A stretch of DNA of 43,300 bases, from contig JAFXVJ010000003.1 in NCBI GenBank assembly GCA_017524615.1, positions 1-43,300 of the forward strand. Direction: 5' to 3'. The translations under genes were made by a program, and so were the position numbers. Shown piece by piece: positions 1 through 43,300 of this stretch. The DNA comes from Clostridia bacterium (lineage in GTDB: Bacteria; Bacillota; Clostridia; Christensenellales; Aristaeellaceae). The notes under the pieces were generated by a model. It searched no databases. It saw only the letters and a program-made list of their open reading frames with translations, and had not been told where the DNA came from. The stretch's first letter is position 1; every line of letters begins with the position of its first letter.

Positions 1-342
1 ACCCCGCGCCAGGGGATGATCCCCTGGACCCACTCCTCGCGAAGCTGCTTGATCGATAGAACCAAGGAATCGTCGCGTGTTACGCTGGGATTGCGAACGT
101 TTGGGGCTTCTGGCCCAATGAAAGCCGGGATCATCCTCAGAAAAAAGCGAGCTTTTCCCTCTGGATGATCCCCCGGCTTTCCCCGGATGCAATGCATCCG
201 GGATGGCCGCTTTCAGCGGCCGGGCCAGAAGCTATACGATGACCACCGCCGTTATAGCGCCCTTTCTGGTTCTCTTTCGGGCTAAAGAGAATACCCCGTC
301 GTCCCTTTTCTCTTTTTTCATCCTTGCCAATTTGGAGCTTAG
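1..342. repeat. Dispersed structured repeat A, copy 1 (truncated by window start)
   Basis: Non-coding block that is closely matched by 33062-33408, in the same orientation. It folds on paper into nested hairpins: CCAGGGGATGATCCCCTGG near position 10, an 11-bp outer stem GCTTCTGGCCC / GGGCCAGAAGC (about 107-117 and 224-234), an inner stem GGGATCATCC / GGATGATCCC enclosing an AAAAGCGAGCTTTT hairpin, then CCGGATGCA-type and GGCCGCTTTCAGCGGCC hairpins, and TCTCTTT / AAAGAGA. Stems are kept between the copies although bases differ. The 5' end lies outside the window. No gene is seen in this stretch. It could be a mobile non-autonomous element or a structured RNA; the sequence alone does not decide. 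Confidence 0.85.
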
Positions 343-355
343 AAGAAAAATCGTA

Positions 356-1282
356 TCAGATGCTGTATCCGCTCAGATCGCCAGGCACATCCTGGGGGAT
401 ATCCAGGCAACCGTGGGGCACAAAGCCCCGGGCCACTTTTCCGTCCACCTGAGTTTCCAGGTAATCCCACGCCTGTCCGTTCTGATTGATCATGGTGGTC
501 ATGTAGGTGACGTATTCCCCGCTGTACAGCGTCCGCATGGTAATATTGGCCAGCAGGGGATCATCCGTCATGGAGCACGCGGCGGTCACGGTCGCGGTTC
601 TGTTGGAGAACTGCATCTGAATGTTATTGTCCACCCGGCCCGAGATATCGCTGCCCCGCACGTAACCCACGCGGACGGAGCCGTTATTGGTTTCATAGAA
701 CAGCAGCAGCCAGCCGTTCACCCAGCCCGCGGCCCACACGGCGCCGTTGGTATTCACGGACGCCCTGCCGTTGGCCCCGCGCCAGGCCTGCGCAGAAGGC
801 GCGGAATAAACCGCCAGGTTCTGCCCGCTCTTCAGGCTGATAAAGGAGAATCCCGTCAGCATCCAGCCGCTGCGGGGCGGCTGATAATCGGTATAGCAGC
901 GCTTGCCCGCCATATGGGAGGGATAGCCCAGGGCGTCCATCTGGCTGATGACTTTTTTGATAGTTTTGTAATTGTCCCATTCCAGATCGGTCACATACGG
1001 ATAGACCTGGGTCTGATTGTCCGGATTGGCGTTGGGCGTATACCAGGGCATGGCCCGGAACCAGATATCATACTGCTCACCGGGATTGAACACATAGCCG
1101 TGACGGGCAAAGATCTCATTGAAAATGTAACTGAGGGATTCCCGGTCCCACTCCCACAGTTCCGCTTCCGTCAGGCGGCGGGTGCTGCTGTCCTCGATCA
1201 GATAGAGATGATCGGCCAGGGCGCAGAGGGGCATCAGGGTCAGACAAAGCAAGAGGCACAGGATCCGAACAACGTGTTTCAT
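356..1282 (-). CDS. Secreted YARHG-domain protein with SH3-like C-terminal region
   Basis: 308-residue exported protein of unknown job. Residues 1-23 are a signal peptide ending ALA. Residues about 35-110 match the YARHG domain, with the signature FARHG at 58-62 followed by YVF and the W/Y-rich segment FRAMPWYTPN. The remainder (about 140-300) looks like two SH3-like beta domains (segments VYSAPSAQ...GWVNGWLLLFY and TVTAACSMTDDP...WDYLETQVDGKVARGFV). YARHG domains are common in extracellular proteins of Clostridia and probably bind cell wall or carbohydrate, but no reaction is known. The start has an AAGGAAGG ribosome site. It lies 58 bp downstream of recN on the same strand, so it may be read through from the nadK-argR-recN unit. 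Confidence 0.85.
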   Translation of the reverse strand: MKHVVRILCLLLCLTLMPLCALADHLYLIEDSSTRRLTEAELWEWDRESLSYIFNEIFARHGYVFNPGEQYDIWFRAMPWYTPNANPDNQTQVYPYVTDLEWDNYKTIKKVISQMDALGYPSHMAGKRCYTDYQPPRSGWMLTGFSFISLKSGQNLAVYSAPSAQAWRGANGRASVNTNGAVWAAGWVNGWLLLFYETNNGSVRVGYVRGSDISGRVDNNIQMQFSNRTATVTAACSMTDDPLLANITMRTLYSGEYVTYMTTMINQNGQAWDYLETQVDGKVARGFVPHGCLDIPQDVPGDLSGYSI

Positions 1283-1340
1283 GGCGACCTTCCTTTCTGC
1301 TGCGATTCATGAGGATGCAGCGAAGACTTCTTCCGATGAA

Positions 1341-3002
1341 TCAGATTCTTCCCTTGAGCATTTCCCGGGCGTGGCTGCGGGCGCTGTCCGGGTCGCCCCC
1401 CAGCATCCGGGCGATTTCGTTCACGCGGGCTTCGCCGCTCAGCGGTGTCAGCCGGGTGCGGGTGCGTTCCCCGTCAAAGGATTTTTCCACCAGGTAATGA
1501 TGATCGGCCAGGGCGGCGATCTGCTGCAAATGGGTCACGCACAGCACCTGGCGTTCCCGTGCGATGGCGGCCATCTTCTCTCCCACCACCTGGGCAGCGC
1601 GGCCCGAAATGCCGGTGTCGATTTCGTCAAAAATCATGCTGGGCACGCCCTCGCGCCGGGCCGCCACGGACTTGATCGCCAGCATCAGGCGGGACAATTC
1701 GCCGCCGGAAGCAATGTGGGAGAGAGGCTGCATTTCCTCCCCCCGGTTAGGCGCGATCTGAAACGCCGCTGTCTCGCGGCCCAGCGGCCCCGGCGGGCAA
1801 GGGGGCAGGGACACGGAAAACCTGGTGCCCGCCATGTTCAGGTCATTCAGCTGGATTTCCATTTCCTTTTGGAATTTCTCCGCCAGCTTTTCTCTGGAAG
1901 ATGTCAATTCCCCGGCGGAGCGGGCATACGCTTCAGCGAGGACGCTTTCCTTTCGCGCCGCGGCGTCTATGTCGTCATCCAGGCTTTCAAAGCCCGCCAG
2001 CTCCCGTTCCATTTCCTTCAGTTTTTCCACCATTTCGCCGGTGGTGGCTCCGCCGTATTTGCGGCTCAGGCGGCGGATCAGGTCCAACCGCGCCTGCACA
2101 GCCTCCATCCGATCCGGATCCGAATCCAGCTGGGACAGGCAATCGCGCAGGGTCAGCCCCGCGTCCTCCGCCTCATAGTACAGCCCCTCCAGCCGGGACA
2201 GCAGGGACGCGTATCCATCGTCCAGCCCCTCAATGGGCCGGAGAGCATTGGCCGCCGCCCGCAGGGCCTCCGCCGCCGGCGCCGCGCCGTTATAGACCGC
2301 ATCGTACGCTTCCCGCAGTCCGTTTTCGATCTTTTCCGAATTGCGGAACCGGTCCCGCTCCCGGGTCAGCTCCTCCTCTTCCCCGGGCACCAGCCGGGCG
2401 TTTTTCAGTTCTTTTTGCCGGATGCGCAGCAATTCCATCCGCTCCCCGGCCTGGGCGCTTTGGCTTTGCAGCTTTTCCAGGGCCTTCCGGCTGTCCCGCC
2501 AGGCGGTGAAATCCTCCTGCACCCGCGCAAGCAAACGCTGGTGCGCCTCATCGCCTGAAGCGTCCAGGAAGCCCAGATGATGCTTTTCATCCATCAGCGA
2601 CTGATGCTCGTGCTGGCCGTGAATATCCATCAGCAGCGCTGTGAACTGCTGATACTGGGACAGGGGCATCAGCGTCCCGTTCACCCGGCAGGAGGATCGC
2701 CCGCTGCGGGTGATTTCCCGGCTGAGGATCAGCTCATCCCCCTCGTCCAGCGCCTGCTCTTCCAGCATGCGGCGCACCGCCGGGCAATCCCCCACGTCAA
2801 ACAGCCCTTCCACCCGGGCCTTTTCCTCGCCTGTGCGAATTAGTTCCTTTTGGGCGCGTCCCCCCAGCATAAGCGTCACCGCGTCCACCAATATGGATTT
2901 GCCCGCGCCCGTTTCGCCGGTGAGCACGTGCAGTCCCGTGGAGAATTCCACCTGCATCCGATCCATCAGCGCGATATTCTGAATGGTCAAGGAAACCAGC
3001 AT
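1341..3002 (-). CDS. recN: DNA repair protein RecN
   Basis: SMC-like ATPase that acts early in double-strand break repair and homologous recombination, in the cytoplasm on DNA. 553 residues, the usual size. Walker A GETGAGKS at 29-36 follows the typical N-terminus (LTIQNIALMDRMQVEF). A coiled-coil region fills the middle. The ABC signature ASGGELSR sits near residue 428, Walker B MIFDEIDTGISG starts at 456, and the conserved CVTHLQQIAALADHH follows. The gene begins 12 bp after argR, giving the nadK-argR-recN order that is standard in Firmicutes, so co-transcription is likely. No oddities. Confidence 0.97.
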   Translation of the reverse strand: MLVSLTIQNIALMDRMQVEFSTGLHVLTGETGAGKSILVDAVTLMLGGRAQKELIRTGEEKARVEGLFDVGDCPAVRRMLEEQALDEGDELILSREITRSGRSSCRVNGTLMPLSQYQQFTALLMDIHGQHEHQSLMDEKHHLGFLDASGDEAHQRLLARVQEDFTAWRDSRKALEKLQSQSAQAGERMELLRIRQKELKNARLVPGEEEELTRERDRFRNSEKIENGLREAYDAVYNGAAPAAEALRAAANALRPIEGLDDGYASLLSRLEGLYYEAEDAGLTLRDCLSQLDSDPDRMEAVQARLDLIRRLSRKYGGATTGEMVEKLKEMERELAGFESLDDDIDAAARKESVLAEAYARSAGELTSSREKLAEKFQKEMEIQLNDLNMAGTRFSVSLPPCPPGPLGRETAAFQIAPNRGEEMQPLSHIASGGELSRLMLAIKSVAARREGVPSMIFDEIDTGISGRAAQVVGEKMAAIARERQVLCVTHLQQIAALADHHYLVEKSFDGERTRTRLTPLSGEARVNEIARMLGGDPDSARSHAREMLKGRI

Positions 3003-3014
3003 GGCACGTCCCTC

Positions 3015-3464
3015 TTATTTCAGCATTTCCCGGAAGCCGTCCACCGTTTTGGCGGCCTCCTCCTCGTTGCGGGCCACTACCAGCACGGTATTGTCCCCCG
3101 CCATGGTGCCCAGGATCTCCGGCAGCCGCATGGAATCGATGGCCTCCGCGGCCACGTTGGCGCTGCCCGCCAGGGTTTTGATCACGATGATATTATTGGC
3201 GTAGCTGATGGACAGCACCGAATCCTTGAACATGCGCACGAACCGTTCAGACAGGCCGTGCTCCGCCTTGTCCGCCGTGGCGTATTTATAGCTGCCCGTG
3301 GCGGAAAGCACCTTCAGCAGCCGCAGTTCCTTTATATCCCGGGACACGGTGGCCTGCGTGACCACGATGCCCATCTCCCGCAGCCTGGCAGCCAGTTCCT
3401 CCTGGGTTTCGATATCATGCTGTTCAATGATGCTCAGGATGGCGGTCTGCCGCACGTTTTTCAT
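3015..3464 (-). CDS. argR: Arginine repressor ArgR/AhrC
   Basis: Transcription regulator of arginine synthesis and breakdown that responds to L-arginine as a hexamer. 149 residues. N-terminal winged helix (about 1-68) with recognition segment TQATVSRDIKEL (36-47). C-terminal oligomerisation and arginine-binding domain includes GTMAGDNT (119-126), equivalent to the family's GT(I/M)AGDDT. The second Asp of the usual GDD is Asn here (N125), which could affect ligand binding. Start supported by AAGGAGAG upstream. Placed between nadK and recN, the common Firmicute arrangement. Few alternatives: the fold and context are diagnostic. Confidence 0.96.
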   Translation of the reverse strand: MKNVRQTAILSIIEQHDIETQEELAARLREMGIVVTQATVSRDIKELRLLKVLSATGSYKYATADKAEHGLSERFVRMFKDSVLSISYANNIIVIKTLAGSANVAAEAIDSMRLPEILGTMAGDNTVLVVARNEEEAAKTVDGFREMLK

Positions 3465-3529
3465 AAGCCCTCTCTCCTTATGTGTCTTGTTGATTCCAAA
3501 CCCGCGCAGGCGCGCTTCGCCGCGCTTCT

Positions 3530-4390
3530 CTATTCCATGGCTGAACAGTCACGGTTCCAATTGATTTGCTTTTTCCGCAGCGTGTCGAAAAAGCTGATGC
3601 CGTCAGGCCGGATGAGCCGCAGCCTTTCCCGGGCGGCGTGAAGGGCCACATGGGCCTCCTCCGTCACCGGCAGCAGGGTTTGGCCATCCACGGCCAGCTG
3701 AAAGCGCCTGCGCTCGCTGCCATGGGCGGACAGGGTCACCTGCGCGTGCAGGGGCAGGATCACCGGCCGCAGGGTCAGTTCCCGGGCGCACAGGGGCGTC
3801 ACCATCAGGCATTGAGCGTCCGGCCGCACCACCGGCCCCCCGGCGGACAGGCCGTAGGCCGTGCAGCCCAGCGGCGTGGAAACCACCACGCCGTCCCCAT
3901 GGGCGCAGAAGACCAGTTCCCCGTCCGCTTCCACCGTCACTTCCATCACGCCCGGGTGCTCCCCCCGCGCGAAGGACAGATCGTTCACCGCCAGATAGCT
4001 TTCCCCCCGGTAGCACACCTCCAGCAGCGGACAGTCCGCCAGCGGATAATCCGGCTTCAGCAGCAGCGCCGCCGTTTCCGCCGGCTTTTCCGCCTCCCCC
4101 GGCATCAGAAAGCCCACCGTGCCCGTATGCACCCCAAGCAGCGGGATCCCCTTTATCGCGGCGTCCGGCGCGGCCCGAAGCAGCGTGCCATCCCCTCCGA
4201 ACACCACAATGGCCCGCGTGCCGCCGTCCACCTCGCCCAGATCGCATTCCCGGCCCACCCCTCGCCGGGCCAACCAGGGATCGGACAGCACCTCCGCCCC
4301 CCGATCCTGAAGCTGACGGGCCAGGGCCCGGGCCGCCGATTCGCTTTTGGGCTGATAGGGATTTGCATAGAAATAGAAAGCCCCGCTCAT
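3530..4390 (-). CDS. nadK: NAD kinase
   Basis: Phosphorylates NAD(+) to NADP(+) using ATP or polyphosphate; cytoplasmic. 286 residues, typical size. GGDGT motif at 65-69, GVHTGTVGFL at 86-95, VNDLSF at 135-140 where the family usually has NE, and the long GDGVVVSTPLGCTAYGLSAGG block at 165-185 (usual form TGSTAYSLSAGG; here LGCTAYGL). The start ATG has a GGAGGAG ribosome site 5 bases upstream. A TTGTGT-N17-TATAAT promoter precedes it. First gene of the nadK-argR-recN unit; the TlyA-type gene that often precedes nadK is absent, replaced by divergent sua5. Confidence 0.95.
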   Translation of the reverse strand: MSGAFYFYANPYQPKSESAARALARQLQDRGAEVLSDPWLARRGVGRECDLGEVDGGTRAIVVFGGDGTLLRAAPDAAIKGIPLLGVHTGTVGFLMPGEAEKPAETAALLLKPDYPLADCPLLEVCYRGESYLAVNDLSFARGEHPGVMEVTVEADGELVFCAHGDGVVVSTPLGCTAYGLSAGGPVVRPDAQCLMVTPLCARELTLRPVILPLHAQVTLSAHGSERRRFQLAVDGQTLLPVTEEAHVALHAARERLRLIRPDGISFFDTLRKKQINWNRDCSAME

Positions 4391-4414
4391 TTTTCTCCTC
4401 CATTCTGCATAAAC

Positions 4415-4443
4415 ATTATATCATATTCAAAAAAAATACACAA
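4415..4443 (-). promoter_or_regulatory. Vegetative promoter for nadK-argR-recN
   Basis: On the minus strand: -35 TTGTGT (4438-4443), 17-base spacer, -10 TATAAT (4415-4420). Transcription would start about 20 bases before the nadK ribosome site. It is divergent from the sua5 promoter in the same AT-rich gap. Confidence 0.75.
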
Positions 4444-4479
4444 GAGCGCCGGGCGGCAAAAAACAAAATCACCGCACCC

Positions 4480-4508
4480 TTGACAAAATATGATTCAGCG
4501 CATATCAT
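4480..4508 (+). promoter_or_regulatory. Vegetative promoter for sua5
   Basis: -35 TTGACA (4480-4485), spacer of exactly 17, -10 TATCAT (4503-4508). The predicted transcript has a leader of about 80 bases before the ATG at 4599. Confidence 0.8.
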
Positions 4509-4598
4509 GAACGGGATATTCCCCGCGGCCGCATGACGCCACGCTGAATATTCACTGCTTGTATATACAGATCACAGGCTGAAAAGGAGCCGATTCTG

Positions 4599-5618
4599 AT
4601 GATGGAAACAAAGTGCGTGCCCGCGGACGCACAGGCCATTGAACAGGCCGCCGCGCTGCTCCGGTCAGGCCAGGTGGTGGCCTTCCCCACGGAAACGGTG
4701 TACGGGCTGGGGGCCAACGCCCTGGATGACCAGGCTGTGCGGGCCATCTTCGCCGCCAAGGAGCGCCCGGCAGATAATCCGCTGATCGTTCACATAGCAA
4801 AGCGGGAACAATTACGGGGATTGTGCCATGTGACGGATACAGCCGTCAAATTGATGGACGCTTACTGGCCCGGCCCCCTGACCATGCTGCTGATGAAAAC
4901 CGATTTGGTGCCTGCCGTCACCACCGCGGGGCTGCCCTCCGTCGCGGTGCGCTGCCCCAATCATCCCGTGGCGCTGGCCCTGCTGAGCGCCTGCGCCCTG
5001 CCCATCGCCGCCCCCAGCGCCAATCGGTCCGGCCGGCCCAGCCCCACCGCCGCGGCCCACGTGCTGGAGGATATGCGGGGGCGCATTCCCCTGATCCTGG
5101 ATGGCGGCGCCTGCCGGGTGGGGGTGGAATCCACCGTCGTGGATCTGACCGGCGATGTGCCCTGTGTGCTGCGTCCCGGCGCCGTCACCCCCGCTGATAT
5201 TGCCCGGATCGTCGGGCAGTGCACCGTGGCGCCCAGCGTCATGCGCCCCCTCATGGAGGGGGAAAGCGCCCCCTCCCCCGGCATGCGCCACCGGCATTAT
5301 GCCCCCCGGGCAAAAATGACCGTGTATGTGGGCAGCGATGAACATGTGGCGCGGGCCATTTCCCGGCGTTACGACCAGACGGACGGCGCGGTGATCCTGG
5401 CCCACACCGGCGCCCTGCCCCTGTTCGGGAACCGCCGGGCGTATTCCCTGGGCGCGTCGCCGCGGGAAGGCGCGCATCTGCTGTTCCAGCGGCTGCGCGA
5501 AATGGATGAAACGGGCTGCACCCTGATCCTGGCCCAGGGCTGGGAGGCCCAGGGCGACGCCCTGGCGGTCATGAACCGCATGGCGCGGGCCGCCGCCTTT
5601 GATATTGTATACGTATAG
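4599..5618 (+). CDS. sua5: L-threonylcarbamoyladenylate synthase, Sua5 type
   Basis: Makes threonylcarbamoyl-AMP from threonine, bicarbonate and ATP, the first step of t6A formation at A37 of ANN-decoding tRNAs. 339 residues: YrdC-like domain (about 8-210) with PTETVYGLG at 30-38 and KERPADNPL at 54-62, then SPGMRHRHYAP near residue 227-237 and the C-terminal Sua5 domain, so this is the long form rather than short TsaC. Ribosome site AAGGAG at 4584-4589. Two consecutive ATG codons (4599 and 4602) can both serve. Stands alone between its own promoter and a strong terminator. Confidence 0.95.
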   Translation: MMETKCVPADAQAIEQAAALLRSGQVVAFPTETVYGLGANALDDQAVRAIFAAKERPADNPLIVHIAKREQLRGLCHVTDTAVKLMDAYWPGPLTMLLMKTDLVPAVTTAGLPSVAVRCPNHPVALALLSACALPIAAPSANRSGRPSPTAAAHVLEDMRGRIPLILDGGACRVGVESTVVDLTGDVPCVLRPGAVTPADIARIVGQCTVAPSVMRPLMEGESAPSPGMRHRHYAPRAKMTVYVGSDEHVARAISRRYDQTDGAVILAHTGALPLFGNRRAYSLGASPREGAHLLFQRLREMDETGCTLILAQGWEAQGDALAVMNRMARAAAFDIVYV

Positions 5619-5670
5619 GTATCGGCCCCGGCGCGGCAGACGAAGACGCGCCGGGAAAAAAGCGAAGAAT

Positions 5671-5711
5671 AACCCCTGAGAAAAGCGCGGAACGCTGTTC
5701 TCAGGGGTTTC
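5671..5711. terminator. Bidirectional terminator between sua5 and the DUF6171-like gene
   Basis: Perfect 12-bp stem AACCCCTGAGAA (5671-5682) / TTCTCAGGGGTT (5698-5709) with T-rich sequence after it on the plus strand. Lies between convergent genes. Confidence 0.85.
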
Positions 5712-5758
5712 GTTGTTTTCTTTCCGTCCGGATGCCGAAGCGGCCCGTGCGCGCTCAT

Positions 5759-6001
5759 TCACCACTTCCGGAAGGGACATTTTTCTTTTTTGTACGCCGC
5801 CCTTAGCTCCACCAGGCAGCCGCAGCCCATGCAGGTGCCATTCTGCAATTGATCGCAGGCGGCGCACAGGGCAAGACGCCGGGCGTAAAGCCCCTCCTCC
5901 GCTTTCACGGAGGCGGGCATGGTACGCAGCAGGCCTGCCACGTATTTTTCATAGTCCTGGGGGAAAGCGTCCCGGAGCAGGCATCGCTTACAGGTTCCCA
6001 T
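5759..6001 (-). CDS. Small eight-cysteine protein, DUF6171-like
   Basis: 80 residues with Cys at 4, 7, 46, 49, 57, 60, 62 and 75. The spacing (CxxC, then CAAC, CMGCGC, and a final CP) looks like paired zinc ribbons or another metal site. The order of motifs, including RLALCAACD and GCLVELRAAYKK, fits the uncharacterised DUF6171 family seen in Clostridia; I recognise the pattern but not a function. It starts 3 bp after the arabinofuranosidase stop, so the two are very likely translated from one message. Confidence 0.75.
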   Translation of the reverse strand: MGTCKRCLLRDAFPQDYEKYVAGLLRTMPASVKAEEGLYARRLALCAACDQLQNGTCMGCGCLVELRAAYKKEKCPFRKW

Positions 6002-6004
6002 GGA

Positions 6005-7480
6005 TCAGTGAATGGCCAGATGCACGATGGAGCAGGCGGGCAGCGTCACCTTCAATCCGCCATCGGCCAGGGCGAAGCCCGTGAAGGGCACGTTTTTGAC
6101 GGCGTCGGGGCAATCGAAGGTATTGTGGGCGTCCATTTCGCCGGTGAGGATTTCGCCGCTAACGGAAGCGGCCCGCATACCCTGAAGCGAAATTTCCAGT
6201 TCCTGGCCCTGATCCAGGGCAGGATTCACCAGCGTCACATGCACGGTGCCATCCGGCGCCAGGGAGGAGGATTCCTGCAGGCTGGGCAGGGTGATGCCCT
6301 CGGCGGTGAAATCAGAGGCAATCAAATGGCTGTCCAGCAGCTGATTCTCCTGATGGTCCCTGAACAGCCTGAACGCATAATAAGTGGGCGTGCAGAGCAT
6401 CCGCGGGCCCTCGGTGAGGATCATGGCCTGCAGCACGTTCACCAGCTGCGCGATATTGGCCATATGCACCCGGTCACAGTGCTGATTGAACACATTCAGG
6501 GACAGAGCGGCCACCATGGCGTCCCGCATGGAATTCTGCTGATAGAGGAAGCCGGGGTTGGTGCCCTCCTCCACGTCAAACCAGGTGCCCCATTCATCCA
6601 CGATCAGGCCTACCCGCTTCTCAGGATCGTACTGATCCATGATGGCGCTGTGGCGGCGGATCAATTGTTCGATATACAGGGCGTTTTTCAGCGTTTCATA
6701 ATAATCCGCGGCGGTGAAATTCAGCGCGCTGCCCTTCTTTTCCCAGCTGTGGGGAATGGTATAGTAGTGCATGGACAGGCCGTCCATCATGCGTCCGGCA
6801 TTCTTCATCAGCACCTCGGTCCAATGGAAATCGCTGCCGTTGGAGCCGGCGGCCACTTTGTAGATCCTGGCGTCGGGCCGATACTGGCGGATGTAGGTCT
6901 GATACCGGCGGTACTCATTGGCATAGTATTCCGCCGTCATGTTGCCGCCGCAGCCCCAGGGCTCGTTGCCCACGCCGAAATAGGCCACCTTCCACGCGTC
7001 CGCATGGCCGTTTTGCCTGCGCAGGTCCGCCATGGGAGAAACGCCCTCGAAGGTCATGTATTCCACCCATTCATTCATTTCCTGCACGGTGCCGCTGCCC
7101 ACATTGCCGGTGATATAGGCGTCGCAGCCGATCTGACGGCACAGTTCGAAGAATTCGTGGGTGCCGAAGCTGTTGTCCTCGGTGACGCCGCCCCAGTGGG
7201 TGTTCACCATCTTTTTCCGCGTCTCCTTGGGGCCGATGCCGTCCTTCCAGTGGTATTCGTCGGCGAAGCACCCGCCGGGCCAGCGCAGCACGGGCAGGTG
7301 AATATCCCGCAAAGCCTGCACCACGTCCTTGCGCATGCCGTTTTCATTGGGGATATCGGATTGTTCGCCAACATACACGCCGCCATAGATGCAGCGGCCC
7401 AGGTGTTCGGAAAACTGGCCCTGAATGTCCTTGCAGATACGGCCTTTGGTCAGTTCCGCATGTATGATCAGTTTGTTCAT
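6005..7480 (-). CDS. Alpha-L-arabinofuranosidase, GH51
   Basis: Releases terminal arabinofuranose from arabinan or arabinoxylan fragments. 491 residues from the chosen start. Acid/base Glu173 in GNEPWG and nucleophile Glu296 in DEWGTW, both in the expected positions; the substrate-site segment [15 protein letters not shown] at 64-78. C-terminal beta-sandwich follows. No signal peptide, so it works in the cytoplasm on imported oligosaccharides. I chose ATG 7478-7480 because it has AAAGGAG about 13 bases upstream and gives the usual family N-terminus; the frame stays open 27 codons further upstream but that part overlaps the promoter. Followed directly by the small Cys-rich gene. Confidence 0.93.
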
Positions 7481-7532
7481 GAGAAAAACCTTCTCCTTTG
7501 CGATGTTTTCCGCGGGGTGCCCCGTTTCCTCC

Positions 7533-7561
7533 ATTATAGCAAACCCGGGATCATCCTTCAA
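7533..7561 (-). promoter_or_regulatory. Promoter for the arabinofuranosidase
   Basis: Minus strand: -35 TTGAAG (7556-7561), 17-base spacer, -10 TATAAT (7533-7538). Its position supports the start at 7480, since the upstream in-frame ATG would precede the transcription start. Confidence 0.75.
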
Positions 7562-7732
7562 TACAGTCCGGACGATTTATGGCACAAAACGGATATTTTG
7601 CCGGAAAACAGGATTTTTCCGTGCCGCCGGTGAATTGGAGAAGATGAACGAAGAAAACAGGCATCCGCCCGCATGTCCAAGAGGGCCGCGGCGGCGCCAA
7701 ACCATGCGGCGGCGCGCGGAAGGAGAATCCCC

Positions 7733-8416
7733 ATGAAAGTGATCGCCACCATCCACAGCGGCTTTTCCTCCAAATTCGGCATTCCCCGGCAGAGCGGCCT
7801 GGTGGAATCGGCCAAGGCGGAGATCGTGTTTGAGCCGCCCTATCGAAACGCCGACGCCCTGCGGGGCCTGGAGGATTTTTCCCACATCTGGCTGATCTGG
7901 GAATTCTCCCAGGCCAGGCGGGAGGACTGGTCCCCCACGGTGCGGCCGCCCCGGTTGGGCGGCAACCGCCGCATGGGCGTGTTTGCCACCCGGTCGCCCT
8001 TCCGGCCCAACGCAATCGGCCTGTCCTGCGTGCGGCTGGAGGAAATCCGCTGGCAGACGGAGGCAGGGCCGGTGCTGAAGGTGTCCGGGGCGGACCTGAT
8101 GGACGGCACGCCCATCCTGGATATCAAGCCCTATCTGCCCTATGCCGATTGCCATCCGAATGCGTCCGGCGGCTTCGCGGCGGGCGTATGGGAAAGGAAG
8201 CTGCAGGTCCTGTGCGATCCCGCGCTGCTGGAAGAGCTGCCGCCGGAGCACCGGCAGACGATCATGGACTTGCTGTCCCAGGATCCGCGGCCTTCCTATC
8301 AGCACGATCCGGAGCGGATCTACGGCATGACGTATGCGGGCGTGAATGTGCGCTTCACCGTGTCAGGAAACATATTGACCGTCCGGGAGGTCGGACCCGT
8401 CGGCACACAGCCCTGA
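7733..8416 (+). CDS. trmO: tRNA (N6-threonylcarbamoyladenosine37-N6)-methyltransferase TrmO
   Basis: SAM-dependent enzyme of the YaeB/TsaA family that methylates t6A37 to m6t6A37, mainly in tRNA-Thr. 227 residues from the chosen start. Diagnostic motifs: RPPRLGGNRRMGVFATRSPF from residue 71, RPNAIGLS (91-98), DLMDGTPILDIKPYLPY (121-137), then the C-terminal domain with YGMTYAGVNVRF. The ATG at 7733 has AAGGAG about 10 bases upstream; an upstream in-frame ATG at 7673 would add 20 low-complexity residues and lacks a ribosome site. I see no clear promoter in front. Ends before a strong terminator shared with the convergent gene. Confidence 0.93.
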   Translation: MKVIATIHSGFSSKFGIPRQSGLVESAKAEIVFEPPYRNADALRGLEDFSHIWLIWEFSQARREDWSPTVRPPRLGGNRRMGVFATRSPFRPNAIGLSCVRLEEIRWQTEAGPVLKVSGADLMDGTPILDIKPYLPYADCHPNASGGFAAGVWERKLQVLCDPALLEELPPEHRQTIMDLLSQDPRPSYQHDPERIYGMTYAGVNVRFTVSGNILTVREVGPVGTQP

Positions 8417-8464
8417 CAGTCAAAGGAGCAGCGCTGCCCGGCTCCCTTTCCCCCCAACGCGCTG

Positions 8465-8501
8465 AAACGGCGCGCCGGAGCAGTCCCCCGGCGCGCCGTT
8501 T
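8465..8501. terminator. Terminator hairpin between trmO and the MBL-fold gene
   Basis: Perfect 14-bp stem AAACGGCGCGCCGG (8465-8478) / CCGGCGCGCCGTTT (8488-8501). The short U tract is formed mostly by the stem end; it lies between convergent genes. Confidence 0.7.
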
Positions 8502-8549
8502 GCTTGCGTAAATGCTGATGTCCGACAGGGCGCCGGCCCCGGGGCCGGG

Positions 8550-9479
8550 TCAGTCATCCCAGAAATGCTTCCAGAAATAGTTCACATATTCCCGCTTGCT
8601 GGGATAGATCTCCTGCGTAACGATCCATTTGGTGCCGTCGGTCTGCATGGTGATCGGGCCCCAGGTGGTGAAAGTCAGGCGGTCATAGCCCTTTTTGCGC
8701 AGATACATCTGCTCGTCCTGGGTATCCATGGAACCGTTGGTGATGAAAATGTACTCCGGATCCGCATTCTGCAAAAAATCCCGGTGCGGCCTGCCGATCC
8801 CGTGGTGGGGATATTTCATGATGTCGGCCTTCAGATCGTAGCGCTCCGCCAGTTTGGGCTGGCTGAGCAATTCCACATCTCCGGTCAGCAGCACGGAGCA
8901 TTCCCCATAGGTGATCAGCAGCATGCCGGACAGATCATTGCAGTCCATCGTGGAAAGGATGCACGGATCCGGCACCCGATACATGACGATCTGCGCATCG
9001 CCGAAGGGAATGGTATCCTCCGTTTTCAAGTCAGCTATGGGCACATGCGCCCGCTCCAGCGCGTGCAGGACGCCGGCCTGCTGCACAGCCGCGGAGGTGT
9101 AATCGTGGGGAAACACCGTAAAAAAGGTGCCGATCGGAAAGCCCTCCTCCAGCAGCCCCTTGACGCCGCCGATGTGATCCTCGTGCGGATGGGAATTATA
9201 CACATATTCCAGTTCGGTCAGGCCCGCTTCATCCAGCATTTTCCGGACCAGGTCATAATGCTCATACAGCCCGGCGTCCACCAGCATGCTGTGCTCTCCC
9301 AGGGTGAGCAGCATGCTGTCCGCCCCCATCTGCGGGCACACCCGCAGCGTCAGGAGCACGGCGTCCTCGGGGAAGGGATCCGTTTCCCCCTCCAGAAACA
9401 CTTTTTCATGACGCCCGGCCATGGCGCACGCGGGGATCAGCAGCAGTATCGCCATCAGAAAGCACAAGCATTTTTTCAT
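8550..9479 (-). CDS. Secreted metallo-beta-lactamase-fold hydrolase, ComEC/Rec2 C-domain type
   Basis: 309 residues with a signal peptide (1-21, ending CAMA). The fold signature is HPHEDHIGG (97-105; His97, His99, Asp101, His102), then LLTGD with Asp201, and PHHG (His225-226), the order seen in the detached ComEC-like MBL proteins of Firmicutes. Such proteins act outside the membrane; the substrate is unknown (nuclease or phosphodiesterase is only an inference). A lipobox is not convincing because Pro precedes Ala-Cys. It has its own promoter, divergent from the methionine operon. Confidence 0.88.
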   Translation of the reverse strand: MKKCLCFLMAILLLIPACAMAGRHEKVFLEGETDPFPEDAVLLTLRVCPQMGADSMLLTLGEHSMLVDAGLYEHYDLVRKMLDEAGLTELEYVYNSHPHEDHIGGVKGLLEEGFPIGTFFTVFPHDYTSAAVQQAGVLHALERAHVPIADLKTEDTIPFGDAQIVMYRVPDPCILSTMDCNDLSGMLLITYGECSVLLTGDVELLSQPKLAERYDLKADIMKYPHHGIGRPHRDFLQNADPEYIFITNGSMDTQDEQMYLRKKGYDRLTFTTWGPITMQTDGTKWIVTQEIYPSKREYVNYFWKHFWDD

Positions 9480-9514
9480 CGGTCCATCTTCCTTTGCGTT
9501 TCACTTCCCCATCT

Positions 9515-9543
9515 ATCTTACCACATCACCGCCTTTCCGACAA
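9515..9543 (-). promoter_or_regulatory. Promoter for the MBL-fold gene
   Basis: Minus strand: -35 TTGTCG (9538-9543), 17-base spacer, -10 TAAGAT (9515-9520), about 35 bases before the start codon. Confidence 0.6.
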
Positions 9544-9573
9544 GCAAAAAACAGACAAAGCACCGCCGGAGCG

Positions 9574-9602
9574 TTGACACTGGGAAGCATTCTTTTTATA
9601 AT
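9574..9602 (+). promoter_or_regulatory. Consensus promoter of the methionine operon
   Basis: Exact consensus: -35 TTGACA (9574-9579), 17-base spacer, -10 TATAAT (9597-9602). It starts a transcript with a leader of roughly 270 bases before metA. A perfect promoter in front of a biosynthetic operon implies that control is exerted after initiation or by an unseen repressor. Confidence 0.88.
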
Positions 9603-9608
9603 GATAAC

Positions 9609-9877
9609 TGTCCGGTCGAGGGCTGAACAGCGCTGCTCCCGGGCAGGGCCGGCGCCTTTTCTGCCCCTGCCTTTCGGGCCGCGGGGCCGCATGACGCCCT
9701 GTTTTTGTATTTCATGCCGGATTCGGAGATCCTTCCGTTCAGCCAAGCCGGACGGCGGAAGGCTCGCCAGCGCTGCGCTGCCCGGAAAAACGCGGCGCCG
9801 GCGCGGAAAAGATACGCGAAAACGGCGTTGCATTCAACGGAAAACAGTATCAAACGAACAGCCGGAGGAATATCCTT
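9609..9877 (+). promoter_or_regulatory. Long GC-rich leader of the metA operon (candidate cis-regulatory RNA)
   Basis: About 270 untranslated bases. Two exclusive pairings are visible: GGCAGGG (9642-9648) with CCCTGCC (9665-9671), or CAGGGC (9644-9649) with GCCCTG (9696-9701), the latter followed by TTTTT (9702-9706), which is the arrangement of an attenuator. A later stem CCTTCCG / CGGAAGG lies near 9733-9777. I looked for the SAM-I/SAM-IV core, the T-box TGGNACCGCG and the cobalamin B12 box and saw none. Function is inferred from position only. Confidence 0.4.
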
Positions 9878-10885
9878 ATGCCCATCAAGATCCCCAATCA
9901 TTTACCCGCCGCAAAAAAGCTGGAATCGGAGAATATATTCGTCATGCGGGAAACCCGGGCCATGACCCAGGAAATCCGCCCGCTGCGCCTGCTGCTGCTG
10001 AATCTGATGCCCACCAAAATCGCCACGGAAACCCAGCTGGCCCGTCTGCTGGGCAATACGCCCCTGCAGGTGGAACTGGAATTGCTCAAGGTGGAAAGCC
10101 ATGTGCCCAAGAATACGCCGGAGGAGCACATGCTGGCCTTTTACAAAACCTTCGATCAGGTGCAGGATCAGAATTTTGACGGCATGGTCATCACCGGCGC
10201 GCCGGTAGAAAAACTGCCCTTCGAGCAGGTAACGTATTGGGACGAGCTGTGCCGGATCCTGGAATGGACCAAGACCCACGTGCATTCCACCTTTCACATC
10301 TGCTGGGCGGCCCAGGCGGCGCTGTATTACCATTACGGCATCCCAAAATATCCCCTGCAGGAAAAGCTGTTCGGCGTGTTTGAGCATCGCGTGACCCATA
10401 AGAATTCCATCCTCTTCCGGGGGTTTGACGACACCTTCCTGGTGCCCCATTCCCGCCATACCGCCTTCCGGCGGGAAGACGTGGCCGCGGTGCCCGCGCT
10501 GAAAATCCTGGCGGAAAGCGACGCGGCGGGGGTGTACGCCATCTCCACCGACGGCGGCACCCAGATTTTCATCACCGGCCATTCGGAATACGACGCGGAT
10601 ACCCTGCAAAAGGAATATTTGCGGGATAAGCAGGCCGGGCTGCCCATTCAGGTGCCCGTTCATTATTTTCCCAACGACGACGATACCCGCACCCCGGTGA
10701 GCACCTGGCGCTCCAGCGCCCATTTGCTGTATTCCAACTGGCTCAATTACTTCGTGTACCAGACCACGCCCTACGATCTGGCCCGCATCGGATGCACCTG
10801 CACAGGGGACAACAGCGCCTGCCCCTACTATTCCATGGAGCACCACCGGTGCCTGCTGGACATGGAAAAAGACACCTCCGTTTGA
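9878..10885 (+). CDS. metA: Homoserine O-acetyltransferase, MetA type, with Cys-rich C-terminal tail
   Basis: Activates homoserine for methionine synthesis. 335 residues. The catalytic triad is at the family positions: Cys142 (HICWAAQ), His235 and Glu237 (GHSEYD). Residue 111 is Glu (GAPVE), which in this family predicts acetyl-CoA rather than succinyl-CoA as donor. Usual proteins end soon after [15 protein letters not shown]; this one continues with about 32 extra residues carrying Cys306, Cys308, Cys315 and Cys325 plus two His, which looks like a metal-binding or redox tail. Ribosome site GGAGG precedes the ATG. First gene of the methionine operon; the next gene is 39 bases away. Confidence 0.95.
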
Positions 10886-10924
10886 TCCCCGCCGCGCCCA
10901 TCGGCGCAGAATGGAGAACATGCC

Positions 10925-12682
10925 ATGCAGCCCATCCAGGCATTGCTGAAGGATGGCCTCCTCATTTTTGACGGGGCCATGGGCACCTATGCCCGTCTGC
11001 TGCCGGATTATCCCCCGGAGGCGGTGGAGCTGGCCTGCCTGACCGCTCCGCATCTGGTGTCCCGCATTCACCGGGAATACCTGGATGCCGGATGCCGCGC
11101 CATCAAAACCAACACCTTCGCCGCCCATGAGGGGCAGGCCCCGCGGAACGCCGCGGAGCAGGCCGCCCTGATCCGCGCGGCGGTTTCCATCGCCAAAGAG
11201 GCGGCGGGAGACGCGGCTTACGTGTTCGCCGATATCGGCCCCGCCCCGGAGGCGGAGAAGGCCGCCGCGGCCTATATTGCCCTCGCCGACCAGTTTTCGG
11301 AAGAGGGCGTGACCCATTTTCTGTTTGAAACGCTGCCCTCCATGGCAGGGATCCCGGAAGCCGCCGCCCACATCAAGGCGCGCTGTCCGGAGGCCTTTGT
11401 CATGGCCTCCTTCGCCGTGAACCCGGATGGCATCAGCCGGGCGGGCGAGCATGCCCGGGCGCTGCTGCTGGCGGCGGACGCCTGCCCCTGGCTGGACGCC
11501 ATGGGTCTCAATTGCCTGTGCGGCCCCACCCACATGAAGCAGCTGCTGGCGGAGGTGCCCGCCTGCTCAAAGCCCTTATCCGTGATGCCCAACGCCGGCT
11601 ATCCCCGTGTGGCGGAAGGCCGGATTTTTTACGAAAGCGAACCGCGCTATTACGCTTCCCAGCTGCTGGGCTGCGTTCAGGCGGGGGCCCGCATAGTGGG
11701 GGGATGCTGCGGCACCACGCCGGATCATATCCGGGCAGTGACGGAGCGCATAACGCCCGCCGTCCAGGCTTCCCCCGCCGTCGCCGCCGACGCGGATCAG
11801 GGCCGCCCGCACCGGCGCAGCCGCATCCTGGATCAGCTCCGGCAGGGAAAAAAGCCCATCCTGGTAGAACTGGATCCGCCCCGCAGCGCCGACCCGGAGG
11901 CATTCCTTTCCGGGGCGCGGCTGCTGCGCCAGGCGGGGGCCGACGCCATCACCATCGCCGACTGTCCCATCGGCCGGGCCAGCATGGACGCCTGTCTGCT
12001 GGCGGCCAAGCTGAAACGGGAATACGGCATCGAAACCTTGCCCCACATGACCTGCCGGGACCGGAACATCAACGCCACCAAAGCGCTGCTGATGGGCCTG
12101 AGCATGGAGCAGGTAAGCAATGTGCTCATCGTCACCGGCGATCCGGTGCCCCGGGAGGAACGGGACAATGTGAAGGGCGTGTTCCAGTTCAATTCCCAGG
12201 TGCTGGCCCGCCTGATCCAAAGCCTGACCGACAGCGGCGCGGTGCGACCCTTCCTGATTTGCGGGGCGCTGAACATCAACGCCCGGAATTTTGACGCGGA
12301 GCTGCAAAAGGCGCACCGGAAGGAGGAAAGCGGCATCGCGGCCTTCCTCACCCAGCCGATTCTGAGCCGTCAGGCGGTGGACAATATCAAGCGGGCCCGC
12401 CAGGCCCTGAAAGGCTATCTGTTCGCCGGCCTGTTTCCCATCGTCAGCGCCCGCAACGCCCGTTTCCTGCAAAGCGAGGTGCCGGGCATGGCGGTGGACG
12501 ATCGGGTGATCGCCGCCTATGAGGGGCTCGACCGCGCCCAGGGCGAGGCGCTGGCGCGGCGGTTGTGCCATGACGCCGCTCTGGCCGTGGACGGTTTCGT
12601 GGACGGTTACTACATCATGACCCCCTTCCAGCGCGTGGAGCTTGTGAAAAGCATCCTGGCGGATCTTCGCTGTCTGCGATAA
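10925..12682 (+). CDS. yitJ: Bifunctional homocysteine S-methyltransferase / 5,10-methylenetetrahydrofolate reductase (YitJ type)
   Basis: 585-residue fusion. Residues 1-285 form a zinc-dependent homocysteine methyltransferase barrel: LIFDGAMGTYA at 13-23, zinc ligands Cys197 (LNCLC) and Cys261-Cys262 (GGCCGTTPDH). Residues about 300-585 form the MTHFR TIM barrel: ILVELDPPR at 312-320, VLIVTGDP, and the LTQPILS segment. Together the two halves can supply 5-methyl-THF and use homocysteine. The same fusion is known in Bacillus (YitJ). It sits between metA and the MetH reactivation gene, with GGAG before the start and 12 bases to the next gene. Confidence 0.94.
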   Translation: MQPIQALLKDGLLIFDGAMGTYARLLPDYPPEAVELACLTAPHLVSRIHREYLDAGCRAIKTNTFAAHEGQAPRNAAEQAALIRAAVSIAKEAAGDAAYVFADIGPAPEAEKAAAAYIALADQFSEEGVTHFLFETLPSMAGIPEAAAHIKARCPEAFVMASFAVNPDGISRAGEHARALLLAADACPWLDAMGLNCLCGPTHMKQLLAEVPACSKPLSVMPNAGYPRVAEGRIFYESEPRYYASQLLGCVQAGARIVGGCCGTTPDHIRAVTERITPAVQASPAVAADADQGRPHRRSRILDQLRQGKKPILVELDPPRSADPEAFLSGARLLRQAGADAITIADCPIGRASMDACLLAAKLKREYGIETLPHMTCRDRNINATKALLMGLSMEQVSNVLIVTGDPVPREERDNVKGVFQFNSQVLARLIQSLTDSGAVRPFLICGALNINARNFDAELQKAHRKEESGIAAFLTQPILSRQAVDNIKRARQALKGYLFAGLFPIVSARNARFLQSEVPGMAVDDRVIAAYEGLDRAQGEALARRLCHDAALAVDGFVDGYYIMTPFQRVELVKSILADLRCLR

Positions 12683-12694
12683 GGAGGGCGTGCC

Positions 12695-13351
12695 ATGACC
12701 ATACCGATCAGCGAAGCGCTGCGCTATCTGGGCATCCGGGATCCCGACCCGGACACCCTCGCCCGCGTAAAAGCGCAGGCCCGGGCCCTGGAGGATCGCG
12801 TGACGCCACGGTATACCTACCGGATTTGCCCGATTGAACGCCATGAAAAGGGCTGGCTGCTCAAAGAAGCGGATATTCTGCTGCCCGGCAGGCTGGCCGG
12901 CAAAATGATGGCGTCCTGCCATCTGGCCGCGCTGCTGCTGTGCACCCTCGGCGCGCAGTTCGACGCCATGCTCCGCGCCGCCCAGGCCCGGGACATGGCC
13001 GCCGCCGTGATGCTGGACGCCTGCGGCAGCGCGTATGTGGAAGCCGGCTGTGACAGTGCCCAAAGAGAAATCGCCGCCCGGTTTCCCGATTTGTATCTCA
13101 CCGACCGCTTCAGCCCCGGCTACGGCGATCTGCCCCTGGCCCTGCAGGGGGATTGGCTTCGGGCGCTGAACGGCGAAAAGCGGCTGGGTGTGTGCGAAAC
13201 GAAGGCTCATGTGCTGATTCCCGCCAAATCGGTCACCGCCGTGCTCGGCCTGTCTTCTCAGCCGCAGCCGGCCATCCTCCGGGGCTGCGGCGTCTGCGCC
13301 CTGAAGGGCCAATGCGCCTACCGTGAAAGGGGGCTTTTCTATGATTCCTGA
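12695..13351 (+). CDS. Stand-alone MetH reactivation-domain protein (vitamin B12-dependent methionine synthase activation)
   Basis: 218 residues. In classical MetH the reactivation domain is the C-terminus and binds SAM to remethylate oxidised cobalamin. Here it is a separate protein: RFSPGYGDLPL at 138-148 and the LIPAKSVTAVLG segment at 174-185 are the SAM-binding signatures. The C-terminus carries a Cys motif (Cys198, Cys201, Cys207: GCGVCALKGQC), as is common in stand-alone versions, possibly for metal or Fe-S. AAGGAGG precedes the ATG. Its end overlaps the start of metH by 11 bases, which argues for coupled translation and a 1:1 partnership. Confidence 0.9.
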   Translation: MTIPISEALRYLGIRDPDPDTLARVKAQARALEDRVTPRYTYRICPIERHEKGWLLKEADILLPGRLAGKMMASCHLAALLLCTLGAQFDAMLRAAQARDMAAAVMLDACGSAYVEAGCDSAQREIAARFPDLYLTDRFSPGYGDLPLALQGDWLRALNGEKRLGVCETKAHVLIPAKSVTAVLGLSSQPQPAILRGCGVCALKGQCAYRERGLFYDS

Positions 13352-15707
13352 TCCCCATGCGTTTCTTTTGCTGGACGGCGCCATGGGCACCATGCTCCAG
13401 CGCATGGGCATGAAGCCGGGCGAAAGCTCCGAGCAAATGAATTTCAGCCGCCCCGATTGGATCGAAAGCATCCACCGGGCTTATATCGACGCGGGCAGCC
13501 GGGTGATTTACGCCAACACCTTCAGCGCCAACCGCCGGAAGCTGCGCCAGAGCGGGCACTCCGTCCGCCAGACGGTGTATGCCGCGGTGGCCGTTGCCCG
13601 CCGGGCTGCCGCGGGCACCGACGTTCAGGTGGCCCTGGATGTGGGGCCGCTGGGAGAATTGCTGGAGCCGTTGGGCACCCTATCCTTTGAGGATGCCTAC
13701 GATCTGTTTGCCGAAATCATGGAGGCCGGCGCGGAGGCCGGGGCCGACCTGATCGCGATCGAAACCATGACAGACCTGTACGAGGCCAAGGCCGCCCTCC
13801 TGGCCGCCAAGGAACGCACAAAGCTTCCCGTGTTCGTCACCATGAGCTTTGACGCCGCCGGCCGCACCTTCACCGGCTGCACCGTGGCTTCCATGGCCCA
13901 CACCCTGGAGGGGCTGGGGGCTGACGCCATCGGCATCAATTGCTCCCTGGGGCCCGGGGAACTGCTGCCGCTGATTCAGGAATTGCGGCGGCACACCGCC
14001 CTGCCCCTCATCGCCAAGCCCAATGCCGGGCTGCCCGATCCCGCCGACGGGCATTACAGCATGACCGCCTCCGCATTCGCCGACGCCATGCTGGCCCTGG
14101 CCCGGGCCGGGGCCGTTTGCCTGGGCGGCTGCTGCGGCACCGATCCGGATTTTATCCGGCAGTTATCCGCATCGCTCGCCGGCGTGACGCCCATGGCCGC
14201 CGCGGCGCCCTGCGTTAGTTTCGTGTGCACCCCCACCTGTCCCCTGCCCCTGACCGGCGTCCGGGTGATCGGCGAAAGGCTGAATCCCACCGGCAAAAAG
14301 CGGTTCCAGCAGGCCTTAATGGAAAATGACCTGGATTATCTGGTGCGGGTGGCCGCAGAGGAAATGGACGCCGGGGCGGATCTGCTGGACGTAAACGTGG
14401 GGTATCCCGGCGTGGACGAAAAAACGCTGCTGCCCCGGGCCGTGAAGGCCCTGCAGGCCGCCGTGGACGTGCCCCTGCAGCTGGATTCCGCCGATCCCGC
14501 GGCCCTGGAAGCGGCCCTGCGGGTGTATAACGGAAAGCCCGCCGTGAATTCGGTCAATGGCACGGAAGAATCCCTCTGCGCCATCCTGCCGCTGGTGAAA
14601 AAGTACGGCGCGGCCGTGGTGGGCCTGACGCTGGATGAAAACGGCATCCCGCAAACGGCGGAGCAGCGCTTCGCCATTGCCAAAAAAATCGTCGATCGTG
14701 CCGGCGCCCTGGGCATCCCCCGCCAGGATGTGTGGATCGACTGCCTTACCCTCACCGTATCCGCCCAGCAGGAGCAGGCAGAGGAAACCCTTCGGGCGGT
14801 GGGGATGGTCACCCATCGGCTGGGGGTCCACACGGTGCTGGGGGTCAGCAACATTTCCTTCGGCCTGCCCAACCGGCCGCTGATCACGTCCGCGTTCCTG
14901 CTGCGCGCCCTGTCCGCCGGGCTCACGCTGCCCATCGTCAATCCCTGCCAGCGGGAAATCATGGATATGATCGCCGCGTTCCGGGTATTAAGCGGTGAGG
15001 ATCAAAAGTGCCAGCGCTACGTGGAGCGCTTTGCCCAGGCATCCCCTGCGGCTGCTCCGTCCCCGGCGGAGCGCCGCCTGACGCTTGCCGACGCCATCGT
15101 GCGGGGGCTGTCCGCCGACGCGGCGCTCTTGGCCCGGGAGGCGCTGGCCAGCCAGGAGGAAATGGCGCTGGTGGAAGGCACCCTGATCCCCGCGCTGGAC
15201 CGGGTAGGCGCGGATTATGAAGCAGGCCGCGCTTTCCTGCCGCAGCTGCTGTCCGCCGCCCAGGCGGCCCAGGCGGTGTTTGAGGAAATCAAAACCTCCC
15301 TGGCCCGCAAGGGGCATGAGGCCGTCAGCAAGGGAACCATCGTGCTGGCCACCGTTCAGGGGGATGTGCACGATATTGGAAAGAACATCGTGAAAACCGT
15401 GCTGGAAAACTACGGCTACACCGTGCTCGACCTGGGCAAGGATGTGCCGCCGGACCGTATCGCCGACGCCGTGCGGGAGGGAAATATCCGCCTGGCCGGG
15501 CTGTCCGCCCTGATGACCACCACCCTGCCCGCCATGGAAAAAACCGTGCGCCTTTTGCATTCCCTGCCCCATCCCCCTGCCGTGATGGTAGGCGGCGCTG
15601 TGGTGACCCCGGAATATGCCCGGGCCATGGGCGCCGATTTCTACGCCAAGGACGCCCGGGCCGCGGTGGCCATCGCCCGGCAGGTCTGGTCCGCTGAAGA
15701 AACGTGA
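13341..15707 (+). CDS. metH: Cobalamin-dependent methionine synthase (MetH without reactivation domain)
   Basis: Transfers methyl from 5-methyl-THF via cobalamin to homocysteine. 788 residues from ATG 13341, chosen for the GAAAGGGGG upstream and the family-like start; an ATG at 13323 adds six residues only. Order: homocysteine domain (1-285; zinc ligands Cys201 and Cys264-265 in GGCCGTDPD), pterin-binding barrel (about 305-560; RVIGERLNPTGKKRF, VNSVNG), helical cap, then the B12 domain with DVHDIGKNIV (Asp675, His677 as lower cobalt ligand, Gly680). The usual C-terminal activation domain is missing and is supplied by the overlapping upstream gene. Last gene of the met operon. Confidence 0.96.
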   Translation: MIPDPHAFLLLDGAMGTMLQRMGMKPGESSEQMNFSRPDWIESIHRAYIDAGSRVIYANTFSANRRKLRQSGHSVRQTVYAAVAVARRAAAGTDVQVALDVGPLGELLEPLGTLSFEDAYDLFAEIMEAGAEAGADLIAIETMTDLYEAKAALLAAKERTKLPVFVTMSFDAAGRTFTGCTVASMAHTLEGLGADAIGINCSLGPGELLPLIQELRRHTALPLIAKPNAGLPDPADGHYSMTASAFADAMLALARAGAVCLGGCCGTDPDFIRQLSASLAGVTPMAAAAPCVSFVCTPTCPLPLTGVRVIGERLNPTGKKRFQQALMENDLDYLVRVAAEEMDAGADLLDVNVGYPGVDEKTLLPRAVKALQAAVDVPLQLDSADPAALEAALRVYNGKPAVNSVNGTEESLCAILPLVKKYGAAVVGLTLDENGIPQTAEQRFAIAKKIVDRAGALGIPRQDVWIDCLTLTVSAQQEQAEETLRAVGMVTHRLGVHTVLGVSNISFGLPNRPLITSAFLLRALSAGLTLPIVNPCQREIMDMIAAFRVLSGEDQKCQRYVERFAQASPAAAPSPAERRLTLADAIVRGLSADAALLAREALASQEEMALVEGTLIPALDRVGADYEAGRAFLPQLLSAAQAAQAVFEEIKTSLARKGHEAVSKGTIVLATVQGDVHDIGKNIVKTVLENYGYTVLDLGKDVPPDRIADAVREGNIRLAGLSALMTTTLPAMEKTVRLLHSLPHPPAVMVGGAVVTPEYARAMGADFYAKDARAAVAIARQVWSAEET

Positions 15708-15746
15708 CGATCCTCTTTTTCGTCTGTCGAGGCCCGTGCAGGATTC

Positions 15747-15908
15747 ATACTATTCTCAGTATAAAAGATGATCAGATTTGGGATGAGTTTTTCGCCCTGG
15801 CTAAGCTGAATGGAGGGAGGCGTAGCACCGCTGCGTTGACCGGAATGAAGCAACGCCAGGGCGGAAATGACACCCAAAGATGATAAGATTTTAGATTGAG
15901 AATAGTAT
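15747..15908. repeat. Repeat B, copy 1: MITE-like palindromic element
   Basis: 162 bp bounded by perfect 12-bp inverted termini ATACTATTCTCA (15747-15758) and TGAGAATAGTAT (15897-15908), with imperfect pairing continuing inward. A second stem is CGCCCTGGC / GCCAGGGCG, and inside it GCGTTG / CAACGC. Similar to 33404-33550, where the same stems are kept with different bases, and partly to 16138-16325. Encodes nothing visible. It interrupts the space between metH and its terminator. Confidence 0.8.
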
Positions 15909-15991
15909 AAATTCCGGTTGAAACGCATCGGTTCAGACGTGGGCTGAACAGAAACGCAAAAAACGCAAAATACGCGAAATACGTGAAATAT

Positions 15992-16028
15992 GCGCGGGCG
16001 GGTGCTGCATCCCCCGCGCGCGTTTTTT
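15992..16028 (+). terminator. Intrinsic terminator downstream of the met operon
   Basis: GCGCGGG (15992-15998) pairs with CCCGCGC (16013-16019), followed after two bases by TTTTTT (16023-16028). It is preceded by short quasi-repeats of the type ACGCAAAAT/ACGCGAAAT/ACGTGAAAT (about 15953-15990). Confidence 0.7.
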
Positions 16029-16060
16029 CCTTTCGTCCCCTCGGGCCTCCCGGGCGCAAG

Positions 16061-16123
16061 AAAAGGGCAGGGATTCTTGAGAAATGAACGCGTTCATGAT
16101 CTCGGAAATCCCTGCCCTTTTTC
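16061..16123. terminator. Strong bidirectional terminator between metH and nrdR
   Basis: Perfect 15-bp stem AAAAGGGCAGGGATT (16061-16075) / AATCCCTGCCCTTTT (16107-16121) flanked by A and T runs, with a further GAACGCGTTC palindrome in the loop. It serves the convergent genes on both sides. Confidence 0.85.
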
Positions 16124-16137
16124 CCGGGCGCTTTATA

Positions 16138-16325
16138 CCGTTATCAAGCGAAATAATGATCAGATATGGAATGGTTTTTCCGTTCTGTCGAAGCTGAAGG
16201 AAGGGCGGCTGAGGCTGGGCAAGCCCTGGATTGCCGCCCGAATCCCGCGCAAGGTATAGGATATCTGAAGCAGCGCCGGCGCGGAACAGACACGCAGCGA
16301 TCGGCCCTTTCATCTGAGAATAGGA
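16138..16325. repeat. Degenerate copy of repeat B
   Basis: The left part (ATGATCAGATATGGAATGG then TTTTTCCGTTCTG and AAGCTGAAGGAAGGGCGG) follows repeat B copy 1 closely, the middle differs, and the right end finishes with TGAGAATAG at about 16315-16323, like the terminal repeat. The element reaches the nrdR stop codon. Confidence 0.5.
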
Positions 16326-16796
16326 TTATTCCTTTTTCTCGTCCTTGTCGCTGACCAGCGCCTTCAATTCCTGCATGAAGGTGGGGATATCGGTAAAGGA
16401 GCGGTAGACGGAGGCAAAGCGGATATAGGCCACCTCGTCCAGCTTCCGCAGTTCCTCCATCACCATTTCGCCGATTTGGCGGGTGGTGATTTCCTCCTGC
16501 AGGTTGTTATAAGCCAATTGCTCGATAGAATTGACGATTTTCTCGATGTCCGCGGCGGAAACGGGCCGCTTGTGGCAGGCGGCGATGATGCCGCTGCGCA
16601 CCTTTTGAGGATCGAACAGCTCCCGGGAATTATCCTTTTTGATGACCAGCAGCTGCTGCGCTTCAATTTTTTCATAGGTGGTAAACCGGCGGCCGCAATT
16701 GATGCATTCGCGGCGGCGGCGGATGGAATTGCCGTCATCGGTGGGCCGGGAATCCACTACGCGGCTGTCGGCACAATTGCAAAACTGGCACTTCAC
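16326..16796 (-). CDS. nrdR: Transcriptional repressor NrdR
   Basis: Represses ribonucleotide reductase genes according to dATP/ATP. 156 residues: zinc ribbon with Cys3, Cys6, Cys31 and Cys34, DSRP motif at 16-18, then the ATP-cone domain (about 49-139, starting LLVIKKDNSRELFD). Size and order are standard. It has its own promoter immediately upstream, so it need not depend on the polA unit. The stop codon abuts the degenerate repeat B. Confidence 0.97.
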   Translation of the reverse strand: MKCQFCNCADSRVVDSRPTDDGNSIRRRRECINCGRRFTTYEKIEAQQLLVIKKDNSRELFDPQKVRSGIIAACHKRPVSAADIEKIVNSIEQLAYNNLQEEITTRQIGEMVMEELRKLDEVAYIRFASVYRSFTDIPTFMQELKALVSDKDEKKE

Positions 16797-16832
16797 TGAT
16801 TCTCATCCTCTTCCTTCGTGGTTTCACGGGGT

Positions 16833-16861
16833 ATTATACCCGATTTTATAACGTTTGTCTA
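16833..16861 (-). promoter_or_regulatory. Promoter of nrdR
   Basis: Minus strand: -35 TAGACA (16856-16861), 17-base spacer, -10 TATAAT (16833-16838). The spacer region is AT-rich. I did not find a clear NrdR box pair. Confidence 0.72.
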
Positions 16862-16891
16862 TCACTTTTGTTACAAAAATATTTCATTTCC

Positions 16892-17146
16892 TCAATTATC
16901 CACGATGTCCCCGGGCTCCAGTTCCACCAGGATCACGTTTTCACCGATTTTGCAGATCCGCTGCCAAGGGATCACGATGCCGCATTTTTCGCCCCGCAGC
17001 AGGCTGCCCACCTTCCATTCTCCCGGCACCACCAAGGCTTCCACACGGCCGTCTCCGGGATCGAATTCGATATCCATCACCCGGCCCAGGCGCTTCCCGT
17101 CCATGGTATTGACCACATCCTTGGTACGCAGTTCGGAAAGGCTCAT
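16892..17146 (-). CDS. YlmC/YmxH-family PRC-barrel sporulation protein
   Basis: 84 residues forming one PRC-barrel beta domain: SLSELRTKDVVNTMDGKRLG then DIEFDPGDGRVEALVVPG and GIVIPWQRICKIGENVILVE. YlmC/YmxH proteins are widespread in spore-forming Firmicutes; their molecular job is not established. I chose ATG 17144-17146 because GGGGGTGA lies directly upstream and the N-terminus then matches the family; the 22 residues further upstream overlap the preceding gene. It is 40 bases after the peptide-binding protein and may end the polA transcription unit. Confidence 0.85.
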   Translation of the reverse strand: MSLSELRTKDVVNTMDGKRLGRVMDIEFDPGDGRVEALVVPGEWKVGSLLRGEKCGIVIPWQRICKIGENVILVELEPGDIVDN

Positions 17147-17186
17147 AGCGCTCACCCCCACTGGGAGTATATGCGCCGACGGTCCC

Positions 17187-18761
17187 TCAGTTGCCGACGG
17201 ATTCGATGCCACGCAGGATTTCGGGTTCCCTGACGTCCCGGACGGTGGTGAACACCTTGCGGGTCAGAAGCGCCCCGCAGCGATACCACATGCAGATGAA
17301 CGGGCAGTCCTCCGTAAACTGGGCCTGGATCTGCCACAGCAGCGATTTATACTGTTCTTCGTTGCGCTCCGCGCGCAGGCTCTTGAACAGGTTATCCATC
17401 GCCGCGGATTTGTAGCTGCCGTAGTTGCCGGTATTGCCGCTCATGAGCAGGAAGCCGGGATCGGGCACCACGTCCATCTGAAAAGCGGCGATGGCCATGT
17501 CGAAATTCCGCGCTTTCAGGTGCGCCGCCACGGAAGAAAAGCTCTCCATCGTGACCTTGGCCTCGATGCCCACCGCCGCCAGATAATCCGCGATCATGTT
17601 GGCCACCTGAAGCCGCACGGAATTGTCCTGCTCCTCATACACATACAGCCGCAGACGCAGACGGCGGTCCTTCTGCTCGCCCTTTTCGGTGACGGTGGTA
17701 TGCCGCACGCCGTTGTCCCGGGCGGGATCAGCCTTCCACCCCGCTTCGTCCAGCAGCGCCTTGGCCTTTTCCGGATCATAGACGAATTCCGCGTCGTCCG
17801 CCTGGTACATCCAGGTGCCGGAGGGCATGGGCGTGTCGGTGCGCCGGGCCATGCCCATATATACAGAATTGGCGATGGCATTGAAATCGATGGCATGGCG
17901 GATGGCCTTGCGCACCAGGATGTTGTCCAGGGGAAAAGCGTTGGAAGAGTTATTCAGCAGCAGCGTTTCCAGCTGACGGGTGCGGTAGGTGATGTTCAGA
18001 TTGGCCAGGCCCGTCTGGTACTGGCCCGCGGAGGCGGAACGGGTGATGGCCGCGTCCACCCGGTTGTATTCATAGTCGGTGATCAGCTCCCGGTTGGTGG
18101 CTCGGAAGGTGACGCTGATGCTTTTCACCGTGGGCGGCGTCTGCCACCAGGCTTCATTGGCGGACAGGAGCAGATAGGAGGCCGGTTCAAACCGATCCAC
18201 CTTGAAGGGGCCGGTGCCCGCAGGCACCTGCAAATTCACCTGATCCCGGGGAAGCACGGGAAAAGTGAGGGCAAATTTGATGCCCCAATAAGGCCGGGAG
18301 GCTGTGATGATGAGGGAATCGGCGCTGTTGGCTTTCACGTCGCTGATCATGTATTTCAGCTGATTGTACTGGCCCATCCCATCGTCCGCCAGGCGCAGGA
18401 TCTCCTTGAGCGTGGCCTCCACATCGTATGCGGTGCAGGGCGTGCCGTCGTGAAACACCACGCCGGAGCGCATTTTCACCGTCCAGCGTTTTCCGCTGCT
18501 TTCCGCCTCGCAGCTTTCCGCCAGGCATTCCACAGGCCGATAATCGTCATCCAGGCTGTACAGCCCCTCATAAATCAGCGACGTCAGAGACTGAAACTCC
18601 CGTTCTTCCGCCACCAGCGGATTGATATACTTGGTTTTCACCGAGATCATTCCCAGGGACAGGGATTGATCCATGGTCGTGGCCATCGCCGGGGGACACA
18701 GCAGCGTCAAAGCCAGCAGCGCCGCCGTCCACCTCATAAACGTTCTGCAAATAGATCGCAT
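17187..18761 (-). CDS. Extracytoplasmic peptide/nickel-type substrate-binding protein (SBP family 5)
   Basis: 524 residues. Signal peptide 1-27 (RWTAALLALTLLCPPAMA), no lipobox. Family-5 segments: LIYEGLYSLDDDYRPVECLAES, KMRSGVVFHDGTPCTAYDVEAT, the GTGPFKVDRFEP loop, and VRKAIRHAIDFNAIA. These proteins deliver peptides or similar ligands to an ABC importer, but no permease or ATPase lies nearby, so it is an orphan receptor here. The start has AGGAAGGGTGA upstream. Its first 194 bases lie inside the reading frame of the lytic transglycosylase, an unusually long same-strand overlap. Confidence 0.9.
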   Translation of the reverse strand: MRSICRTFMRWTAALLALTLLCPPAMATTMDQSLSLGMISVKTKYINPLVAEEREFQSLTSLIYEGLYSLDDDYRPVECLAESCEAESSGKRWTVKMRSGVVFHDGTPCTAYDVEATLKEILRLADDGMGQYNQLKYMISDVKANSADSLIITASRPYWGIKFALTFPVLPRDQVNLQVPAGTGPFKVDRFEPASYLLLSANEAWWQTPPTVKSISVTFRATNRELITDYEYNRVDAAITRSASAGQYQTGLANLNITYRTRQLETLLLNNSSNAFPLDNILVRKAIRHAIDFNAIANSVYMGMARRTDTPMPSGTWMYQADDAEFVYDPEKAKALLDEAGWKADPARDNGVRHTTVTEKGEQKDRRLRLRLYVYEEQDNSVRLQVANMIADYLAAVGIEAKVTMESFSSVAAHLKARNFDMAIAAFQMDVVPDPGFLLMSGNTGNYGSYKSAAMDNLFKSLRAERNEEQYKSLLWQIQAQFTEDCPFICMWYRCGALLTRKVFTTVRDVREPEILRGIESVGN

Positions 18762-19620
18762 AGGAATTGATCACCCTTCCTGCGTACGTGCGTGTGTCTG
18801 CCGCGGGAATCTGCGCCACGGTCAGGGTTTTTCCGTCGGTAGAGTAATTGGACACCCAGGTGGAAATGTGCCCCCAGCCGGCATGATAGGCGCAGGTCAC
18901 CAGGATGGGATCGTCGGTGTCCAGCTGCCCAATGATGTATTTCAGCAGATAGCAGCCCATTTTGATAGCGGCCTCCGGCTGGTAAACCACGTCAAAATCC
19001 GCGCCTTTATAGCCGCAGTTCTTTTTCACCCAATCGAAGGTGTTGGGCATGAACTGCATCAGCCCCCGGGCGCCCTTGCTGCTCACCGCCCGGGGATCAT
19101 AGTTGCTTTCCTCCATGATGATCGCGGAAACGAAAGCGGGATCCACGCCGTATTGGGCGGCGTACTGCTCGATCAGGGCCCGGTACGGCCGCTGCTTGGC
19201 CAGATAGCGGTCGACCTTGTCCTGGTATTCCTGCGCTGCCCGGGCCCGGTCATCCATCAGGATCCGCATGCGGCTTTCGGCATAGAGCCGGAACCCCGCG
19301 GCGCCCAGGAGGCATACCGTCAGCATGGCCAGCACCACCCATTGAGCGGCGTTCAGCCCCCGGCCAGACGCGCGTTTTTTCTTTTTTCGCCGGACCGCCG
19401 GGGCCGGACGGGCATAGGCAGGCTTCCCCTGAGGCATGGGGGCCGCGCTTCGCGCGTTGGGCGGGACGCAGTACCCCGCGCCCCAGCCGTTGGACGGGGG
19501 CATGGCGCCGCTCTGCCCAAACTGCGCGGGGATCGTCGGCTGGTCGGCCTGACGGTGCCGGTCGGACCGGCGATGGCGCTGGGCGGCCGGGGCCGGGTTG
19601 GTGGGAGGCGTATAATTCAT
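18568..19620 (-). CDS. Membrane-anchored lytic transglycosylase (SLT family 1)
   Basis: Cleaves the glycan strands of peptidoglycan. 350 residues: Pro/Arg-rich cytoplasmic N-terminus (1-90), one transmembrane helix (about 92-112), coiled spacer, then the SLT domain with IIMEESNYDP (catalytic Glu171, in ES), GLMQFMPNT (187-195) and AYHAGWG (244-250). The core ends near residue 294; about 56 extra low-complexity residues then run through the start of the next gene in another frame and may not be conserved. Start ATG overlaps the coaE stop (ATGA), so translation is coupled to coaE. Confidence 0.9.
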   Translation of the reverse strand: MNYTPPTNPAPAAQRHRRSDRHRQADQPTIPAQFGQSGAMPPSNGWGAGYCVPPNARSAAPMPQGKPAYARPAPAVRRKKKKRASGRGLNAAQWVVLAMLTVCLLGAAGFRLYAESRMRILMDDRARAAQEYQDKVDRYLAKQRPYRALIEQYAAQYGVDPAFVSAIIMEESNYDPRAVSSKGARGLMQFMPNTFDWVKKNCGYKGADFDVVYQPEAAIKMGCYLLKYIIGQLDTDDPILVTCAYHAGWGHISTWVSNYSTDGKTLTVAQIPAADTRTYAGRVINSYAIYLQNVYEVDGGAAGFDAAVSPGDGHDHGSIPVPGNDLGENQVYQSAGGGRTGVSVSDVADL

Positions 19621-20234
19621 CAGGTCGGTTCTCCTTCGGCTTCATGTTGAACGGCGGGCAGCTGCCGCCACAGCGAAAGCACGATGCGGGCGCTGTCCTC
19701 CTTGGTGCCGTCGGTGCGGATCACGTGCCGGGATCTTTTGGCCTTTTCCCGGGCGGACATCTGGCTGCGGATGCGGCGCAAAGCCTCCCGCCAGGTGACG
19801 CCCTCCCGGTGGCGCAGGCGGCGGATCTGCTCCCGCTGGGGCACATAGGCGCACCACACCTCATCACACCAGGCGTCGATGCCCGTTTCGTACAGCAGCG
19901 GCGCTTCCAGCACCGCAGGCCCGGGCCACGCATCCAAAGCCCGGCGAATGGCGTCCAGGATCATGGGATGCATCAGGCCGTTGAGCTTTTTCATTTCCTC
20001 CGGATCGGAAAACACCCGGTCGCTCAGCGCCCGGCGGTTCAGTATGTCCCCGTCAAATACCTGATCGCCCCAGATTTCCCGGATGGCGGGCAGCGCTTTT
20101 CCGCCCGGCGCCGTCAGGCCCCGGGAAACCGCGTCCGCGTCGATCACCTGTACCCCCGCCCGCTGCAGAGCCCGGGATAAATTGCTCTTGCCGCAGGCGA
20201 TGCCGCCGGTGAGCCCCACAATATAACTGCTCAT
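19620..20234 (-). CDS. coaE: Dephospho-CoA kinase
   Basis: Last step of coenzyme A synthesis: ATP plus dephospho-CoA gives CoA. 204 residues, normal length. P-loop GGIACGKS at 10-17, VIDADAVSR segment at 29-37, LLYETG in the substrate lid region and the family's VPQREQIRRLRHREG region. Overlaps polA (ATG/TGA at 20231-20234) and the transglycosylase gene, a tightly coupled operon. The polA-coaE order is frequent in Firmicutes. Confidence 0.95.
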   Translation of the reverse strand: MSSYIVGLTGGIACGKSNLSRALQRAGVQVIDADAVSRGLTAPGGKALPAIREIWGDQVFDGDILNRRALSDRVFSDPEEMKKLNGLMHPMILDAIRRALDAWPGPAVLEAPLLYETGIDAWCDEVWCAYVPQREQIRRLRHREGVTWREALRRIRSQMSAREKAKRSRHVIRTDGTKEDSARIVLSLWRQLPAVQHEAEGEPT

Positions 20235-22771
20235 TTGGTTTCATACCAGCTTTCGCCTGTTTTCACTTCCGCCACCAGCGGCACTTGCAGGGTGAACACC
20301 TGCTCCATGCACCGGCGCAGGATCTGGGTCACCTGTTCTTCCTCCGCCTTGGGCGCTTCGATCAGCAATTCATCGTGCACCTGCAATATCAGCCGGGCCT
20401 GCAGCCCTTCCTTGTTCAGCGCTTCATGCACCCGTACCATCGCCAGCTTGATGATATCCGCCGCCGTACCCTGCACGGGGGTATTCATGGCGGCCCGCTC
20501 GCCAAAATTGCGCACGTTGGCGTTGGAGGATTTCAGCTCCGGCAATTGCCGCCGCCTGCCCATCATGGTGACGGCATAGCCCTGATCATAGCCTTTTCTG
20601 ACGGCCTCGTCCATATATTTTTTCACACCGGGGTAACGGTCGAAATACCGGGCGATAAAGTCCCCGGCCTCCCGGCGGCTGACCCCGATGTTCCGCGCCA
20701 GGCCGAATTCGCTGATGCCGTACACCAGGCCGAAATTCACCGCCTTGGCGGAGGAGCGCATCTCCCGCGTCACCTGCTCCATGGGCACGCCGTACACCTC
20801 CGCCGCCGTGCGGGTGTGGATGTCCTGGCCTTTCCGGAAGGCGTCCACCATGGCGTGATCCTGAGAAAAATGCGCCATCACGCGCAATTCGATCTGGCTG
20901 TAATCCGCATCCGCCAGCACGCAGCCCGGCTTGGTGATGAACGCCTTGCGGATCTCCCGGCCCATCTCCGTCCGCACGGGAATATTCTGCAAGTTGGGCT
21001 CAGAGGAAGAAATGCGGCCGGTGGCGGTGCCGGTCTGGTCGAAATAGGTGTGCACCCGGCCGGTCCCATCCATTTTCCTCAGCAGGGCGTCGATGTAGGT
21101 GCTGTTCAGCTTCACCACCTGGCGGTACTTCAAAATGGGTTCGATGCACGGATGCAGCCCGCTCAGCTTCTCCAGCGTTTCCGCGTCGGTGGAATAGCCT
21201 TTCTGGGTCTTTTTCCCATGGGGCAGATCCAGCGTTTCAAACAGCACCTTGCCCAGCTGCTGAGGGCTGTTCAGATTGAAGCCCCGCACGCCGGTCAGTT
21301 GGTACACCTGCTCTTTCAGTGCCTCCGCTTCCCGGGTGAATTGCGCGCCCAGGGCACGCAGCACCCCGGCGTCCACCTGGAAGCCGGCCTGCTCCATGTC
21401 GAACAGCACGTACAGCAGGGGCATTTCCACCTCCTGCATCAGGGGCAGCATGCCTTCCTCCTTCAGCTGCTTTTCCTGCTGCGCGGCCAGCGCCAGCACC
21501 CCCGCGGCGTCCTCCCGGGCGAAATGGGAAAGCGCGTAGGTTTTTTCCTGCGGATTGCGCAGGTACGCGCCCAGCATGGTATCCCACTGAAAGGCGGGCA
21601 GGGGCAGTCCACGGTCGCTCAGCATATGCAGCAGGCTTTTCCCGTCGTGCACATACAGCGGCCGATCCATCAGCGGCGTCAGCGCCTGCCACGCCTCCTC
21701 CGGCGTCATTCCCTCCGACAGCATATCCTGCTGCAGGGTGATTTCCGCGCAAATGCCCTGCACCGCCACCGTCATCCGGGTGGGTGTCACATGCAGGGCC
21801 GTTTTTTGTCCCTTTGTTTGCGCGACGAACAGGGAAACGGCAGCGGCGCTGGCCAATTGCGCCTGAGCGAAATCCGCTTCCTCCGCCGGGGCTTCGGGCG
21901 CCGCTTCCTCCTGGCCGCCCATTTTTTCCAGCCGCGCGGCCATGCCGTTCAATTGATATTTCCTCAGGGTGGGCAGCGCCTGGCTCATATGGGCAATCTC
22001 AAAAGCGGACAGATCAAAATCAATGGGCGCGGTGGGCCGGATGGTGGCCAGATCCTTGGAGAAAGCCGCCAATTCCGCGTTCTCCCGCACCTTTTCGCCC
22101 AATTTCCCCTTGATGTCCGCGCCGTGAGCCAGCACGTTTTCCAGCGTGCCGTATTCATTCAGCAGTTTCAGCGCCGTCTTTTCCCCCACGCCGGGGATGC
22201 CGGGGATGTTGTCGCTGGCGTCGCCCATCAGGCCCTTCCAGTCGGTCACCTGCTCGGGCGTGACGCCGAAATATTCCTTCACCCCCGCCGCGTCAAACAG
22301 GGTGCTTTCCGTGATGCCCTTGCGGGTGAAGAGCACGCGGGTGCCCCCTCCCACCAATTGCAGGGCGTCCCGGTCGCCGGTCAGCAGCACGCAGTCAATG
22401 CCCGCTTCCCGGCATTTGACCGACAGGGTGCCCAGGATGTCGTCCGCCTCGTACCCCTCCGCGGACAGCACCCCCACCTTCATATCGGCCAGGATTTCTT
22501 TCAGGATCGGAAACTGGGGCTTCATTTCCTCCGGCATGGCCCGCCGCCCCGCCTTGTAATCCGCGTAGGCGGTATGGCGGAAGGTGGGCACGGGCAGGTC
22601 AAAAGCCACAGCCACATATTGAGGGGCCAATTCCTGCATAGCCTTGAACAGCATGGATAAAAACCCGTGGACGGCATTGGTGTATACGCCGTTTGCGTCC
22701 ATCAGGGGCAGCGCGTAAAAGGCCCGGTGCATCAGGCTGTTTCCGTCGACTGCCAGCAGCGTTTCCCGCAT
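20231..22771 (-). CDS. polA: DNA polymerase I
   Basis: Repair and primer-gap polymerase. 846 residues from ATG 22769-22771, picked for the AGGTGA site five bases upstream; the frame is open another 44 codons upstream but those would cross the promoter. 5'-3' exonuclease at the N-terminus (VDGNSLMHRAFYALP, GYEADDILGTL, LTGDRDALQLV). The middle domain lacks the acidic residues of the proofreading exonuclease (VSLFVAQT where D-x-E is expected), so proofreading is probably absent, as in other Gram-positives. Polymerase motifs: DADYSQIELR, KAVNFGLVYGISEFG, VHDELLIEAP (Asp800). Head of the polA-coaE-SLT-SBP unit. Confidence 0.97.
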   Translation of the reverse strand: MRETLLAVDGNSLMHRAFYALPLMDANGVYTNAVHGFLSMLFKAMQELAPQYVAVAFDLPVPTFRHTAYADYKAGRRAMPEEMKPQFPILKEILADMKVGVLSAEGYEADDILGTLSVKCREAGIDCVLLTGDRDALQLVGGGTRVLFTRKGITESTLFDAAGVKEYFGVTPEQVTDWKGLMGDASDNIPGIPGVGEKTALKLLNEYGTLENVLAHGADIKGKLGEKVRENAELAAFSKDLATIRPTAPIDFDLSAFEIAHMSQALPTLRKYQLNGMAARLEKMGGQEEAAPEAPAEEADFAQAQLASAAAVSLFVAQTKGQKTALHVTPTRMTVAVQGICAEITLQQDMLSEGMTPEEAWQALTPLMDRPLYVHDGKSLLHMLSDRGLPLPAFQWDTMLGAYLRNPQEKTYALSHFAREDAAGVLALAAQQEKQLKEEGMLPLMQEVEMPLLYVLFDMEQAGFQVDAGVLRALGAQFTREAEALKEQVYQLTGVRGFNLNSPQQLGKVLFETLDLPHGKKTQKGYSTDAETLEKLSGLHPCIEPILKYRQVVKLNSTYIDALLRKMDGTGRVHTYFDQTGTATGRISSSEPNLQNIPVRTEMGREIRKAFITKPGCVLADADYSQIELRVMAHFSQDHAMVDAFRKGQDIHTRTAAEVYGVPMEQVTREMRSSAKAVNFGLVYGISEFGLARNIGVSRREAGDFIARYFDRYPGVKKYMDEAVRKGYDQGYAVTMMGRRRQLPELKSSNANVRNFGERAAMNTPVQGTAADIIKLAMVRVHEALNKEGLQARLILQVHDELLIEAPKAEEEQVTQILRRCMEQVFTLQVPLVAEVKTGESWYETK

Positions 22772-22799
22772 AAAATCACCTCGTGCCATAATACAATTC

Positions 22800-22828
22800 A
22801 GTATACCACAGGTTGTGGTAAATGAAAA
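22800..22828 (-). promoter_or_regulatory. Possible promoter of the polA operon
   Basis: Minus strand: TTTTCA (22823-22828), 17-base spacer, TATACT (22800-22805), in an AT-rich stretch directly before polA. The -35 is weak. Confidence 0.45.
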
Positions 22829-22870
22829 GAAAATACTGCGAAATTGTTGCAGTTTGTTTACAATGAACAT

Positions 22871-22921
22871 AAAAACGGGGGAGGACCGCTCTTGGAAGCC
22901 CAAAGAGCGGTTCTCCCCCGT
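22871..22921 (-). terminator. Terminator of the sigma/anti-sigma operon
   Basis: Long hairpin made of GGGGGAG and ACCGCTCTT arms (22876-22893) paired with AAAGAGCGGT and CTCCCCC (22901-22919), one mismatch, followed on the minus strand by GTTTTTATG. It separates the anti-sigma gene from polA. Confidence 0.88.
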
Positions 22922-22956
22922 CCCCCTTTTCGCAAAGGCGGATAGATGCGTTCGTA

Positions 22957-24294
22957 TTATTTCAGTTCAACCGTCACCGTCAGTTCTTTCTGTTCGTCGG
23001 TGATTGGCGCCTGCCGGCGAACGACCTCCCGGGCATTGTCGCCGCCCGTCCAGATCCAGTTTTCCGGTTCCCGGCAGGGAACGATGCGGATGCTTTCCGT
23101 GGGCCGGGACAGGCTCGCCTGGCTTTCATACAGCATGCTTCCGTCCTCCTGGAGGCCGAAGCAGCCGCCGGTCCAGGTGGTTTCCGCGTTTTCCGCCAGC
23201 AGGACGAAATTCCACTGCCACGCGTCGTTGCTTTCCGCCGCGGGCGTTCCGTCCTCCCGCGCGATCCGCAGGCGCATATGCACCTGGTCCACCGACACAT
23301 CCATTTTTTCCAGCGTGACGGCGAGCCCGTCCGGCAGGGTGCACAGGGGCCGGTTTTCCACCGTATGCACGGAGATCGGCTTGGTTTCAAACCGGAACAC
23401 CGCCTGGTCGGCCAGCTTGAATACGCCCATCTCCAGCGCGTTTTCCCATAGGCCCTGCCTGTCCTTTTCTCCGCCGTCCGTGCCGTCTTTCTGGGGAATG
23501 CAGCCCAGATACCACCAGGGATCGGCATACTGATCCAGCAGGATCTTTCCGTCCCGATAGGCGTCGGCAAACGCCTGTTCATGCGCCTGATACCTGTCCT
23601 CCGTCCAGGGCTCATCGCCGATCCCCGGTTCATCCTCCTCCGTGAATTCCAGGGGCATGGCGGGCCGATACACGTCGAACGTCAATTCCCACGAAACCGC
23701 CTGATCCGTGGCACGGTATTCAAACGCCCCCGTTTCCTCCGCCCGGCCTCTCAGCGCGATTTCCACGCCGCCATATTCGGGATAAGCGACCATCCGGCTG
23801 ATGTCCGGGGCCCAGAAGCCATCCTCGTCAAATCCCATGCCGCCTTCCCAAAATGTGCCTGCCGGCTTGCCGTCGACGGTCGCGCGCACTCCGGGCAGCA
23901 CGAATACCGGCTCCGCTCCGTCGTTGGGATGGATTTCCATGCTGGCCGTCAGCCAGATGCCGTCAAAGGCCACCTCGTTCAGCGACAGGGTGAATGCGTC
24001 GCATGCATAGGTCTGCCCAAGGCTCAGCACCGTATCCAGATATGCCTGGTTATCCGCCTTTTCCGGGATGTACTGCAAAATGCCAAAGAAATTCCCGGTG
24101 GCAAATCCCACCGCCGTGGTCAGGCCCACCAAAATCAGCGCAAACAGCAGCGCCATGGTCCATTTGCTCATTATCCGCACGTTTTTCTCCTCCTTTTGGT
24201 CGATCATGCCCAGCACCTTCTGCGACATGGCTTCATCCCAGGAGAGTGAGGACAGGCGGCTGTCTACCCGATCGCGAAAATCATTCTTCTTCAT
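22957..24294 (-). CDS. Membrane anti-sigma factor-like protein with large extracytoplasmic domain (DUF4179-like)
   Basis: 445 residues. N-terminal 44 residues are cytoplasmic and charged (FRDRVDSRLSSLSWDEAMSQKVLGMI), one transmembrane helix at about 45-66, then some 380 residues outside the cell with beta-sheet character (FTLSLNEVAFDGIWLTASMEI, later VTLEKMDVSVDQVHMRLRIA). This layout and the position directly after an ECF sigma gene with a 14-base overlap make it the likely cognate anti-sigma factor or sensor; the outer domain resembles DUF4179 proteins. The signal sensed is unknown. Confidence 0.75.
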   Translation of the reverse strand: MKKNDFRDRVDSRLSSLSWDEAMSQKVLGMIDQKEEKNVRIMSKWTMALLFALILVGLTTAVGFATGNFFGILQYIPEKADNQAYLDTVLSLGQTYACDAFTLSLNEVAFDGIWLTASMEIHPNDGAEPVFVLPGVRATVDGKPAGTFWEGGMGFDEDGFWAPDISRMVAYPEYGGVEIALRGRAEETGAFEYRATDQAVSWELTFDVYRPAMPLEFTEEDEPGIGDEPWTEDRYQAHEQAFADAYRDGKILLDQYADPWWYLGCIPQKDGTDGGEKDRQGLWENALEMGVFKLADQAVFRFETKPISVHTVENRPLCTLPDGLAVTLEKMDVSVDQVHMRLRIAREDGTPAAESNDAWQWNFVLLAENAETTWTGGCFGLQEDGSMLYESQASLSRPTESIRIVPCREPENWIWTGGDNAREVVRRQAPITDEQKELTVTVELK

Positions 24295-24799
24295 CGAAAT
24301 ACCACTCCTTCAGCCGCTCCCGCAGGATCGCGCCGGCGTTCCTTAAGCGCTTGCGCACCGCGCTGTCGGAAATGCCCAGCGCCGCCGCCGTTTCCTTGAG
24401 TTTCATGCCGTGATAGTACCTGAGCAGCACCGCCGCCCGGTACCGGTCGGGCAATGCCATCACCGCGGACAGCACCGTGTCGTCCGGAAAGGAAAAATCG
24501 ACTGGGATTTCGGGCAGCCTGTCCGGGTCTATCCGGCGGTTCCAGTGGCGCAGCCACGCGGATTTTTTCATGTCGCGGCAGATATTCATGGCGATGGTGC
24601 TCAGCCATGTGATCTCCGACGCGTCCCGTCTGTAATCCTGCCAATGCCGGTATGCCCGCAAAAACGTCTCCTGCACCGCGTCCTGGGCCAGGTGGCCATC
24701 CTTCAGGTACAGGGCGCACAGGCGGAGCAAACGGCTGCCGTACTGCTCCATCAGCCGGGAAATGGCCTCCCGGCTCTCCCTTTCCTTGTCCTTTGGCAC
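24281..24799 (-). CDS. ECF-type RNA polymerase sigma factor
   Basis: 172 residues from GTG 24797-24799. Region 2: LLRLCALYLKDGHLAQDAVQETFLRAYRHW, then TWLSTIAMNICRDMKK; region 4: LPDRYRAAVLLRYYHGMKLKETAAALGISDSAVRKRLRNA, both standard for the SigW/RpoE-like class. The first in-frame ATG (24844) lies upstream of the likely autoregulated -10 box, so I prefer the GTG preceded by GAAGGGAGTGAGGAG. Its stop overlaps the anti-sigma start, implying coupled translation and paired control. Confidence 0.88.
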   Translation of the reverse strand: MPKDKERESREAISRLMEQYGSRLLRLCALYLKDGHLAQDAVQETFLRAYRHWQDYRRDASEITWLSTIAMNICRDMKKSAWLRHWNRRIDPDRLPEIPVDFSFPDDTVLSAVMALPDRYRAAVLLRYYHGMKLKETAAALGISDSAVRKRLRNAGAILRERLKEWYFDEEE

Positions 24800-24824
24800 C
24801 CTCCTCACTCCCTTCACCTGTATA

Positions 24825-24851
24825 GACGAGATACCCGCGTCCAAGCGTTCC
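24825..24851 (-). promoter_or_regulatory. Probable autoregulated ECF promoter
   Basis: Minus strand: -35 GGAACG (24846-24851), 17-base spacer, -10 CGTC (24825-24828) followed by TATA. The GGAAC...CGTC form is that used by ECF sigma factors, so the sigma factor likely drives its own operon. Confidence 0.6.
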
Positions 24852-24867
24852 CTCGCGAGAAAAAAGA

Positions 24868-24896
24868 TTGGCTTCCGCGGAAAAAAATAGTATAAT
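24868..24896 (+). promoter_or_regulatory. Promoter of the nuclease-SNF2 gene
   Basis: -35 TTGGCT (24868-24873), 17-base spacer, -10 TATAAT (24891-24896), 24 bases before the start codon and just before the AAGGAGG ribosome site. Confidence 0.72.
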
Positions 24897-24919
24897 GGGG
24901 AGGAAACAAGGAGGACAGC

Positions 24920-27286
24920 ATGACAGCGGAACAGGTTTTACTGGCGCTCACCGCCATTCGCGCGCCCCAGACCCAGGATGAATACGACCTGCACGGCCTG
25001 ACGGCGGACGCCCTGCAGCGGGCGGATATTGAATTCCGTCATGAAGCGCCCTTGGCCTCCCGGTGCCGCATTGATTTCCTGTGCGGCACGGTGGGCATCG
25101 AGATCAAGCGGGGCCGGCCGGACCGGCTCGCGGTGGAAAAGCAATTGCGCCGGTATGCCGACACGGGTAAATTGACGGCGCTGATTTTGCTGTCCGAAAA
25201 AACGGTGGCCTCCCTGCCGGGGTTCCTGGGGGGCATTCCCGTTTATCCCGTGAGCCTGTACAAGCTGTGGGGCGTCGCCACGGAGGCGGGCGGCAGCGAA
25301 TCCGGCGCGGAGACGGCCGCATCGGCCGCCGATGACGTCCCGTGCCCAGATGATCCTGTGCCGTCCGGAGAGGAAGAGCCCCGCTTTGACGCTGCGGACA
25401 CGGAAGAGCAGGCGGCCGCCCCGGCCGCGGAGGACGGCCCGCGCGTTGAACCCGGCGCCGTGCCTGTCCGCCCCGGCGCGGCATATCCCGCCGCGCCGCC
25501 CCTGTCCGCCCCCGTGCCCCGGGCTGGTTTATCCCTGGAGGATCAGATCCTGAAGGATTTGTCGGAGGAGGATATCCCCCCCTTCCTGCGCGCGGTGGAG
25601 CCGGCCGCCTATTCTTACGGCACCCTCAGCTATAACGCCCGGCGGAAATGCTGGGTCATCAAGGGCGACCCCGCCGTGACAGAGCTGGCCAAGCGCCTCT
25701 TTCCCGGCACCGACGCCAAACGGGGCGAAGCCCGGTTCACCGCTCACAAACGCATCATCGGCGATGTGAACTGGCTGATGCTGCGCTATCCCCTGGAAAT
25801 CGCCGCCCGGGATCAGGCCCGGTGGGAACAGGCGCTGCGGGATGCCCGGGATTATTACCGCGCCCGGGCGCAGGCCCGCGCCGCCGCCCCCGCGCCCCAG
25901 CTGTCCCCCGCCGTGTTTTCCGGCCAGCTTCGGCCCTTCCAGCAGGCGGGTCTTTCCTGGCTGCTGCTGACGCCCCGGGCGCTGCTGGCCGATGAAATGG
26001 GCCTGGGCAAAACCGTGCAGGCCCTGGCCTGCGCGGCACAGGAGGGCGTGTTTCCCCTGCTCATCGTGCCGCCGCCTCACCTGACCCGCAACTGGATGGC
26101 GGAAACCAAGCGTTTCCTGCGCATCCAGGGGCGGGAGCCCCGGGTGCACATCATCAAGGGCCTCACTCCCTATCCCCTGCCGGAGGCGGACGTGTATATC
26201 CTGCATTATCTGCTTTTGCGCGGCTGGAAGCAGGCCCTGCCTCCTCTGCGGTTCCATACCGTTATTTTTGATGAGGTGCAGGAATTGCGCCGCACCGGCA
26301 CGGAAAAATACAGCGCCGCCAGCCTGCTTTCGGAAAGCTGCCAGCGGGTGATGGGCCTGTCCGGCACGCCCATTTACAATTACGGCAGCGAAATCTGGAA
26401 CGTGATCAACATCCTGGATTATCATTTCCTGGGGGATTGGGAAACCTTCACCCGCGAGTGGTGCATGGGCTATGGCAACAGGATCGTGCAAAAGCCCGAA
26501 TTGCTGGGAGAGCATCTTCGCCGGGAAGGGCTGATGCTGCGCCGCACCAAGCAGGAGGTGCTGCCGGAATTGCCGGAAAAGCGCCGCCTGGTGCAGGAAA
26601 TCGACGCGGACGACGCGCTGTATGTGCGGCTCATGGCCCCGGTGTGGGAAAAGCTGTATAAATGGCGGCAGGACAGGGAATTGACCGCCTCCGCCCGGGC
26701 GCTGCTGGAGGACCAGATCTCTCAGGAAGCGCGGCAGGCCACGGGGCTGGCAAAGGCCCCCTATGTGTGCCAGTTCGTGAAGGCGCTGGTGAACGCGGGA
26801 GAAAAGGTGCTTTTGTTTGCCCACCATCACGCTGTGATGGATCTGTACAAAAAAGAATTGAAAAACGAGCGGCCCGTATTCATCACCGGCCGGGAAACCG
26901 CCGCCAAAAAAGAAGAAGCGGTGGACCGCTTCATGATAGGCAAAACCGATCTGTGCGTCATTTCTCTCCGGGCGGCCAGCGGGCTGAATCTGCAGCGGGC
27001 CACCTGCGTGGTGTTCGGCGAACTGGATTGGAGCCCCGCCGTCCATTCCCAGGCGGAGGACCGGGCCCACCGCATCGGCCAAAAGGATTCCCTGCTGTGC
27101 TACTATCTGGTGTCGCCCCGGGGCAGCGACCGGGATATGCAGGAAGCCCTGGGCCTGAAGGTGAGCCAGTTTCAATTGCTCATGGGCGACACCGGCCCTT
27201 CCCAGGCCCAATCCGCCGCCGGAGCCAATTATGCCCGGGCGCACGTGGAAAGGCTGGTGCTCCGCCTGAAGGAAAAGGACGCGTAA
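24920..27286 (+). CDS. PD-(D/E)XK nuclease domain fused to SNF2-family helicase
   Basis: 788 residues in four parts. Residues 1-115 form a restriction-endonuclease-like fold: RCRIDFLCGTVGIEIKRG with Asp52, Glu61, Lys63, then a helix with Gln75. Residues about 120-205 are an acidic Ala/Pro linker. Residues 206-310 hold a small domain often found before bacterial SNF2 motors (WVIKGDPAVTELAKRLFPG, RYPLEI). Residues 335-788 are the SNF2 ATPase: DEMGLGKT (358-365), DEVQ (451-454), SGTP (481-484), RAASGLNLQRA, and QAEDRAHRIGQ near 711-721. All ATPase motifs are intact. It stands alone with its own promoter. The role may be DNA repair or defence against foreign DNA; nothing beside it decides. Confidence 0.88.
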   Translation: MTAEQVLLALTAIRAPQTQDEYDLHGLTADALQRADIEFRHEAPLASRCRIDFLCGTVGIEIKRGRPDRLAVEKQLRRYADTGKLTALILLSEKTVASLPGFLGGIPVYPVSLYKLWGVATEAGGSESGAETAASAADDVPCPDDPVPSGEEEPRFDAADTEEQAAAPAAEDGPRVEPGAVPVRPGAAYPAAPPLSAPVPRAGLSLEDQILKDLSEEDIPPFLRAVEPAAYSYGTLSYNARRKCWVIKGDPAVTELAKRLFPGTDAKRGEARFTAHKRIIGDVNWLMLRYPLEIAARDQARWEQALRDARDYYRARAQARAAAPAPQLSPAVFSGQLRPFQQAGLSWLLLTPRALLADEMGLGKTVQALACAAQEGVFPLLIVPPPHLTRNWMAETKRFLRIQGREPRVHIIKGLTPYPLPEADVYILHYLLLRGWKQALPPLRFHTVIFDEVQELRRTGTEKYSAASLLSESCQRVMGLSGTPIYNYGSEIWNVINILDYHFLGDWETFTREWCMGYGNRIVQKPELLGEHLRREGLMLRRTKQEVLPELPEKRRLVQEIDADDALYVRLMAPVWEKLYKWRQDRELTASARALLEDQISQEARQATGLAKAPYVCQFVKALVNAGEKVLLFAHHHAVMDLYKKELKNERPVFITGRETAAKKEEAVDRFMIGKTDLCVISLRAASGLNLQRATCVVFGELDWSPAVHSQAEDRAHRIGQKDSLLCYYLVSPRGSDRDMQEALGLKVSQFQLLMGDTGPSQAQSAAGANYARAHVERLVLRLKEKDA

Positions 27287-27301
27287 GGGGCCTTTCCCCC
27301 A

Positions 27302-28483
27302 TTATTCCTTTTCGCGCCGCTCCGTCAGTATGTCCCGGGCAGCCGTCAGCGCCGCGCCGTCGGGAGCGCTGCCCTGCGCCATGTCCGGCTTGCCGCCGCC
27401 CCGGGCTCCGGCGGCGCGAAGGAGCTGCGCCATATCCGTTTCCGCATCCGTGCCCCGGGCGAATACCAGCGCGCGCCCCGCGCCCTGCGGGCAGGACAGC
27501 AGCGCCACGGCCCGGAGCTCTTTTGTCAGTTCCGCCGCGGCCCGCAACAGAATATCCCGCTCCGCGAAAGCCAAATGAGCCGCGTATACGCTGCCCTGCC
27601 GCCCGGCCCGGATCACATCCAAAGCGGCCCGTGTCAGCCGCTGGGCCAGATCCTTCCGCTCGGCGGTAAAGCGCTCCTTTTCCCGGGCCAGGGCGCCCGG
27701 CGCGCCTGCCCAATCGGCGGACAGGGCGGCGGCCACCTGATCGGCGCAGGTCATCGCCTGCTGAAAAAAGCGCACCGCCCGCATGCCCGCCACAAAGCAC
27801 AGCCGCATTTTCCCCCGGGCGGGGGCCGCGGACAGGATCTTCACCGGGCCGATTTGCCCGGTGGTGGCGGGATGGGTGCCGCCGCAGGGCACCATCTCAT
27901 AATCCCCCATGGCCACGATCCGCACGTGATCCGCAACGGTGGGCCGCTTGCGCAGGGGCAGCGCCGCCAATTCCCCGGCAGACGGGAACCAGCAGCGGAT
28001 GGGGTCGTCCCGCTGCACCCGGCGGTTCACCGTATCCTCCAGCAGCTTTGTTTCCTCCGCCGTCAGGTGGGTGCGCCCATCCGGCATGTCCATATCAATG
28101 GTGCTGTTTTCCTCTCCCAGGTGCAGCCCGATGGTCACGCCTCCCAGCAGCTGCCACGCAGCCCCGGCCAGCATATGGTCCCCCGCGTGCTGCTGCATGT
28201 GATCCCAGCGCCTTTCCCAGTCGATGGTTCCATGCACTGCGGCGCCCAGGGGCGGCAGCGCCGTCACCTGATGCCACACGGCGCCCGCATCGCCCACCTG
28301 CACGTCAGTCACCGCTGCCGCGCCGCCGTCCCACACCAGTTTCCCGGTGTCATGGGGCTGCCCGCCGGACGTGGGATAAAAGGCCGAACGGTCCAGGGCA
28401 ATCCAGTTATCAGCCCGGACCGCCGTTACAGCGGCGTCAAATTCCCGCATATAGGAATGATCGTAATAAAGCCGTTCCGTCAT
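27302..28483 (-). CDS. Alanyl-tRNA editing protein AlaX (long form with DHHA1 domain)
   Basis: Trans-editing enzyme that removes serine or glycine wrongly attached to tRNA-Ala. 393 residues: AlaRS-like editing core with zinc ligands His99 and His103 (QQHAGDHML) and Cys200 and His204 (CGGTHPATTG), the DxxxFYPTSGGQPHDTG segment at 31-47, a coiled stretch (about 245-290) and a C-terminal DHHA1-type domain ending in GARGGGKPDMAQG. No aminoacylation domain is present, so it is AlaX and not AlaRS. Convergent with the SNF2 gene at 15 bases; no good terminator seen between them. Confidence 0.93.
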   Translation of the reverse strand: MTERLYYDHSYMREFDAAVTAVRADNWIALDRSAFYPTSGGQPHDTGKLVWDGGAAAVTDVQVGDAGAVWHQVTALPPLGAAVHGTIDWERRWDHMQQHAGDHMLAGAAWQLLGGVTIGLHLGEENSTIDMDMPDGRTHLTAEETKLLEDTVNRRVQRDDPIRCWFPSAGELAALPLRKRPTVADHVRIVAMGDYEMVPCGGTHPATTGQIGPVKILSAAPARGKMRLCFVAGMRAVRFFQQAMTCADQVAAALSADWAGAPGALAREKERFTAERKDLAQRLTRAALDVIRAGRQGSVYAAHLAFAERDILLRAAAELTKELRAVALLSCPQGAGRALVFARGTDAETDMAQLLRAAGARGGGKPDMAQGSAPDGAALTAARDILTERREKE

Positions 28484-28676
28484 ACTGCCCGTCCTTTCCG
28501 CACGGATAAACGTATCCGGGCGTGTTCATGCCGCCCGGAATGAGGGATGCCAGGATGTTTTTTCGCCAGCCGAGGCGCGTTTCCGGAGGATAGCCGGACC
28601 GTTTTCCTAAAAAGCGCAGCAGGGCATGACAGAAAAACGGCCGAAAATTTCCTTTGCCCGGCCGCGTGAACACGCG

Positions 28677-29591
28677 CTAATCCCGGCTCATCAGCTGCGT
28701 CCGGGCATCCTCAAAGTACCGGATCAGCCGCCGCCCGATCACCACGGACTGCTCCACCGCCAGATACTTCAGATCCTGGGGCAGATACCGGCCGAATTCC
28801 TGGATTTCGTAGGTCAGATCGCCCGTATAGCCGCTTTCCGCAAGCCCGTACATGGCCTCCTGCCAGTCGATGGCGCCGAAAAAAGGCAGGAAATGCTCGT
28901 CGCACGTTCCGTGATTATCCTGCACATGAACGGCCTTCACCCGCCGGCCCAGGGCATTCAGGTTCTGCCGATGGCGTCCGCCGGTCAGGTTGGCATGGCC
29001 GAAATCATAGCAGACGCCCACGTATCGCTCATCAGCAAAAGCGTCGCACAGATCGGCCAATTCGTACACAGAAGCGCAGTAGATCCGCTGGACGGGCATC
29101 AACGGGCGGTACTCAAAATCATTCTCCAAGGCAATGCCCACCCCCTCCGCCCGGGCCAATTCCACATGCGGGGCAAAATAGTCCAGGTTCCGCTGCTTCG
29201 ATATGCGCATATCCTGGCCGGCTTCATACACCGTGCCGGGATGGGTGACCGCCCAGCGCGCCCCCAGCATGCCGCTCGCCCGGATGCAGCGGCGGATCAG
29301 CTCCTCCATCAGCGCCGCCTTTTCCGGTTCATTCCGGCCAAAAATATCATAGTAGGGCAAATGGGACTGATTGAAGCGAATGCCCCTTTCCCGGGCGTAC
29401 TGACCGATGTGCTTCACATAATCCTGCCAGCCGTCCCCCCGCAGGGGCGAATCGGGATTCATGGCCATGCACCAATTGATATCCAGCACCTGATAGCCCG
29501 CCCTGGCGCACACGTCGATGGAGAATTCCACCGGCAGCCGCTGCCGGCCCCGCTGAAAGGCGCAGATGTTGGTGGAGGTAGACAGCCGCAC
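28677..29591 (-). CDS. Sugar phosphate isomerase/epimerase-like TIM barrel (AP endonuclease 2 family)
   Basis: 304 residues from GTG 29589-29591, chosen because GAGGAGG lies eight bases upstream; the GTG three codons earlier touches that site. Xylose-isomerase-like barrel with metal-ligand type segments: GIALENDFEYRP, VGVCYDFGHAN, VKAVHVQDNHG and LTYEIQEFG. Such proteins isomerise or epimerise sugars and polyols; the exact substrate cannot be read. It is the last gene of the importer operon, 117 bases after the binding protein, so it probably works on the imported compound. Confidence 0.85.
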   Translation of the reverse strand: MRLSTSTNICAFQRGRQRLPVEFSIDVCARAGYQVLDINWCMAMNPDSPLRGDGWQDYVKHIGQYARERGIRFNQSHLPYYDIFGRNEPEKAALMEELIRRCIRASGMLGARWAVTHPGTVYEAGQDMRISKQRNLDYFAPHVELARAEGVGIALENDFEYRPLMPVQRIYCASVYELADLCDAFADERYVGVCYDFGHANLTGGRHRQNLNALGRRVKAVHVQDNHGTCDEHFLPFFGAIDWQEAMYGLAESGYTGDLTYEIQEFGRYLPQDLKYLAVEQSVVIGRRLIRYFEDARTQLMSRD

Positions 29592-29708
29592 AGAAACCAC
29601 CTCCTCTGTTATCGTGCCGCACCAGATGAAAAGAGAAATTTCCGGGAGGAACCGCCCTTTGTCTCCGAAGCGCGGCCCTTCCGTCTTTTATTATGTGTTT
29701 TCCCGTCC

Positions 29709-31028
29709 TCACGGATTGGCTTGGGCGTACTGGTACAGCAGGCCGCCCAGCTCGTCGGCCATGATGCCGGCGGTCTCCTGGGGGCTCATATCGTCGTCCA
29801 GCATATCGGAGATGCAATTCTGGATGGTATAATAGAAATCCGCTGCGGGGCCCACGGTGACGGACCGCATGTCCGCCGGCGTGACGGCCAGCTGCTCCAG
29901 CGCCACGCCATATTGCGGATACCGGGCGATCAGCTGCTGATACACTTCCTCTTCCACCGCAGCCTGGTTGGAGGGGATATAGCCCGTGCCCACCGCGAAA
30001 TCGGCCTGCACCGCCGCGCCGGTCAGATACCTGACCAGCTCCCGCGCGGCGGCCCGGCGCTCCGCGCTGCCGTGATCGAACATCACCAGGCAGCTGCCGG
30101 ATACGGTGGCGCCGAAGGAGGCGTCATCGTCGACCTTGGGATAATACCCCACGCCCAGTTCAAACGCGCCGTCCACCCGGTTCAGCACCGCCGTCACATT
30201 GGAGGAGGAACCGGTCATCAGCGCCAACTGGCCGGTGACAAAGGAATCGGTGGAGCCGGACACGTTTTTCAGCGCCCCCGCCCGGTACAATTCCTTCCAC
30301 GCGGTCAGGAACGCCTCCAGCGCGCCGTTTTCGATGCAGTCCAGTTCCGTGGCCGACGCCTCGGATCCATTCCGGAAATTCACCACATAGCTGCCCATCT
30401 GGCCCAGCCAGTTGGCCAGGGTGGGGGTGTTGGGCACGGCGGCATAGGGCGTCAGCTCCCGCCCGTCCGCAGTGGTCTTGGGCAGGGCAGCGGCCAGGGC
30501 GATGATGTCCCGGAAGGTCCGGGGCGCGGCTGCCCCCACGCTGTCCAGCAGGGTTTTGTTGTAGTAGAGGAGCGTGGTCGATGTGGCAAAAGGCCATCCC
30601 AGCTGCACCCCGGCAAAATTCCAGTTGCCCAGGGCGGCGGGCAGCAGATCGTCCGCAAGGAAGGCCGCGTCCTCCGCCGCGGCGTCATCAGCGGTATAGG
30701 CCACGCCGGAGGCGTAATAATTCACCTTGCCCGTGGCATCCAGCTGCATCACGTCGGGCAGGGTATCGTAGCTTTTTCCGCTGAGCATGTTATTCATTTT
30801 GTTTACGGATTCGGCGTACTGACCCTGATACACCAGTTCCACCTCAATGCCCTTGTCCCGGCCCACCGTGGCGTTGAAATCACGGATATAGCCTTCGATC
30901 AGCACCCCCGCCTCCTCGGACATGGAATGCCAAAAAATGATTTTGACGGTTTCCTCCGCCGAAACGCAGCCGGTCATGCAGACCGCCAGCAGCAGGGCCA
31001 TCGCCAGGCAAAGCAGCTTTTTCATCAT
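29709..31028 (-). CDS. Lipoprotein substrate-binding protein of a carbohydrate/glycerophosphate ABC importer (UgpB-like)
   Basis: 439 residues. Lipoprotein signal with the lipobox MTGC at 18-21, so it is anchored outside the cell. Early segments IIFWHSMSEEAGVLIEGYIRDFN, VYQGQYAES and GWPFATSTTLLYYNK follow the UgpB pattern, the receptor for sn-glycerol 3-phosphate or its diesters, but related proteins bind sugars, so the ligand is inferred only. Start chosen at ATG 31026-31028 with AAGGAG upstream; the much longer open frame upstream is an artefact. Third gene of the operon, 26 bases after the second permease. Confidence 0.9.
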   Translation of the reverse strand: MMKKLLCLAMALLLAVCMTGCVSAEETVKIIFWHSMSEEAGVLIEGYIRDFNATVGRDKGIEVELVYQGQYAESVNKMNNMLSGKSYDTLPDVMQLDATGKVNYYASGVAYTADDAAAEDAAFLADDLLPAALGNWNFAGVQLGWPFATSTTLLYYNKTLLDSVGAAAPRTFRDIIALAAALPKTTADGRELTPYAAVPNTPTLANWLGQMGSYVVNFRNGSEASATELDCIENGALEAFLTAWKELYRAGALKNVSGSTDSFVTGQLALMTGSSSNVTAVLNRVDGAFELGVGYYPKVDDDASFGATVSGSCLVMFDHGSAERRAAARELVRYLTGAAVQADFAVGTGYIPSNQAAVEEEVYQQLIARYPQYGVALEQLAVTPADMRSVTVGPAADFYYTIQNCISDMLDDDMSPQETAGIMADELGGLLYQYAQANP

Positions 31029-31054
31029 TTCAGTTTCTCCTTTCCAACAGTCGG

Positions 31055-31888
31055 TCAGCCTTCCGCATCGCTGACCATCCCCCGGGTGATGCTCTTGCGC
31101 AGGAGCAAAAACAGCAGGAAGGCAGGCACCAGGGAAATGGCCACGCCGGCCAGCACCTGATGGTAATTGGTGCCTTCCACGGTGGTGAGCATGGTGATAC
31201 CCACCTGAATGGTGCGCATGTCGTTGTGATTGGTGACCAGCAGGGGCCACAGATAGGTGTTCCACAGGGCCACAAAACCCTGCACATACAGCATCACCAG
31301 CAGCGGCCGGCTGACCGGCAGCAGGATGCTGACCAGGAACCGGATGTCCCCGCAGCCGTCCATCTGGGCGGCATCGCGCAGGGAACGCGGGGAGGACAGG
31401 AAATGCTGCCGCAGCATGAACATCTGGCTGGCCCCCACAAAGGATACGATGGCCATGCCCAGATAATTGTCCAGCAGCCCCAGGCGCGCCACTGTCTGAT
31501 AGTTGGTAACGATCATGGTATCCGCCGGCAGCATCATGGTGGCCAGGATGAAGATGAACAGCGCCTTTTTCCCTTTGAATTCAAAGAACACAAAGGCGTA
31601 AGCCGCCAGCACCGCAAAGGACAGGCGCACCGTGGTGCCCAGCACCGCCACGATCAGGGAATTGAGAAAAAACCGCAGCACCGGCACCATGGCCCACACG
31701 GCCTCAAAGTTTTTCGTGTAGGAAAAGCTGCGGGGCAGCAGCGTGGGCGGATAGGCGGAAAACTCCGCCTCGCTTTTGAACGCGCCCATCACGCCGTACA
31801 CCAGCGGAAAAATCACCAGCAGCCCCGCCGCCAGCGCCAGCAGGGACATCACGGCGTTCACCGTCCGCTTTTTCACGCCCGCGTTCAC
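31055..31888 (-). CDS. Carbohydrate ABC transporter permease (UgpE/MalG-like)
   Basis: 277 residues, six membrane spans. Typical segments: PLVYGVMGAFKSEAEF, FLNSLIVAVLG, ATMMLPADTMIVTNYQTV, and the cytoplasmic EAA-like loop DAAQMDGCG (172-180) that contacts the ATPase. The GTG start (31886-31888) overlaps the TGA of the upstream permease (31885-31887) and has GGGGGAG upstream, which settles the start. No ATPase gene is in the operon, so it should use a shared MsiK-type ATPase encoded elsewhere (inference). Confidence 0.92.
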   Translation of the reverse strand: MNAGVKKRTVNAVMSLLALAAGLLVIFPLVYGVMGAFKSEAEFSAYPPTLLPRSFSYTKNFEAVWAMVPVLRFFLNSLIVAVLGTTVRLSFAVLAAYAFVFFEFKGKKALFIFILATMMLPADTMIVTNYQTVARLGLLDNYLGMAIVSFVGASQMFMLRQHFLSSPRSLRDAAQMDGCGDIRFLVSILLPVSRPLLVMLYVQGFVALWNTYLWPLLVTNHNDMRTIQVGITMLTTVEGTNYHQVLAGVAISLVPAFLLFLLLRKSITRGMVSDAEG

Positions 31889-32787
31889 TGGTAACTCCCC
31901 CTTTTGCCCTCCAGCCAGAATCCCAGCACGGTAAAGGTCAGCGTCAGGAAAAAGGTCACCAGGCTGACGCAGGCCGCCAGGCCATAGTTTGCGGAGGAAT
32001 AGCCCGAGGAATACATCATGTAGATCAGCGTGGTGGTGGCGCGGAGCGAGGAGGTGCCCTGGGTGAGGATGATCACCGGCCCGCTGGTCATCATGGCCTG
32101 CACCATGTTGGTGCACGCCACGTAAAACAGCGTGGGGACGATCAGGGGCAATTGCACCCGGAAAAACCGGGACAGCGGCCCCGCGCCATCCAAAGTGGCC
32201 GCCTCCAGGATGCCGGAGGGGATGCTGCGCAGCGCCGACAGGAAAAGGAGAAAATTGAACCCCAGACCCATCCACACCGTCAGCATCAGGATGCCGTACA
32301 TGGCGGTGTTTTTATCGGTGTACCAGCCGATGTTCAGCCCCAGCGCATAATTGAAGTATCCTACCGTGGGATTGAGCAGCACCTTGAAAACCAGGCCGGC
32401 CGACGCCATCGAAACAGCGATGGGCACCGAAAACAGCGTTTCATTCACGGCGCTGAGGTGCCTTCTTTTCCACACCAGCAGCGCCATGCCCAGCGTCAGC
32501 GCCACCGTCGCCGGCACGTTGATCAGCATCAGGCGCAGGGTGTTTTCCAGCGCGATTTTGAAATCCCGCCGGGAAAACAGATAAGAAAAATTGTCCGTTC
32601 CGGCGAATCCCACGATCTCGCCCTTGAAATTCACCTGGCTGAAGGCGTACAGAAAGGTTTTGAAAAAAGGGTAGTATACAAAGCCCACCGCGAACGTCAA
32701 AATGGGCAGCAGGAATAAATAGGGCTTTAGCTGCTGCCGAATCGGCTTCCGGCGGCGCAGGTCAGCCGCATGGGCATCGCTTGGCAT
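31885..32787 (-). CDS. Carbohydrate ABC transporter permease (UgpA/MalF-like)
   Basis: 300 residues with six membrane spans; starts with a charged cytoplasmic stretch then KPYLFLLPILTFAVGFVYYPFF. Conserved PTVGYFNYALGLN and the EAA loop EAATLDGAGPLSRFF (195-209). Forms a heterodimer with the overlapping UgpE-like gene. First gene of the importer operon, with a promoter about 100 bases upstream. Confidence 0.93.
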   Translation of the reverse strand: MPSDAHAADLRRRKPIRQQLKPYLFLLPILTFAVGFVYYPFFKTFLYAFSQVNFKGEIVGFAGTDNFSYLFSRRDFKIALENTLRLMLINVPATVALTLGMALLVWKRRHLSAVNETLFSVPIAVSMASAGLVFKVLLNPTVGYFNYALGLNIGWYTDKNTAMYGILMLTVWMGLGFNFLLFLSALRSIPSGILEAATLDGAGPLSRFFRVQLPLIVPTLFYVACTNMVQAMMTSGPVIILTQGTSSLRATTTLIYMMYSSGYSSANYGLAACVSLVTFFLTLTFTVLGFWLEGKRGSYQ

Positions 32788-32882
32788 GGCTCCCCTCCTT
32801 TCCGTACGGCGCTCTCATGAAATCCCCCGCTGTTCGCGGCCCGGCTGACCGGGCCATCAGCCTGCGGCGGATCTCCTCAACA

Positions 32883-32911
32883 ATTATATCATCAGCATCC
32901 CGGAAAGTAAA
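32883..32911 (-). promoter_or_regulatory. Promoter of the UgpABE-like operon
   Basis: Minus strand: -35 TTTACT (32906-32911), 17-base spacer, -10 TATAAT (32883-32888). No operator could be recognised. Confidence 0.6.
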
Positions 32912-33039
32912 TGAACCCAAAACGGTTTTTCTTGGCTTTTGATAAACAGCATCGGGAAATACTTCATTGTAGGGATATCATACTGTTCGCGTTCTAAAAC
33001 ACAATTCGCAAAGAGTGAGATAAGAACAGGAGGCCGAGG

Positions 33040-33408
33040 CAGGGGCCTGCGCGGCCCCTGAACCCCGCGCCAGGGGATGATCCCCTGGACCCACTCCTCG
33101 CGAAATTGCTTGATCGGTAAAACCAAGGAATCGTCGCGTGTTACGCTGGAATTACAGAAAGCTTGAGAGCTTCTGGCCCAATGAAAGCCGGGAAAATCCC
33201 CAGGGAAAAGCGAGCTTTTCCATGGGGATGGTTCCCCGGCTTTCCCCGGATGCATCGCATCCGGGATGGCCGCTTTCAGCGGCCGGGCCAGAAGCTATAC
33301 GATGACCACCGCCGTTATAGCGCCCTTTCTGGTTCTCTTTCGGGCTTCGAAAGAGAACGCCCCGTCGTCCCTTTGCTCTTTTTTTCATCCTTGCCAATTT
33401 GGATCTTA
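33040..33408. repeat. Dispersed structured repeat A, copy 2
   Basis: Matches 1-342 from 33062 on and reveals the left end missing there: a GGGGCC-tgcgc-GGCCCC hairpin at 33042-33058. The same stems recur: outer AGCTTCTGGCCC / GGGCCAGAAGCT (33168-33180 and 33285-33297), inner AAAGCCGGG / CCCGGCTTT, central hairpin AAAAGCGAGCTTTT, two short palindromes, and GTTCTCTTTCG / CGAAAGAGAAC. The 3' end runs directly into repeat B copy 2. No gene. Confidence 0.85.
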
Positions 33409-33558
33409 AATCTTAACAGATTTGGGATGGATTTTTGTTCTGGCTAAGCGGAACGAAGGGTGGCGCCGCAGCGCTGCGTTGACCGGAGTGACGCACTGCC
33501 AGAATGTAAATGACGTCCAAAGATGTAAGATTTTTGAAGAAGAACAGTATTACTGTTC
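33404..33558. repeat. Repeat B, copy 2
   Basis: About 147 bp similar to 15747-15908. Ends pair imperfectly (AAATCTTA...AGATTTGGGA with TCCAAAGATGTAAGATTT). The inner stem is TTCTGGC / GCCAGAA where copy 1 has CCCTGGC / GCCAGGG, and the innermost hairpin is TGCGT / ACGCA where copy 1 has GCGTTG / CAACGC. An added perfect palindrome GAACAGTA-T-TACTGTTC closes it (33542-33558). Confidence 0.75.
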
Positions 33559-33588
33559 AGTCCTGGAACAGCGAAACAGCAGCATACG

Positions 33589-33628
33589 AAAAGCCCGGCA
33601 AATCATGGACTTTCCTGACTTGCCGGGC
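33589..33628 (-). terminator. Terminator of the MFS exporter gene
   Basis: Stem GCCCGGCAA (33593-33601) / TTGCCGGGC (33620-33628), followed on the minus strand by TTTTCG. Confidence 0.8.
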
Positions 33629-33688
33629 AATTTCATTTGGACAGAAACCCTAAGAATGATACCATGTGGCCAAACGTCCGCGGTCACA

Positions 33689-34978
33689 TCATGTCCGGAA
33701 AGCATCTTCCATCTTCAGATAGGCCAGACACAATGCTATTCCGAGAGCACCCATCAGAAAGAACTGGACGGCGATCCCGGCGCCCATTCCTGCACCAAAG
33801 AACGGAATCAGCCATTTTTGCAGGGGCGAATCCGACATCATCAACGGTTCAAATGCATGATCCGCCAGCAGGCCGCCCAAAAACAGGCCCAAGGGAATGG
33901 CACAGTTTTTCAGTGTGCTTTCTGCAGAGAAAACTCGGCCTTGCAATTCCAATGGGATCTGTTCTCGCATAAGCACCGTCAGATGCGCGTTCATGACCGC
34001 GGCCATGGCGTATGACCCAAAGGCAGCGGCGCACCAGACAACAGGATGCTGCGACAGGCCCTGGAAGATGTTCCCCGAAAATACAAGGGCTGTGCTGATG
34101 CCGATCAGTTTCAGCCTGTTTTTTACAGGCTTCATCCATGTGACAAGGAGACTGCCCGCCATCACACCCAGGGCAACAGAGCTTTGAACCGCACCCAAAA
34201 CCTGTTGGTTTCCTCCGGTCCTTGCCAGAACAAAGGGGGACAGAAGTCCGTCGTTGCTCATTTTTGCAAGGAAGTTGACGCAGGTCATAAACAGGATCAA
34301 ACGCAGCAGCACGGTATGGCTGCGCAGGAATCGGAAGCCTTCCGCGCAGGTTTTTCGGAATGGTTCTTTTTGTTCTTTTTCTGTACCCTCAGCCTTTGGG
34401 ATTCGGATAAAAAGAAGCAGAACGATGAACGCTGCGAAAAAGCTGCAAAGATCGCAGATTAAAACGATCTTCAATCCACCGAAAGACAATAGAGCGGCAC
34501 CCATAGCGGGAGCCAGAATGGAAACTGCAGCCCCGGAAAAACCCTGCAGCCCGCTGACCCTGGCATACTGCTTCTTTGGCACCAAAAGACTGGTTGCCAC
34601 AAAGGCGGCAGGCTCCTGGAACGCATTCATGCAGCTGAGCAGGATATTGATCAGGTACAGGTGCCAAACCCGGAGCACAGAAAACGAATACAGTAAATAG
34701 ACGCTGAACGTTCCGCTTGCAGCAAACAGATCAGCTGCCAGCATGATGCGCTTTTTATCCCAACGGTCTGCCATCGCACCGGCTGCGAACCTGAAAAGGA
34801 TCGTAGGCGCAAACGAGCAGAGTGTGAGCAGCGTAGTGCTGGAAGCCGTTCCTTCCTGACGATAGATCCACACGATCAGCGCATATTCCGTCATTGCTGT
34901 TCCGAGAGCGGATACAGCCTGTGAACTCCAAAGAAGAAGGAAACTTTTCAGTTCCTTCAGGATATTCAGTTTTTTCAT
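33689..34978 (-). CDS. MFS exporter, macrolide-efflux-like (MefA/Tet(V)-type family)
   Basis: 429 residues with about 12 membrane helices, starting LLWSSQAVSALGTAMTEYALIVWIY, with the loop motif RFAAGAMADRWDKKRIM (MFS motif A between helices 2 and 3) and NAFQEPAAFVATSLLVPKKQYARVSGL, typical of the drug-efflux MFS group near MefA and EntS. Substrate unknown; antibiotic or siderophore export is the usual role. The DNA is clearly poorer in GC than its neighbours (a line near 34441 is about 43% against above 60% elsewhere) and codons end in A/T more often, so recent transfer is likely. AAGGAG precedes the start. Confidence 0.87.
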   Translation of the reverse strand: MKKLNILKELKSFLLLWSSQAVSALGTAMTEYALIVWIYRQEGTASSTTLLTLCSFAPTILFRFAAGAMADRWDKKRIMLAADLFAASGTFSVYLLYSFSVLRVWHLYLINILLSCMNAFQEPAAFVATSLLVPKKQYARVSGLQGFSGAAVSILAPAMGAALLSFGGLKIVLICDLCSFFAAFIVLLLFIRIPKAEGTEKEQKEPFRKTCAEGFRFLRSHTVLLRLILFMTCVNFLAKMSNDGLLSPFVLARTGGNQQVLGAVQSSVALGVMAGSLLVTWMKPVKNRLKLIGISTALVFSGNIFQGLSQHPVVWCAAAFGSYAMAAVMNAHLTVLMREQIPLELQGRVFSAESTLKNCAIPLGLFLGGLLADHAFEPLMMSDSPLQKWLIPFFGAGMGAGIAVQFFLMGALGIALCLAYLKMEDAFRT

Positions 34979-35155
34979 GGCTTTGCTCCTTACAATTCAT
35001 ATTGATGATCATTGCAATAGGCGCAAAGCCCGATTCGGACGATCAGTTTCCTCCGGAAGAGGGCTATCGCTCCGAGCAAGTACCGTCCGTATCAGACCTT
35101 GCGCGGAGCCGAGACATCTGCGGCGAAGGATACTCCATTCAGATCATGCTTCAAC

Positions 35156-35359
35156 TCAAAACACCTCCGGCTGACCCACTCCATGCTGTAAAGCCAAGGG
35201 ATTCGGCATCACCGCACGGAATCCATTGTTTTGCAATTCTGCATCATGCTCTGTAAATCCTGCAAATACGCAGGAAAACCCGCGGTGTTTCCCCAACAGT
35301 TTGATGGCGATTATTCTGCCATGCTGTAAAGCTTTGCTCGCATACAGCGATTGTGCCAA
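35156..35359 (-). pseudogene. Remnant resembling the C-terminal part of a glycerate kinase
   Basis: A 67-codon open stretch with the segments SLYASKALQHGRIIAI, SCVFAGFTEHDAELQNNGFRAVMPNPLAL resembles the late part of glycerate kinases (QSxxGK...G, then V-AG...E-L-N-G...AxMP), but it lacks the rest on both sides and stops early. The following 34979-35155 holds only further broken coding-like sequence, including a frame ending CAYCNDHQYEL just before the MFS gene. The resemblance is by eye and weak; it may be chance. Confidence 0.3.
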
Positions 35360-35385
35360 TGTGCCCTGAAATCAGGGCTATAGCC

Positions 35386-35422
35386 AAAAATGCCACAACC
35401 CCGATCCCGTGTCAGGATCAGG
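35386..35422 (-). terminator. Terminator after tRNA-Pro
   Basis: Minus strand CCCTGATCC-tgacac-GGGATCGGGG hairpin (35403-35422) followed by TTGTGGCATTTTT. Confidence 0.6.
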
Positions 35423-35431
35423 GCTGCTCTG

Positions 35432-35508
35432 TGGTCGAAGTGGTGGGATTCGAACCCACGGCCTTTTGGTCCCGAACCAAACGCGCTACCAGACTGCGCT
35501 ACACCTCG
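35432..35508 (-). tRNA. tRNA-Pro (anticodon CGG)
   Basis: Reads CCG codons. Full cloverleaf: acceptor CGAGGTG / CACTTCG, D stem GCGC/GCGC, anticodon stem TTTGG/CCAAA with loop TTCGGGA, T arm GTGGG TTCGAAT CCCAC, discriminator A and an encoded CCA (complement TGG at 35432-35434). Seven bases downstream of tRNA-Thr, so both come from one precursor. Its 3' end faces the low-GC MFS island. Confidence 0.97.
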
Positions 35509-35515
35509 AAAAAAA

Positions 35516-35591
35516 TGGAGCCGATAAAGGGACTCGAACCCTTGACCTGATGATTACGAATCAGCCGCTCTACCAACTGAGCTATATCGGC
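35516..35591 (-). tRNA. tRNA-Thr (anticodon CGT)
   Basis: Reads ACG codons. Acceptor GCCGATA / TATCGGC, D stem GCTC/GAGC, loop TTCGTAA, T arm AAGGG TTCGAGT CCCTT, discriminator T and encoded CCA. The anticodon stem GCTGA/TCATC contains one C-U mismatch at positions 28-42; all other arms pair fully. Confidence 0.95.
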
Positions 35592-35617
35592 ACGCTGACA
35601 AACCGTCAGCAGAGGAT

Positions 35618-35646
35618 ATTATAGCAAACCTTTTCCTGAAAGTCAA
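35618..35646 (-). promoter_or_regulatory. Strong promoter of the tRNA-Thr/tRNA-Pro unit
   Basis: Minus strand: -35 TTGACT (35641-35646), 17-base spacer, -10 TATAAT (35618-35623), with the tRNA beginning about 27 bases downstream of the -10. Confidence 0.88.
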
Positions 35647-35822
35647 TCCATTTCTTGCGCGTCATTGCGTTTTCCGTGCAAATTTTGCCGTTTCATTTTC
35701 CGTTTTTCCCCACCGGCCCGTCAGCATCGCGCGGGTCGCCCTCCATTTCGCCTGTCCGGCGCTGATCTGGGGCACGGTGAAGAGCATCGCCAGCGCCTGA
35801 CAGGAGCCGGACACGGATCACG

Positions 35823-36623
35823 TTACAGATCAATGCCCGGCAGCGCGGTGACCGTGCGCACAAATGTGCCGTTCAGGCGGCGCATCAGGTTCACCTGGGG
35901 CACGTTCCGCCGGAAAATGTGGGTGTACATGGTGATGACGCCCCGCTCCCTGAGCAGCGCGGAGGCCGCGCCCAGCAGGTTTTTCGCCATTCCCTGGCGG
36001 CGGCTGTCCGATTTTGTATAGATCATCAGCAGCGTGGCGGTAGGCCCCGTGCCGGTCACGATGGTTTCGCATATCGGCTGCCCCCCGCGGTAGAAGCCCA
36101 GGGCCATGAAGTGCTGCTGCTGCTGCCACAATTGCAGATAATCCCGGGTGATGGGCTGAATGCGATGGGCGTTCACCCGGTTCAGAAAGGCGTTCTGGGA
36201 TGCCTCATCGGACAGAGGCACCGACGCGAAGGTGAGCCCCATGGGGGCCTGAGGCACGCCGGCGGGCGGCAGGAAGCGGAACATATCCTCGCCGTCGTCG
36301 TTTTTCAGGCCGCAGGATTCGTAAAAGCGCAGCAGTTCCCCGTCCTCCGGCAGCACCTGGGCGTAGAGCCTCGCCGGCAGGTTGGGGGTGCGTGCCCGCA
36401 ATTGCTCGGCCCGGGCCAGCAGCGCCCCGAACATCAGCGGCCGGGCTGTTGGCTGGCAATCCAATTGGATAAACAGGTGGCAGGGCCGCTCGGGATACAT
36501 TTCTCCCTGAAAAAACTGGATCACATAGCCTGTGCCCAGCTGGATCTGCTGGTCATTGGCTACAAAAAACACATTCTCCGGCGCCACACCCTGGAAGGGC
36601 GCCTGCGGATGGGTGATGCGCAT
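35823..36623 (-). CDS. GNAT-family N-acetyltransferase, tandem-domain
   Basis: 266 residues. The C-terminal half holds a clear GNAT domain: acetyl-CoA loop SRRQGMAKNLLGAASALL (from residue 207, R-x-x-G-x-A) preceded by the beta strand TATLLMIYTKSD and followed by VNLMRRLNGTFV. The N-terminal half (FIQLDCQPTARPLMFGALLARAEQL, ELLRFYESCGLKNDD) looks like a second, degraded GNAT fold with the typical late FYESCGL strand. Substrate unknown. Lies 46 bases after the GuaA-like gene with AAGGGGG before the ATG, so probably co-transcribed with it. Confidence 0.85.
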   Translation of the reverse strand: MRITHPQAPFQGVAPENVFFVANDQQIQLGTGYVIQFFQGEMYPERPCHLFIQLDCQPTARPLMFGALLARAEQLRARTPNLPARLYAQVLPEDGELLRFYESCGLKNDDGEDMFRFLPPAGVPQAPMGLTFASVPLSDEASQNAFLNRVNAHRIQPITRDYLQLWQQQQHFMALGFYRGGQPICETIVTGTGPTATLLMIYTKSDSRRQGMAKNLLGAASALLRERGVITMYTHIFRRNVPQVNLMRRLNGTFVRTVTALPGIDL

Positions 36624-36669
36624 ACGATCCCCCTTGCTTCGGTTGATTCGTCCACATCAGCGGACGGGC

Positions 36670-38118
36670 TTATTGCCATTCGATGCCTGCATAATTGCTG
36701 CTGGGCGTCAGGTCATACACCACCCGGCGCACTTCCGGCTGGCTGCGCAGGATGCGGTCCACCACGTTTTCCACCAGATCATACGGCAGCCGGGCGGCAC
36801 AGGCCTGGGTGCGTTCGCTGGCGTGCACTGCCCGCAGGCACACCACCATGCCATCCTCTCCGGGCATGGGGCTGAGCACCGCGAAATACTGCCACAGCCG
36901 CTTGACCGCGCCGGAGCGCTGCAATTCGCTGCGGAATATGGCGTCTGCTTCCCGCAGGATCTGAAGCCTCTGCGGCGTCACCTGGCCCATGATCCGTAAA
37001 GCCAAGCCGCTGCCCGGGAAGGGCTGGCGCGACAGGATGTCCGGTGGGATGCCCAGATAATCGCCCACCCGTCGGATCTCATCCTTGAACAGCTCCCGCA
37101 CCGGCTCGATCACCGGCACCGAATCGCACAGCACCGGCTGGTTCGCACTGGCGCCGGTCATGATGTCGTTGTAGCTGGTCCCGCGAATGAGGGCGTCAAA
37201 ATGCCCCAGCCTGCCTTTTTCCTCATTCAGGACGGCCTGCAGGGTTTCGCCAATGGCGCGGCGCTTCTCTTCCGGCTCGCTGAGCCCTTCCAGGGCCTGC
37301 AGGAACCGTTCCGCCGCGTTCACCCGGAGGATGTCCATGCCCAGCTGATCCCGGTAATAGGCCATAAAGGCGTCGCCTTCCTGGGCCCGGAGCAGGCCGG
37401 TATCCACAAAGATGCATTTCAGGTGATCCCCCAGCGCCTTGAAGGCCAGCAGCGCGCTGACGCCGCTGTCCAGCCCGCCGGTCATGGCGCACACGGCCTT
37501 TCCGCCGTCCGTCACCCGCCTGATTTCTTCGATCGCCTGGTCCACAAAGGCATCGTCGTCCCACCAGGCCGTGCAGGAGCACACATTCAGGGCGAAATTT
37601 TTCAGCATCAGGGAGCCTTCGGGATCCACCGGCTCCACCTCAAACTGCAATCCATAGAAGGGCAGGCTTTCATGCCGGAAGCCCACGATGATTTCCTGGG
37701 CCTGGCACAGGGGCACGACCTGGTCCGGCAGACGGAAATCCCGGGCGCAGGGCAGCAGCCGCTCGGCCGTTTCAATGCCCTCGGTCAGGGGGCTGGGCTG
37801 GCAGACCAGGCTGGCCATGGCGCCTCTCAGTTCCGCCTCTCCCACGGATCCGCCCAGGGCGGTCAGCATCAGCGCGGCAGCGCCGCCCAGGGCCAGCACA
37901 GGAATGCCCAGGGCAAACAGGCGGCTGTCCAGCCCGGCGGGCACATCGCCTCCAGGGCTGCCCGCGAGGATCAATCCCAGGGGATCCTGGGCCTGAATCT
38001 CCTCCAGGGGAATGCTTCCCGGAACGATTATGCTCTGCACCCGCTCAGCGCGCAGCTTGCGGGTGACGGCCCGGCTGGACCCATCGTCAAAATTCAGCAC
38101 CAGCACCATGTCTCGCAT
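36670..38118 (-). CDS. GuaA-like protein with degenerate glutaminase and altered synthetase site
   Basis: 482 residues, architecture of GMP synthase: class I amidotransferase domain, ATP pyrophosphatase domain (TGGLDSGV at 213-220, P-loop-like), dimerisation domain (RQPFPGSGLALRIMG, VVYDLTP...AGIEWQ). In the glutaminase half the nucleophile Cys of GxCYGxQ is Gly78 (VLALGGAAALM) and the His of QFHPEV is Glu160 (GLQFEVEP), so it cannot hydrolyse glutamine in the normal way. In the synthetase half the IKSHHNVGGLP segment is missing (GASANQPVLCDSV) and the KPP before IEWE is lost. A paralogue with changed or regulatory function is likelier than the housekeeping GuaA. ATG 38116-38118 has GAGGTGG upstream; an ATG four codons earlier is also open. 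Confidence 0.82.
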   Translation of the reverse strand: MRDMVLVLNFDDGSSRAVTRKLRAERVQSIIVPGSIPLEEIQAQDPLGLILAGSPGGDVPAGLDSRLFALGIPVLALGGAAALMLTALGGSVGEAELRGAMASLVCQPSPLTEGIETAERLLPCARDFRLPDQVVPLCQAQEIIVGFRHESLPFYGLQFEVEPVDPEGSLMLKNFALNVCSCTAWWDDDAFVDQAIEEIRRVTDGGKAVCAMTGGLDSGVSALLAFKALGDHLKCIFVDTGLLRAQEGDAFMAYYRDQLGMDILRVNAAERFLQALEGLSEPEEKRRAIGETLQAVLNEEKGRLGHFDALIRGTSYNDIMTGASANQPVLCDSVPVIEPVRELFKDEIRRVGDYLGIPPDILSRQPFPGSGLALRIMGQVTPQRLQILREADAIFRSELQRSGAVKRLWQYFAVLSPMPGEDGMVVCLRAVHASERTQACAARLPYDLVENVVDRILRSQPEVRRVVYDLTPSSNYAGIEWQ

Positions 38119-38187
38119 GATTATTTCCACCTCTTTGAGGTCAGGATCCCTGAACAGGGGGAACCTTGATTCATTCGACGGCTGACG

Positions 38188-38222
38188 GTAAAAATCCTGC
38201 CGGATGCGCTGTCCTCATCCGG
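38188..38222 (-). terminator. Terminator-like hairpin after the CHAP gene
   Basis: Minus strand CCGGATG (38216-38222) / CATCCGG (38200-38206), followed by CAGGATTTTTA. The stem is short (7 bp). Confidence 0.55.
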
Positions 38223-38238
38223 AAAACCGGGGATTTCC

Positions 38239-39171
38239 TCACCGGTTGATCCTGTCCAGCTCATTTTCCAGCGCCAATTGCGTTTCCAGATTGGCCACGC
38301 CGGTTTCCAAAATGCCCGTTTTTTGCTGGAAATCCTTGATCGCGTCGGTCGTGATGGCGCCGTAGCGGCCCGTGGTATACTGGCTTTCCAGCAGTCCGGC
38401 CGCAACCAGCTTTCTTTGCAGGGCCAGCACCTTTTCCCCGTCGCAGCCGAAGCGCAGCGTGATCTCCACCAGGTCATGCACGGTCCCATACCCCTGAATG
38501 GCCCAATAATCCAGCGCGTAATCGTTGCGCTCCACCGATTGGGGGGCCGGCTTACTGGTGTTGTTGCCCTCGATCACGTGTACCCGAGCCTGGCCGTGAT
38601 CATCATATGCACAGTATTCCACCAGAGCCACATGCGCGGTATCCCCGGTGGAATTCACAGACAGGAACAGCCAATCCCCGGGCTGGGGGATATAACTGTT
38701 GGGCGTCATCGCCGTGGTTTCCCCCTTGAACCATTGGGTGCCCCAGCCGGGCACTGTGCCCTTCCGGGCAATGTAGCGGCCCTGCGTGAGAAACCAGTCC
38801 CGGCCCACGTTGGTGCCGGAATAATTGGGATACAGGCGGGTGAGCAGATGGGTTTGATGCAGCTGATCCACCCGATTCACGCACCAGCAGGCAAATTCCG
38901 CGCACCATTCCGCCGTGGGATAGCCCGCCCAGGTGCCGTACTTGGTGACGCCGCTTCTTTCCTCGGTGTAGCCCAGTTCTCCCCGGGCCACGTCCACCAG
39001 CCACAGCACATAATCCGGCACCGGCTGGGCGGGCGGGATCAGGGTCTCCCCCGCCTGGATTTCCAGGGCAGCCAGGTAGGAGGCGGTGGCATCGTTTTCC
39101 GCCGCACCCACGGCGGGCAGCGCCAGGACGAGGCACAGGAGAACCATCAGGATACGAATGACGGGACGCAT
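38239..39171 (-). CDS. Secreted CHAP-type peptidoglycan hydrolase with peptidoglycan-binding domain
   Basis: 310 residues. Signal peptide 1-23 (LVLALPAVGA). Residues about 55-215 form a CHAP-like cysteine peptidase/amidase: catalytic Cys90 in EWCAEFACWC, PQPGDWLFL (162-170), His180 in TAHVALVEY, and EGN at 201-203. Residues 240-288 are a peptidoglycan-binding type 1 repeat (VLALQRKLVAAGLL...GAITTDAIKDFQQKTGI). It would cut cell-wall peptides outside the membrane. It follows the giant surface protein by 70 bases, which include a hairpin, so the two are probably expressed together. Confidence 0.9.
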   Translation of the reverse strand: MRPVIRILMVLLCLVLALPAVGAAENDATASYLAALEIQAGETLIPPAQPVPDYVLWLVDVARGELGYTEERSGVTKYGTWAGYPTAEWCAEFACWCVNRVDQLHQTHLLTRLYPNYSGTNVGRDWFLTQGRYIARKGTVPGWGTQWFKGETTAMTPNSYIPQPGDWLFLSVNSTGDTAHVALVEYCAYDDHGQARVHVIEGNNTSKPAPQSVERNDYALDYWAIQGYGTVHDLVEITLRFGCDGEKVLALQRKLVAAGLLESQYTTGRYGAITTDAIKDFQQKTGILETGVANLETQLALENELDRINR

Positions 39172-39199
39172 GGAAAGCCTCCTTCATTTCACGGGAATC

Positions 39200-39226
39200 G
39201 GGGCCGGAGGAACTGCCTCCGGCCCC
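39200..39226 (-). promoter_or_regulatory. Strong hairpin between the surface-protein gene and the CHAP gene
   Basis: Perfect 11-bp stem GGGGCCGGAGG (39200-39210) / CCTCCGGCCCC (39216-39226) with a five-base loop and no T run behind it on the minus strand. It may be a transcript-processing or partial-termination site that lowers CHAP expression relative to the surface protein. Confidence 0.45.
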
Positions 39227-39241
39227 GGGAATACACGGCAA

Positions 39242-42200
39242 TCAGAAGTCCGCGTCGGGGAAATCCTGATTCTGATCAGGGTTCATGTTCTTATACCGGT
39301 CGGACCTGCGCTGCCGCGGACGGCCTGCCGTCTGGGTGCTATTGAGATCCGGCTGGCTGCCGGCCATCCACGGATCCTGGCCCGCTGCGGACGGAGCCGA
39401 TCCGGGCGCCTGATAGCCGCTGTTCCAATTCTGGAAGGGCTGACCCGCGGGACGGGCGGGGGTGGAATTCATGTTCTGGAAGGGTTTGAAGGTCTGGGTC
39501 CCTCCGGCTGCGCCATCCGGCCTGTTCATATCCTGGAATGGCTTGAAAGGCTTGGTTTCGCCTACCGCAGGCACATTGGTCTGCAAAGGCTTGAAATTCT
39601 GCGTGGGCCGGGGCGAACCGCCCTGCGGCGGCATGAAGGGCGCCGTGGACTGGGACGGGTAAGCGGGCCGATTGGTCTGCGTAGGATTGTTCTGCGCCTG
39701 ACGCATCACCGGCTGACCGCTGGCCGAAGACTGCCGGATCTGCTGGCTGCGGGCCGCCTGACGGCGTTTTTCGTTCTTCCGGTGCAGATAGTAGGCATAG
39801 CCGATTCCGCCGCCGCCCACGGCCGCCACGCCCAGCAGCGCAGCGGGCAGGATCCAGCCGTTGCCGCTCTTGGGCGCTTCATCGCCCTGCGGCGCAGGCT
39901 CCACGGTGGGCAGCACGGTGGGCGCCTCCGTGACCGCCGCGGTGGCGGTAGGCGCGGGCGTCTCCGTCACCAGCAGTTCAGGATCGGGGGTGGGCGTCGC
40001 GTAGGGATTGAAGGGCTCATAGGATACCGCCAGGGCCGGATTCTGCCACACGATGGCGTTGTAATCCTCCACCGGCTGGATTTCATTGGGGTTGCCGCCC
40101 ACGTTGCCGCCATTGGCGTCCAGGTATTCGCTGCTCTGCAGGAAGCTGGACAGTTCACCCAAGGTGAGCACCTTGAAGTAGTTGCTCATCACGTAGCCTT
40201 CGGTGCCCGCCTGGCTGATATGGTACCAGGTGCCTTCGCTGTTGCTGACGGTGCCCATCACCAGGGCAAAGGCGTAATTGTCCAAAAGCCGGATCCGGCT
40301 GGCCTGGGTGCTGGGTTCAGCGCGCAGGTTCACCTTGCCGCTGTTGCTGATGATGTGGCCGTAGCTGGAGGGGCTGTCCTGGGTGACAGGCGCCGGCGTG
40401 GGGGCGGGCGACGGCGTAGGCGTGCCGCCGGCCAGGCTCTGGTCATAGGCCAGGCTTTCCTGGGCGTCCATCATGCGCAGCAGGTCCTGGCGCACATAGC
40501 CCCACAGGCCGTTGTACTGCACCAGATGCCAGGCCGCCTGGCCGGTATAATACTGGCCCCGAACGATGGCCACGGCGCCGTAGGGAATATAGGTCAGGAT
40601 TTCGCCATTGGTGTCCGGGAAGCCGCGCATGGGCACGTTGTCGATCCTGGTCATGGCATAGCCGTCGTACTGATCGGGCACAGGCGACGCGGTCACGGGG
40701 GGCTCTGTGGCATTGATCTGATCCAGATAGGGCCGCGCCGCTTCATTGCTGATGGGCTTCAGGGACGAGGAGGGCATGTAGCCAAAGCTGGAGGTGCGCA
40801 CATCCTGCACCTTGGACCAGGCAGTGCCGTCCACATACACCTCATCGGTCACGATCACCAGGGAATCCGCCATCAGGATCTGCATGATGGTATCATCGGT
40901 CAGGCTGGCGCCGGTGCGCAGGGGCACCTGGCCCTGGGTGAGGGCATAGCCCCGATAGGGCACGGGGGAAGACGTGGGCACGTTGGTGGGCGTCGCGTCA
41001 GGCGCCTGGGTGACCGCCTGCGTAGGCGCGTCTGTGGGGGCCTGGGTGGGCGCCTGGGTGGCCAGAGGGGTCTGGGTGGGCACAGGGGAAGAGATGGTGG
41101 CCTGAATGGCGTCGCTTTCCGCCTGGCTGAACAGATCCACATACCGGCTCATGAGGTAGCCGTCCGTTCCCTTCACGCACACGTGATACCAGATATCGCC
41201 GCCTACATTCTGGGAATCGTATACCCACACCCGGGTATTTTTGGACAGAGAATCGATCTTGTTGTCCGCCACCTGGGGAGACCGGCGGAAATTCACGCTG
41301 TTGTTGGTGATGGCCCAGCGGTCAATGGCGGCGCCCACGGGAACATCGGTGGGCGCGGGGGTAGGCGGCTGCGTGGGCGGCTGCGTATAGCCGAACAAAG
41401 CCGCGATTTCCGCTTCGCTCAGCAGCCGCACCACCGTCACGTTCAGATAGCCCTGCTGGCCGTCGATCTCCACGGCATACCACACCTTGTTCTGAGGAGT
41501 GGTTACTTTGCCGATGATGTGCGCCAGCTGATTGGAATTGACCGTGCCGATGATGTTGTTTTCGGCCGTGGTGGGCGAAGAACGGAAATTGATGCTGCTG
41601 CCCGTGGGATAGCCGTAGGTGTCCATAGGCTCGTCAATGGGAATCTGCGTAGGCGAGGGGGTCACAGGGGCCGGCGTAGCAATGTACTCATACAGGAAAA
41701 TGATTTCTTCCTGGCTCAGGGTGCCGTCGGCATTCAGGATGACCGTGCGGCTGCTGTCGCCGGTCAGGCGATAATTCTCTTCCAGGTCAATGGGCCGCGC
41801 TTCCACGATGTTGCTGCCCACATAGCACAGCTCCTGCCGGGGAGAGGCGATGTCCCGCCCGTCGGCCGCGTCCTGGAATCGGATGGTCACATAGGCATTG
41901 ACTTCATTCTTAAACTGGAAGGTCACTTCATTGGGCGTCGCCTCGCCATTTCCGTTCACCGTCACGACGACCGTTTCGGGAGAGGCCAGTTCATACCCCC
42001 AGGACGGATCCACCCGGCTCCAATCCAGTGAAATCGCATTCTCCTGGCCCTGCACGCAGGTGACCGTTTCGGTATAGAACGCTTCCCCGTTGGGGCGGAT
42101 ATAGCGCACATTCACCAGCGCCACCTTGGGCGTGGGAACTTCATAGCGGTACACGAAAACCACTTCGGCGGGGTTCGCGCCGTTATCATCCACATGCACT

Positions 42201-43300
42201 ATGACAGTGTCCGCGCCGTCCAGCACGTAATTCTCCAGCAGATCCCGCGGCTGCGCCTGAACGGCCGTGTCGCCGGGCATGCATTCCACCACGTCCGCCG
42301 TCGCCACATCCAGCATCTCCTGGGACAGATACCTGACCGTCACCGGGATGGACGCAGGCACGGCCACAGGAATTTCTGTCGGGCCTTCCGTCGGCACCGC
42401 CGTGGGCACCTCCGTCGGGACTTCGGTGGGAACCTCCGTGGGAGCTTCCGTGGGGATTTCCGTCGGGGCTTCCGTCGGAACCTCGGTCGGCACCTCTGTG
42501 GGCGGGGCCACATACCGGTACACGAAGGTGATTTCCGCGGGGCTGGCGCCGTCGGCTGTCAGGATCACGTTCTGATATTCAGGGGTTCCATCCGCGGGCA
42601 CAAAATTCTCCGGCAGGTTTTCCGGCAGCGGGTACACCGGGGTGGGAACGTCCGTATTGGTAATGGTCTGATAGGTGTCCGCCGCAATGGCAGCGCCCAG
42701 TTCATCCGTATAATGAATGGTGACCATGGCGGGATGGATGATCCGGCGGTAGATGAAGGTGATCTCCGACGGGTTCGCCCCATTGGCGTCCACCGTCACG
42801 TTCACCGCGCTGTCGCTGATGAGTTCCCAGTCCTCGGCGTTCACAGCCGCGTCGGGATAAACTGCATTATCACCGGGATTCACCGTCTGATAGGTGTCCG
42901 CGGCGATTGGCGCATAGTTTTCATCCACATAATGAACCGTCACCGTACTGGGCTTGACGATCCGGCGATAGATGAAGGTGATCTCCGGCGGGTTCGCTCC
43001 GTTGGCGTCCACCGACACGTTCACCGCGCTGTCGCTGATGAGTTCCCAGTCCTCGGCGTTCACCGCTGCGTCGGGATACACGGTATTTTCGCCGGGATTC
43101 ACCGTTTGATAGGTGTCCGCGGCGATTGGCGCATAGTTTTCATCCACATAGTGGATCGTCACCGTACCGGGCTTGACGATTCGGCGATAGATGAAGGTGA
43201 TTTCAGCCGGGTTCGCTCCGTTGGCGTCCACCGTCACGTTCACCGCGCTGTCGCTGATCAATTCCCAGTCCTCGGCGTTCACAGCCGCGTCGGGATACAC
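39242..43300 (-). CDS. Giant surface protein with MucBP-like repeats, five SH3 domains and one transmembrane helix (N-terminus outside window)
   Basis: 1352 residues are visible; the gene enters across the right edge, so the start codon is not in the window. From the N-terminal side: 73-residue MucBP-like repeats (V-T-I-H-Y-V-D-E-N...AEITFIYRR), three nearly identical and one diverged; a PTEVPTEAP-type linker (about 263-307); three further diverged MucBP-like units (to about 545); five bacterial SH3 units joined by Thr/Pro linkers (about 560-1085; NFRSSPT, NFRRSPQ, PLRTGAS, PMRGFPD, NLRAEPS); a transmembrane helix (about 1146-1168); and a 180-residue cytoplasmic tail rich in Gln/Asn with three FKP(F/L)Q motifs, ending basic then NMNPDQNQDFPDADF. 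No LPXTG. Likely an adhesin or wall-bound scaffold (inference). Confidence 0.9.
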   Translation of the reverse strand: MYPDAAVNAEDWELISDSAVNVTVDANGANPAEITFIYRRIVKPGTVTIHYVDENYAPIAADTYQTVNPGENTVYPDAAVNAEDWELISDSAVNVSVDANGANPPEITFIYRRIVKPSTVTVHYVDENYAPIAADTYQTVNPGDNAVYPDAAVNAEDWELISDSAVNVTVDANGANPSEITFIYRRIIHPAMVTIHYTDELGAAIAADTYQTITNTDVPTPVYPLPENLPENFVPADGTPEYQNVILTADGASPAEITFVYRYVAPPTEVPTEVPTEAPTEIPTEAPTEVPTEVPTEVPTAVPTEGPTEIPVAVPASIPVTVRYLSQEMLDVATADVVECMPGDTAVQAQPRDLLENYVLDGADTVIVHVDDNGANPAEVVFVYRYEVPTPKVALVNVRYIRPNGEAFYTETVTCVQGQENAISLDWSRVDPSWGYELASPETVVVTVNGNGEATPNEVTFQFKNEVNAYVTIRFQDAADGRDIASPRQELCYVGSNIVEARPIDLEENYRLTGDSSRTVILNADGTLSQEEIIFLYEYIATPAPVTPSPTQIPIDEPMDTYGYPTGSSINFRSSPTTAENNIIGTVNSNQLAHIIGKVTTPQNKVWYAVEIDGQQGYLNVTVVRLLSEAEIAALFGYTQPPTQPPTPAPTDVPVGAAIDRWAITNNSVNFRRSPQVADNKIDSLSKNTRVWVYDSQNVGGDIWYHVCVKGTDGYLMSRYVDLFSQAESDAIQATISSPVPTQTPLATQAPTQAPTDAPTQAVTQAPDATPTNVPTSSPVPYRGYALTQGQVPLRTGASLTDDTIMQILMADSLVIVTDEVYVDGTAWSKVQDVRTSSFGYMPSSSLKPISNEAARPYLDQINATEPPVTASPVPDQYDGYAMTRIDNVPMRGFPDTNGEILTYIPYGAVAIVRGQYYTGQAAWHLVQYNGLWGYVRQDLLRMMDAQESLAYDQSLAGGTPTPSPAPTPAPVTQDSPSSYGHIISNSGKVNLRAEPSTQASRIRLLDNYAFALVMGTVSNSEGTWYHISQAGTEGYVMSNYFKVLTLGELSSFLQSSEYLDANGGNVGGNPNEIQPVEDYNAIVWQNPALAVSYEPFNPYATPTPDPELLVTETPAPTATAAVTEAPTVLPTVEPAPQGDEAPKSGNGWILPAALLGVAAVGGGGIGYAYYLHRKNEKRRQAARSQQIRQSSASGQPVMRQAQNNPTQTNRPAYPSQSTAPFMPPQGGSPRPTQNFKPLQTNVPAVGETKPFKPFQDMNRPDGAAGGTQTFKPFQNMNSTPARPAGQPFQNWNSGYQAPGSAPSAAGQDPWMAGSQPDLNSTQTAGRPRQRRSDRYKNMNPDQNQDFPDADF
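42370..42507. repeat. Tandem 12-base coding repeat (Pro-Thr-Glu-x linker)
   Basis: Near-regular 12-base units of the surface-protein gene, encoding PTEV/PTEA/PTEI units. Coding, prone to slip-strand length change. Confidence 0.85.
42720..43300. repeat. 219-bp tandem repeats encoding MucBP-like units
   Basis: About 2.6 copies with a 219-base period and very high identity (the block TTCCCAGTCCTCGGCGTTCA recurs at 43044 and 43263). More copies are expected beyond the window edge. High identity suggests recent duplication or gene conversion. Confidence 0.85.

Follow-up and report, generated by a model that had tools for sequence, protein, structure and literature searches.

The window, by which we mean the whole 43,300-nucleotide stretch of DNA that was analysed, holds two copies of a repeated block, here called Repeat A. 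One copy lies between an ABC permease gene (31885–32787, − strand) and an MFS transporter gene (33689–34978, − strand), and the other is cut on its left side by the contig end at position 1. The initial annotation had paired positions 1–342 with 33062–33408 as similar non-coding blocks, which was borne out by an alignment of the two copies (91% identity over 1–341 and 33062–33408). When the copies of the same genome were aligned with their flanks, the internal window copy (locus L049) was found to be larger than first described, spanning 32981–33549, with the core at 33020–33408 and an extra module at 33411–33532; the core region recognised earlier is thus real, and its extent was drawn too small. 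The features are as follows, in window coordinates.

32978–32980, no strand: left flank TCA, at the target duplication position, mismatching the right flank TTA
32981–32997, + strand: left terminal inverted repeat TACTGTTCGCGTTCTAA
33020–33408, + strand: core (Repeat A), found at 40 places in the genome
33040–33060, + strand: hairpin H1
33070–33088, + strand: hairpin H2
33169–33179, + strand: 5′ arm of stem P1, which closes a three-hairpin domain
33184–33243, + strand: hairpin H3, the inner stem of the initial annotation
33245–33265, + strand: hairpin H4, CCCGGATGC-NNN-GCATCCGGG, with arms nearly invariant within the genome and a variable loop
33268–33284, + strand: hairpin H5
33285–33295, + strand: 3′ arm of P1
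33333–33357, + strand: right-half hairpin, the final hairpin of the initial annotation, with a 3-nt indel between copies and no compensation
33411–33532, + strand: module B, which also occurs without the core
33536–33549, + strand: right terminal inverted repeat GAAGAAGAACAGTA
33550–33552, no strand: right flank TTA
1–355, + strand: second copy, cut on the left by the contig end, with right end GTA at 353–355 and flank TCA at 356–358
15748–15907, + strand: MITE of 160 bp that stands alone and belongs to this terminal-repeat superfamily, with a module-B-like interior

Elsewhere in the window, a large open frame of 1352 aa on the − strand (39242–43300), which matches SH3_3 and MucBP, continues up to the contig end. 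A 486-aa protein (36670–38130, − strand) matches glutamine amidotransferase, NAD-synthase and GMP synthase C-terminal models and is apparently a GMP synthase.

Among 23 full cores, stop-free frames were found in 5 on the − strand and in 1 on the + strand, and core lengths differ modulo 3, so no reading frame is common to the copies; the single protein frame through all copies that the initial annotation had named as evidence against its view was absent from this set.

Further copies were sought in the whole genome and in relatives, as had been proposed. The genome that the window comes from (G000, hereafter the own genome; 2.55 Mb, 59 contigs) gave 69 matches to the query 33020–33420, which were read as 40 places (40 of the 88 candidates scored) plus secondary matches of the self-complementary H3 stretch, and a later locus comparison added fragments beyond these 40. 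A contig end is touched, or lies within 5 bases, at 17 of the 40 places, and some of these may be halves of one copy. Of 28 other genomes in the genus, 27 had matches, as against 0 of 31 from other genera. A scan of GTDB contigs with a core pattern returned at least 110 stretches, and the titles of those listed are Clostridiales, Clostridia or Christensenellaceae MAGs, several of which name goat, sheep or red deer. The core had no match in plasmid and phage collections, even at a distant setting, and one match (L245) in viral contigs. In Rfam, neither block reached the gathering score of any family (best weak match, 20.6 of 76 bits), in keeping with the earlier remark that no named family fits. 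A literature search found no prior description of the element, which may have been described under other words.

The copies have terminal inverted repeats (TACTATTC... / ...GAATAGTA), and intact ones are bounded by TACTATTCGCGTTC-TAA and TTA-GAACGCGAATAGTA, with variants that include TACTATTCTTCTTC and TACTAATTCTCATC. Left and right ends were paired at 68 own loci, which yielded 53 pairings when alternatives at the same locus are counted; the flanking 3-mers were identical in 30 of the 53, and all 30 were TNA (TAA 11, TTA 8, TCA 7, TGA 4). Where both flanks were TNA, the middle base agreed in 30 of 42 pairings versus 11.1 after shuffling (p 5e-5). For core-bearing copies with paired ends, an identical TNA duplication was present in 13 of 19, counting one pairing per locus with the best-fitting ends by the author's choice, and leaving out L043 and L045, in which another element, C, splits the end of the core. 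The six with unequal flanks are L011, L012, L016, L019, L025 and the window copy L049 (TCA/TTA). The identical target duplications that had been named as a sign of a mobile element are therefore present, at these 13 copies and not at the window copy. Insertions into the element were also seen: in L043, element C sits inside the right end of the core and is flanked on each side by TTA, of which uninterrupted cores carry a single one, and in L205 a B-like element splits hairpin H2′, again with TTA on both sides. Of the properties that define a MITE, the family has short, non-coding, dispersed copies, terminal inverted repeats and a target-site duplication, the last missing from the window copy. 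The duplicated TNA sits outside the terminal TA of the repeat, and a TA duplication of IS630 type was not found. Mobility of the Repeat A-bearing element in the own genome is well supported.

Core-bearing elements measure 434–569 bp between paired ends, with shorter deletion forms, and in some of them module B lies between the core and the end. Module B alone, without the core, makes up the 160-bp element, whose example at window 15748–15907 has unequal flanks (TCA and TAA). Elements consisting of module C have ends of the same kind as the core-bearing and B elements. Repeat A, together with the related modules B and C, forms a superfamily of short TNA-flanked elements. Module C is a second abundant MITE of about 212–231 bp that ends in TACTATACTCAAAT / TACTATTCTCAAAT and whose TNA flanks match in most cases (L043, L045, L297–L303 and others), and two whole C elements lie side by side at C43:42362–42826.

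An intact mobiliser was not found in the own assembly (82% complete), which gave 0 matches each to PF13358, PF01609 and PF01797; across the genus, PF01609 was matched in 12 of 29 genomes and PF01797 in 10 of 29. A scan of 25 transposase loci (5 PF13358, 20 PF01609) for frame motifs found no epsilon-end pair around a PF01609 gene. An IS630-type transposase fragment from G023, used as query against 200 genomes of the order, matched in G093, in G223 and in the own genome, where the match is a 35-aa remnant at C41:28447. In G093 and G223, which belong to the same bacterial family, three transposase 3′ ends are followed by a familiar terminus: TTGAGAATAGTA stands within one base after the stop codon in L304 and L307, and a one-mismatch form of it follows the stop codon in L305. 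This motif is the full 12-bp terminus of own-genome B-like and C elements, and core-bearing copies mostly match the IS630 terminus only in the outer 8 bp, GAATAGTA. The left end of L304 is TACTATTTTCAAAT, and its flanks are unequal (TCA, TAA). None of the three transposase copies is whole, each being broken or cut, and the fragments score 79–80 bits against the IS630 model NF033545, for which the whole-protein cut-off is 100. IS630 duplicates TA, and a TNA duplication is unusual for this family. From these shared termini, an IS630-family enzyme likely mobilises the superfamily, with an indirect link to the Repeat A elements themselves.

In relatives, the same core lies in at least four other terminal-repeat frames, namely alpha (GGGCACTTTAAT), beta (TAACAG), gamma (GGCTTACGCATGAAT) and delta (ACAAATTGGGATTTGT). 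Frame matching of 124 relatives' domains, with up to 3 mismatches allowed, assigned both ends to one type in 26, to two different types in 6, one end only in 36, and none in 56, and no clear target duplication was seen for these other frames. The hairpins H1 and H2 and their right-end counterparts H1′ and H2′ come, by eye, in interchangeable types. Several loci carry further sequence within the core: L126 (G023:C60) has an unrelated long hairpin in place of H3 with the surrounding domain kept, and another dispersed repeat of about 120 bp (GACGAACCGCCGATGACC...TGAGCCTGCGGA-like) lies inside the relatives' cores L094, L096, L098 and L127. The viral-contig match L245 is a 4.3-kb IMG/VR contig, filed as viral, that has the core in an alpha frame and is maybe a chromosomal fragment.

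The core folds strongly relative to shuffled sequence (z −7.5 for 33020–33420 on the + strand, −8.6 for its − strand, and −5.1 for 1–360 on the + strand). It holds H1 and H2, followed by the P1 stem enclosing H3, H4 and H5, and in relatives H2′ and H1′ make the right end a mirror image of the left. The initial annotation had quoted inner-stem arms that changed together between the two copies, and these are present as written in both. Compensation in this stem did not hold up within the own genome, where arms paired with their own partners score no better than re-dealt ones (19.42 versus 19.12, z 1.0, p 0.16, 32 copies), and H3 duplex energies of own and re-dealt arms are likewise alike (z −0.6, p 0.28, n=29). 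The compensated change proposed for the final hairpin was not found: copy 1 reads GGTTCTCTTTCGGGCTAAAGAGAA and copy 2 GGTTCTCTTTCGGGCTTCGAAAGAGAA, with an identical 5′ arm and a 3-nt indel on the 3′ side. Since H3 is the least conserved stem of the own genome and the 5′ arm of the final hairpin is unchanged, the two examples first chosen are the weakest ones.

Diversity per site over 35 aligned own-genome copies was 0–0.03 in the arms of H1, H2, P1, H4 and H5, and 0.08–0.14 in the arms of H3; the left linker stood at 0.11, the H4 loop at 0.45 and the H5 loop at 0. The earlier statement that stems are kept and loops vary thus applies within the own genome to the arms of H1, H2, P1, H4 and H5, which lie below most loops and linkers, and fails for H3, which is as variable as the linkers.

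Covariation was assessed in 50 domains, comprising 48 of 102 relatives' domains and the 2 window copies. In this set 99.0% of cells pair, and both-sided changes occur in 70 cells versus 18.7 after shuffling, with 0 of 500 shuffles as high; when the partner arm was slid by 1–3 columns, 1–11 both-sided cells were left. The number of pairs with both-sided changes was 9 versus 5.6 shuffled, and further pair types, one of five measures, were not above shuffles (20 versus 18.6). Because the core scan and domain filter required most P1 and H4 letters and the outer H5 letters, leaving H3 free, the constancy of P1, H4 and H5 among the relatives' domains is in part a product of how they were selected, and the BLAST-found loci L127 and L129 carry other H4 arms. 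Within single genomes of relatives, each H3 arm matched its natural partner more closely than a re-dealt one in 8 of 9 (p 0.0005–0.015; the exception is RUG14052, with 6 copies), and H5 arms do so in 5 of 9 at p<0.05, H5 hardly varying in the own genome. A home-made, R-scape-like null over 7,381 pairs left one pair (in H5) at E<0.05, with RNAalifold helix pairs making up 5 of the top 7 covarying pairs; scaled by our own arithmetic to the 38 proposed pairs, four would pass 0.05. This result was not relied on, since the copies recombine, and weight was placed on the re-dealt-arm and 50-domain shuffle tests. The initial claim that the pattern reflects more than copying is accordingly upheld across the genus by the 70 two-sided cells, and not by the H3 arms of the own genome (p 0.16).

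Selection on one RNA strand is expected to make G·U exceed A·C among stem mismatches. Mismatches were counted in a strand-symmetric alignment of arms from 153 unique domains, one of the original 154 (33 from the own genome and 121 from relatives) having been dropped for want of a recognisable H4; this replaced an earlier RNAalifold count (192 G·U versus 57 A·C) in which one misregistered column pair contributed 119 cells. Flanked mismatches numbered 37 G·U and 41 A·C (21 and 20 distinct contexts), with 17 and 28 in the own genome and 20 and 13 in relatives, neither significant. With mismatches beside other mismatches or gaps included, the totals were 82 and 74, the own genome leaning to A·C (19 versus 41, p 0.006) and the relatives to G·U (63 versus 33, p 0.003, the RNA direction). 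Counted as distinct contexts, the same mismatches came to 9 and 15 in the own genome, 33 and 29 in relatives and 39 and 40 in all, and this evenness suggests that shared ancestry probably drives the imbalance between groups. Outer hairpins (269 in 160 domains) had 2 G·U and 4 A·C. As a control, 50 tRNA acceptor stems gave 13 G·U and 1 A·C (p 0.002), in a small set made with a tRNA finder that tolerates G·U; it supersedes a smaller one of 6 tRNAs (1 versus 1).

Loop orientation was compared at the tip of H3, in pairs sharing the closing pair and the genome group, with loci lacking an assigned genome pooled as one group. Among 522 same-group pairs with different loops, the second loop was the reverse complement of the first in 207, the complement in 22 and the reverse in 5, and both orientations occur in 10 of 11 groups. 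The main H4 loops are TTT and AAA, for which reverse complement and complement are indistinguishable, and no flips were seen within groups for H5 loops. Selection on a folded RNA, one half of what the initial annotation proposed, is thus not supported by the flanked mismatches (37 versus 41), the outer hairpins (2 versus 4, set against 13 versus 1 in tRNAs) and the two orientations of the H3-tip loop; the lack of an overall strand preference, together with these orientations, points to palindromes at the DNA level rather than to one strand of RNA. The other half, a cruciform, is possible. The orientation of neighbouring genes showed no clear preference and no fixed gene context, as judged with a crude gene finder for 13 own and 94 relative copies, after 48 copies at contig edges had been dropped.

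Taken together, these data are best explained, with a probability of roughly 0.8, by Repeat A being the core of a MITE that an IS630-family transposase would move in trans, its arm covariation arising from events on DNA palindromes and not from selection on one RNA strand. Such events would comprise template switching, inversion and conversion between copies; the palindromes as such may also be under some selection. Template switching in replication is predicted to give multi-base swaps with loop inversion, according to PMC8794818, and this account of how the hairpins are maintained would fit the pattern seen here.

A different arrangement would make the core a cassette in its own right, moving between transposon frames, with the terminal repeats as hosts and the core as passenger. 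The finding of the same core in alpha, beta, gamma and delta frames (26 of 124 domains having a single type at their two ends) as well as in the frame of the own genome speaks for it, as do the interchangeable H1, H2, H1′ and H2′ types, but no frame was found in two versions that differ only in having or lacking the core, an insertion signature specific to the core was not found, frame matching tolerated up to 3 mismatches, and homologous recombination between neighbouring MITEs could swap the ends; we regard this arrangement as unlikely. In its fullest form, a genus-wide mobile DNA hairpin cassette independent of any transposon, with at least five frames, swapped modules and palindromes kept by DNA-level flipping, would show RNA-like covariation without RNA selection, a picture to which we likewise give little credence.

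It is more doubtful still that the block is a DNA element useful to its host, such as a cruciform, a site for a nucleoid protein or recombinase, or a bidirectional terminator, that spread through its usefulness. The conservation of most stems within the own genome fits this, and 35 of 37 own-genome H4-like sites fall, on the author's reading, in core places. Conserved stems are, however, also expected if transposition is confined to intact copies, the scan and filter account in part for P1 and H4 being nearly invariant in relatives (L127 and L129 differ in H4), a fixed gene context was not seen, and the terminal repeats and target duplications show transposition.

A structured RNA (a regulatory RNA, or an mRNA leader or trailer) expressed from every copy and kept by selection on its fold has strong folding (z −5 to −9), genus-wide arm covariation, the low variability of most own-genome stems relative to linkers and the relatives' unflanked-inclusive G·U count (63 versus 33) on its side, but as the main reading it was rejected on the parity of G·U and A·C (37 versus 41 flanked, 2 versus 4 in outer hairpins, 39 versus 40 in distinct contexts, with the own genome leaning the opposite way at 19 versus 41 and tRNAs at 13 versus 1), the H3-tip loops in both orientations and the Rfam scores (best 20.6 of 76 bits, below gathering), the indifferent orientation of neighbouring genes adding to this, and we hold it very improbable.

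The MITE-core reading can be set beside known systems. Traits of MITEs used here for comparison are those listed in the consulted section of PMC3049150. Repeat A shares with IS630-linked MITEs a short, non-coding build, IS630-like terminal inverted repeats, high copy number and strong secondary structure. It differs from them, the pneumococcal RUP being one example, in its 3-bp TNA duplication instead of TA, its G+C-rich multi-hairpin core of about 390 bp with optional extra modules, and the occurrence of this core within other terminal-repeat frames among relatives. The BOX elements of streptococci are similarly composite, modular, strongly folded and dispersed, as far as the same section of PMC3049150 describes them; BOX varies there in the number of tandem boxB modules, whereas here different modules (core and B) are combined within shared ends, and none of 60 own loci showed an element with two B modules. 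REP, BIME and REPIN sequences associated with RAYT are also dispersed palindromes in inverted pairs with variable loops, and the definition in the extract of PMC3733652 includes a 20–40 bp palindrome tagged GTAG or CGTC; Repeat A units, in contrast, are far longer and have terminal repeats and target duplications. A REP/RAYT system was rejected, the RAYT-type Y1 transposase domain PF01797 having 0 matches in G000. In PMC8794818, template switching is described as maintaining hairpins in RNA genes, where a single DNA event produces compensatory changes of several bases and inverted loops, and the proposal here would extend this to a mobile element. What is new in the Repeat A elements is the modular build, the TNA duplication combined with IS630-like ends, and a core common to several frames.

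Covariation is widely taken as proof of a functional RNA, and in Repeat A more than 150 domains have arms that co-vary, mismatches with no overall strand preference and H3 loops that flip. False RNA candidates of this sort could be screened out by a simple test of the balance of G·U and A·C together with loop orientation, and the family offers a natural set for studying the mutation of DNA palindromes. Repeat A probably explains part of the fragmentation of the assembly, 17 of its 40 places lying at or within 5 bases of a contig end. For the organism, its biology is likely one of selfish spread, in which hairpins read through from a gene would serve as putative terminators or mRNA stabilisers as a side effect.
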